The position numbers were made by a program, and so were the translations under genes. Of a DNA stretch of 34,830 nucleotides, positions 1 to 34,830 are shown in pieces (within the stretch, counting starts at the first letter, position 1; each line of letters starts with the position of its first letter). Below the pieces are notes generated by a model, which made no database searches, was not told the origin of the DNA, and was given only the letters and a program-made list of their open reading frames with translations. Source of the DNA: Nocardioidaceae bacterium (lineage in GTDB: Bacteria > Actinomycetota > Actinomycetes > Propionibacteriales > Nocardioidaceae); assembly GCA_030655315.1 (NCBI GenBank), contig JAURVT010000054.1, positions 1 to 34,830 on the forward strand, given 5' to 3'.

Positions 1-69
1 CCACCGGGCTCGGCGCTCTCGTCGACCTGCTCGAGCAGCCGATGCGGCGGCTCGGGTGCGCGACCATGT

Positions 70-115
70 GTTGTCGGTGGCTCACAGGGCCATGGGCCCC
101 TGCGCCACCGACAAC
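70..115. terminator. Long GC-rich inverted repeat, probable terminator of a gene outside the window
   Basis: The two 12-base arms (70-81 and 104-115, left arm GTTGTCGGTGGC) are perfectly complementary. The loop contains a smaller GGGCC/GGCCC stem. No T-run follows, as is common for actinobacterial hairpin terminators. It lies about 200 bases before the amidohydrolase start, too far for a typical operator, so I favour termination of upstream transcription. Confidence 0.5.
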
Positions 116-202
116 TCGCTGAGTCGCGTCGATGTCGGGCCCACTGACGGGTAGCGCCAGGCCGGGCCGCCGGAACTGACGCTCCACGAGGCGCGCCCGG
201 TG

Positions 203-214
203 TGACCTGGCTCA
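203..214. promoter_or_regulatory. TGA-N6-TCA motif upstream of amidohydrolase 1, candidate operator
   Basis: The sequence TGACCTGGCTCA shares TGACC and CTCA, with identical spacing, with the core of the inverted repeat in front of the large divergent operon (15699-15710, TGACCCACCTCA). Both transcripts encode closely similar amidohydrolases, so one regulator could act on both sites. The motif is short and could arise by chance. Confidence 0.25.
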
Positions 215-320
215 TAGCGTGGATCCGACGTAGAACCCGTCGCCTCCTCCCGCCGTCGAGCGACCCGGCAGCCCCGGTCAGCACGCAGCACCCCCTCGGT
301 CCGACCCCCCAGGAGCACCC

Positions 321-1727
321 ATGTCCGTCCAGCCACCGCTCGAGCGCATCCTCGTCAGGGGAGGCACCGTGCTGACGATGGACCCGTCCATCGGCGATCT
401 CGTCGACGCCGACGTGCTCGTCGAGGACGGCCGCATCGTGGCCGTCGCGCCCGACCTCCAGGTGACCGACGCACGGGTGGTGGAGGCGGCCGGCAAGGTC
501 GTGCTGCCCGGGTTCGTCGACACGCACCGCCACACCTGGCAGTCGGTGATCCGCAACATCGGCTCGGACTGGACGCTAGGCCAGTACTTCACCGGGATCC
601 ACTTCGGCCTCAGCCGCTACTACCGGCCGCAGGACACCTACATCGGCAACCTGCTCGGCGTCGTGGAGGCGCTCGACAGTGGCATCACGACCCTGCTCGA
701 CTGGTCGCACAACCTGGAGACGCCCGACCACTCCGACGCGGCCGTGCAGGGTCTGCTCGACTCCGGCGCCCGATGCGTCTTCGCGCACGGGGGCGGGGCG
801 AGCATGTGGGCGGTCCCGAGCAGCCTGCCGCACACGCGTGACGTCCTGCGCCTGAAGGAGCAGTACTTCGGCAGCGACGACCAGCTCGTGACCATGGCCT
901 TCGCCGCCCGCGGCCCGCAGTTCGCACCGGGGGAGACGACGCTCGCCGACTGGGCGCTCGCCCGCGAGCTGGGCACCCGGATCACCGTGCACGTGGGCGA
1001 CGGCGAGTGGGGGAGGACCGGTCCCGTCCGCTGGATGCACGAGCACGGACTGACCGGGCCCGAGGTCACCTACGTGCACTGCAACACCATCGCCGACGAC
1101 GAGATGCAGATCATCGCGGACACCGGCGGATCGGCGTCGGTGTCGGCCGACATCGAGACGCAGATGGGCCACGGCTGGCCGGCGACGGGCCGGCTCCTCG
1201 ACGCCGGTGTGCGTCCGAGCCTGTCGATCGACGTGTGCACCTCCAACGGGGGCAACATGTTCAACGCGATGAAGACCACCATCAGCACGCAGCGGGCGCT
1301 CGACAACGCCGCGGTCACCGCCGCCGACGAGCAGGTGGGCGTCCGGCTCACCTGCCGCGACGTGCTGGAGTTCGCCACGATCGAGGGGGCCCGCGCCACC
1401 GGCCTCGACGCCGTGACCGGCAGCCTCACCCCGGGCAAGAAGGCCGACCTCGTCGTGGTCGACACCACCGACCTCGCCACGACGCCGTTGAACAACCCCC
1501 ACGGCGCGCTCGTCTACTCCGCGCACCCCGGCCTGGTGCAGACCGTCATGGTCGACGGCCGGATCGTCAAGGACCGTGGCCGTCTGGTCGACGTCGACGT
1601 CGACCGCATCCGTCGCCTGGCGACCGAGACCCGCGACCACCTGTTCGAGCAGGCCGCGCGGAGCGAGTCCATCCCCGACGCGCGGGCCGACGGCACCTGG
1701 ATGCCCTCGGCGGCGTCCGCCGGCTGA
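321..1727 (+). CDS. Metal-dependent amidohydrolase (SsnA/AtzA/TrzA type)
   Basis: The 468-residue protein belongs to the cytosine-deaminase/chlorohydrolase branch of the amidohydrolase superfamily, cytoplasmic enzymes that remove amino or chloro groups from N-heterocycles. The N-terminal beta-sandwich strand (residues 8-45) leads into the metal motif D67-T-H69-R-H71. Further expected ligands are H224 (TVHVGDGEWG), H253 (YVHC) and D304 (SIDVCTSNGG). The usual GTDG aspartate motif is replaced by SIDV, so this is not a standard atrazine or guanine deaminase. Length fits the family. An AGGAG site sits six bases before the ATG. It converges on the large catabolic operon, which carries a close paralogue at 9455-10852 with the same motifs, so the two probably act on related substrates. 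The exact reaction cannot be assigned; a lactonase or other hydrolase role is possible. Confidence 0.88.
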   Translation: MSVQPPLERILVRGGTVLTMDPSIGDLVDADVLVEDGRIVAVAPDLQVTDARVVEAAGKVVLPGFVDTHRHTWQSVIRNIGSDWTLGQYFTGIHFGLSRYYRPQDTYIGNLLGVVEALDSGITTLLDWSHNLETPDHSDAAVQGLLDSGARCVFAHGGGASMWAVPSSLPHTRDVLRLKEQYFGSDDQLVTMAFAARGPQFAPGETTLADWALARELGTRITVHVGDGEWGRTGPVRWMHEHGLTGPEVTYVHCNTIADDEMQIIADTGGSASVSADIETQMGHGWPATGRLLDAGVRPSLSIDVCTSNGGNMFNAMKTTISTQRALDNAAVTAADEQVGVRLTCRDVLEFATIEGARATGLDAVTGSLTPGKKADLVVVDTTDLATTPLNNPHGALVYSAHPGLVQTVMVDGRIVKDRGRLVDVDVDRIRRLATETRDHLFEQAARSESIPDARADGTWMPSAASAG

Positions 1728-1737
1728 CCCCGACGAC

Positions 1738-2043
1738 CTACGGCGAGGACCGGACGACCCGCAGGGCCGGTGGCGCGAGGGCCGTCGCCGGACCGAAGCA
1801 CGTCACGCACCGCTGGGCGTCGTCGGTGCTCCGCCACTCCCACAGGACCTGCCACCCCCGTGAGGGCAAGCCGCAGCGGGTCCGGGCGTCGCCGAGGCGG
1901 GCCAGGTGACTGGCGCCCCATGGGCGCGGCCTGCCGTCCGGCCCGCTCACCGCATGGGTGGACACGACCACCAGGCCGGCCGCACGCACGAAGCCCTCGA
2001 GTCGGGCGTCGACCGACGACCGCCTGCCGCTCGTCGAGCTCAC
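1738..2043 (-). CDS. Small Cys/His protein, last gene of the catabolic operon
   Basis: This 101-residue product matches no enzyme I know. The start is a GTG that overlaps the stop of the CoA-transferase beta subunit as GTGA, the same coupling used elsewhere in this operon, and the stop lies ten bases from the convergent amidohydrolase. The reading frame therefore fills the gap almost exactly. The second half has a spaced HLA...CG...C-x2-C pattern with conserved-looking tryptophans between, like the small zinc-binding proteins common in actinobacterial genomes. The first half has no clear feature. I infer a metal-binding accessory protein. The alternative, that it is chance coding capacity in high-GC DNA, cannot be excluded. 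Confidence 0.5.
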
Positions 2044-2678
2044 CTCAGCGGTGCCGCGGTCAGTCGTCGGACGTCGTCGGGGCTGACGCCGGGTGCGGTC
2101 TCGACCAGCTCGAAGCCGTCGGGACCGACGTCGATGACACCCAGGTCGGTGATGACGCGGTGGACGACCTGCTTCCCCGTGAGCGGCAGGGTGCAGGCCG
2201 GCACGAGCTTGGGCGAGCCGTCACGGGCGGTGTGCTCCATCAGCACGATGACGCGTCCCGCGCCGTGGACGAGGTCCATCGCGCCGCCCATGCCCTTGAC
2301 CATGTGCCCCGGGACCATCCAGTTGGCGAGGTCGCCGTTCGACGCGACCTGCATGCCTCCGAGGATGGCCACGTCGACCTTGCCGCCGCGGATCATCCCG
2401 AAGGACAGCGCGGAGTCGAAGTACGAGGCGCCCCGGCGGACGGTGACCGTCTCCTTGCCCGCGTTGATCAGGTCGGGGTCGACGTCGTCGTCGTGCGGGT
2501 ACGGGCCCACGCCGAGGATGCCGTTCTCGGACTGCAGGACCAGCTCGACGTCGTCGGGGACGTGGCCGGGCACGAGGGTGGGCAGGCCGATGCCGAGGTT
2601 GACATAGGCGCCGTCGGCGAGCTCGGAGGCGGCGCGGGCCGCCATCTGGTCGCGGTCCCATCCCGTGGTGCCGGTCAT
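2040..2678 (-). CDS. scoB: 3-oxoacid CoA-transferase, beta subunit
   Basis: The 212-residue protein is the B subunit of a class I CoA-transferase, which moves CoA from succinyl-CoA (or another donor) to a 3-oxoacid through a glutamyl-CoA thioester. The active-site glutamate is the E of the [10 protein letters not shown] motif near residue 50. The GLGIGLPTL-like start (residues 27-33 NLGIGLP) and the [18 protein letters not shown] segment are typical of ScoB/PcaJ. Translation starts at the ATG at 2678, overlapping the alpha-subunit stop by four bases (ATGA). A much longer in-frame opening upstream lies inside the alpha-subunit gene and is rejected. In this operon it probably activates the ring-cleavage product so thiolysis can follow. 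The acid substrate (acetoacetate, 3-oxoadipate or other) cannot be told from sequence. Confidence 0.93.
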
Positions 2679-3490
2679 CTCGTCGCCTCGATCGGTGCGG
2701 AGCGGGTGGAGGCCGCATCCGGGCTGGTGGTGCGACGCTCGATGCGCTTGTCGGCGGCCTGGTCGGGGGTGAGGGGGACGACCCGGTGCACGAAGACACC
2801 GGGGAGGTGGACGTCGTCGGGGTCGATCCGTCCGGGTTCGACGAGCTCCTCGACCTCGGCGATCGTCAGCGAGGCGCACATCGCGGCGAGGGGGTTGAAG
2901 TTCCGCGCGGACCTGCGGAACTGCAGGTTGCCGTGCCGGTCTCCCCGCCAGGCGCGGACCAGGGCGACGTCGGCGAGCAGGGCGGTCTCCAGGACGTGCT
3001 CGCGGTCGACGCCCCGGACGTCGAAGGTGCGCACCTCCTTGGGGGGCGACGACACGGCGACGCTGCCGTCGGGGGCGTACCGCCAGGGCAGGCCGCCGTC
3101 GGCGACCTGGGTGCCGACCCCGGTGGGGGTGAAGAACGCGGGCACGCCCGAGCCGCCGGCGCGCATGCGTTCGGCGAGCGTGCCCTGGGGGGTGAGCTCC
3201 ACCTCCAGCTCGCCGGCGAGGTACTGGCGGGCGAACTCCTTGTTCTCGCCGACGTACGACGCGACGACCCGCCGCAGCCGACCGGCGGAGAGCAGGACGC
3301 CGAGGCCCGACCCGTCGACCCCGCAGTTGTTGGAGTAGACCTCCAGGTCGGTGGCGCCCTGGTCGAGGACGGCCTCGATCAGGACGGCGGGGATGCCGCA
3401 CAGGCCGAACCCGCCGACGGCCAGGCTGGCGCCGTCGGTGAGGTCGGCGACCGCGTCGGCCGCGGATCGGACGGTCTTGTCGAGGGGCAT
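2675..3490 (-). CDS. scoA: 3-oxoacid CoA-transferase, alpha subunit
   Basis: The 271-residue protein is the A subunit of the same CoA-transferase. The glycine-rich CoA-binding segment [17 protein letters not shown] lies near residues 26-42, followed by the VYSNNCG strand and the [34 protein letters not shown] region, all standard for ScoA/PcaI. It starts 13 bases after the flavin-reductase stop behind a GGAGGTCC-like site, and overlaps the beta subunit by four bases, so the two are made in step. The C-terminal 30 residues ([15 protein letters not shown]) are a family-atypical polar tail of no known role. Confidence 0.93.
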
Positions 3491-3503
3491 CTGGACCTCC
3501 GGG

Positions 3504-4691
3504 TCAGAGCTGGCCGCCGGTGTGGGCGAGGATCTCGCGCACCCGTCGCTTGGCCAGGTCGCAGTAGTCGACGACGGCCTGGTTCGCTCGGGCGACGTCG
3601 CCGCTCTCGAGACCGTCGAGCATCCCGCGCTGGGCCTCGACGAACCGTCGCGAGGTGATCGGGGTCGACCCGAAGCTCCGCGTCATCACGTTCTTGATGG
3701 ACAGCGCGCCGAACGTCGCCGTGAGCACGGCGTTGTCGGTCAGGGCCACCACGGACTCGTGGAAGGCGTAGTTGGCGTCGAGGTAGGCGTCGAAGTCGAC
3801 GAAGCGGTCACCGACCAGCAGGTCCGACATGGACTCGAAGTGCCCGCGGATCACCGTGAGTCGCGCCCGGTCGAAGGTGCCGTGCTCGAGCTGCTCCCCG
3901 ACGTGGGCGAGCACGCCGAGCTCGATGATCTTGCGGGCGTCAAAGGTCGCGTCGGAGACGGCGGCGTCGAACGGGGTGACGACGTACCCGAGCTCGGGAT
4001 CGCGTCGGACGAGCCCGTCCGTCGCGAGCCGCGTCAGCGCGTAGAACGCCGCCGCCGCGTCGATGTCGAGGTCGGCGGCGAGTGCGTCCACGTCGAGCAC
4101 CTCCCCGACCCCGTGCATCCGCTGGAGCACCCGCTCGCGAGCGCGGCGGTAGGCGTCGTCGTCGCGGGTGAACGAGAAGCGGCCGAAGCCGCCTCGGAAG
4201 TAGGTCAGGGGCTGGCCGTCGCGCGCGGTCGCCGAGACCACCCGTCCGATGTGGACGGTGTGGGTGCCGCCGACGATCTGCTCGGTCACCTCGCACTCGA
4301 GGTGGGCGATGGCGTCGGACAGGAGCGGGAGCCCCGCCGGACCCTCGTGGGTGGCCACGCCGAGGAACTTGTCGGCACTGGGGACGGCGAACCGGTGGGC
4401 GAGCTCACCGCCGCCCTCGCCGAGGACGTTGACGGCGAACCGACGCGAGCGCGTCACCGCGGCCGCCGAGGGCACCGAGTCGTTGAGGCAGGCCAGCATC
4501 ATCGGGGGATCGGCCGACAGCGACGTGACCGAGCTGGCCGTCATGCCGTACCGCCCGGTGTCGTCCGCGGTGGTGATGACCGTGACGCCGCTGGCGAGGT
4601 GGCCGACCACGTGTCGGAACGCGACGGGCTCGACCAGGTCACCGGTGGCGGACGGTCGTCCGGCACCGGGGGGTGCCGAGGGTGTGGTCAT
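3504..4691 (-). CDS. Flavin reductase fused to winged-helix and FCD regulatory domains
   Basis: The 395-residue protein joins two activities normally on separate chains. Residues 20-175 are an HpaC/RutF-type NAD(P)H:FMN oxidoreductase (GVTVITT, GMTASSVTSLSADPPMMLACLN, HIGRV) that would supply reduced flavin to the neighbouring luciferase-like monooxygenase. Residues 183-241 look like a winged helix (DVDALAADLDIDAAAAFYAL, then a GLVRR...GYVVTP wing). Residues 248-385 resemble the all-helical FCD effector domain of GntR regulators. Of the usual four FCD metal ligands only H311 of the D-x3-H motif remains; the others read N307, Q354 and Y376. The domain may therefore sense an organic ligand without metal, and may tune reductase activity, as the C-terminal domain does in the C1 reductase of p-hydroxyphenylacetate hydroxylase. 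The ATG at 4691 overlaps the hydrolase stop (ATGA) and has AGGAGG upstream; a longer in-frame opening is discarded. Confidence 0.88.
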   Translation of the reverse strand: MTTPSAPPGAGRPSATGDLVEPVAFRHVVGHLASGVTVITTADDTGRYGMTASSVTSLSADPPMMLACLNDSVPSAAAVTRSRRFAVNVLGEGGGELAHRFAVPSADKFLGVATHEGPAGLPLLSDAIAHLECEVTEQIVGGTHTVHIGRVVSATARDGQPLTYFRGGFGRFSFTRDDDAYRRARERVLQRMHGVGEVLDVDALAADLDIDAAAAFYALTRLATDGLVRRDPELGYVVTPFDAAVSDATFDARKIIELGVLAHVGEQLEHGTFDRARLTVIRGHFESMSDLLVGDRFVDFDAYLDANYAFHESVVALTDNAVLTATFGALSIKNVMTRSFGSTPITSRRFVEAQRGMLDGLESGDVARANQAVVDYCDLAKRRVREILAHTGGQL

Positions 4692-5449
4692 GGCCGTGCC
4701 TCCTGGTGTGAGGGTGTTCTGACGAAGGTGGCGACGGCGTCGGCGAACGCCGCCGTGGATTCCAGGGCGGCGGCGTGCCGGCCCGGCAACCAGACCGTGG
4801 TGGTGGTGGGGACCGACTGCTCGAGCTGGAGGACCGCGTCCCGGAAGGGCGGCGCGTCGTGGGTGCCGCACATCACGAGGATGGGTCGGTCGATGCCGGG
4901 GAGCAGGTCGGTCGTGTCGGCCCCGGCGAGCAGGTCGCACGCCCGTGCGTACCCCTCGGCGGACGTCGACTCGAGGACCCGGACGGTCTGCGTGATCGGG
5001 GGGCCCGCGTCGGCGCGGGCCTCGTCCGTGAACCACATCTCGATGGTCGCGTCCACCACCGCGCGCGTGCCCCTCCGGCGGACGAGCGCGGCCCGGTCAC
5101 GCCACATGGCCCGCATGACGTCGGGGTAGCGGGGGACGGCGTCGACGACGACGGCGCGCCGGACGCGCTCCGGGTGCCGCGCGGCCAGGTGCTGGACGGC
5201 GAGCCCCCCGAGCGACACCCCCAGGACGTCGACCTGCCCGAGATCGTGCTGGTCCAGCCACGAGACGAGGTGCAGGCTGAGCTCGTCCAGTCCGGCGCCC
5301 AGGGCGAGCGGAGGGGTGGCACCGTGACCGGGGAGGTCCGGCGCCCACGTCGGCACGTCGGTCCAGCGCAGTCGGGCGTGGTCGAAGAAATCGCCGTTGG
5401 AGCCCAGCGGGTGCAGCAGCACCAGTGGCGTCGGGTCGGCGTCGGCCAT
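4688..5449 (-). CDS. Alpha/beta hydrolase, enol-lactonase/RutD-like
   Basis: The 253-residue protein has the alpha/beta-hydrolase fold. HPLG (residues 12-15) supplies the oxyanion hole, GVSLGG the nucleophile serine, CGTHDAPP the acidic residue and LPGRHAA the catalytic histidine. Sequence style is that of 3-oxoadipate enol-lactonases and related small C-N or C-O hydrolases. In context it would hydrolyse the product of the upstream monooxygenase before CoA activation; whether this is a lactone, an enamine as for RutD, or an ester is unknown. Its ATG shares one base with the stop of the carboxymuconolactone-decarboxylase-like gene, and its stop overlaps the flavin reductase start by four bases. 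Confidence 0.88.
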   Translation of the reverse strand: MADADPTPLVLLHPLGSNGDFFDHARLRWTDVPTWAPDLPGHGATPPLALGAGLDELSLHLVSWLDQHDLGQVDVLGVSLGGLAVQHLAARHPERVRRAVVVDAVPRYPDVMRAMWRDRAALVRRRGTRAVVDATIEMWFTDEARADAGPPITQTVRVLESTSAEGYARACDLLAGADTTDLLPGIDRPILVMCGTHDAPPFRDAVLQLEQSVPTTTTVWLPGRHAAALESTAAFADAVATFVRTPSHQEARP

Positions 5450-6015
5450 CAGGAGGCCCGTGCGGGGAGCTCGGCCATGCCCGGCTCCGCGGGGGTCCGC
5501 GCCGCGTTCATCACGAGCGCGAGCGTCGTGTAGTAGCCGAACACGACGACCAGCTCGGTCAGCGCGGCCGACGTGAGCTCGGCACCCAGCAGCTCCCAGC
5601 TCTCGGGGTCCGCGGCGCCGGTGGCGAGCAGCGAGGCCCCCAGCCGCTGGACGGCCCGGAGGTGGGCGGGACCGTGGGCCGCGACCCGGCCGGCGCCGAT
5701 GTCGTCGATGAGGTCGGCGGGCACCCCGGCCGCCACGGCGAGCGGGTGGTGGTAGCCCCACTCGAACGGCTGGTCCCAGTGCCGTGCGGTGGTGAGGATC
5801 GCCGTCTCCAGGACGTCGGCCGCGAGCTCGGACTCGAAGCGCAGGTGCTCGCCGATCTTCTGCACGCGGGTCATCAGCTCGGGGTTGTGCAGCAGGGGCA
5901 CGAAGGGGCCGATCAGTGCCCCGCGAGGGCCCGAGCTGATGGTGGCCACCGCCTCCTGCTGGGCCGGGGTCATGTCGCCGGCCTCGAGGGGCCCGAGCGG
6001 TCCCGTCGTGCTCAT
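5449..6015 (-). CDS. Carboxymuconolactone decarboxylase family protein
   Basis: The 188-residue protein has the CMD/AhpD helical fold signature: E-x-AILTTARHWDQPFEWGYHHPLAVAAGVP with the E-W-x2-H motif near the middle. It lacks the CxxC pair of AhpD peroxidases, so it is not a thiol-disulphide enzyme of that kind. True PcaC decarboxylates 4-carboxymuconolactone, but many members of this family act on other substrates or have no proven reaction. Its position between the flavin monooxygenase and the hydrolase suggests an isomerase, decarboxylase or hydrolase step on the oxygenated intermediate. ATGA overlap with the monooxygenase stop indicates coupling. Confidence 0.85.
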   Translation of the reverse strand: MSTTGPLGPLEAGDMTPAQQEAVATISSGPRGALIGPFVPLLHNPELMTRVQKIGEHLRFESELAADVLETAILTTARHWDQPFEWGYHHPLAVAAGVPADLIDDIGAGRVAAHGPAHLRAVQRLGASLLATGAADPESWELLGAELTSAALTELVVVFGYYTTLALVMNAARTPAEPGMAELPARAS

Positions 6016-7130
6016 GCCGGGCTCGAGATCGGCTCGGCGGCCCGTGCGGACCGGTTGACGGTGGGCATGACCTCCGTGGCCATCAGCTCCATCGACCGGC
6101 GAGCGAGATCGGGCTCGACCCAGTCCAGCCCCGCGTAGACGAGCTCCCCGAACGGACCCACCTGGGCCTGGAAGTCGACGATCTTCTCGGCGACCTCGTC
6201 GGCGGTGCCGTAGAGCACGAGATCGTCGAGGATCTGCTCGATGACGACCGAGTCGTCGCTCGCGGACTGGTCGGACTTGAAGAGGTTGAGGCGACCGAGC
6301 CGGCGCATCTTGGTCAGCATCTGCTGGTAGTAGAAGCGGTAGGGCGAACGGGCGTCCAGGGCGTACTGGGCCGCCTGCTCGTGGGTGTCGGCCACGAAGA
6401 TCGTGCGGGCGACGCGCCAGTCGGACGGGTCGGCCACCGTGGCCACCGACTCCTTGCCCTCGACGTACTTGGGCCAGTGCGTCGCGACCCACTGGGGGAG
6501 CAGGAAGTTCGCCGACAGCGGGTGGAAGTCCTTCGCCCCCATGATGGCGACCCCCTTGGAGAAGGGGGCGACCACGGTGCCGACGATCTCGGGACGCGGC
6601 TGCTGCAGCGGCTTGGGCAGGTAGCCGACGCCCAGGCCGTCGTCGAGCGTCCGGGCGGTCGAGACCGTGAACCGTCCGCCGGGGGAGCGGATGTCGTAGG
6701 GGGCCTCGCCCTCCCAGATGGCCGTGATGACGTCGACCGCCTCGGCGAAGATGGCGTTGCGGTCCTCGTCGAGGATGCCGAGCGCCTCCGCGTCGGACGC
6801 GAGCGCACCGGGGCTGACGCCGAGGATGAACCGGCCGTTGCTGAGGTGGTCGAACATGGCCGAGTTCGCGGCCACGAGCGCCGGGTGCTGCTGCGACAGG
6901 TTGGTCGTCCCGGTGCCGAGCCGGATCGAGGTGGTGTCGTGGATGAGCGTGGCCAGGAACACCAGGCTGTTGGTGATGTTCTCGTGACGGTCGGTGAGGT
7001 GCTCGCCGATGAACGCGTCGTGGAAGCCCAGCTGGTCGGCGTGGACCACGGCCTCACGGTCCTCGCGCAGGGTGTCCTGCCAGTTGCGCCCCTGGGGGTG
7101 CAGCGGCATCGAGAAGTAGCCAAGCCTCAT
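6012..7130 (-). CDS. Luciferase-like (LLM class) flavin-dependent monooxygenase
   Basis: The 372-residue protein is a bacterial-luciferase-family TIM-barrel oxygenase that uses reduced FMN and O2. Visible hallmarks are the N-terminal GYFSMPLHP strand, EHLTDRHEN, the RLGTGTTNLSQQHP strand, LSNGRFILGVSPGA and the C-terminal LVLYGTADEVAEKI helix. Relatives include RutA, which opens the uracil ring, and oxygenases of pyridine, trigonelline and limonene breakdown; reduced flavin for such enzymes comes from a partner reductase, here encoded three genes downstream. It is probably the ring-oxidising step of the pathway. The start at 7130 has only a weak AGGAC site. A 109-base gap with a palindrome separates it from the regulator gene, so it may have its own promoter. 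Substrate unknown. Confidence 0.9.
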   Translation of the reverse strand: MRLGYFSMPLHPQGRNWQDTLREDREAVVHADQLGFHDAFIGEHLTDRHENITNSLVFLATLIHDTTSIRLGTGTTNLSQQHPALVAANSAMFDHLSNGRFILGVSPGALASDAEALGILDEDRNAIFAEAVDVITAIWEGEAPYDIRSPGGRFTVSTARTLDDGLGVGYLPKPLQQPRPEIVGTVVAPFSKGVAIMGAKDFHPLSANFLLPQWVATHWPKYVEGKESVATVADPSDWRVARTIFVADTHEQAAQYALDARSPYRFYYQQMLTKMRRLGRLNLFKSDQSASDDSVVIEQILDDLVLYGTADEVAEKIVDFQAQVGPFGELVYAGLDWVEPDLARRSMELMATEVMPTVNRSARAAEPISSPA

Positions 7131-7203
7131 GGTGGGTCCTGTCGTGTGGGTGTGGAGTCGTGCACCAGTCTTCGGCGCGGCCGACCCCGAGGCAGTGGCG
7201 CGG

Positions 7204-7219
7204 GGCCAGATATCTGGCC
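7204..7219. promoter_or_regulatory. Perfect 16-bp palindrome between regulator and monooxygenase genes
   Basis: GGCCAGATATCTGGCC is perfectly self-complementary with no spacer, a form that suits a dimeric DNA-binding protein better than a terminator loop. It sits 74 bases before the monooxygenase ATG and 20 bases past the stop of the PucR-like gene. A smaller TGACG/CGTCA inverted repeat (7228-7242) overlaps that stop. I infer an internal control point, possibly the regulator's own site. Confidence 0.45.
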
Positions 7220-7239
7220 GCTCCCGATGACGGTGTGCG

Positions 7240-8544
7240 TCAGGAGCGGGTGTCGACGAGGAGGCGGTGCAGACGCAGCGCGACCTCGGTCTCGGTGCGT
7301 CGGTGCCGGACGTCGTGCCCGAGGTGCTCCTCGACGCGCTGCAGGCGGTTGCGCACCGTGTGCTCGTGCAGACCCAGCTCGTCCGCCGCACCCACGTGGC
7401 TGCCGCGCGCGAGCCACGCCTCGAGCGTCTGGCGCAGCTTGGCCGCGTCCGCGGTGTCGGCGGTCAGCTCCTCGCCCAGCTCGGACGCGACGAACCGCCT
7501 GGAGCCGTCGGCGTCGGCCATCAGGAGGCACTCGAGCGCGACCTGCTCGTGCGTGAGGACGGACGGCGCGTCCTGGCCCCACCGTCGTCGGACGTCGAGG
7601 ACCGCCTCGGCCTGGGCGAAGGACTCGCGGAACCCGGCGGGGCCCGGCTGGGTGCCGCTCACCCCGGCGGTGACCCCCGCCGTGGTCAGGAAGGCGACGA
7701 GCTGGGCGTGCTCGCTGGGGGTCCAGGCGTGCGCGCGGCCGAGCCAGACGGCGGTGCGGTGCGCCGACACGGGGTACAGCAGCGTCTGCCGGACGGAGGT
7801 GGTGCCCCGGAGCCCGATGAGGAGCCGGTTGGCCGAGGCCTCGGGCATGTCGGGGAGCGTGACGACGAGGTGGTGGGCCTCGAGGTCGTAGGCGAGGGAG
7901 ACGTGGTCGGCAGGTGACATGGTGACGTCGTCCCGCAGCAGCTGACGGACCAGTGCGTAGCGCAGGTGGAACCGGGACTGGCTGAGCGCCCGTTCCTCCC
8001 GCGAGTACGTCTCGGACACCAGTGACGCCACGTGGTGCTGGTACCGCAGGACGAGCACGGTGAGCACGTGGGCGACCTCGAGCGCCTCGGTGACGCCCAC
8101 CTCGCGGCGCCGCGCGTCGGTGGTCACCAGCGCGCTGATGTGCTCCCACATGATGCCGAAGCCGACCCGGTAGGAGCGCTGCATGGCCGACGCCGGCAGG
8201 CCGAGCTGGGCGAGCATCGCCGCCAGGGTGTGCGGCTCCACCAGCACCACCTGGTCGAGGTCCAGCTGTCCGGCGATGAAGGTGCGCAGCCGACTGACGT
8301 TCTCGTGCACGCTCGCCCGGAGCTGGTCGACGAAGGCCTCGTCGTGGGAGTGCTGGGGGTAGGCCGCCTGGAGGTTGCCGACGACCACCTTCTCGACGAG
8401 CGAGTCGACGTCCAGCGCGAGGACGAGCACCTGCGCCCAGTCCGGGATCGCGACCAGCTCGTCGCTGTAGAGACGGGAGGGCTGCACGTCGTCCATCGCG
8501 TCCGTCGCTCCCCTCGTGGTCAGAGCGGTCACCCTGGCTGTCAT
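7240..8544 (-). CDS. PucR/CdaR-family transcriptional regulator
   Basis: The 434-residue protein has the layout of PucR/CdaR-type activators. An N-terminal helical sensor region (residues about 30-170) is followed by a middle GGDEF-like fold segment (about 190-320, without a cyclase motif) and a C-terminal helix-turn-helix. The HTH is seen in WLARGSHVGAADELGLHEHT followed by VRNRLQRVEEHLG, the typical HTH_30 motif. Members control purine, allantoin, sugar-acid and aromatic catabolism in response to pathway ligands. Being inside the catabolic operon (ATGA overlap with the dehydrogenase gene) suggests autoregulated control of it. Candidate sites are the palindromes at 7204-7219 and 15692-15719. 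Confidence 0.88.
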   Translation of the reverse strand: MTARVTALTTRGATDAMDDVQPSRLYSDELVAIPDWAQVLVLALDVDSLVEKVVVGNLQAAYPQHSHDEAFVDQLRASVHENVSRLRTFIAGQLDLDQVVLVEPHTLAAMLAQLGLPASAMQRSYRVGFGIMWEHISALVTTDARRREVGVTEALEVAHVLTVLVLRYQHHVASLVSETYSREERALSQSRFHLRYALVRQLLRDDVTMSPADHVSLAYDLEAHHLVVTLPDMPEASANRLLIGLRGTTSVRQTLLYPVSAHRTAVWLGRAHAWTPSEHAQLVAFLTTAGVTAGVSGTQPGPAGFRESFAQAEAVLDVRRRWGQDAPSVLTHEQVALECLLMADADGSRRFVASELGEELTADTADAAKLRQTLEAWLARGSHVGAADELGLHEHTVRNRLQRVEEHLGHDVRHRRTETEVALRLHRLLVDTRS

Positions 8545-9458
8545 ACCACGCCCGGCGCTGCCAGCTGCTCGAGCACGGCGTACAGGCAGGCGGCGTCGTG
8601 GGTGGACCGTCCCTGGGCGACGGCGGCGGCGTAGAAGACGCTGCTCAGCTCGAGCAGCGGTGTCGGGGACCGGGAGTCGGTGGCGAGGGCCCGGATCGCC
8701 GCGATGTCCTTGATGAAGATGTCCACCCGCGCGGCCGCCTGCTCGAAGGAGCCCTGAACCATGACCGGCCCGCGGACCTGCAGCATCTTCGAGCCGCCGG
8801 CCCCGTCCGCCAGGGCGGGCAGGGCCAGAGCGAGGTCGAGCCCGGAGCGGTGGGCGAGGTGGAGGGCCTCGGCGGCGGCGAGGTTGTGCACGGCCACCAG
8901 GAGGTTCGCCACCAGCTTGAGGCGCGTCCCGGCGCCGAACTCGCCGACGTCGTAGGTCGCGCGGACCATGTCGTCCAGGATCGCGTGGACGTGACCGACC
9001 ACGTCGCCCTCCGCGCCGCTCAGGTACGCGACCACGTCGCGGTCACGGGCCTGCTGGCTCGTGCCGCTGAGGGTGCAGTCGAGGAGGACCAGGCCGTCCG
9101 CCTCGGCCTGCTCGCGAGCCGCGAGCTTCTCCTCGAGGGCGAGGGTGCTGGTCTCGACGACCACGAGTGCGGGTCGTCCCTGCCGCGGGGCCTGCCCCAG
9201 CTCACGCAGGACCGCGAGGAGTGCCGACGCATGCGGCAGCGACGTGACCACGTGGTCCACGGCCTCGCCGACGTCACGGGTGCCACCGGCTGCCCGGCCA
9301 CCGTTCTCGACGAGCTGCGCGACGGCGGACGCCGAGGTGTCGTGGCCGACCACGCTCCACCCGGCCTCGAGCAGGTGCCCGGACATGGGGATGCCCATGG
9401 CGCCCAGCCCGACGAAGCCGACGCTCCGGGAGACCTCGGTCGCGTCGACCGCACTCAC
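8541..9458 (-). CDS. NAD(P)-dependent beta-hydroxyacid dehydrogenase (3-hydroxyisobutyrate dehydrogenase type)
   Basis: The 305-residue protein carries the Rossmann motif GFVGLGAMGIPMSGHLL near its start, the family segment LLDCTLSGT (usually DAPVSGG, so variant), and the catalytic-lysine helix GTRLKLVANLL. The family oxidises or reduces small hydroxyacids and semialdehydes such as 3-hydroxyisobutyrate, tartronate semialdehyde or malonate semialdehyde. The substrate here is unknown; in the operon it could process a C3-C4 semialdehyde or reduce an imine. I choose the GTG at 9458 because it overlaps the amidohydrolase stop as GTGA. The ATG at 9488 in the same frame would give a 30-base deeper overlap. 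Confidence 0.85.
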   Translation of the reverse strand: MSAVDATEVSRSVGFVGLGAMGIPMSGHLLEAGWSVVGHDTSASAVAQLVENGGRAAGGTRDVGEAVDHVVTSLPHASALLAVLRELGQAPRQGRPALVVVETSTLALEEKLAAREQAEADGLVLLDCTLSGTSQQARDRDVVAYLSGAEGDVVGHVHAILDDMVRATYDVGEFGAGTRLKLVANLLVAVHNLAAAEALHLAHRSGLDLALALPALADGAGGSKMLQVRGPVMVQGSFEQAAARVDIFIKDIAAIRALATDSRSPTPLLELSSVFYAAAVAQGRSTHDAACLYAVLEQLAAPGVV

Positions 9459-10852
9459 CGGGGAACCCGGTGGATGCCGGGGATCCACGAACCGCCGGTC
9501 CGGGCGTCGGCGGTGCTGGGTCGGGCGAGGGCCCGCTCGAACAGGACGTCACGGGCCGACGTCGCACGGGTCCGCACGGAGTCGAAGTCCGTCCGCGTCA
9601 ACCGGCCGTCGCGCTTGAGGAACTCGCCGCGGACCATCACCGAGTCGACCAGCCCGGGGTGGCCCGAGTAGACGACGGCGGCGGCCGGGTTGTTCAGGGG
9701 GGTCATGGCGGCGTTGTCGCACCGCAGGAGGATGAGGTCGGCGTCCTTGCCCGGCGTGATGCTGCCGGTCTTGTGGTCCAGCCCCAGGGTCCGCGCGCCC
9801 TCGATCGTCGCGAACTCGATGACGTCCTCGCACGAGAGACGCACCGAGGACTGCTCGCCGGGGGTCTTCTCCGCGGCGTTGTCGAGCGCCCGCTGGATGC
9901 CGATGGTGGCCTTCATGGCGTTGAACATGTCGCCGCCGTTGGAGACGCACACGTCGACCGAGAGCGAGGGTCGCACCCCCACGTCGAGCAGCTTGCCGGT
10001 GGCCGGCCAGCCGAGTCCCATCTGGGCCTCCACGTCGGCCGACACCGAGGCGCTGCCGCCGGAGTCGGCGATCATCTGGAACTCGTCGGGCGCGAGCGAG
10101 CAGCAGTGGACGTGCGTCACCTTGTCCGAGAGCATCCCGTGCTCGTGCATCCAGGCGACCGGCCGGTTCTTGCCCCACTCGCCGTCCCCGTTGTGCACGG
10201 TGACCCGCGTGCCGAGCTCCTGGATGAGCTTCCAGTCCTCGAGCGCGACCTCGGGGACGCTGAACTGCGGTCCTCGCAGGGCCAGGGCCATGGTGAGCAG
10301 CTGGTCGTCGGTGGAGAAGTACTGCTCCTGCAGGCGCAGCACGTCGCGGGAGTGGGGGACGGTGCTGGGCAGCTGCCACATCGTCGCCCCTCCTCCGTGG
10401 GCGAAGACCGAGCGCATCCCCGAGTCGAGCAGCGCCTGGACCGCCGCGTCGCCCTGCTCGGGCGAGTCGATGTTGTGCGACCAGTCGAGCAGGGTGGTGA
10501 TGCCGCTGTCGATGGCCTCGATCGCGCCCAGCAGGTTGCCGAGGTAGGTGTCCTCGGCGCGGAAGTCACCGCTCAGCCCGAGATGCACGCCGGTCAGGTA
10601 CTGCCCGTGCGTCCAGTCCGAGCCGATGTGGCGGATGAGCGCCTGCCACAGGTGTCGGTGGGAGTCGACGAAGCCGGGCATCACGATCATGTTGCTCGCG
10701 TCGACGACCTCGGCGTCGGAGGCCTCGATCCCGAACCCGACCTCGCGGATGGTGCCGTCCTCGACGAGGACGTCGGCGCCCTCGAGCTGGCCGAGCTCTC
10801 GGTCGACGGTCAGGACGGTGCCGTTGCGGATGAGGATGCGCTCTGCGCTCAT
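9455..10852 (-). CDS. Metal-dependent amidohydrolase 2, paralogue of the 321-1727 product
   Basis: This 465-residue amidohydrolase aligns along its whole length with the protein at 321-1727. It has the same metal motif D63-S-H65-R-H67, the GSDWTHGQYLTGVHLGLS segment, H220 in TVHNGDGEWG, H249 in HVHC and D300 in SVDVCVSNGGDMFNAMK. It is thus a diverged duplicate with complete predicted metal ligands. It lies directly after the transporter genes (43-base gap, GGAG site before the ATG), consistent with acting first on the imported compound. The C-termini differ little. A deaminase or dechlorinase on an N-heterocycle is likely by family, but not proven. Confidence 0.9.
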   Translation of the reverse strand: MSAERILIRNGTVLTVDRELGQLEGADVLVEDGTIREVGFGIEASDAEVVDASNMIVMPGFVDSHRHLWQALIRHIGSDWTHGQYLTGVHLGLSGDFRAEDTYLGNLLGAIEAIDSGITTLLDWSHNIDSPEQGDAAVQALLDSGMRSVFAHGGGATMWQLPSTVPHSRDVLRLQEQYFSTDDQLLTMALALRGPQFSVPEVALEDWKLIQELGTRVTVHNGDGEWGKNRPVAWMHEHGMLSDKVTHVHCCSLAPDEFQMIADSGGSASVSADVEAQMGLGWPATGKLLDVGVRPSLSVDVCVSNGGDMFNAMKATIGIQRALDNAAEKTPGEQSSVRLSCEDVIEFATIEGARTLGLDHKTGSITPGKDADLILLRCDNAAMTPLNNPAAAVVYSGHPGLVDSVMVRGEFLKRDGRLTRTDFDSVRTRATSARDVLFERALARPSTADARTGGSWIPGIHRVPR

Positions 10853-10895
10853 GGTGTCTCCGGAGGGTGAGGGAGTGGTTCTGCGTGCGGGAGGG

Positions 10896-13376
10896 TCAGG
10901 AGGACTGCGGGGGCGTCGGACGGGTGCGGAACGCGATGGCGGTCGCGACCAGCACGAGTCCTCCGGGCAGCCAGAACTGCCAGGCCTGGTTCAGGCCGAG
11001 GAAGTTGCTGGCGTTCGAGAGCATCGCGAGCAGGATCGCGCCGGGGACGATGCCGAGGTAGGAGCCCCGGCCGCCGTAGACGCTCGCGCCCGCGAGGACG
11101 ACGACCGTGATGCTCGACAGGGTGTAGGTGACGCCCTGGGTGGGGTCGCCGATGCCGATCTGCCCGGCCACGACCACGCCGCCCAGACCTGCGAGGACCG
11201 AGGAGACCACGTAGGCGCCGAGGACGGTCCGACCGAGGGGGACGCCCAGGCGGGCCGCCGCTCCGGGGTCCGAGCCGGCCGCGCGCAGCGCCATCCCCGT
11301 CGGGTTGCGCAGCACGCGCTCGAGCAGCACCGCCAGGACGATGAGCACCACGAAGAGCAGCGGCACGGGTCCCACCGCGCTGATGACCGAGCTCATCAGC
11401 GCGGGCTCGATGAGCCCACCGGGGGTGTCACGCAGGAGGAGCGACACGCCCTGGACGGCCACGAACGTCGCGAGCGTGGCGACGATGGGTGGCAGCTGCA
11501 GCCCCAGGACCAGCAGGCCGTTGAGGAGCCCGACCCCTGCGGCCACGGCGAGGGCGATGACCACGCCCACGGCGGCACCCCCGGCACCGCCGTCGGTCGC
11601 CGTGTAGGACAGCACGACGACGGTGAGTCCCACCACCGGTCCGGCGGAGAGGTCGATCCCGCCCGTCATCACCACGGTGAGCTGGCCGAGTGCCACCAGG
11701 CCCAGGGCGGCGCTGGCGATCAGGAGCGACTGGACGTTGAGCTCGCCGAGGAACGTGGGGGAGCGGACGGTGGTCACGGCCGCCAGGACGACGGCCAGGA
11801 GCAGCAGGACGGCTCCGGGCAGGCTGTCGCTGCGGCGCATGCGCGCGCCACGGCCACGGCCGCGGTCGGTCGAGGTCGGGTCGTCCGTCGGACGGTCCCG
11901 CACGGCGCGCAGGGCGCTGCCCGTGATCTTCTCCTCGGTGACCTCGTCACCGCGCAGCGTCTGCACGGCTCGCCCGCCCGAGAACACCACGACCTCGTCG
12001 CAGAGCCCGGCGAGCTCGGCGGCGTCGGAGGACAGCACGACCACGGTCGAGCCGTCGTCGGCCCGCTCGCGCAGCAGGTCGTAGATCTCACGCCTCGCGC
12101 CGACGTCGACCCCGCGCGTGGGCTCGTCGCAGAGCAGGAGGCGGGGCTCGGTCATGATCGCTCGGGCGAACAGGACCTTCTGCTGGTTGCCGCCCGAGAG
12201 CGTGCCGATGGGGGCGTCCGTGGACGCCGCGCGGACCGCCGTCGCGGTCATGCCCGTGGTGACCGCCGCCCGCTCGAGCCGCGGCGACACGATGCCGCCG
12301 CTGCCCAGCGCACCGAGGTGGCCCACCGTCATGTTCTCGCGCACCGACAGGGCGGGGAACAGTCCCTCGACGGCTCGGTCGCCGGCGATGTAGGCCACCC
12401 CGGCCGAGGTGGCTCGGCCCGGGCGCGAGAGGTCGACCGGGTCGCCGTCGATCCTGACCGTGCCCGAGTCGGGTGGGTTGAGGCCGGCGAGGGCGCGGAG
12501 GAAGGCGCGCTGGCCGTTCCCCTCGACGCCCGCCAGCCCGACGACCTGGCCCTGGGCGCAGGTCAGCGACACGTCGCGGAAGCCGGGACCGCCGAGCTCG
12601 CCCACGACCACCCGGTCGTCCCCGGTGGTGGCGTTCTTGGGCGGGAACACCGCGCTCAGGGCGCGACCGACGACCATGGTGACGATGTCGTCGTCGGTGA
12701 GGGTGGCCGTGGGAGCCGTTCCCCTGACGCGTCCGTCGCGCAGGGTGGTGATGCAGTGGGCCACCCGCCTCACCTCGGCGATGCGGTGGGAGATGTACAC
12801 CACGGCGGTGCCCGACTCCACGAGCTCGGCGATGAGGCCGAACAACCGGTCCACCTGGTCGCTGGTGAGCGACTCCGTCGGCTCGTCGAGCACCAGGACG
12901 CGGGGCTGCTGGGCCAGTGCCTTCGCGATCTCGAGCAGCTGGCGCTCGGCGGTCCGGAGCTCGGTGGCCCGCGCGTCGAGGTCGAGGTCGAGCCCGACGG
13001 TCTCCAGCCACCGCGCGGCCCAGGCGCGGGTGTCGTCGCCGTCCTCGCGACGGGGTGAGGGCACCGCGAGCACGAGGTTCTCGAGGACGGTCAGGTCGGC
13101 CACGACCGCAGGATTCTGGTAGACGACGGCGATACCGAGCTCCTGGGCCCGCGCGGCCGAGGCCGACCCGAGCACGTGGCCGGCGATCTCGACCTCCCCG
13201 TGGTCGGGGGAGAGGCTGCCGGCGGCGACACCCATCAGCGTGCTCTTGCCGGCCCCGTTCTCGCCGACGAGCCCGTGCACCTCCCCGACCGCGACCTCGA
13301 GGTCGACGTCCTGCAGTGCGACCGTGGTGCCGAACGTCTTGGTGATGCCGGCGAGTCGCAGGGCGACCTCACTCAT
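10896..13376 (-). CDS. ABC importer: tandem ATPase domains fused to a permease
   Basis: The 826-residue protein fuses an RbsA-like double ATPase (residues 1-495) to an RbsC-like permease (about 515-826); these are usually two polypeptides. The first ATPase has Walker A GENGAGKST (38-46), Q-loop YQNP, a degenerate signature LRTAERQ, Walker B VLVLDEPT and switch histidine in SHR. The second has the degenerate GVEGNGQ P-loop usual for this class, an intact LSGGNQQK signature and CDEPTRGVDVG. An Arg-rich linker precedes about eight to ten hydrophobic segments, including the GGIDLSAG motif of this permease family. GVEGNGQ resembles nucleoside importers of the YufO type. With the separate permease at 14552 it could form a heterodimeric pore. 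The ATG overlaps the binding-protein stop by eight bases. Confidence 0.92.
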   Translation of the reverse strand: MSEVALRLAGITKTFGTTVALQDVDLEVAVGEVHGLVGENGAGKSTLMGVAAGSLSPDHGEVEIAGHVLGSASAARAQELGIAVVYQNPAVVADLTVLENLVLAVPSPRREDGDDTRAWAARWLETVGLDLDLDARATELRTAERQLLEIAKALAQQPRVLVLDEPTESLTSDQVDRLFGLIAELVESGTAVVYISHRIAEVRRVAHCITTLRDGRVRGTAPTATLTDDDIVTMVVGRALSAVFPPKNATTGDDRVVVGELGGPGFRDVSLTCAQGQVVGLAGVEGNGQRAFLRALAGLNPPDSGTVRIDGDPVDLSRPGRATSAGVAYIAGDRAVEGLFPALSVRENMTVGHLGALGSGGIVSPRLERAAVTTGMTATAVRAASTDAPIGTLSGGNQQKVLFARAIMTEPRLLLCDEPTRGVDVGARREIYDLLRERADDGSTVVVLSSDAAELAGLCDEVVVFSGGRAVQTLRGDEVTEEKITGSALRAVRDRPTDDPTSTDRGRGRGARMRRSDSLPGAVLLLLAVVLAAVTTVRSPTFLGELNVQSLLIASAALGLVALGQLTVVMTGGIDLSAGPVVGLTVVVLSYTATDGGAGGAAVGVVIALAVAAGVGLLNGLLVLGLQLPPIVATLATFVAVQGVSLLLRDTPGGLIEPALMSSVISAVGPVPLLFVVLIVLAVLLERVLRNPTGMALRAAGSDPGAAARLGVPLGRTVLGAYVVSSVLAGLGGVVVAGQIGIGDPTQGVTYTLSSITVVVLAGASVYGGRGSYLGIVPGAILLAMLSNASNFLGLNQAWQFWLPGGLVLVATAIAFRTRPTPPQSS

Positions 13377-14517
13377 CCCAACCGCCCTCGCCTCGGGTGA
13401 TCTTCATGATCTGCTCGTCCGTGACGTCGTTGGACAGCAGGGCGTCCTCGGCGGCGCCGCTGTCGCAGCGAGGGGCCATGTCGTCGCCCGCGGTCGAGTC
13501 CTCGAACAGCGGCAGCTGGACGACGTCCTCGGGGCTCAGCAGCTCGTCCTCGGGGATCTTGACGCCCTGCGCCTTGGCGACGGCCGCCTGCACGGCGATC
13601 CGCGCGGTCCAGTTGCGGGCCGACGACGTCGCGAGCTGCGCCTCGGGGTTGGAGGCCGAGATCTTCTCCCAGTCGCACGCCAGCGCGTTGGCCTCGAGGC
13701 TGGCGATGGACGGCACGGTGACGTCGGCGGTCTGGAAGGCCTTGATGATCCCGGTGGTCATCAGGCCCTCGTCGGAGATCACGCCGTCGACGTCGGGGTT
13801 CTGCGAGAGGAACGCGGCCACGGCCTGCTGCGCTGCTGCCGGGTCCCAGTTGCCCTCGATCCACGTGTCGTCACCGGACGCGAGGTCGATGCTCGAGGAG
13901 CCCAGGCCCTCCTTGATGCCCTCCAGCTCGTCCGCGGAGACCTGGTTGCCCGCCGGTCCGCCGACGAAGATGACCTTGCCCCCGTCGGGGAGCTGCTTGG
14001 CCATCCACTCGCCCCACAGCTTGCCGTCGTGTCGGTGGTCGGAGTCGACGTAGGAGAGGTAGTCGGTGCCGGCCTTGCCGCCCGGGTCGGCCGCCCACGG
14101 CACCACCTGGACGCCTCGCTGCGTGGCCGAACGGATGCCGGGCAGCTCGGCCTCGCCGCTGCCACCGGCGTCGGGGATGATTACGACCGCCTTCGCGCCC
14201 TGGGAGACCATGCTCTGAAGTCCCGAGATGGCCTGCTGCAGGTCGAACTTCGCGTCCACGGTCTTGACGTCGGTGATGTTCGGGCACTCCTTGAAGCCCT
14301 GCAGCGCCTGCTTCTTGGACTCCTTGGACCAGCCGTTCAGGCCGCCGCCGTCCTGGAAGCCGACCACCAGCTCCTTGGTGCCGCACCAGGCCGGCCCATC
14401 CCCGCCGGACGCGCTCGTCGACGAGTCGGTGCCGCCACCGCACCCGGTGAGGACGGCCGCGGCCAGGGCTCCGGCCGCCAGGATTCCGACGGGGCGACGC
14501 AGGGTGTGGGGGTGCAT
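13369..14517 (-). CDS. ABC transporter substrate-binding lipoprotein
   Basis: The 382-residue precursor has a signal peptide with lipobox L-T-G-C26, followed by a Ser/Thr/Gly linker. The mature part is a type I periplasmic-binding fold of the sugar/ribose group: VVGFQDGGGLNGWSK, the AISGLQSMVSQGAKAVVIIP strand-helix and a DVDGVISDEGLMTTGIIKAF segment. It would be membrane-anchored outside the cell and deliver the pathway substrate to the permeases encoded on either side. GGAGG lies before the ATG. The ligand cannot be named; several aromatic residues (W63, W140, W241) may stack on a ring. Confidence 0.9.
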   Translation of the reverse strand: MHPHTLRRPVGILAAGALAAAVLTGCGGGTDSSTSASGGDGPAWCGTKELVVGFQDGGGLNGWSKESKKQALQGFKECPNITDVKTVDAKFDLQQAISGLQSMVSQGAKAVVIIPDAGGSGEAELPGIRSATQRGVQVVPWAADPGGKAGTDYLSYVDSDHRHDGKLWGEWMAKQLPDGGKVIFVGGPAGNQVSADELEGIKEGLGSSSIDLASGDDTWIEGNWDPAAAQQAVAAFLSQNPDVDGVISDEGLMTTGIIKAFQTADVTVPSIASLEANALACDWEKISASNPEAQLATSSARNWTARIAVQAAVAKAQGVKIPEDELLSPEDVVQLPLFEDSTAGDDMAPRCDSGAAEDALLSNDVTDEQIMKITRGEGGWDE

Positions 14518-14551
14518 GGGGTCCTCCGGTGGGGGTGATGGGTGAGCGGGT

Positions 14552-15646
14552 TCAGCGAGTGGGCGTCGAGGTGGTGGGACGCAGCCGTCGGACGAGCGCG
14601 ATGGCGCGTCCGCCTCCGAGGGCCACCCCGAGGGCGATGACGGCGCCCTGGACGAGGTTCTGGGACGCGGTGGGGAGCCCGCTGGCCAGGACGACCTGGC
14701 CGAGCTGGGTCAGGAAGAGGGCGCCGCCGGCGGTGGCGACGACGCTTCCGCGCCCGCCGCCGAACGCCGTCCCGCCGACGGCCACGGCGGCGATCGTCGT
14801 CAGCAGGTAGGGGTCGCCCTGGAAGGCGCTGGGCCGGGCGATGAAGGCGCCGAGGAGGATGCCGGCCACGGCGTAGAGGCCGGCCGCGGTGACGTAGGCC
14901 CCCACGCGGAGGCGAGCGACCGGGAGCCCGACGGCGATCGCCGCGGCCGTGTTGGCGCCCGACGCCTCCAGCTGCCGGCCGATCACGGTGCGGCGGGTCA
15001 GCAGGGCGAGGGCGACCACGACCACGACGCACAGCCAGATCAGCGCCGGGACGCCGAGGACGTCCGTCGTCACCACCGAGGTGAGGCCCGGCGGCACGCT
15101 GTTGGACATGTTGCCGCCGGTGACGGCGAGGATCGTGCCCTGCGCCAGCGCGTTCACGCCGAGCGTGGCGACGAAGGGCGTGATGCCGAAGCGCGTGATG
15201 GCCAGGCCGCTCACCAGTCCGGAGACGAGGCCCGCGGCAAGAGCCGCGAGCAGGGCGACCACGATGCGACCGTCGGACCCGCCGCTGACCTGCACGACCG
15301 TCACCGCCGACAGGGAGATGACACCGGCGGCCGACAGGTCCAGACCACCCTGCTGGGCGACGAGGGTCTGGCCCGATGCGGCGACCGCCAGGATCGCCGC
15401 GAAGGGCAGCATCGAGAGCAGCGCCGTGGGGGCGACCGTTCCCGGCAGGAAGACCGCGGACGCGACGAAGAGCAGGGCCGTGACCACCCACACCGCTCCG
15501 AAGCCGCCGGTGCTCGGGCGCCAGCCGAACACGGTGCGCGGCCGGGATGCCGCGACGACCTCGGGACCAGGCGCCGCCGTGTCGGCCACCGGGGTCGCGG
15601 ACGTGCTGCCGGTCCCTTCGGGCGGTCGCGAGACGGTGGGCGACAT
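14552..15646 (-). CDS. ABC transporter permease (RbsC type), first gene of the operon
   Basis: The 364-residue protein is a membrane permease of the branched sugar/nucleoside group, with about nine or ten hydrophobic helices after a 45-residue polar N-terminus. Family signatures are ASGQTLVAQQGGLDLSAAGV, ITPFVATLGVNALAQG and AFQGDPYLLTTIAAVAVGG. It pairs with the binding protein and the fused ATPase-permease downstream. Since two different permease domains are encoded, a heterodimer is likely. The ATG at 15646 has AGGAG upstream; a longer in-frame opening reaching 15931 covers the promoter region and is not used. Confidence 0.9.
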   Translation of the reverse strand: MSPTVSRPPEGTGSTSATPVADTAAPGPEVVAASRPRTVFGWRPSTGGFGAVWVVTALLFVASAVFLPGTVAPTALLSMLPFAAILAVAASGQTLVAQQGGLDLSAAGVISLSAVTVVQVSGGSDGRIVVALLAALAAGLVSGLVSGLAITRFGITPFVATLGVNALAQGTILAVTGGNMSNSVPPGLTSVVTTDVLGVPALIWLCVVVVVALALLTRRTVIGRQLEASGANTAAAIAVGLPVARLRVGAYVTAAGLYAVAGILLGAFIARPSAFQGDPYLLTTIAAVAVGGTAFGGGRGSVVATAGGALFLTQLGQVVLASGLPTASQNLVQGAVIALGVALGGGRAIALVRRLRPTTSTPTR

Positions 15647-15982
15647 GGGCTCTCCTGAGGTCGTGGTGGCTGTGACGCGCGCCACCCATCCCACTGCGTG
15701 ACCCACCTCACGCGCAGTGACCGAACCCGTGATTCTTCCCGTGCCGTCGTGGCGGTGGCCGTGAGGCGGGGGAGTGATCGCGGACAAACTCCTCGAACGG
15801 CCGTCAGGACCCCCGGAGCCACCTCGCGACGGCCGGGGCCGATCCTGGAGAGCCGTCGTCGCGGTCCATGCCGGACGAGCGGGTGGCGGTGACCAGCGCG
15901 GCGTCGACGTCTCGTGGCGGCGATGGTGCAACCTCGGAGCGGCGGCCGTCCGTCAGGAGGGCATGAGAACGGAACCCCCATC
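15647..15982. promoter_or_regulatory. Divergent promoter region between the catabolic operon and the sigma-factor gene
   Basis: This 336-base stretch has no supportable gene. It must hold the promoter of the leftward operon and that of the rightward sigma factor. It contains the inverted repeat at 15692-15719. At its right end a strong AGGAGG (15955-15960) stands two bases before a seven-codon frame, ATG 15963 to TGA 15986, whose stop overlaps the sigma-factor ATG. Confidence 0.55.
15692..15719. promoter_or_regulatory. Inverted repeat upstream of the catabolic operon, candidate operator
   Basis: CACTGCGTGA (15692-15701), six bases, then TCACGC-GC-AGTG (15708-15719) form a near-perfect palindrome broken only by two extra bases in the right arm. 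The inner GCGTGA-N6-TCACGC core is perfect. The repeat ends 46 bases before the permease ATG, where a repressor or activator would act. The regulator encoded within the operon is the obvious candidate binder, but nothing in the sequence proves it. Confidence 0.45.
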
Positions 15983-16897
15983 ATGATGACGGCGCGCGAC
16001 GAGGAGTTCGGCCACTACGTGGTCGAGCGCCGCACGACGCTGCTGCGGACCGCCACCCTGCTGACCGCCGGTGACCAGCACCTGGCCGAGGACCTCGTGC
16101 AGACCTGCCTGACCCGGCTCTACGTGGCGTGGCCGGCCTTCCGCCGTGCGGCCAACCCGCACGGCTACGCGCACCGGACGTTGGTGAACGCGCTGATGGA
16201 CGAGCACCGACGACCGTGGCGCAGGCACGAGCGGCCGCTGCCCGACCCGCCCGAGCGGTCGTGCGCCGGTGGGCTCGACGCGTCGACCGCGGACGACCTC
16301 CACGCGGCCCTGCGAGGGCTCCCGCCGCGGATGCGTGCCGCCCTGGTCTGTCGCTACTTCCTCGACCAGAGCGTGGCGCAGACCGCCGAGATCCTGGGCT
16401 GTCGGGAGGGCACGGTGAAGAGCCAGACCGCACCCGGGCTCGACCACCTGCGTGCCGCCCTCGGCGACGTGGCCGTCCCCGCGCCCGACCGACCCGCGGG
16501 CCACCGCCCCACCACCTGTCTGCCGGTCGATCCGGCGACCCCCCTCTCGCACCGGAGCACCTCATGCCCGACCTGCGCACCCTCATGCACGACGCCGCCA
16601 CCATCGACGAGCCGCCCGTCCTCGACCCGGGCGCGGACGTCGCCCGCGGTCGTACGGCCCTCCGCCGCCGCCGACAGCGACGGCTCGGTGCCTCGGCGGG
16701 CCTGGCCGCCGCCGTCCTCGGTGTCGTGGCCGTCGGGACGACCGGCGCGTGGCAGGGCGCCCAGCAGCCCGTCTCGCAGGGGCCGGCCTCGTCTGGGGTC
16801 GCGCTGGTGGCCTACGCCGGTGCCCAACCGGCCGGTTACGAGCTCGACAAGGTCCCGGCCGGGTGGGAGGTCCGTGACAGCACGTCGGCCGTCCTGA
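15983..16897 (+). CDS. SigE-family extracytoplasmic-function sigma factor (3' end uncertain)
   Basis: The first about 165 residues are a typical actinobacterial SigE-family sigma factor. The start MMTARDEEFGHYV is family-like, region 2 shows DQHLAEDLVQTCLTRLYVAW, and region 4 shows LPPRMRAALVCRYFLDQSVA and GCREGTVKSQTAPGL. A family-typical arginine in SQTARGL is proline here. The frame then has no stop until 16897 and runs 334 bases into the next gene, giving a Pro/Ser/Arg-rich tail that is just the shadow of that gene. Normal members end soon after region 4, so a single-base indel (for instance in the C-run near 16540) or an unusual long overlap is implied. I take the ATG at 15983, overlapped by the stop of a seven-codon leader frame; a GTG at 15914 is possible. 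Confidence 0.8.
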   Translation: MMTARDEEFGHYVVERRTTLLRTATLLTAGDQHLAEDLVQTCLTRLYVAWPAFRRAANPHGYAHRTLVNALMDEHRRPWRRHERPLPDPPERSCAGGLDASTADDLHAALRGLPPRMRAALVCRYFLDQSVAQTAEILGCREGTVKSQTAPGLDHLRAALGDVAVPAPDRPAGHRPTTCLPVDPATPLSHRSTSCPTCAPSCTTPPPSTSRPSSTRARTSPAVVRPSAAADSDGSVPRRAWPPPSSVSWPSGRPARGRAPSSPSRRGRPRLGSRWWPTPVPNRPVTSSTRSRPGGRSVTARRPS

Positions 16898-17217
16898 CCC
16901 TCGCCCCCGTCGGCGCCGCCCCGGCGCCCATCGAGCCCGGCAGCACGTCCCTGGTGGCCACGATCGGGGTGATGACCGAGCGGGGCTACACGGTCCCCGG
17001 GGGTGTTCCCACCCAGGGGGTCGAGGTCGACGGCCTCCCCGGCGCGATCATCGACGACAAGGGCGCCGGCGACACCCGCACCCTGTACGCCGAGCAGGCC
17101 TCCGGCGATGCGCTGGTCATCCAGGTCTGGGACGGTCTCGGGTGGGACGACCAGCAGATCGTCGACTTCGCCGAGTCCGTCCGCGTCACCCGCGACGCCA
17201 CGCCCGGGGTCGGCTAG
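16564..17217 (+). CDS. Anti-sigma-like single-pass membrane protein
   Basis: The 217-residue protein starts with a short cytoplasmic part (PDLRTLMHDAA, then an RRRRQRR patch), has one hydrophobic helix at about residues 41-63, and an extracytoplasmic domain of about 150 residues. The start MPDLRTLMHDAA and the position after a SigE-family sigma gene are typical of the partner that holds such sigma factors at the membrane. It lacks the HxxxCxxC zinc motif of classic anti-sigma factors, so control by redox is not indicated. GGAG lies six bases before the ATG. The function is inferred from context. Confidence 0.75.
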   Translation: MPDLRTLMHDAATIDEPPVLDPGADVARGRTALRRRRQRRLGASAGLAAAVLGVVAVGTTGAWQGAQQPVSQGPASSGVALVAYAGAQPAGYELDKVPAGWEVRDSTSAVLTLAPVGAAPAPIEPGSTSLVATIGVMTERGYTVPGGVPTQGVEVDGLPGAIIDDKGAGDTRTLYAEQASGDALVIQVWDGLGWDDQQIVDFAESVRVTRDATPGVG

Positions 17218-17413
17218 CGGCGGCGGGCCCGCTGGACGACGGCGCGGACGGCGAGGGCGTCACCGCCTCCGGCGTCGGCCACGTCCGCACCGTCCACCGC
17301 GGCCCGGACGGCTACGCGGGCCACGTCGAGGGAACGCCGAGCCTGTCGAGCACGTCCGAGGGACCGAAGCCCCTGGAGCAACCCGCGCCAGGTCGCAACG
17401 TTGGGGGAACATC

Positions 17414-18007
17414 ATGATCCGTCGAGTCGGCATCTGCGCCGTCGCCACCCTGTTCGTCGTCGGGCTGGCAGGCAGCCCCGCATCGGCCCAGACCAAGGTC
17501 CGCGAGGACCGCATCGGTGACGCCGCGCCGCGCGTGGACATCGTCTCCACGAAGGTCCAGAACAACCGGACCAGCTTCGCGGTCACCATCAGGATCGCGA
17601 AGGTGGAGAAGCGCCGCACCGGTGCCGCCATCATCTTCGGGGGCGCCACGGAGGCGACCCAGGCCGTGCTGATCGAGGCGGTCCCCGTCTCGAGGGGGCG
17701 GTACCAGGTCCGCGGCTACACCGCCGACGACAGCTCCGAGACCCTCACCCCGCTCGCGTGCGCCTCCGGGGCGGCGACCGTCCGCCAGGGCACGGGCGGG
17801 TACTTCCGGTTCGTCGTGCCCCAGTCCTGCCTCGGCGCGCGTGCTGGTCGTCAGGCCACCACCGCCATCACCTTCGACAAGCGGGTCACCCAGGGCAGCG
17901 TCGTCCAGCAGGACCTGCGCGGCCTCCGCCGAGGAGACGAGACGTCGCGGGGTGACGAGGACGCGCCGGTCGACTTCAGCTCGGTCGTCACCACGCGCCT
18001 CGGCTGA
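17414..18007 (+). CDS. Secreted protein of unknown function
   Basis: The 197-residue precursor has a clear Sec signal peptide (Arg-rich start, hydrophobic core, cleavage after A-S-A near residue 25). The mature part starts QTKVREDRIGD and is predicted to be mostly beta strand. Two cysteines (in LACASG and QSCLG) may form a disulphide. I do not recognise a catalytic motif. The start ATG at 17414 has GGGGGA six bases upstream. It lies 196 bases past the anti-sigma-like gene, so it may be part of the sigma regulon. The alternative is a cell-wall-associated structural protein. Confidence 0.75.
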   Translation: MIRRVGICAVATLFVVGLAGSPASAQTKVREDRIGDAAPRVDIVSTKVQNNRTSFAVTIRIAKVEKRRTGAAIIFGGATEATQAVLIEAVPVSRGRYQVRGYTADDSSETLTPLACASGAATVRQGTGGYFRFVVPQSCLGARAGRQATTAITFDKRVTQGSVVQQDLRGLRRGDETSRGDEDAPVDFSSVVTTRLG

Positions 18008-18030
18008 CCCGACCGTCCGCCTCGCCCCCG

Positions 18031-18044
18031 CCGGAAGCCTCCGG
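18031..18044. terminator. Short hairpin between convergent genes
   Basis: CCGGA-AGCC-TCCGG forms a five-pair stem with a four-base loop in the 43 bases between the secreted-protein stop and the convergent GGDEF-EAL stop. No T-run follows. It could end transcription from both sides, but the stem is short. Confidence 0.35.
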
Positions 18045-18050
18045 TCGACG

Positions 18051-20177
18051 TCAGAGCCTGCGCCGGACGCTGGGAGCGGGGCCGGCGGGGTCGAGCCCGT
18101 GGGCGGAGTGCAGGAGTGAGAGGGCCGCGGTGCGCGAGGCCGCGTCGGAGGTCCGGAACCCGCACGAGCACTGCGCGCGGACGCCGCTGGCCGAGGTGGC
18201 CAGGTAGTGGCTGAGCCGGTGCGCGCGTCCGGGTGCGGACGCGCCGTCGCGCGTCGCGAGGTCCTCGGCCGACACCGTCGCGACCCGCGTCAGGTCGTGG
18301 GCCTCAGCGGACTGGGTGGTGGTGACGGACGAGACCAGCTGGTGCTGCGGCGTGGCCTCGGGACGGGCGAAGAGGAACCCCTGGGCCCGTCGGCAGCCCA
18401 TCATCACCAGGGAGTCGCGCTGCTGGAAGGTCTCGACGCCCTCGGCGACGACGTCCATGTCGAGGCTCGTCGCCAGCTGGACGATGGAGGAGACCAGGGT
18501 GGCGGTCGTGGCGTCGGTGTCGATGTCGGCGACGAAGGAGCGGTCGATCTTGATGATGTCGGCCGGTACGTCGCGCAGGTGGACCAGGTTGGAGAACCCG
18601 GTGCCGAAGTCGTCGATGGCGATGCGGACACCGTGCGCCCGCAGGGTGCCCAGGACGCCGATCGCCCGGTCGCGGTCGGTGGCGACCACGTTCTCGGTGA
18701 TCTCGAGGATCAGCTGGTGCGCCGGCAGCTCGTTCCGGTGGAGGGCCTGGACGACCGCGTCGACCCATCCGGGCGCCGTGAGCTGCGTCGGCGAGACGTT
18801 GACCGCCATCTCGAGCGGCCGGAGCAGGTCGCGGCTCCAGGCGGCCGCGCGCGCGACGGCCTGGTCGAGCACGAGGGTGCCGAGCGGGACGATGCTGCCG
18901 TCGGCCTCGGCCCAGTCGATGAACTCGGCGGGACTGACGGCGCCGGCGGTGGGATGGTCCCACCGCGCGAGCGCCTCGTACCCGCGCACCTGCTCGGTCG
19001 CCATGTCCACCACGGGCTGGTAGGCGACCGTGATCTGGCCGGTCTCGATGGCCTCGTGGAGGTCCTGCTGCAGGTTGGAGCGGCGCCGGACCGAGTCGGT
19101 CATGCCGTCGGTGTAGGTGACGACCCGGTGCTTCCCGCCGTCCTTGGCCGCGTACATCGCGACGTCGGCGTCGCGGAGCAGGGCGGCCACGTCGGGGCGG
19201 CCGCCGGGCGAGGCGAGGTCGCGGGGGAGTCCCCGCGCGCCGGCCACCGGCCGGTTCCCGTCCCGGGTGGCGATGCCGAGGCTCGCGCCCACGCGGAGGC
19301 GGAGCCCGTCGATCTCGATCGGTGCCTCGAGCGCGGCGAGCATCCGGGTGGCTGACGACTCGACCTGCAGCGTCGTGCCCGTCACGATCGCGGCGAACTC
19401 GTCACCCCCGAGCCGGGCGAGGACGTCGCAGGCACGCAGCGCGCCGGCGAGGCGGCCGGCGACGGCGGTGAGCAGCTGGTCGCCGACGTCGTGCCCGTGG
19501 GTGTCGTTGACCCGCTTGAAGTCGTCGAGGTCGACGAAGACGATGCCGAACGGGTCGTCCCGGCGCGAGGCTGCGGTCGCGAGCTCGTGGAACAGCGTCC
19601 GGCTCGCCAGACCGGTGACGGCGTCGCGGAGCACCACCTGCTCGTTCAACCTCCACGCCGCCAGGCTGGCGACGCTCGCGGCGAGGACGAACCCGGCATG
19701 GATGCCGGCCCACAGCCACGGGTGCACGTGCGCGCCGTGGTGCCCGAACACGTCGTGGGGCACCAACGTCCCGAGGATCCCGTGGTGGGCGAGCACCAGC
19801 AGCAGGGCCGTGCCGAAGGGGGCCCAGTCCTGGTAGAGCGCGACGAGGGCGACCATGACGAAGAAGTGGAAGTGCGCCTCGGTCTGCCCGCCCCACAGGT
19901 AGATCAGCATCATCGAGGCCGTCATCAGGCTGGTGGTGGCCAGGGAGCTGCGGACGGTGCGGGGGAGCCACTGCGGCATGGCCAGGAGCGCCGGGAGGGC
20001 GACGATCGCCGCGTGCATCGGCGCGTACGACGGGCTCGGGCCCCAGAACGCCGAGACCACGCCCAGGACGATGGCCTGGGCGAACGCGATGGCCATGACC
20101 ACGCGGTGTCGCTGGACCCAGACCGCCCGCGGCAGCGCACGACCCTGGGGCAACCACCGCAGCAACCACATCTTCAT
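18051..20177 (-). CDS. Membrane GGDEF-EAL cyclic-di-GMP cyclase/phosphodiesterase
   Basis: The protein (708 residues from the chosen start) makes and/or breaks cyclic di-GMP. About five or six N-terminal membrane segments (residues about 25-175, His-rich loops such as HHGAHVHP) form the sensor. The GGDEF domain has an intact GGDEF (257-261) and a product-inhibition site R-A-C-D five residues before it. The EAL domain has EAL (401-403), DDFGTG (522-527) and AEGVET. Both activities may therefore be present. Behind the EAL domain is a 75-residue tail with C670-x-C672 and H690-x2-H693, possibly a metal site. The start is unsure: ATG at 20177 follows a GGAG, ATGs at 20186 and 20192 are close, and a GTG at 20288 would add 37 residues lying over AT-rich, promoter-like DNA. 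Confidence 0.9.
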   Translation of the reverse strand: MKMWLLRWLPQGRALPRAVWVQRHRVVMAIAFAQAIVLGVVSAFWGPSPSYAPMHAAIVALPALLAMPQWLPRTVRSSLATTSLMTASMMLIYLWGGQTEAHFHFFVMVALVALYQDWAPFGTALLLVLAHHGILGTLVPHDVFGHHGAHVHPWLWAGIHAGFVLAASVASLAAWRLNEQVVLRDAVTGLASRTLFHELATAASRRDDPFGIVFVDLDDFKRVNDTHGHDVGDQLLTAVAGRLAGALRACDVLARLGGDEFAAIVTGTTLQVESSATRMLAALEAPIEIDGLRLRVGASLGIATRDGNRPVAGARGLPRDLASPGGRPDVAALLRDADVAMYAAKDGGKHRVVTYTDGMTDSVRRRSNLQQDLHEAIETGQITVAYQPVVDMATEQVRGYEALARWDHPTAGAVSPAEFIDWAEADGSIVPLGTLVLDQAVARAAAWSRDLLRPLEMAVNVSPTQLTAPGWVDAVVQALHRNELPAHQLILEITENVVATDRDRAIGVLGTLRAHGVRIAIDDFGTGFSNLVHLRDVPADIIKIDRSFVADIDTDATTATLVSSIVQLATSLDMDVVAEGVETFQQRDSLVMMGCRRAQGFLFARPEATPQHQLVSSVTTTQSAEAHDLTRVATVSAEDLATRDGASAPGRAHRLSHYLATSASGVRAQCSCGFRTSDAASRTAALSLLHSAHGLDPAGPAPSVRRRL

Positions 20178-20637
20178 GGGCTCCATGATCATCCATATGG
20201 AGTACCTTGCGCAGGTCTTGAGGAAGATTCTCTTGACATCGGCGGTGTCGGTGGGTGCTCCGCTGGAGCGGTCGTGCTCCCGGACCACGACCGTGGTGAG
20301 GTGACCGGCGACTCCACCTCAGCTGAAGCACGAGCCGTCACCGACCCCGTTTCACGCCAGGCCCCGTCACCGACCGCTGCTGGTCGGGCAGCGTCCCGGC
20401 CGCCAGAGCGTCGACCGCCCTGGCGCGGCTCGCAGCGCCCGGGTCCTGTCAACGTGCAGGGGGCGGCGTCGTCAACCGCACCGCCCGTCGCAGGGTCAGC
20501 GGCCCTGCCCGGTGGTCAGGCAGGCGCGGTAGCCCTGCGGATCTGCGAGCACCCAGAACGGTCTGACCCGCGCCGACCACCGTCATGGGTCGCCCCGCGG
20601 CGGTCGGTGACCGCTGGTGGCGGCGGAGCCGCACAGG
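20178..20637. other. Region between the GGDEF-EAL gene and the binding-protein terminator
   Basis: No intact gene. The right-hand edge of the GGDEF-EAL gene is unusually AT-rich (about 20180-20240) and is probably its promoter. Next comes a remnant of a DUF1801 gene (20320-20420). The rest (20421-20637) has scattered inverted repeats but nothing I can name. Confidence 0.5.
20320..20420 (-). pseudogene. Remnant of a DUF1801-domain gene
   Basis: About 100 bases match 26579-26682 inside the intact DUF1801 gene at roughly nine bases in ten, for instance the shared runs CAGCTGAAGCAC/G, CACCGACCGCTG and GGCCGCCAGAGCGTCGACCG. The fragment is two bases shorter between the outer matches, which breaks the frame, and both ends fade into unrelated sequence. 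It corresponds to the middle of the protein (roughly DALAAETLPDLQRSVKWG to CFSCGG). I read it as the leftover of a duplicate or related gene after decay or deletion. Confidence 0.75.
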
Positions 20638-20677
20638 CAGGTGGTGGCCGCCTCCACCCAGAGACGGCCACCACCTG
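20638..20677 (-). terminator. Perfect 13-bp hairpin downstream of the LacI-linked binding-protein gene
   Basis: CAGGTGGTGGCCG (20638-20650) and CGGCCACCACCTG (20665-20677) are exact complements around a 14-base loop. The hairpin starts 18 bases past the binding-protein stop. No T-run follows; the stem is strong enough to act as an actinobacterial intrinsic terminator. Confidence 0.7.
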
Positions 20678-20695
20678 GATCGTGTGGGGCACCGG

Positions 20696-21658
20696 TCAGC
20701 GGGTGCCCTCCTCGGCGTACTTCAGCACCGCGTCGGCATTGTCCTTGGTGATGAAGGCCGGGCCGGAGTAGATCGGCTCGCCGCCGCCGACGTCGTTGCC
20801 GTTGATGCTCTTGAGGTACAGCACCGAGACGCCCTCGTAGCCCTGGACGAACGGCTGCTGGTCGACCGCGAAGGCGATCTTGTCGGACTGGATGTCCTTG
20901 ATGACGTCCTCGGACAGGTCGAAGGTCGCGACCTTCGCCTCGCTGCCCGACTCCGCCACCGCCGCGACCGCGTCGATGCCCTGCTGTCCGCCGAGCGTCA
21001 GGACGGCGTCGATGCTGCTGTCGGCCTGCAGCTGGGAGGTGATGGTCGCGGTGACGGCGTTGTCGTCGGTGCCGTCGACCTGGAGGTTCGTCACGGTGCC
21101 ACCCATCGCCGCCTTGACCGCGGCGCAGCGCTGCTCGAGGTTGAGCGCTCCCGCGGCCTGGATCACGCACAGGGCGTTGGTGTACCCCTCGGCCTTCATC
21201 CGCTCCCCGACGGCCGTCCCCGCGAGCTCCTCGGACTGGCCGACGTGGGTGATGGCCCCGAACGCCTTCGACTGCTCCAGGCCGGCGTTGATGGTGACGA
21301 CCGGGATGCCGGCGGCGACGGCCGCCTTCACGCTCGCCTCGACACCGTCGGGGTTGGCCATGGAGACCACGATGCCGTCGACCTCGTCGGCGACCGCACC
21401 GTCGATCAGCTGCGACTGCTGCGACGGGTCGGGGTCGCCGGCGTAGTTCACCGTCACGCCGAGGTCCTTGCCCGCGCGGTCGGCACCGGACTTCACCCGG
21501 TCCCAGAACGCGTCGCCCGACGGCGCGTGGGTGATGACCGCGTAGGTGAGGTCGAGGTCGGCGGAGTCGGCGGGGCCGCTGTCCTGGCCGGTTCCGCTGC
21601 AGGCGCCGAGCGCGAGGGCGCCCGCGGCCACGAGGGCGGCGATCGTGAGCTTCTTCAT
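20696..21658 (-). CDS. Sugar-type ABC substrate-binding lipoprotein (RbsB family), no adjacent transporter
   Basis: The 320-residue precursor has a signal peptide with lipobox L-G-A-C20. The mature part is a type I periplasmic-binding protein of the ribose/galactose group: THAPSGDAFWDRVKSGADRA, the QLIDGAVADEVDGIVVSMANP strand, GIPVVTINAG and an AVLTLGG segment. It would sit on the outer face of the membrane and bind a sugar or similar polar ligand. No ATPase or permease lies next to it, so the partner is elsewhere or it works as a receptor. It is divergent from a LacI regulator and has that regulator's probable operator (21710-21723) in its promoter. Confidence 0.9.
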   Translation of the reverse strand: MKKLTIAALVAAGALALGACSGTGQDSGPADSADLDLTYAVITHAPSGDAFWDRVKSGADRAGKDLGVTVNYAGDPDPSQQSQLIDGAVADEVDGIVVSMANPDGVEASVKAAVAAGIPVVTINAGLEQSKAFGAITHVGQSEELAGTAVGERMKAEGYTNALCVIQAAGALNLEQRCAAVKAAMGGTVTNLQVDGTDDNAVTATITSQLQADSSIDAVLTLGGQQGIDAVAAVAESGSEAKVATFDLSEDVIKDIQSDKIAFAVDQQPFVQGYEGVSVLYLKSINGNDVGGGEPIYSGPAFITKDNADAVLKYAEEGTR

Positions 21659-21709
21659 GGCGTTCTCTTTCGTGGAGGGGGTGCGTGCTGGCCAGACCTT
21701 CGTCCTGAC

Positions 21710-21723
21710 ATGGAGCGCTCCAT
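21710..21723. promoter_or_regulatory. LacI-family operator in front of the binding-protein gene
   Basis: ATGGAGCGCTCCAT is a perfect 14-base palindrome with the central CG expected of LacI-family sites. It lies 52 bases before the binding-protein ATG and 71 before the divergent lacI-type gene. The same 14 bases recur before the P450 gene (25057-25070). On the minus strand a TTTACT hexamer directly precedes it, the same arrangement as at the P450 promoter. Confidence 0.85.
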
Positions 21724-21794
21724 AAGTAAAGGGTGTGAAGTACGCCACGTCAAGGGACGGGACGTGACGCCGTCTGATCGGACGAGGTGAGACC

Positions 21795-22823
21795 ATGACG
21801 TCCGTGCAACCAGGGTCGAGATCGAGGCCGACGATCTATGACGTCGCCCAGCGCGCGGGCGTGTCCAAGTCGCTGGTCTCCCTGGTGCTGCGCGGCCACC
21901 CGAACGTGAGCGACCGGCGCCGCCGGGCGGTGCTCGAGGCCATCGACGAGCTCGGGTACCGACCCAGCACGGCCGCAGCGTCGTTGGCGGGCCACCGCAC
22001 GCACAGCATCGGGGTGGCGATCGAGGAGTTCGAGAACCTCTGGTTCGTCGAGCTCCTGCGCGGCATGCGGCAGGAGCTGCACGCCACCGGCTACCACGTC
22101 ACCGTCGCCGACCGGGACCTCAACTCCCACCTCGCCCTCGACCCGATCGACGGCTTCCGGTCGCTGCGCGTCGACGGCCTCGTGATGGCGATGGAGCCCG
22201 GCGCGGGCGTCCTCGACGACCTCGACCTCCCCTACGTGGTGGCCGGGCAGCGGGAGAACGTGCCGGGGACGTCCGACCTCGTCGCCGGTGACGACACGCT
22301 CGGCGGCGAGATGGCCACGGGCCACCTCCTGGGGCTCGGCCACGAGCGGATCGCCCACGTGACGGGCGCCGGCGGCACGGCGGCGCTGCGCTGCTCGGGC
22401 TACGAGGCGACGATGCGGGCCGCGGGGCACCGGGTGGTCGTCGTCGGGCACGACGAGCCGACCACCGAGCTGGCGGCGGGACGCTCCACCGCCGCGCTCC
22501 TGGACGCAGAACCCGACGTCACCGCCGTCTTCGCCGCCAACGACCTGATGGCGCTCGGCGCGATGGCCGCCCTGCGCGAGCGGGGTCTCGGCGTGCCGGG
22601 CGACGTGTCCGTGATGGGCTACGACGACACGCCGCTGGCGGGGTCGGCCTACCTCGGCCTGACGTCCGTCGACGACCGCAGCGACGAGATGGGTGTGCGG
22701 ACCGCGCGGACGCTGCTGCGACGGATCTCCGACCCGTCCGCACCGCCGCACCGCGAGCTGCTCGAGCCCGCGGTGGTGGTCCGGACCACCACCGCTCCCG
22801 GGCCCCGGGCTGCGCGGCCCTAG
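21795..22823 (+). CDS. LacI-family transcriptional regulator
   Basis: The 342-residue protein has an N-terminal LacI helix-turn-helix (TIYDVAQRAGVSKSLVSLVL, residues 13-32) with the hinge YRPSTAAASLAG. A periplasmic-binding-like effector domain follows (IGVAIEEFENLWFVELLRGM; VFAANDLMALGAMAALRERG; DVSVMGYDDTPLA). It most likely represses the divergent binding protein and the convergent P450 gene by binding ATGGAGCGCTCCAT, and releases it when a small ligand binds. Its TAG stop shares CTAG with the stop of the convergent P450 gene. Confidence 0.92.
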   Translation: MTSVQPGSRSRPTIYDVAQRAGVSKSLVSLVLRGHPNVSDRRRRAVLEAIDELGYRPSTAAASLAGHRTHSIGVAIEEFENLWFVELLRGMRQELHATGYHVTVADRDLNSHLALDPIDGFRSLRVDGLVMAMEPGAGVLDDLDLPYVVAGQRENVPGTSDLVAGDDTLGGEMATGHLLGLGHERIAHVTGAGGTAALRCSGYEATMRAAGHRVVVVGHDEPTTELAAGRSTAALLDAEPDVTAVFAANDLMALGAMAALRERGLGVPGDVSVMGYDDTPLAGSAYLGLTSVDDRSDEMGVRTARTLLRRISDPSAPPHRELLEPAVVVRTTTAPGPRAARP

Positions 22824-25009
22824 AGGTCGAGCACCAGCCGCTCGCTGCACGAGCGGGAGACGCAGACCATCATGCAGTCGTTGCGGGCCTGCTCCTGGGG
22901 GTCGAGCACGGAGTCGCGGTGGTCGGGCACGCCCTCGAGGACCGGGGTCTCGCACGTGCCGCAGGTGCCCTCCCCGCACGAGGTGAGAACCACGACGCCC
23001 GCGTCGTCGAGCACGTCGACGACGGCGCGGTCGACCGGCACCGTCAGCACCCGTCCGGAGCGGGCGAGCTCGACCTCGAACGGGACGTCGAGCGTCGGCG
23101 CGCCGACCTCCTTGGCCGCGAACCGCTCGAGGTGCAGCGCGCCCGCGGGCCAGTCCGCGCACTGTGCCTCGACCGCGTCCAGGAGCGGCGTCGGGCCGCA
23201 GGTGTAGACGAGGGTGTCCGCGCGCGGGGTGCCGAGGACGCCGGGGAGGTCGATGTGACCCCGCTCGTCCTGGGGCCACACGGTGACGCGGTCGCCGTGG
23301 GCCGCGAGCTCGTCGAGGTGCGCCATCGACGCACGATGGCGTCCCCCGTAGACCAGCCGCCAGTCCGCGCCCGCGGCCTCGGCGGCGGCCACCATGGGCA
23401 GGATCGGGGTGATCCCGATGCCGCCCGCGACGAACACGTAGCGCGGGGAGGGCTCGAGGGCGAAGTGGTTGCGCGGGCCCCGCACGTCGAGCCGCGACCC
23501 GGGGCGCAGTCGGTCGTGGACGAACGCCGACCCACCCCGGCCGTCGGGCTCGCGCAGCACGCCCACGCGGTACGCGCTGCGGTCGGCGGGGTCGCCGCTC
23601 AGCGAGTACTGGCGTACCAGACCGTCGTCGAGGACGAGGTCGACGTGCGCGCCGGGCTCCCACGGGGGTAGGTCGGAGCCGTCGCGGGAGGTGAGCGTGA
23701 GCGCGACGACGCCGTCGGAGACCTCGACCCGCTCCTCGACGACCAGAGGAAGGACGTCGTGCGTGGCCGGCCCCGTCTCGACGGTCGGCGCGGTCCGGAC
23801 GTCGTCGGCGGGTCCGTCGAACGCGAGCGGCAGGTGCTTCAGGACGGCCATGTTGGGCGTGGACGGGTAGCGGACGGGGGTGCCGGACAGTCGGAGCTCG
23901 CCGAGGCGGGGCAGCACCTCCTCGAGCGCGACGCGGGCCTCGAGCCGCGCGAGCGGGTTGCCCAGGCACCCGTGCAGCCCCTCGCCGAACCCGAGGTGAC
24001 GGATGTCGGGGCGCAGCGCGTCGAACTCGCCGGGATCGCTGTAGCGGCGCGGGTCGTGGTTGGCGGCTCCGATGACCATGGCGACGCGGTCACCCTCGGG
24101 GATCCTCTGGCCGTGGTACTCGACGTCCCGGGTGGCCGTCCGCACCGTCACCTGCAGCGGCGTGCGGAACCGCAGCCCCTCCTCGACGGCGTTGCGGATC
24201 AGGCGGGGGTCCTCGCGCAGAGCCTTCTGCTGGTCAGGACGGGTCGCCAGCTCGTGGAAGAGCGTCGAGAGCAGCCCGGCCGTCGTCTCGATCCCGGCGA
24301 GGTAGAGCCCGAACACCAGGCCGACGGCCTCGGAGGCGGCGACGATCTCGTCGTCGGCCAGCGGCACGCCGTCGATCTCGGACTGCACGACGTGGGTGAG
24401 GAGGTCGGACCGGGGGCGACGACGCCTCTCCACCAGCAGGTCGGCGAGGTACTCGCGCGAGCGCCGGGTCGACGTCTCGGCCAGCGGCGTGAGGGCGTCG
24501 TCGTCGGGCACGCGGTCCTTGAGCCCGTGCGACCACTCGACCAGCTGCGTGCGGTCGTCGCCCTCGGGCAGACCGAGGAAGTCGAAGAACACCTCGTACG
24601 GCAGCGGCCAGGACAGCGCCTGGGCGATGTCGACCTCGCCGTCGCGGGCGAACCCCTCGACCATCCGCACGGTGATCGCACGGACGTCGGCCTCCAGCCT
24701 GGCGATGTTGCGCGGCATGAAGTGCCGTTGGACCACGCCCCGGATCTGGTCGTGGCGCGGGTTGTCCAGGATCGGGATGTTGCCCTCGCCGCCCTGGTCG
24801 TTGGTCGCGTCGAGGTCGATGCCCGGGTGGTTCTTGAACGTCTCGGGATCAAGGAGCGCGCCGCGCACGTCGTCGTACCGCGACAGGGCCCAGAAGCCCC
24901 ACTTCTGGCTGTAGTAGAGCGGCGACTCCTCGAGCATCCGCCGGTAGACGGGGAACGGGTCCTCCTGGAAGGCCACGCTGAAGGGGTCGTAGACCACGGG
25001 CGACGTCAC
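22820..25009 (-). CDS. Self-sufficient cytochrome P450 fused to a phthalate-dioxygenase-type reductase
   Basis: The 729-residue protein is a complete one-chain monooxygenase. The heme domain (1-400) has the I-helix motif AGIETT (238-243), ExxR (E277-R280) and the heme loop FGEGLHGC with ligand C348. A reductase follows: flavin site RQYS (466-469), nucleotide site GGIGITP (529-535), and a C-terminal plant-type 2Fe-2S domain with C678, C683, C686 and C716. The order heme-flavin-ferredoxin is that of CYP116B/P450-RhF enzymes. It would hydroxylate or demethylate a small molecule using NAD(P)H. The substrate is unknown; co-control with a sugar-type binding protein hints at a plant-derived compound. 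The GTG start is preceded by AGGAG. All cofactor residues are present. Confidence 0.93.
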   Translation of the reverse strand: MTSPVVYDPFSVAFQEDPFPVYRRMLEESPLYYSQKWGFWALSRYDDVRGALLDPETFKNHPGIDLDATNDQGGEGNIPILDNPRHDQIRGVVQRHFMPRNIARLEADVRAITVRMVEGFARDGEVDIAQALSWPLPYEVFFDFLGLPEGDDRTQLVEWSHGLKDRVPDDDALTPLAETSTRRSREYLADLLVERRRRPRSDLLTHVVQSEIDGVPLADDEIVAASEAVGLVFGLYLAGIETTAGLLSTLFHELATRPDQQKALREDPRLIRNAVEEGLRFRTPLQVTVRTATRDVEYHGQRIPEGDRVAMVIGAANHDPRRYSDPGEFDALRPDIRHLGFGEGLHGCLGNPLARLEARVALEEVLPRLGELRLSGTPVRYPSTPNMAVLKHLPLAFDGPADDVRTAPTVETGPATHDVLPLVVEERVEVSDGVVALTLTSRDGSDLPPWEPGAHVDLVLDDGLVRQYSLSGDPADRSAYRVGVLREPDGRGGSAFVHDRLRPGSRLDVRGPRNHFALEPSPRYVFVAGGIGITPILPMVAAAEAAGADWRLVYGGRHRASMAHLDELAAHGDRVTVWPQDERGHIDLPGVLGTPRADTLVYTCGPTPLLDAVEAQCADWPAGALHLERFAAKEVGAPTLDVPFEVELARSGRVLTVPVDRAVVDVLDDAGVVVLTSCGEGTCGTCETPVLEGVPDHRDSVLDPQEQARNDCMMVCVSRSCSERLVLDL

Positions 25010-25048
25010 GGTGGCTCCTGGCGATCGAGGGCTGGGGCTGTCTCGGAC

Positions 25049-25077
25049 AGGCTAGAATGGAGCGCTCCATATTTCAA
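25049..25077 (-). promoter_or_regulatory. P450 promoter with a LacI-family operator in its spacer
   Basis: On the minus strand TTGAAA (25072-25077) and TAGCCT (25049-25054) are 17 bases apart, a plausible -35/-10 pair. The spacer contains the palindrome ATGGAGCGCTCCAT (25057-25070), identical to that at 21710-21723. A repressor here would block polymerase directly. The P450 start codon lies 40 bases further on. Confidence 0.8.
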
Positions 25078-25181
25078 GGAGCTCCTCGGGTCCGCGCGGA
25101 CGACACCCCATGGCCCGCCGATCGTGAGACCACCCTGCGGCACCCGTCTCGCGACCGGGAGGGGTTCTGGCCGTGGGCGAG

Positions 25182-25197
25182 GGACCGACGACGGTCC
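25182..25197. terminator. Hairpin downstream of the GAF-domain gene
   Basis: GGACCG-ACGA-CGGTCC gives a six-pair stem with a four-base loop, 36 bases past the stop of the minus-strand GAF gene and upstream of the P450 promoter. No T-run is seen. It may stop read-through into the P450 gene. Confidence 0.4.
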
Positions 25198-25232
25198 GGG
25201 CGGTGAGTCGTTCGTCGGTCGATGGAGGTGGG

Positions 25233-26111
25233 TCAGCCCATCCGGGGCCGGTCGGTCCAGGTCTCGGTCAGGCGGGGGACGTCGGCCGGGAGGTCGCCGT
25301 CGGCGGCCTGCGAGGCCTGCCCGATCAGGTGGGCCATGGCTCGCAGGACCAGCAGCTCGTGGTCGGTCAGCACCGGCCGCTCGAACGACCCGACGGCGAA
25401 CGTGCCGACCACGGTGTCGCCGCGCAGGACCGGGAAGCTGGCCAGGCTCCGCGTGCCCAGGGCCCGGGAGGGGGCGAGGTCGTCGGAGGTGGAGAGGTGG
25501 ACGTTGGAGTGGGCCTCCATCGCCCGCCGGTTGGCCACTCGTCCGCAGATGAAGGTGCCGGCGCCGAGCACGCGGATGCCGGGGAGGTCGTCCGGGCGCA
25601 GGCCGGCCGACGAGGTCATCCTGAGGTCGGCTGCGGCGTCGGGGCACCCGTAGCGGAAGTAGAAGTCCAGGCCCATCGGTTCGGCGAGCACGGCCCAGAC
25701 CTGGGCGGTCAGGCGTTCGGGGTCCTCCCACACCGAGACCCCGTGGTCGGGGCCCTCGTCGCCGGGGTCGGCGTCGTCGATGCGGGTCAGGACGGTCTCG
25801 AGGTCGAGCCCGGTGTGAGGTGCGGCCAGGCGGGCGCGGGCGTTCGCGTGGTCGGCGGGCGCCGACGTGGGGAGCCCGACGGCGGGACCGAGGGTCCGGG
25901 CCAGGCCGGGATCGCCGGTCAGGGCCGCGCTGTGGGTCGGGTACCAGGGGCAGCTGGTCTGGTGCCAGTCGCGGACCACGAGGGCCCCGTCGGCGTCGAC
26001 GATCTGCTCGGTCCACCACCACCGGCACGTCGGGCACCGGACCGGTGCGACGCCGTCGAACGGACGGTCGACCGGGAGCATCTCCACCCCGGCGGGAATC
26101 TCGGGTCGCAC
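25233..26111 (-). CDS. GAF-domain protein with an N-terminal Cys/His motif
   Basis: From the chosen GTG (AGAGGAGG seven bases upstream) the protein has 292 residues. A short N-terminal motif, C26-x2-C29, H50 and C54 (CPTCRWWW...WHQTSCPWYP), could bind a metal. The C-terminal half is a GAF-type sensor fold (RALGTRSLASFPVLRGDTVV then GTFAVGSFERPVLTDHELLVL). No output domain such as a kinase, cyclase or HTH is present, so it may sense a small molecule and act through a partner. The frame is open for a further 96 codons upstream, but that part looks non-coding and covers palindromic promoter DNA. Its role beside the P450 gene is unknown. Confidence 0.75.
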   Translation of the reverse strand: MRPEIPAGVEMLPVDRPFDGVAPVRCPTCRWWWTEQIVDADGALVVRDWHQTSCPWYPTHSAALTGDPGLARTLGPAVGLPTSAPADHANARARLAAPHTGLDLETVLTRIDDADPGDEGPDHGVSVWEDPERLTAQVWAVLAEPMGLDFYFRYGCPDAAADLRMTSSAGLRPDDLPGIRVLGAGTFICGRVANRRAMEAHSNVHLSTSDDLAPSRALGTRSLASFPVLRGDTVVGTFAVGSFERPVLTDHELLVLRAMAHLIGQASQAADGDLPADVPRLTETWTDRPRMG

Positions 26112-26302
26112 CTCGGCCTCCTCTCGCCCGGCACGTGCGCGTGCGTCGTCGTCCAGTGTGCCGCCCGCGATCGACGAGGCAGCGAACTGGACGGGTTCTT
26201 GAGGATACGTGGGGTTGCCGACCGTCTCGCTGCGGGATCGTCGACCGACGTCTGCGATCGAGCCGTCTCGGTGCACCTTCGCGGGCAGCTCATTCCAGGC
26301 TG

Positions 26303-26350
26303 GTGTACCCGGGGTGCACGCCGGGGGCGGCGACGGCGTGCATGATGCAC
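26303..26350. promoter_or_regulatory. Two palindromes between the GAF and DUF1801 genes
   Basis: GTGTACCCGGGGTGCAC (26303-26319) is a 17-base palindrome with one mismatch pair. GTGCATGATGCAC (26338-26350) is a perfect 13-base palindrome about a central G. Both share the outer GTG...GCAC form, lie some 190-240 bases before the GAF start, and are probably protein-binding sites. The binder is unknown. Confidence 0.35.
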
Positions 26351-26376
26351 ACCGATGTGACGGGGTCGTGACTGGG

Positions 26377-26874
26377 TCACCGCTTCTTGCGGCCGACACC
26401 TGGCGCCGACGCGATCTGGGTCATCCAGGCCGCGACCTGGCGGACGTCGAGGTCGTCGACGGACTCGAGCTCGACCCCACGGGTCGCCCTGCCCATCGCC
26501 AGCGGCGTCACCGGCGGTACCGGCTGTAATGACGCGCCATTGATGAACATGAGCATGACGCGGCCGGCGAAGCCGCCGCAGCTGAAGCACCAGCCGTCTC
26601 CGACCCCGTAGTAGGCCATGCCCCACTTCACCGACCGCTGCAGGTCGGGCAGCGTCTCGGCCGCCAGAGCGTCGACCGCCTCGGCGATCCCGCGCTGCGG
26701 TCGCGGCAGTCCGGCGATGTACGCGCGGACCGGCTCTTCGCCCACGGCCGCCTTGGCGGCGCTCGCTGCGCCCGTGGTCATGTCGACCGGCAGGTCTGCG
26801 GCGACGTGCTCGGGTGATGGTGCCGGTGCACCATGACGGTGGACGTCAGATCGTGCGTCCTCGCTCGCGGCCAT
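26377..26874 (-). CDS. DUF1801-domain protein (YdhG-like)
   Basis: The 165-residue protein belongs to the DUF1801 family: small soluble proteins with a YdhG-like fold and no agreed function. Typical pieces are VRAYIAGLPRPQRGIAEAVD, LQRSVKWGMAYYGVGDGWCF and FAGRVMLMFINGASL. The ATG at 26874 is preceded by AGAGGAG at good distance; an upstream GTG at 26931 lacks this. The last residues are GVGRKKR. A degraded copy of its middle part lies at 20320-20420. A GTGAC-TGG-GTCAC inverted repeat (26368-26380) overlaps the stop. Confidence 0.82.
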   Translation of the reverse strand: MAASEDARSDVHRHGAPAPSPEHVAADLPVDMTTGAASAAKAAVGEEPVRAYIAGLPRPQRGIAEAVDALAAETLPDLQRSVKWGMAYYGVGDGWCFSCGGFAGRVMLMFINGASLQPVPPVTPLAMGRATRGVELESVDDLDVRQVAAWMTQIASAPGVGRKKR

Positions 26875-27019
26875 GACGGGCTCCTCTGACGTGGTCGACC
26901 AGTACGTCTGGTCTGACCGACCAGCGGGCACGAACTCATCGGCCCCACCCGGCGAGGTCGGGCCGTCTCGGCTGACGGCGCGCTCGGCAGTCTCGGGTGC
27001 GTCTCCTCAGGCGGTCCGG

Positions 27020-27784
27020 TCAAGCCTGGGAGCCCACCTCGTCCGGTGTGGCTCCCAGCTCGTCGTCGAGCCCCGCCAGGTAGGTCGCGAAGCCGGACGG
27101 GACGCGACCCAGACGGCGACCCGAGGTGGTGACGCGGGTGCCGCCCACGACTGATGCGCCACCGGCACGCAGGGCCCGGACGAGCAGCACGTCCTCCTGG
27201 TCCGCGACCTCGGCGAAGCCGCCGACGCGGTCGTAGGCGTCCAGCCGGACGGAGAGGTTCGCCCCGTGCAGGCCCCCGCGGTCCAGGGGGTGCCGCGCCC
27301 TCCACAACGCCAGGGAGGCCGGGCTCATCTCCCCGGCGTCGGGCTCGACCTCGCCGAGCACGAGGTCGCAGGCACTGGCCAGGGCGAGGTGCTCGACCAG
27401 CCACCGGGCCGGGACGGTGCAGTCCGCATCGGTGTTGACCACCAGGACCCCGGCGGGGTCGTGGTCGAGATCGGCCGTGCCGTGGCGGATGCCGGCGCGG
27501 CGGGCGGCGCCCACGCAGCCGGATCCGATGGCCACGGCCGTCACGTCGTGCCGCACGCCGACGACGGCCGAGGTGTCATCGGTGCACCGGTCCAGGACCA
27601 CGACCACCGAGATCGCGAGGTCCGCGTCGACCCGCGCGAGCTCGTCGACGGCACGACGCACGGAGTCCAGGCAGGCGCCGATGCGGTCCTCCTCGTCGTG
27701 CGCGGGCACCACGACCAGGACGGCGGTGATCGGGTCCCGCGGGCGAGGGAGGTCCTGCGCGCAGGACGGCGGTGACGAGGACAC
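27020..27784 (-). CDS. Family 2 glycosyltransferase
   Basis: The 254-residue protein is a GT-A fold glycosyltransferase. AVLVVVPAHDEEDRIGACLD is the nucleotide-sugar-binding start, NTDADC the metal-binding DxD, HGANLSVRLDAYDRVGGF the acceptor region and ADQEDVLLVRAL the general-base region. No membrane segments are seen, so it works in the cytosol or at the membrane surface. I choose the GTG at 27784 behind GGAGGAG; the longer frame to 27985 is Arg-rich and covers promoter DNA. Sugar donor and acceptor are unknown, and the divergent methyltransferase may or may not be linked. Confidence 0.85.
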   Translation of the reverse strand: MSSSPPSCAQDLPRPRDPITAVLVVVPAHDEEDRIGACLDSVRRAVDELARVDADLAISVVVVLDRCTDDTSAVVGVRHDVTAVAIGSGCVGAARRAGIRHGTADLDHDPAGVLVVNTDADCTVPARWLVEHLALASACDLVLGEVEPDAGEMSPASLALWRARHPLDRGGLHGANLSVRLDAYDRVGGFAEVADQEDVLLVRALRAGGASVVGGTRVTTSGRRLGRVPSGFATYLAGLDDELGATPDEVGSQA

Positions 27785-28098
27785 GCGGCACACTCCTCCG
27801 TGCCCGGCCGGGCAGGGTCGGCGTTCACTCTCGTGGACCGGACGATCAGAGCCTAGGTGCAGTCGTTCGTCCGACGCCGTGGCGCCGCGCCACCGTCCGA
27901 CCAGACCGCCATCGGGGGACGAGCGTCGCGTCGCCCTTCCTGCCACCCGAGCGGCAGCGATCCTGGAGCCCGAGCCCCCACGCACTGGCCCGCCACGTCC
28001 GCTGGCTGGACAGGACCGACGGGGGGCGAGCCCGGCCGGTCTCCGGCGCCCCGACGGCCGACCGGCCGACGGGTCTCGGACCGAGCAGACTGGGTGGC
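27785..28098. other. Divergent intergenic region between glycosyltransferase and methyltransferase
   Basis: This 314-base stretch should carry both promoters. I see no convincing gene, and no -35/-10 pair or operator strong enough to name. Confidence 0.4.
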
Positions 28099-28737
28099 GT
28101 GAGCAACCCGCTGCCCTCCTGGTTCACCGAACGCGACGACGACCGGCCCGACACCGAGTTCTACGCCGTGCCCCGGCTGGTCACGCACATCGACGACGCC
28201 GCGATCGCGGCGGTCGGCGACCTGTACGCCGAGCTCGGTCTCGACGGCTCGTTGACGACCCCGCGGCGGGTGCTGGACCTCATGTCGTCATGGGTGTCGC
28301 ACCTGCACAGCGCCCCGAGCGAGCTGGTCGTGCTCGGCCTGAACGGCGTCGAGCTCGACGCGAACCCGATGGCCACCGAGCGGGTGGTGCACGACCTGAA
28401 CGCCGATCCTGCGATCCCGTTGCCGGACGACGACGTCGACGCCGCCCTGTGCTGCGTGTCGATCGACTACCTGACCCGTCCGGTGGAGGTGCTGCGCGAC
28501 CTGGCCCGGGTGCTGCGGCCGGGCGCCCCCGTCGTGATCACGTTCTCCAACCGCTGCTTCCCCACCAAGGCCGTGCACGGCTGGCTGGCCACCGACGACG
28601 ACGGGCGGGCGCAGGTCGTGGTCGAGTACCTCGCCCGGGCGGGCGGGTTCGGCGCTGCCGAGGTGTCGCTGCGGACGCCGTCGGACCGCTCCTACCGAGG
28701 CGACCCGCTGCGCGCCGTCGTCGCTCGCGCCACCTGA
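28099..28737 (+). CDS. SAM-dependent methyltransferase-like protein
   Basis: The 212-residue protein has a class I methyltransferase-like fold: RVLDLMSSWVSHL is the SAM-binding motif I in its variant form, ALCCVSIDYLTRPVEVLRDL is motif III/IV, and RVLRPGAPVVITFSNRCFPTKA follows. This variant, in which the glycine-rich loop is replaced by MSSWVSHL, is seen in a group of uncharacterised bacterial methyltransferases. The GTG start at 28099 is the first in a frame-consistent position; no strong ribosome-binding site is evident. Substrate unknown. Confidence 0.8.
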   Translation: MSNPLPSWFTERDDDRPDTEFYAVPRLVTHIDDAAIAAVGDLYAELGLDGSLTTPRRVLDLMSSWVSHLHSAPSELVVLGLNGVELDANPMATERVVHDLNADPAIPLPDDDVDAALCCVSIDYLTRPVEVLRDLARVLRPGAPVVITFSNRCFPTKAVHGWLATDDDGRAQVVVEYLARAGGFGAAEVSLRTPSDRSYRGDPLRAVVARAT

Positions 28738-28746
28738 TCGAAACCG

Positions 28747-29268
28747 GTGGCGGTGTCCGACCGGGTCTGCTTCGGTGCTCCGGTGACCGACCTGCGGACC
28801 GAGCGCCTGATCCTCCACCCCGTCGACGTGGGCGAGGCCGAGCGCATCGCGGCGCGGCGACCGGCCCCTGGCGACGCGTGGGCGGAGGACTTCCCGTTCG
28901 AGGGTGACGTCATGGGCGTCACCATGTTCTTGCGTGCCACGGCCGCACACGGTGACCAGGGCCCCTTCGGCCACTACGCGATCGTCCGGACGGCCGATGG
29001 ACGGGCGGTGGGCGGTGCCGGGTTCAAGGGCCGGCCCCAGGCCGGCTCGGTGGAGATCGGGTACGGCCTGGCGCCGTCCGCGCGGGGACACGGGTACGCG
29101 GCAGAGGCCGTCCGGGCGCTGCTCGACCTGGCCCGCGAGCACGGGGTGGCACGCGTGGTCGCCGACACCGATCGGGGCAACCTCGCGTCCCAGCGGACCC
29201 TGGCGGCTGCCGGGTTCGCCCGGCTCGGCACCGATGGCGACCTCCTCCTCTACGAGGTCGTCCTCTGA
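28747..29268 (+). CDS. GNAT-family N-acetyltransferase
   Basis: The 173-residue protein is a RimJ/RimL-type acetyltransferase: LRTERLILHPVDVGEAERI at the start, VEIGYGLAPSARGHGYAAEA (acetyl-CoA pyrophosphate loop near residues 100-118) and DTDRGNLASQRTLAAAGF at the end. It would move an acetyl group from acetyl-CoA to an amine on a protein or small molecule. It starts nine bases after the methyltransferase stop; a GTG at 28783 is an alternative start nearer the family's usual N-terminus. Confidence 0.85.
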   Translation: MAVSDRVCFGAPVTDLRTERLILHPVDVGEAERIAARRPAPGDAWAEDFPFEGDVMGVTMFLRATAAHGDQGPFGHYAIVRTADGRAVGGAGFKGRPQAGSVEIGYGLAPSARGHGYAAEAVRALLDLAREHGVARVVADTDRGNLASQRTLAAAGFARLGTDGDLLLYEVVL

Positions 29269-29272
29269 TCCT

Positions 29273-29297
29273 GTCCGAGGCGCGAGCGGCGCCGGAC
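29273..29297. terminator. Hairpin between convergent GNAT and membrane-protein genes
   Basis: GTCC-GGCGC and GCGCC-GGAC pair around a GAGCG loop, with a two-base bulge (GA) in the left arm. On the plus strand TCTTGCTC follows. Its place between two convergent genes fits a bidirectional terminator. Confidence 0.55.
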
Positions 29298-29335
29298 TCT
29301 TGCTCACCCGGGCCGATCGGAGCGGACGCCCCGCG

Positions 29336-29602
29336 TCAGGTCCCCGTGGTGCGCCGGCGCAGCAGCACTGCGGCGACCGCGAAGATCCCCAGGATCGCGA
29401 GGAAGAGGAGGGCGGCCCAGGTACTGAGGTGATCGAGCGACCACAGGGCGATCACCGCGGAAGCCGCGAGGACGACGACCAGCCCGATCCGCAGTGGCTC
29501 CGGCAACGAGCTGAGGATCGACGTCTTCCCGTCACGCTCCGGGCCCGAACGACATGGTCCGCACCCTAGACGTTCCAGGATCGTGGGGAGACGCCGCGAC
29601 AT
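29336..29602 (-). CDS. Small membrane protein of unknown function
   Basis: The 88-residue product has a polar N-terminus followed by two hydrophobic helices (IGLVVVLAASAVIALWSL and WAALLFLAILGIFAVAAVLL) and an RRR tail, a typical small two-pass inner-membrane protein. The ATG at 29602 (MSRRL) is favoured over a much longer upstream frame that overlaps the helix-hairpin-helix gene on the other strand. I recognise no family. Confidence 0.6.
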   Translation of the reverse strand: MSRRLPTILERLGCGPCRSGPERDGKTSILSSLPEPLRIGLVVVLAASAVIALWSLDHLSTWAALLFLAILGIFAVAAVLLRRRTTGT

Positions 29603-29740
29603 GTCGGGCGCCGGTCCTGACGGCCAGCCCATCCGGCCGGCGTGCACGATGGCCCTTGGCGTCTGCTCAGCTGCTGCCCGTTCGCCCACGCCGGTGGCGA
29701 CCGCGACCTCGAGGCGCACCGGTCGAGCGAAGGAGTCGAG

Positions 29741-29938
29741 ATGGTCAGGGACGATGACGCGAAGGACCACGGCGTCATGTTCGACGGCGTGAGGATCGGC
29801 CGACCGGCCACCCGAGCGCTCGTCGACGCCGGTTTCGAGCGCGTCGCCGACCTGCCGGAGGACCTGTGCCGACTCGCCCACCTCCATGGGGTCGGCCCGA
29901 GGGCCGTGGCGCTGCTGACGGAGGCGCGAGGTCGCTAG
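29741..29938 (+). CDS. Small helix-hairpin-helix protein
   Basis: The 65-residue protein consists of one helix-hairpin-helix-like unit: IGRPATRALVDAGFERVADL, then LCRLAHLHGVGPRAVALL, the second with the GVGP hairpin that contacts the DNA backbone. It resembles the C-terminal domain of RNA polymerase alpha and other short HhH proteins. AGGAG lies five bases before the ATG, a strong start. It probably binds nucleic acid; no partner is evident nearby. Confidence 0.75.
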   Translation: MVRDDDAKDHGVMFDGVRIGRPATRALVDAGFERVADLPEDLCRLAHLHGVGPRAVALLTEARGR

Positions 29939-30342
29939 CCCTGCTCACCTCCCCGGTCAGGACACCTCGTCACTGGTCTCGGGCGGCCTCGGTCCGATCA
30001 CCCATCGCAGCCGTCGCTGGCTGACACTCCGACCTGGGCCTTCCGTCCGGGGGTATCGCTGCGAGATGGTGGTTCGCGAACACGCGGGGGAGTGGTGGGG
30101 TCCTGCGAGCCGGTGCTCGCCGGCGGTCACCGAGCGACAGCTGCGAGCGACGTCAGCACGCGCGTCCTGAGCAGATCGGCTGGTGCTCCGAACAGGTCGA
30201 CGAGCACTGGCTCTGGGACCTCGCACTCGACCAGCTCCGGAGGCCCGGGGAGCTGATCGGTGAGGGTGTCCCGCCCGATGAGAATCGGCGTCGGCCGGGG
30301 TCTCACCCTGGACGACATACTCCGAGCAAGAAGGTGCCGCCC
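29939..30342. other. Intergenic region upstream of the RibD-C reductase gene
   Basis: No convincing gene in 404 bases. A 63-codon minus-strand frame (ATG 30318 to 30127) is open and reads like ordinary protein in parts (LPGPPELVECEVPEPVLVDL) but lacks a properly spaced ribosome-binding site. It could be a small gene divergent from the reductase or a remnant. The rest shows nothing I can name. Confidence 0.35.
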
Positions 30343-30915
30343 GTGAGACCACTTCGCTACTCCATCAACGTCACCCTCGACGGATGTGTGGACCACCGTG
30401 TCGGTATCGCCGACGAGGAGTCCCACCGGTACTGGGCGGACAGTCTGGCGCGCGCGGACGACCTGCTCCTGGGGCGGGTGACCTACCAGATGATGGAGGA
30501 GGCGTGGCGGCGGCCGGTCGATGGTGTCTGGCCCACCTGGATGGCCGACTGGATGATCCCGTTCGCCGAGTCGATCGACGACATGTCGAAGCACGTCGTC
30601 TCGAGCAGCCTCGCCACGGTCGACTGGAACGCCGAGCTGGTCCGCGGCGACCTCGCAACGGCGGTACGGGGACTGAAGGCTCAGCCGGGAGAGGGGATCT
30701 TCGTGGGCGGCGTGACGCTCCCGCTCGCTCTCGCCGACCTGGGACTGATCGACGAGTACGAGTTCATGGTGATGCCGGTGCTCGCGGGGCACGGACCGAC
30801 GCTGTTCGCCGGCCTTCGTGAATCGGTCGACCTCCGGCTCGTGGACAGGCACGAGTTCGCGTCGGGTTCGGTGGCGCTGCGCTACGTGCCCGGTCCTCGA
30901 GACATGCCGAAGTAG
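30343..30915 (+). CDS. Dihydrofolate-reductase-fold protein (RibD C-terminal type)
   Basis: The 190-residue protein shows the fold of the RibD C-terminal reductase domain: RYSINVTLDGCVDH at the start, DDLLLGRVTYQMM in the middle and EGIFVGGVTLPLALADLGLI (the NADPH-loop GG motif) near residue 125, ending with VMPVLAGHGPTLFAGL. Stand-alone members of this family are common in actinobacteria and mostly uncharacterised; a pyridine-nucleotide-dependent reduction is likely. The GTG at 30343 follows AAGGTG at fair spacing; a GTG nine bases earlier is possible. Confidence 0.85.
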   Translation: MRPLRYSINVTLDGCVDHRVGIADEESHRYWADSLARADDLLLGRVTYQMMEEAWRRPVDGVWPTWMADWMIPFAESIDDMSKHVVSSSLATVDWNAELVRGDLATAVRGLKAQPGEGIFVGGVTLPLALADLGLIDEYEFMVMPVLAGHGPTLFAGLRESVDLRLVDRHEFASGSVALRYVPGPRDMPK

Positions 30916-31269
30916 CGGCGGCAGACCGACCTGATCGACCTTGCTCGCCCCGCGGCAGAGCTCCGTCGAGCGGTGCCGATGTCGCCGTGAGAGACCTCGC
31001 TCGGAGGCCGCCCCGTTCGAGGTCCCTTCACCGGACTTGTCACCGGACGGGTCCTACGGGACGGTCGGGCGTGCACGGCCGTCTTGTTGATGCACATGGT
31101 GGCCCTCATCGAGCTTCGGAGCCGACGCATGCCGAGCCGGCGTGCACCCAGATGCGGGGACCGGGCATCGCTCTGCGCCTGTCGCCCGCCGCCGGTGGGG
31201 TCTCCGCCGTGGTCGCGCCGTGTGGATCTTCGGGTCGGATCGCGCGTGGTCAGTGGTGGCGGACTTTGC
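30916..31269. other. Intergenic region, nothing recognised
   Basis: This 354-base stretch between the reductase and the convergent kinase-like gene holds a short direct repeat (CACCGGAC at about 31030 and 31042) but no gene, hairpin or element I can support. Confidence 0.4.
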
Positions 31270-32127
31270 TCACGCGTCGAGAACGGGCGCGGTGATCCGG
31301 GTGAGCCAGTCGTCCAGCCGTTCGAGCTGGGTCGGCGAGCCGAACATGGGCTTCATCCCTGGTGGTGGCAGGAATCCGACGGCGTCCATCACCAGCCAGT
31401 ACCGGCCGGGCCGGGTCCTGGTGAGCGCCGCGTAGGCCGAGACGAAGTCGAGTGCCGGCTCCGGCCCGTGGGCCAGGGCCAGGTTCGTCGCGGCGTGGGC
31501 CGCGTCGAGCCAGGCTGGGCCGGTGGAGGTCTCGACCCAGTCCACCACGCCGGAGATGGAGCCGTCTTGCCAGAGCAGGTTGCGGTGGCTGAAGTCGCGG
31601 TGGAGGAAGGTGGGCTCGAACGTCGGTGGCTCGTCGTCGAGGATCGAGAACGCCCGCGCCCATGACGCCGGTTGGTTGGTCCAGGCCGGGACGAGCCGCT
31701 TGGCCTCCCACGCCCACGACTGGTACTCACGAAACGCCTCGGCCGGTCGGACCTCGTGGATGAGCACGAGCATCTCGGCCATGGCGGTGACGTGGTCGCC
31801 GTCCATCTCGGGCACCGGCACTCCGGGGAGGCGTGACATGAGGTGTGCCGACACACCGGTGCCGACGCCCTCGGCGTCGAGCCCCAGGGTCACCGGCGCA
31901 GGCACGGCGGTCGCACCCAACACCACCTGGGCGGCGCGCTCGCGCGCTGTCAGTGCCGGCCCGTGGCTGCGCCAGGGCTCCTCGGTCATCAGTCGCAGCA
32001 CCGAGCACCCACCTGAGCGGTGCGTCAAGGCGAGCATGGTGGACGTGAGACCTCCGACGAGCGCGTGGGTCTCGACGATGGGCTCACCGACCACACCTTC
32101 GGCCCATCTGATCGCTCGATCGTGCAC
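31270..32127 (-). CDS. Aminoglycoside-phosphotransferase-like small-molecule kinase
   Basis: The 285-residue protein has the APH fold. The catalytic loop is FLHRDFSHRNLLWQ (H-x-D-x4-N), followed by GVVDWVETSTGPAWLDAAH with the metal-binding aspartate of the DFG-like site. The N-terminal lobe has the nucleotide strand GGCSVLRL. Such proteins phosphorylate antibiotics, choline, sugars or other hydroxyl compounds with ATP. The N-lobe is too divergent from known resistance enzymes to claim drug resistance. It starts at a GTG (32127) and is transcribed alone. Confidence 0.85.
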   Translation of the reverse strand: MHDRAIRWAEGVVGEPIVETHALVGGLTSTMLALTHRSGGCSVLRLMTEEPWRSHGPALTARERAAQVVLGATAVPAPVTLGLDAEGVGTGVSAHLMSRLPGVPVPEMDGDHVTAMAEMLVLIHEVRPAEAFREYQSWAWEAKRLVPAWTNQPASWARAFSILDDEPPTFEPTFLHRDFSHRNLLWQDGSISGVVDWVETSTGPAWLDAAHAATNLALAHGPEPALDFVSAYAALTRTRPGRYWLVMDAVGFLPPPGMKPMFGSPTQLERLDDWLTRITAPVLDA

Positions 32128-32445
32128 CCCGTGACCCTAGGGCCCGCCTTCCGCTGAGGATCCGATGCGGCCCGGCATCGGTGCCAGGCCTCCAGTACCC
32201 CGTATGTGGTTCTCGCTGTGGTCACGTTCCGCGTGAGGTTCCCGCTACGGTCTCGTCATCGTGCCGCCCGGCACCCGCACCCCTGCGCCTGGAGCAGGCT
32301 GCCGGCTCCTCCGCGGTTGAGTCGCTGGAGTCCACCGGGTTAGGAACCCGCTGACGCGGGGGCCGCGTGCGTGAGACCGTGCGCCATGAATGTTTCGGGC
32401 AGGGTAAGCGAGCTACTGGAAGCCCATCGGCTGTAGACAGCAGCG
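32128..32445. other. Intergenic region with paired hairpins at the island boundary
   Basis: No gene seen. The region holds the left 20-base repeat (32223-32242) and two hairpins: GGAGC/GCTCC (32291-32309, nine-base loop) and CGGGTT-AGG-AACCCG (32336-32350, three-base loop). It ends with a possible -10 element, TAGACA (32434-32439), just before the GTG at 32446, which would make that mRNA almost leaderless. No tRNA cloverleaf can be drawn. Confidence 0.4.
32223..32242 (+). repeat. Left copy of a 20-bp direct repeat flanking the right-hand island
   Basis: CACGTTCCGCGTGAGGTTCC matches 34690-34709 at 19 of 20 bases in the same orientation, 2467 bases apart. A chance match of this length in 35 kb is unlikely. 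The pair encloses three genes and a remnant, so it may mark ends of an inserted segment. Confidence 0.6.
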
Positions 32446-32952
32446 GTGTCGCCCCACTACGACGAGGTGTTCCACACCGTCGTAGCCCGCGCTGAGCAGG
32501 ACGAGTCCATTGGCAAGGCCGAGATCGGTGCGCTGGTCCCATGGAAGCGGCTTAACGCCAGTACCAAGTGGGCCTTGGCACTGATGCAGACACCCGACGG
32601 TGAGGTCCGCGCCGCCACCGGCGCGGCGTACGCGGCCGCACGGAACCGCGGCAAGTCCATCTTCGACGCGGCTTTCACTGCTCGCGGTGCTCTTTCGGCA
32701 CTCCCAGGGTTCGGCAGTGGCGATGCGCTCGCCTCGGCGATCATCTGTGCGCTCGCACCGACCCGGATGGCCGTCTACGACCGCCGGGCGCAAGCCGGCT
32801 TACAGCGATTGGAGTTGACCCTGACGCCGAAGTCGGGGCGTCACGCGCGCTACATGAAACTTCTCGAGCAGTTGGGTGCCGAGGTGGCTGCGGCGGGTAC
32901 GCCGATGTCGGCGCGGGAGATCGACACCGCCCTGTATCAACTCGGCGGCTGA
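32446..32952 (+). CDS. HhH/OGG-fold DNA-glycosylase-like protein
   Basis: The 168-residue protein has, in its centre, GALSALPGFGSGDALASAI followed by ALAPTRMAVYDRRAQAGL. This is the helix-hairpin-helix (LPGFGSG) and following aspartate (VYD) pattern of the OGG-fold/HhH-GPD DNA glycosylase superfamily. The protein is much shorter than a true glycosylase and the usual catalytic lysine of OGG1 is not evident, so activity is uncertain. Such proteins occur as accessory genes near defence or integrated elements. The GTG at 32446 is the first start after an in-frame stop and has no ribosome-binding site, consistent with a nearly leaderless mRNA. Confidence 0.65.
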   Translation: MSPHYDEVFHTVVARAEQDESIGKAEIGALVPWKRLNASTKWALALMQTPDGEVRAATGAAYAAARNRGKSIFDAAFTARGALSALPGFGSGDALASAIICALAPTRMAVYDRRAQAGLQRLELTLTPKSGRHARYMKLLEQLGAEVAAAGTPMSAREIDTALYQLGG

Positions 32953-32974
32953 CCATCAGCGAGCTGGCCCTTCC

Positions 32975-33745
32975 TCACTGGTCGGGCCGGGCACGAACCG
33001 CCGTGGACAACAGCCGTAGCGGGTCCCAGTCCACCAGCTGACTGCCGGTCCGACCCGGCAGGTCGTCTCGGGCGTGTCCCAGAGCGACCCGGACTGCGGG
33101 GGTCGTGATCACGTAGGCCCAACATGTGAGGTCGTGGCCCAGGTCAACCCACGAACGGTCGCCGATTGGAGCACCAGAGCCTACGCGGAGCCAGGCGCGG
33201 TCGACCCGATCGCAGTCGGGGAACAGTGAGCCGCATAGTCGGGCAGCGAGGGCGTCTGTGAAAAGCCGTCGACGTTCCCCGTCCACCCCTCCGGCGGCAA
33301 TAGCGTCGGAGAGATCCTCGACAAGTGCGGCGGCCTCGTTCGCGGTGCGGGTGTCGACGTCACTAAGCGGCGGAGCGCCCTCGAGGCGATGAAGGCGGCG
33401 GCGGATCCGTGAGGCCCAGTTGCTGCTGCGCCCGAGAAGTCTGTGTGCGACCGGTGACGGGACCAGGCCGGCCCGCAGCGACACCGCGTACAGGTCCGAT
33501 CCCGTGACGCCGTCTGCATGTGGGTGGCGCACCAGGCCGTCCAACCCAGCTGGCGCACGACTGTCCGCCCGGTAGAGCGCACCGAAGAATTCGAAGCCGT
33601 CTTTTCGGTGCCAGTCGAGGAGTCGGCCGGCGCGTTCAGACGAGGCGGCGAGGACCGCGCGTTCTGGCACCTCCCATCCGGCCGGCACCCGCCAAGTGCG
33701 CCCGTCGCCAAAGGGGCACGGCGGTCCGGGGGCGGAGGTCGGCAT
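32975..33745 (-). CDS. Uncharacterised island protein
   Basis: The 256-residue protein is soluble. Readable segments are FEFFGALYRADSRAPAGLDG, ASDLYAVSLRAG-like GSDLYAVSLRAGLVP, and a C-terminal part with DRAWLRVGSG and LGHDLTCWAYVITTPAVRVAL. The segment around GSDLYAVSLRAG recalls the DUF6308 group, but the match is loose. No catalytic motif is clear. It converges on the OGG-fold gene with a 22-base gap. The ATG at 33745 lacks a strong ribosome-binding site. Confidence 0.55.
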   Translation of the reverse strand: MPTSAPGPPCPFGDGRTWRVPAGWEVPERAVLAASSERAGRLLDWHRKDGFEFFGALYRADSRAPAGLDGLVRHPHADGVTGSDLYAVSLRAGLVPSPVAHRLLGRSSNWASRIRRRLHRLEGAPPLSDVDTRTANEAAALVEDLSDAIAAGGVDGERRRLFTDALAARLCGSLFPDCDRVDRAWLRVGSGAPIGDRSWVDLGHDLTCWAYVITTPAVRVALGHARDDLPGRTGSQLVDWDPLRLLSTAVRARPDQ

Positions 33746-33807
33746 CGGTTGATGGTGTCGTACCGCACCGACAGTCCCGGTCGTGCAGACTCGGGGTTCG
33801 CGAGCTC

Positions 33808-33915
33808 GTGGAGGTCTACGTATTCGGCAGACCGGTCTACATCATGACGAACGACGGCTACATACAGTTTATGGCTCGTGTCGCAGGGCTGAATGTCGTC
33901 GCCTTATCGGACTAG
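33808..33915 (+). pseudogene. Coding remnant or very small gene
   Basis: A frame from a GTG at 33808 reads VEVYVFGRPVYIMTNDG then YIQFMARVAGLNVVALSD and stops in a CTAG shared with the opposite gene's stop. Its codons (GTA, ATA, TTT, TTA) are AT-richer than the surroundings and the residues look like real protein, faintly like the end of a PIN-type nuclease. Upstream in the same frame the sequence turns Arg/Ser-rich, so only the 3' end seems preserved. Confidence 0.3.
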
Positions 33916-34610
33916 GAGCGACGCCGGGCCAGCCCACTCTGATACGTCCAGATGGCGTGATCGAGAGCGTTCGGTGAGACCTCCAGCACGGAGGCTGCCC
34001 CGGTTACCAGTTCGACCGCCCGACCTAACGAAACGTCCCGCGGCCGCAGCCCCGTGGCCCTCGCAATAAATCTGACTATCATGCGATCGGGCTTTACGCC
34101 CGGCACGCCAGCGAGCATTTGGACGTAGTGCCAGGTGGTTGCGGACCGCTGACCGACGACGCCGGTCCAGGCTCTTCGGACTTCCTCATAGGCCTGGGGG
34201 GCGTCGCCAAGCCGGCGGAGATCCTCAGCTTGGTTGACGCCGAGCGATACTAACGCTTCAGCCACGAGCCTGATCGCCTCAGACTTCAATGGAGCACCTC
34301 GCTGCGTTGACGTCTTATTGTGGTTCTTGACCATGTCAGCCCAACCAGCCGAGCCACCAACCTCCTCGAAGGTGTGAAGCAGGTCGGACGCCGAGTCGGC
34401 GTTCGGCTCGCGGCCATGTGCGCTCTGGTAAGTCCGATACTGCGAAAGCACGTTCACAACGGCGACGTACTGGACGCCAGTCGACTGGATCGAGTCGATC
34501 ACGCACAGGGCGAGTGAGTCGGGATAGCCAGTCGGGACCTTGAAGGTCGTCGGGTCACCGAGCTGCATTCGGATCGCCTGGGTCAGCGCATCGATATTGG
34601 CACTGGTCAT
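33912..34610 (-). CDS. HhH-type protein, possibly glycosylase-related
   Basis: The 232-residue protein resembles a family often labelled only as hypothetical. An N-terminal segment PDSLALCVIDSIQSTGVQY precedes VVNVLSQYRTYQ; the C-terminal half has SATTWHYVQMLAGVPGVKPD and RMIVRFIARATG, a helix-hairpin-helix (GVPGVKPD) followed by a helix, as in HhH-GPD proteins. No catalytic lysine/aspartate pair can be assigned with confidence. Codon use is less GC-rich than in the catabolic region, in line with transfer. It is the second HhH-like protein of this island. The ATG at 34610 is the only sensible start. Confidence 0.65.
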   Translation of the reverse strand: MTSANIDALTQAIRMQLGDPTTFKVPTGYPDSLALCVIDSIQSTGVQYVAVVNVLSQYRTYQSAHGREPNADSASDLLHTFEEVGGSAGWADMVKNHNKTSTQRGAPLKSEAIRLVAEALVSLGVNQAEDLRRLGDAPQAYEEVRRAWTGVVGQRSATTWHYVQMLAGVPGVKPDRMIVRFIARATGLRPRDVSLGRAVELVTGAASVLEVSPNALDHAIWTYQSGLARRRS

Positions 34611-34830
34611 GCGCTAGTTGTACCTGGCCGGAAGGTTGTTGTCGCAAAGGTGTTCAGGTGGGAAGGCCTCCGCGCGCTTGGCGGATGTGCACGCTCCGCG
34701 TGAGGTTCCTCAAGCGGTTCCGTGCGCCAGGAGCGTGTGGGTACGAAGCGAGGTCGACTGTTTGACCTGAGGTTGATCTGACGCAGAGGGGTCGGCGTGT
34801 GCATTGCGGCCACCGTCGGAACGCTGTTGC
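34611..34830. other. Right-hand edge of the window, no gene seen
   Basis: These 220 bases contain the right copy of the direct repeat (34690-34709) and presumably the promoter of the HhH-type gene. No coding region is supported up to the end of the window. Confidence 0.4.
34690..34709 (+). repeat. Right copy of the 20-bp direct repeat flanking the island
   Basis: CACGCTCCGCGTGAGGTTCC differs from the left copy (32223-32242) at a single base. The sequences outside the 20 bases are unrelated, so the similarity is confined to the repeat, as expected of an attachment-site duplication or a transposition footprint. Confidence 0.6.

What the first reader, a model, noticed from the sequence alone, without database searches (positions are those of the whole stretch)
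32223..34709. Repeat-bounded mini-island with two HhH/glycosylase-like proteins
Direct repeats with one mismatch in 20 bases enclose an OGG-fold-like protein, an unrecognised protein, a coding remnant and a second HhH-type protein, with lower-GC codons. Base-recognising folds in a small mobile segment suggest recognition of modified or foreign DNA, possibly anti-phage defence. No integrase is visible in the window.
Basis: partly seen in the sequence, partly recalled or inferred. Interest (0 to 1): 0.6.

Follow-up and report, generated by a model that had tools for sequence, protein, structure and literature searches.

The report
Foreign gene patch among intergenic repeats
A 2.5-kb stretch of foreign genes, including one intact gene with a DNA-glycosylase fold and one broken gene, lies between two copies of a palindromic repeat that is scattered through this bacterium's genome; it is probably an ordinary patch of acquired DNA, but the intact gene belongs to an uncharacterised family also carried by plasmids and by phages whose DNA contains uracil.

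Summary
The direct repeat is real (19/20; 0 of 150 shuffles reached it) and the segment is compositionally foreign (GC3 0.73-0.79 against 0.94 in 25 other genes). It is not an island with a private repeat pair: the repeat belongs to a dispersed, intergenic palindromic family (22 copies found here; also in 4 of 24 other genomes scanned), and the right copy begins a 141-bp sequence repeated identically at another contig's end. Of the two 'glycosylase-like' genes, P0003 (33912-34610, minus) is intact, with a predicted HhH-GPD fold and an invariant candidate catalytic Asp. P0001 (32386-32952, plus) carries an in-frame stop at codon 17, and its fold could not be confirmed. P0002 is an orphan. The two families share no plasmid record, and in the one relative found with both they lie 1.38 Mb apart. 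P0003 relatives occur on 32 plasmid records and in the uracil-DNA phages AR9/PBS1; P0001 relatives lie mostly near ends of Streptomyces linear plasmids. Best reading: acquired accessory DNA lodged at a repeat, with one probably functional glycosylase-fold gene. Defence is possible but unproven.

The parts
   Evidence: 60.6 bits with model R1, of which it is a training member
32386..32952 (+). P0001 reading frame: ATG 32386, in-frame TAG at 32434-32436, remaining 168-aa ORF from GTG 32446; homologues continue through this point, so the gene is broken or N-terminally truncated
32975..33745 (-). P0002, 256-aa orphan ORF; only a sub-threshold similarity to DUF6308 (E 0.017)
33808..33915 (+). 35-aa coding remnant (GC 0.54), no relative found in Pfam, PHROGs or plasmids
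33912..34610 (-). P0003, intact 232-aa protein with predicted HhH-GPD fold; invariant D175 in the position of the catalytic Asp
   Evidence: 20.1 bits
34690..34830 (+). 141 bp identical to C5:20473-20613; both contigs end here, so probably the start of a multi-copy sequence that the assembly could not cross
31270..32127 (-). left neighbour, outside the segment: APH-type phosphotransferase, with similar DNA in several relatives

Best explanation
The segment 32243-34689 is a small patch of horizontally acquired accessory DNA lodged at a copy of a dispersed intergenic palindromic repeat. The repeat is a place where recombination joined foreign and resident DNA; it is not the att site of an autonomous element. 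Shown: the repeat family, the foreign composition, an uninterrupted repeat-plus-flank arrangement elsewhere in the genome, and the in-frame stop in P0001. Inferred: that acquisition went by recombination within the repeat. The one intact recognisable gene, P0003, most likely encodes a monofunctional HhH-GPD-type DNA glycosylase. It would flip a base out of DNA and cleave its glycosidic bond with D175; the substrate base is unknown. Relatives on plasmids and phages suggest a role in conflicts between genetic elements or in repair in mobile replicons. That last step is inference.
For: Repeat family: 22 copies at 27 bits or more in G000 on contigs C5, C8, C29, C33, C51, C53 (15 of them trained the model), and at least one in 4 of 24 other genomes, against a ceiling of 25.0 bits in the other 20; 23 of 23 listed copies on C5, C8, C29 and C51 lie outside genes called by my script. 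Uninterrupted arrangement: C5:20447-20494 is a full repeat followed directly by the TCAAGCGG... sequence that follows the right repeat in the window. Foreign composition. Sporadic genes. P0003 fold: AF2 mean pLDDT 83.5, pTM 0.81; 49 of the 50 rows shown by VIA-align are DNA-glycosylase superfamily chains, best Z 12.2, rmsd 4.8, 190 aligned (the 50th is the queuine salvage enzyme DUF2419); the 15-row profile gives 3 PDB hits, all OGG-type lyases, E 0.02-0.1; D175 invariant in 15 of 15 and aligned with the Asp of the VDTHIFR stretch of E. coli Nth. Mobile relatives: 32 plasmid records; 6 Bacillus phage records (AR9, PBS1, Goe21), labelled N-glycosylase or DNA glycosylase in 4 of 6.
Against: No same-genus genome was in the set to show an empty site; the right flank ends at the contig end; the C5 arrangement has a different left flank, so it is not the same locus before insertion. 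The hhalign comparison with Nth is far below significance (probability 0.4%); Foldseek alone found nothing at E<=0.001; the smaller 7-row profile hit only two unrelated PDB chains; no Pfam or NCBIfam family matches P0003, and of 7 family members one reaches HHH_5 at E 0.47. One search warns that helical proteins can give Z up to about 13 without kinship; the argument rests on nearly every shown row being one superfamily. Substrate and activity are untested.
Confidence: 0.6

Rival explanations
1. The segment is a discrete mobile island that inserted as one unit at a repeat and carries a two-gene defence module of base-recognising proteins.
For: 20-bp direct repeats at both ends, foreign composition, uninterrupted repeat-plus-flank form elsewhere in the genome. 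Relatives of P0001 lie near an Mrr-type nuclease (L062), a type IIG restriction-modification gene (L064), a KAP/PifA-like NTPase (L141) and a GajA/OLD-like ATPase (L140, one gene between); a P0003 relative lies beside an ISP-type restriction enzyme (L069).
Against: The repeat is dispersed, not private. P0001 is interrupted by a stop. The P0001 and P0003 families share no plasmid record, and in G204 lie 1.38 Mb apart. PADLOC 0 of 5. The 10 neighbour proteins scanned were picked by eye, from 7 of the 21 plasmid neighbourhoods viewed, 1 chromosomal and 2 viral loci, with no control; 3 of the 10 had no PADLOC hit.
Confidence: 0.15
2. The repeats are a REP- or MITE-like transposable family and the segment was captured between two insertions by its transposase.
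For: Short palindromic intergenic repeats, partly in tandem (29-bp period, 8.6 units in G095); 87 of 96 stem cells paired over 16 distinct stems, with double changes at one of six pairs.
Against: No Y1 REP transposase (PF01797) in G000, G004, G063, G095 or G204, the genomes with repeats; 1 of 23 genomes searched has one. Pairing is not above a column shuffle (854 of 5000 shuffles reach it). No transposase family among the segment ORFs.
Confidence: 0.12
3. The right boundary is not the end of the segment: a multi-copy element (for example an insertion sequence or a group II intron) inserted beside a repeat, and the reader's pair is a repeat plus that element's flank.
For: 34690-34830 and C5:20473-20613 are 100% identical and both contigs stop there; the stretch GTGCGCCAGGAGCG near 34721 resembles the 5' end of group II introns (recalled motif, not tested by any search).
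Against: Rfam finds nothing at gathering thresholds or at E<=5 in 31000-34830, though only about 110 nt of such an element would be present; no match in plasmids.
Confidence: 0.13

Closest known systems
HhH-GPD DNA glycosylases (MagIII 1pu7, EndoIII, MutY, archaeal Ogg 3fhg)
   Same: P0003: match over most of the length of an all-helical model; an invariant Asp in the expected place
   Different: No significant sequence match to a curated family; only one cysteine in P0003, so no Fe-S cluster of the EndoIII kind (sequence); at the place of the catalytic Lys of Nth there is no Lys in the alignment, so a monofunctional enzyme is expected (roles of Nth residues recalled)
AR9 gp109 / PBS1 gp306, DNA glycosylase of uracil-DNA jumbo phages
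   Same: Homologous over 84% of P0003 at 30% identity, E 9e-20; AR9 gp109 is annotated as endonuclease III/AlkA family enzyme
   Different: Phage-borne, in AR9 in a run of genes behind an annotated early promoter; no substrate given in the records
Brig1/Brig3 antiphage DNA glycosylases
   Same: Would work alike if P0003 excises modified phage bases
   Different: Brig3 belongs to the uracil-DNA-glycosylase superfamily and Brig1 is said to derive from it (passages of PMC13160076), another fold; P0003 has no shown antiphage effect
REP/RAYT-type repetitive extragenic palindromes
   Same: Short intergenic palindromes, dispersed and partly in tandem
   Different: No RAYT-type (PF01797) transposase in the genomes that carry them

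Membership tests
HhH-GPD fold superfamily (P0003) | all-helical HhH-GPD fold | tested here: met
   AF2 model pLDDT 83.5; 49 of 50 shown VIA-align rows glycosylase superfamily, Z 8.2-12.2, mostly 182-200 residues aligned; a predicted model, not a solved structure
HhH-GPD fold superfamily (P0003) | hairpin followed by conserved catalytic Asp | tested here: met
   D175 invariant in 15 of 15, paired with the Asp of Nth in an alignment that is itself not significant
HhH-GPD fold superfamily (P0003) | base-excision activity | not testable with these tools
   needs biochemistry
Pfam/NCBIfam glycosylase sequence families (P0003) | score above curated cut-off | tested here: not met
   no family for P0003 at E<=1; among 7 members only HHH_5 at E 0.47 and PNK3P at 0.011, one member each
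HhH-GPD / OGG-like (P0001) | fold | tested here: inconclusive
   single-sequence model pLDDT 52.5; profile searches and hhalign against Nth without support; a motif LPGFxxGDALASA...AVYDRR is conserved
integrase-driven genomic island | private att repeats | tested here: not met
   repeat dispersed in 22 found copies
integrase-driven genomic island | recombinase gene in the element | tested here: not met
   no recombinase family among the segment ORFs; the rest of the genome was not searched for one
integrase-driven genomic island | empty site in close relatives | tested here: inconclusive
   no same-genus genome in the set; segment not found in 57 relatives, but the corresponding site was not found either
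REP/RAYT | intergenic palindromes | tested here: met
   23 of 23 listed copies outside called genes; 87 of 96 stem cells paired
REP/RAYT | RAYT (Y1) transposase | tested here: not met
   none in the five repeat-bearing genomes
integron cassette array | attC sites and integron integrase | not tested
   considered because some repeats follow genes; attC boxes not seen by eye, no formal scan or integrase search made
Known anti-phage defence systems (PADLOC) | hit of a segment protein to a defence model | tested here: not met
   0 of 5 window proteins at E<=1
Brig antiphage glycosylases | uracil-DNA-glycosylase superfamily fold | tested here: inconclusive
   the shown structural matches are HhH glycosylases; the UDG fold is not listed, which is not an exclusion

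The most novel reading that the evidence does not exclude
P0003 belongs to an unrecognised HhH-class of conflict glycosylases carried by plasmids and phages, an independent counterpart of the UDG-class Brig enzymes. In uracil-DNA phages such as AR9/PBS1 the homologue could attack a base that the phage itself lacks, such as thymine in host DNA, while plasmid and chromosomal members attack modified bases of invading phages.
Probability: 0.1. Interest if true: 0.75.

Novelty: new member of a known kind. Interest (0 to 1): 0.33.

Why it matters
If P0003 is an active glycosylase, a family found on plasmids of Actinobacteria and Bacillus and in uracil-DNA jumbo phages would become a concrete candidate for base-directed conflict, testable with single-gene assays. 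The dispersed palindromic repeat is a caution: short near-perfect direct repeats around foreign genes need not mark a mobile element.

Tried and rejected
Integron attC cassettes: considered because some repeats follow a gene on the same strand and because C5:12750-13241 and 13242-13712 look like a duplicated gene-plus-repeat unit. The repeat does not show attC boxes by eye. C5:1-1093 and C8:1-460 are alike except for a GNAT-carrying stretch of about 670 bp in C5; its left end lies in a repeat copy but its right end about 46 bp before the next copy, which is not clean cassette excision. REP/RAYT: no transposase. Group II intron near 34721: Rfam silent, left open. Exact 22-nt repeat core in genome contigs: 0 hits; contig-end sequence: 0 hits. 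Viral-contig relatives: P0001 none; P0003 none with one sequence, 6 loci with the alignment. P0001 in phages: none. P0002: no plasmid or phage hit; in 395 other phylum genomes 12 reach E<=0.01 per genome, best 2.8e-4, which I treat as chance. The two families compared with each other: probability 0.3% and 0.5%. P0003 matches a PHROG of unknown function at E 1.7e-15 and P0001 one at 4.7e-4, which names no function. Stem covariation: not above shuffles (my first count was in the wrong register and is discarded). The VIA search with the P0001 model is not used because the model is poor. The neighbour scans used 10 proteins each, chosen by eye, no control.
Full report
Where it lies. The window is contig C51 of a 4.18-Mb, 57-contig genome. 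From the sizes of related genomes I infer the order that holds Nocardioides-like bacteria, but no call names it. The relatives search returned no other genome of its genus. The finding sits at the very end of the contig.

The repeat. The direct repeat at 32223-32242 and 34690-34709 is real: 19 of 20 bases match, and in 150 dinucleotide shuffles of 31000-34830 the best 20-mer pair reached 18 at most. But it is part of a longer unit of about 48 nt, with the stretch GGTTCCCGCTGTGGTCACGCTCCGCGTGAGGTTCC best conserved, which contains the hairpin TCACGC-TCC-GCGTGA. A covariance model of 15 copies, used on 25 genomes, finds 22 copies at 27 bits or more in this genome (contigs C5, C8, C29, C33, C51, C53; the 15 training copies are among them; only 150 candidates per genome were scored), and at least one in G004, G063, G095 and G204; in the other 20 genomes the best score was 25.0 bits. 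The right-hand copy of the window scores only 20.1 bits because its left half is missing. On C5, C8, C29 and C51, 23 of 23 copies that I listed, three weak and three partial ones included, overlap no called gene (genes called by my own script, score above 10, P0002 and P0003 added by hand; copies on C33 and C53 were not checked). In G095 the units stand in tandem with a 29-bp period, 8.6 copies, and its copies at 27 bits or more lie between 1.83 and 2.02 Mb of a 4.06-Mb chromosome. Stem pairing holds in 87 of 96 cells over 16 distinct stems, with double changes at one of six pairs, but a column shuffle reaches that in 854 of 5000 trials, so covariation proves nothing.

The right boundary. 34690-34830 is 100% identical to C5:20473-20613, and both contigs end there. 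At C5 an uninterrupted, full repeat precedes the same sequence. In form this is what the window would look like without the segment, which is the best evidence here that the 2.47-kb segment was inserted at a repeat. It is not the same locus, because the left flanks differ.

The genes. The segment has low GC, and GC3 of 0.79, 0.74 and 0.73 against 0.94 (SD 0.02) in 25 other window genes that my codon score had picked. In 57 other genomes no match to it is longer than 49 bp (five candidates scored per genome). P0001: the other rows of the alignments have N-terminal extensions; in the window such an extension is readable in frame from ATG 32386 but is cut by TAG at codon 17. The remaining ORF from GTG 32446 may or may not be made. 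P0002 has no convincing relative and only a sub-threshold DUF6308 hit, E 0.017. The 35-aa remnant at 33808-33915 matched nothing in Pfam, PHROGs or plasmids. P0003 is intact and aligns over its whole length with its relatives.

P0003 fold. With six sequences AlphaFold2 gives pLDDT 83.5 and pTM 0.81. Foldseek gives no match at E<=0.001, with a 3-methyladenine glycosylase first at 0.17. VIA-align over 1000 chains puts glycosylase-superfamily chains in 49 of the 50 shown rows, MagIII first with Z 12.2, rmsd 4.8, 190 aligned. The tool warns that helical proteins can reach such Z by chance; the uniformity of the list is what persuades. By sequence, a 7-row profile hit two unrelated PDB chains at E 0.29 and 1.8, while a 15-row profile hits three PDB sequences, all OGG-type lyases, at E 0.02-0.1. 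K173, D175 and R180 are invariant in 15 of 15, and D175 aligns with the Asp in the VDTHIFR stretch of E. coli Nth, in an alignment that is not significant in itself. That this Asp is catalytic in Nth is recalled.

P0003 relatives. Of 196 other genomes of the family, 8 have one at E<=0.001. Among plasmids 32 records have one, in Rhodococcus, Bacillus, Paenarthrobacter, Mycobacterium, Gordonia and others. Among phages 6 records, all Bacillus phages (AR9, PBS1, Goe21); AR9 gp109 is annotated as an endonuclease III/AlkA family enzyme and lies in a run of genes behind an annotated early promoter. AR9 and PBS1 contain uracil in place of thymine (passages of PMC8150378).

P0001 relatives. 2 of 196 other family genomes; 19 plasmid records, 18 of them Streptomyces. 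In 10 of those 18 the gene lies in the outer 10% of the half-length of the record (binomial p 2e-6; 9 of 13 after dropping five near-duplicates; the records are not independent; linear topology was seen for 11, the rest assumed). In two (L065, L138) it is the next gene, 7 nt on, after an ATPase in a run annotated TnsA-like, Mu transposase and ATPase; in L065 that ATPase matches Pfam TniB, while the TnsA-like protein matched no Pfam family. Others lie by helicases or restriction-type genes; of the 12 P0001 plasmid neighbourhoods viewed, several show nothing of the kind. Its fold remains open: the model is poor and profile searches gave no support.

Do they work together? No sign of it. The organism counts and accessions leave no shared plasmid record (one family is on 18 Streptomyces and one Arthrobacter record, the other on no Streptomyces and on a different Arthrobacter record). 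In G204, which has both, they lie at 1.90 and 3.28 Mb of the same contig.

Defence. PADLOC hits none of the five window proteins. Some relatives have restriction-type neighbours, but I chose those by eye and ran no control. Antiphage glycosylases are known: Brig1, Brig2, Brig3 (abstract and passages of PMC13160076; PMC11078745 seen in a listing). By those passages Brig3 is of the UDG superfamily and Brig1 is thought to come from it, so P0003 would be a different class if it did the same. I found no paper that holds both 'HhH-GPD' and 'defense island' and none on this repeat in Nocardioides; those are narrow searches of an open-access library.

Verdict. A real but ordinary feature: acquired, partly decayed accessory DNA at a dispersed repeat, with one interesting intact gene. 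The interest lies in the P0003 family, not in the island.

Noticed in passing
contigs C5, C8, C29, C33, C51, C53 of G000; G095 C1:1.83-2.02 Mb: Dispersed 29-48-nt intergenic palindromic repeat; in G000 the copies at 27 bits or more on any one contig share one orientation and sit on six contigs; in complete genome G095 they cluster near mid-chromosome, partly in tandem.
   Followed up: partly
C5:1-1093 against C8:1-460 (L048, L031): About 93% identical stretches that differ by about 670 bp carrying a GNAT gene; the left end of the difference lies in a repeat copy, the right end about 46 bp before the next copy.
   Followed up: partly
C5:12750-13241 and 13242-13712 (L030): Tandem 88% duplication of a short coding fragment (VOC-like by eye; first copy without a Pfam hit) together with a repeat copy.
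   Followed up: no
L065, L138 (Streptomyces linear plasmids): P0001 homologue follows the ATPase (TniB in L065) of a TnsA-like/Mu-transposase/ATPase run, 7 nt on: a possible fourth gene of a Tn7-like module.
   Followed up: partly
plasmid records H1-H9, H11-H19: P0001 relatives lie close to the ends of Streptomyces plasmids far more often than expected for even placement.
   Followed up: partly
window 34721-34830: Contig-end sequence GTGCGCCAGGAGCG... resembles the 5' end of a group II intron (recalled motif); present at two contig ends.
   Followed up: partly
L153:2902-3612 (phage AR9) and L154:2402-3112 (PBS1): Uracil-DNA jumbo phages carry a P0003 homologue annotated as glycosylase; in AR9 behind an annotated early promoter.
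   Followed up: partly
window 342-1571 and 9614-10843: Inverted pair of about 1.2 kb at 75% identity within the window.
   Followed up: no
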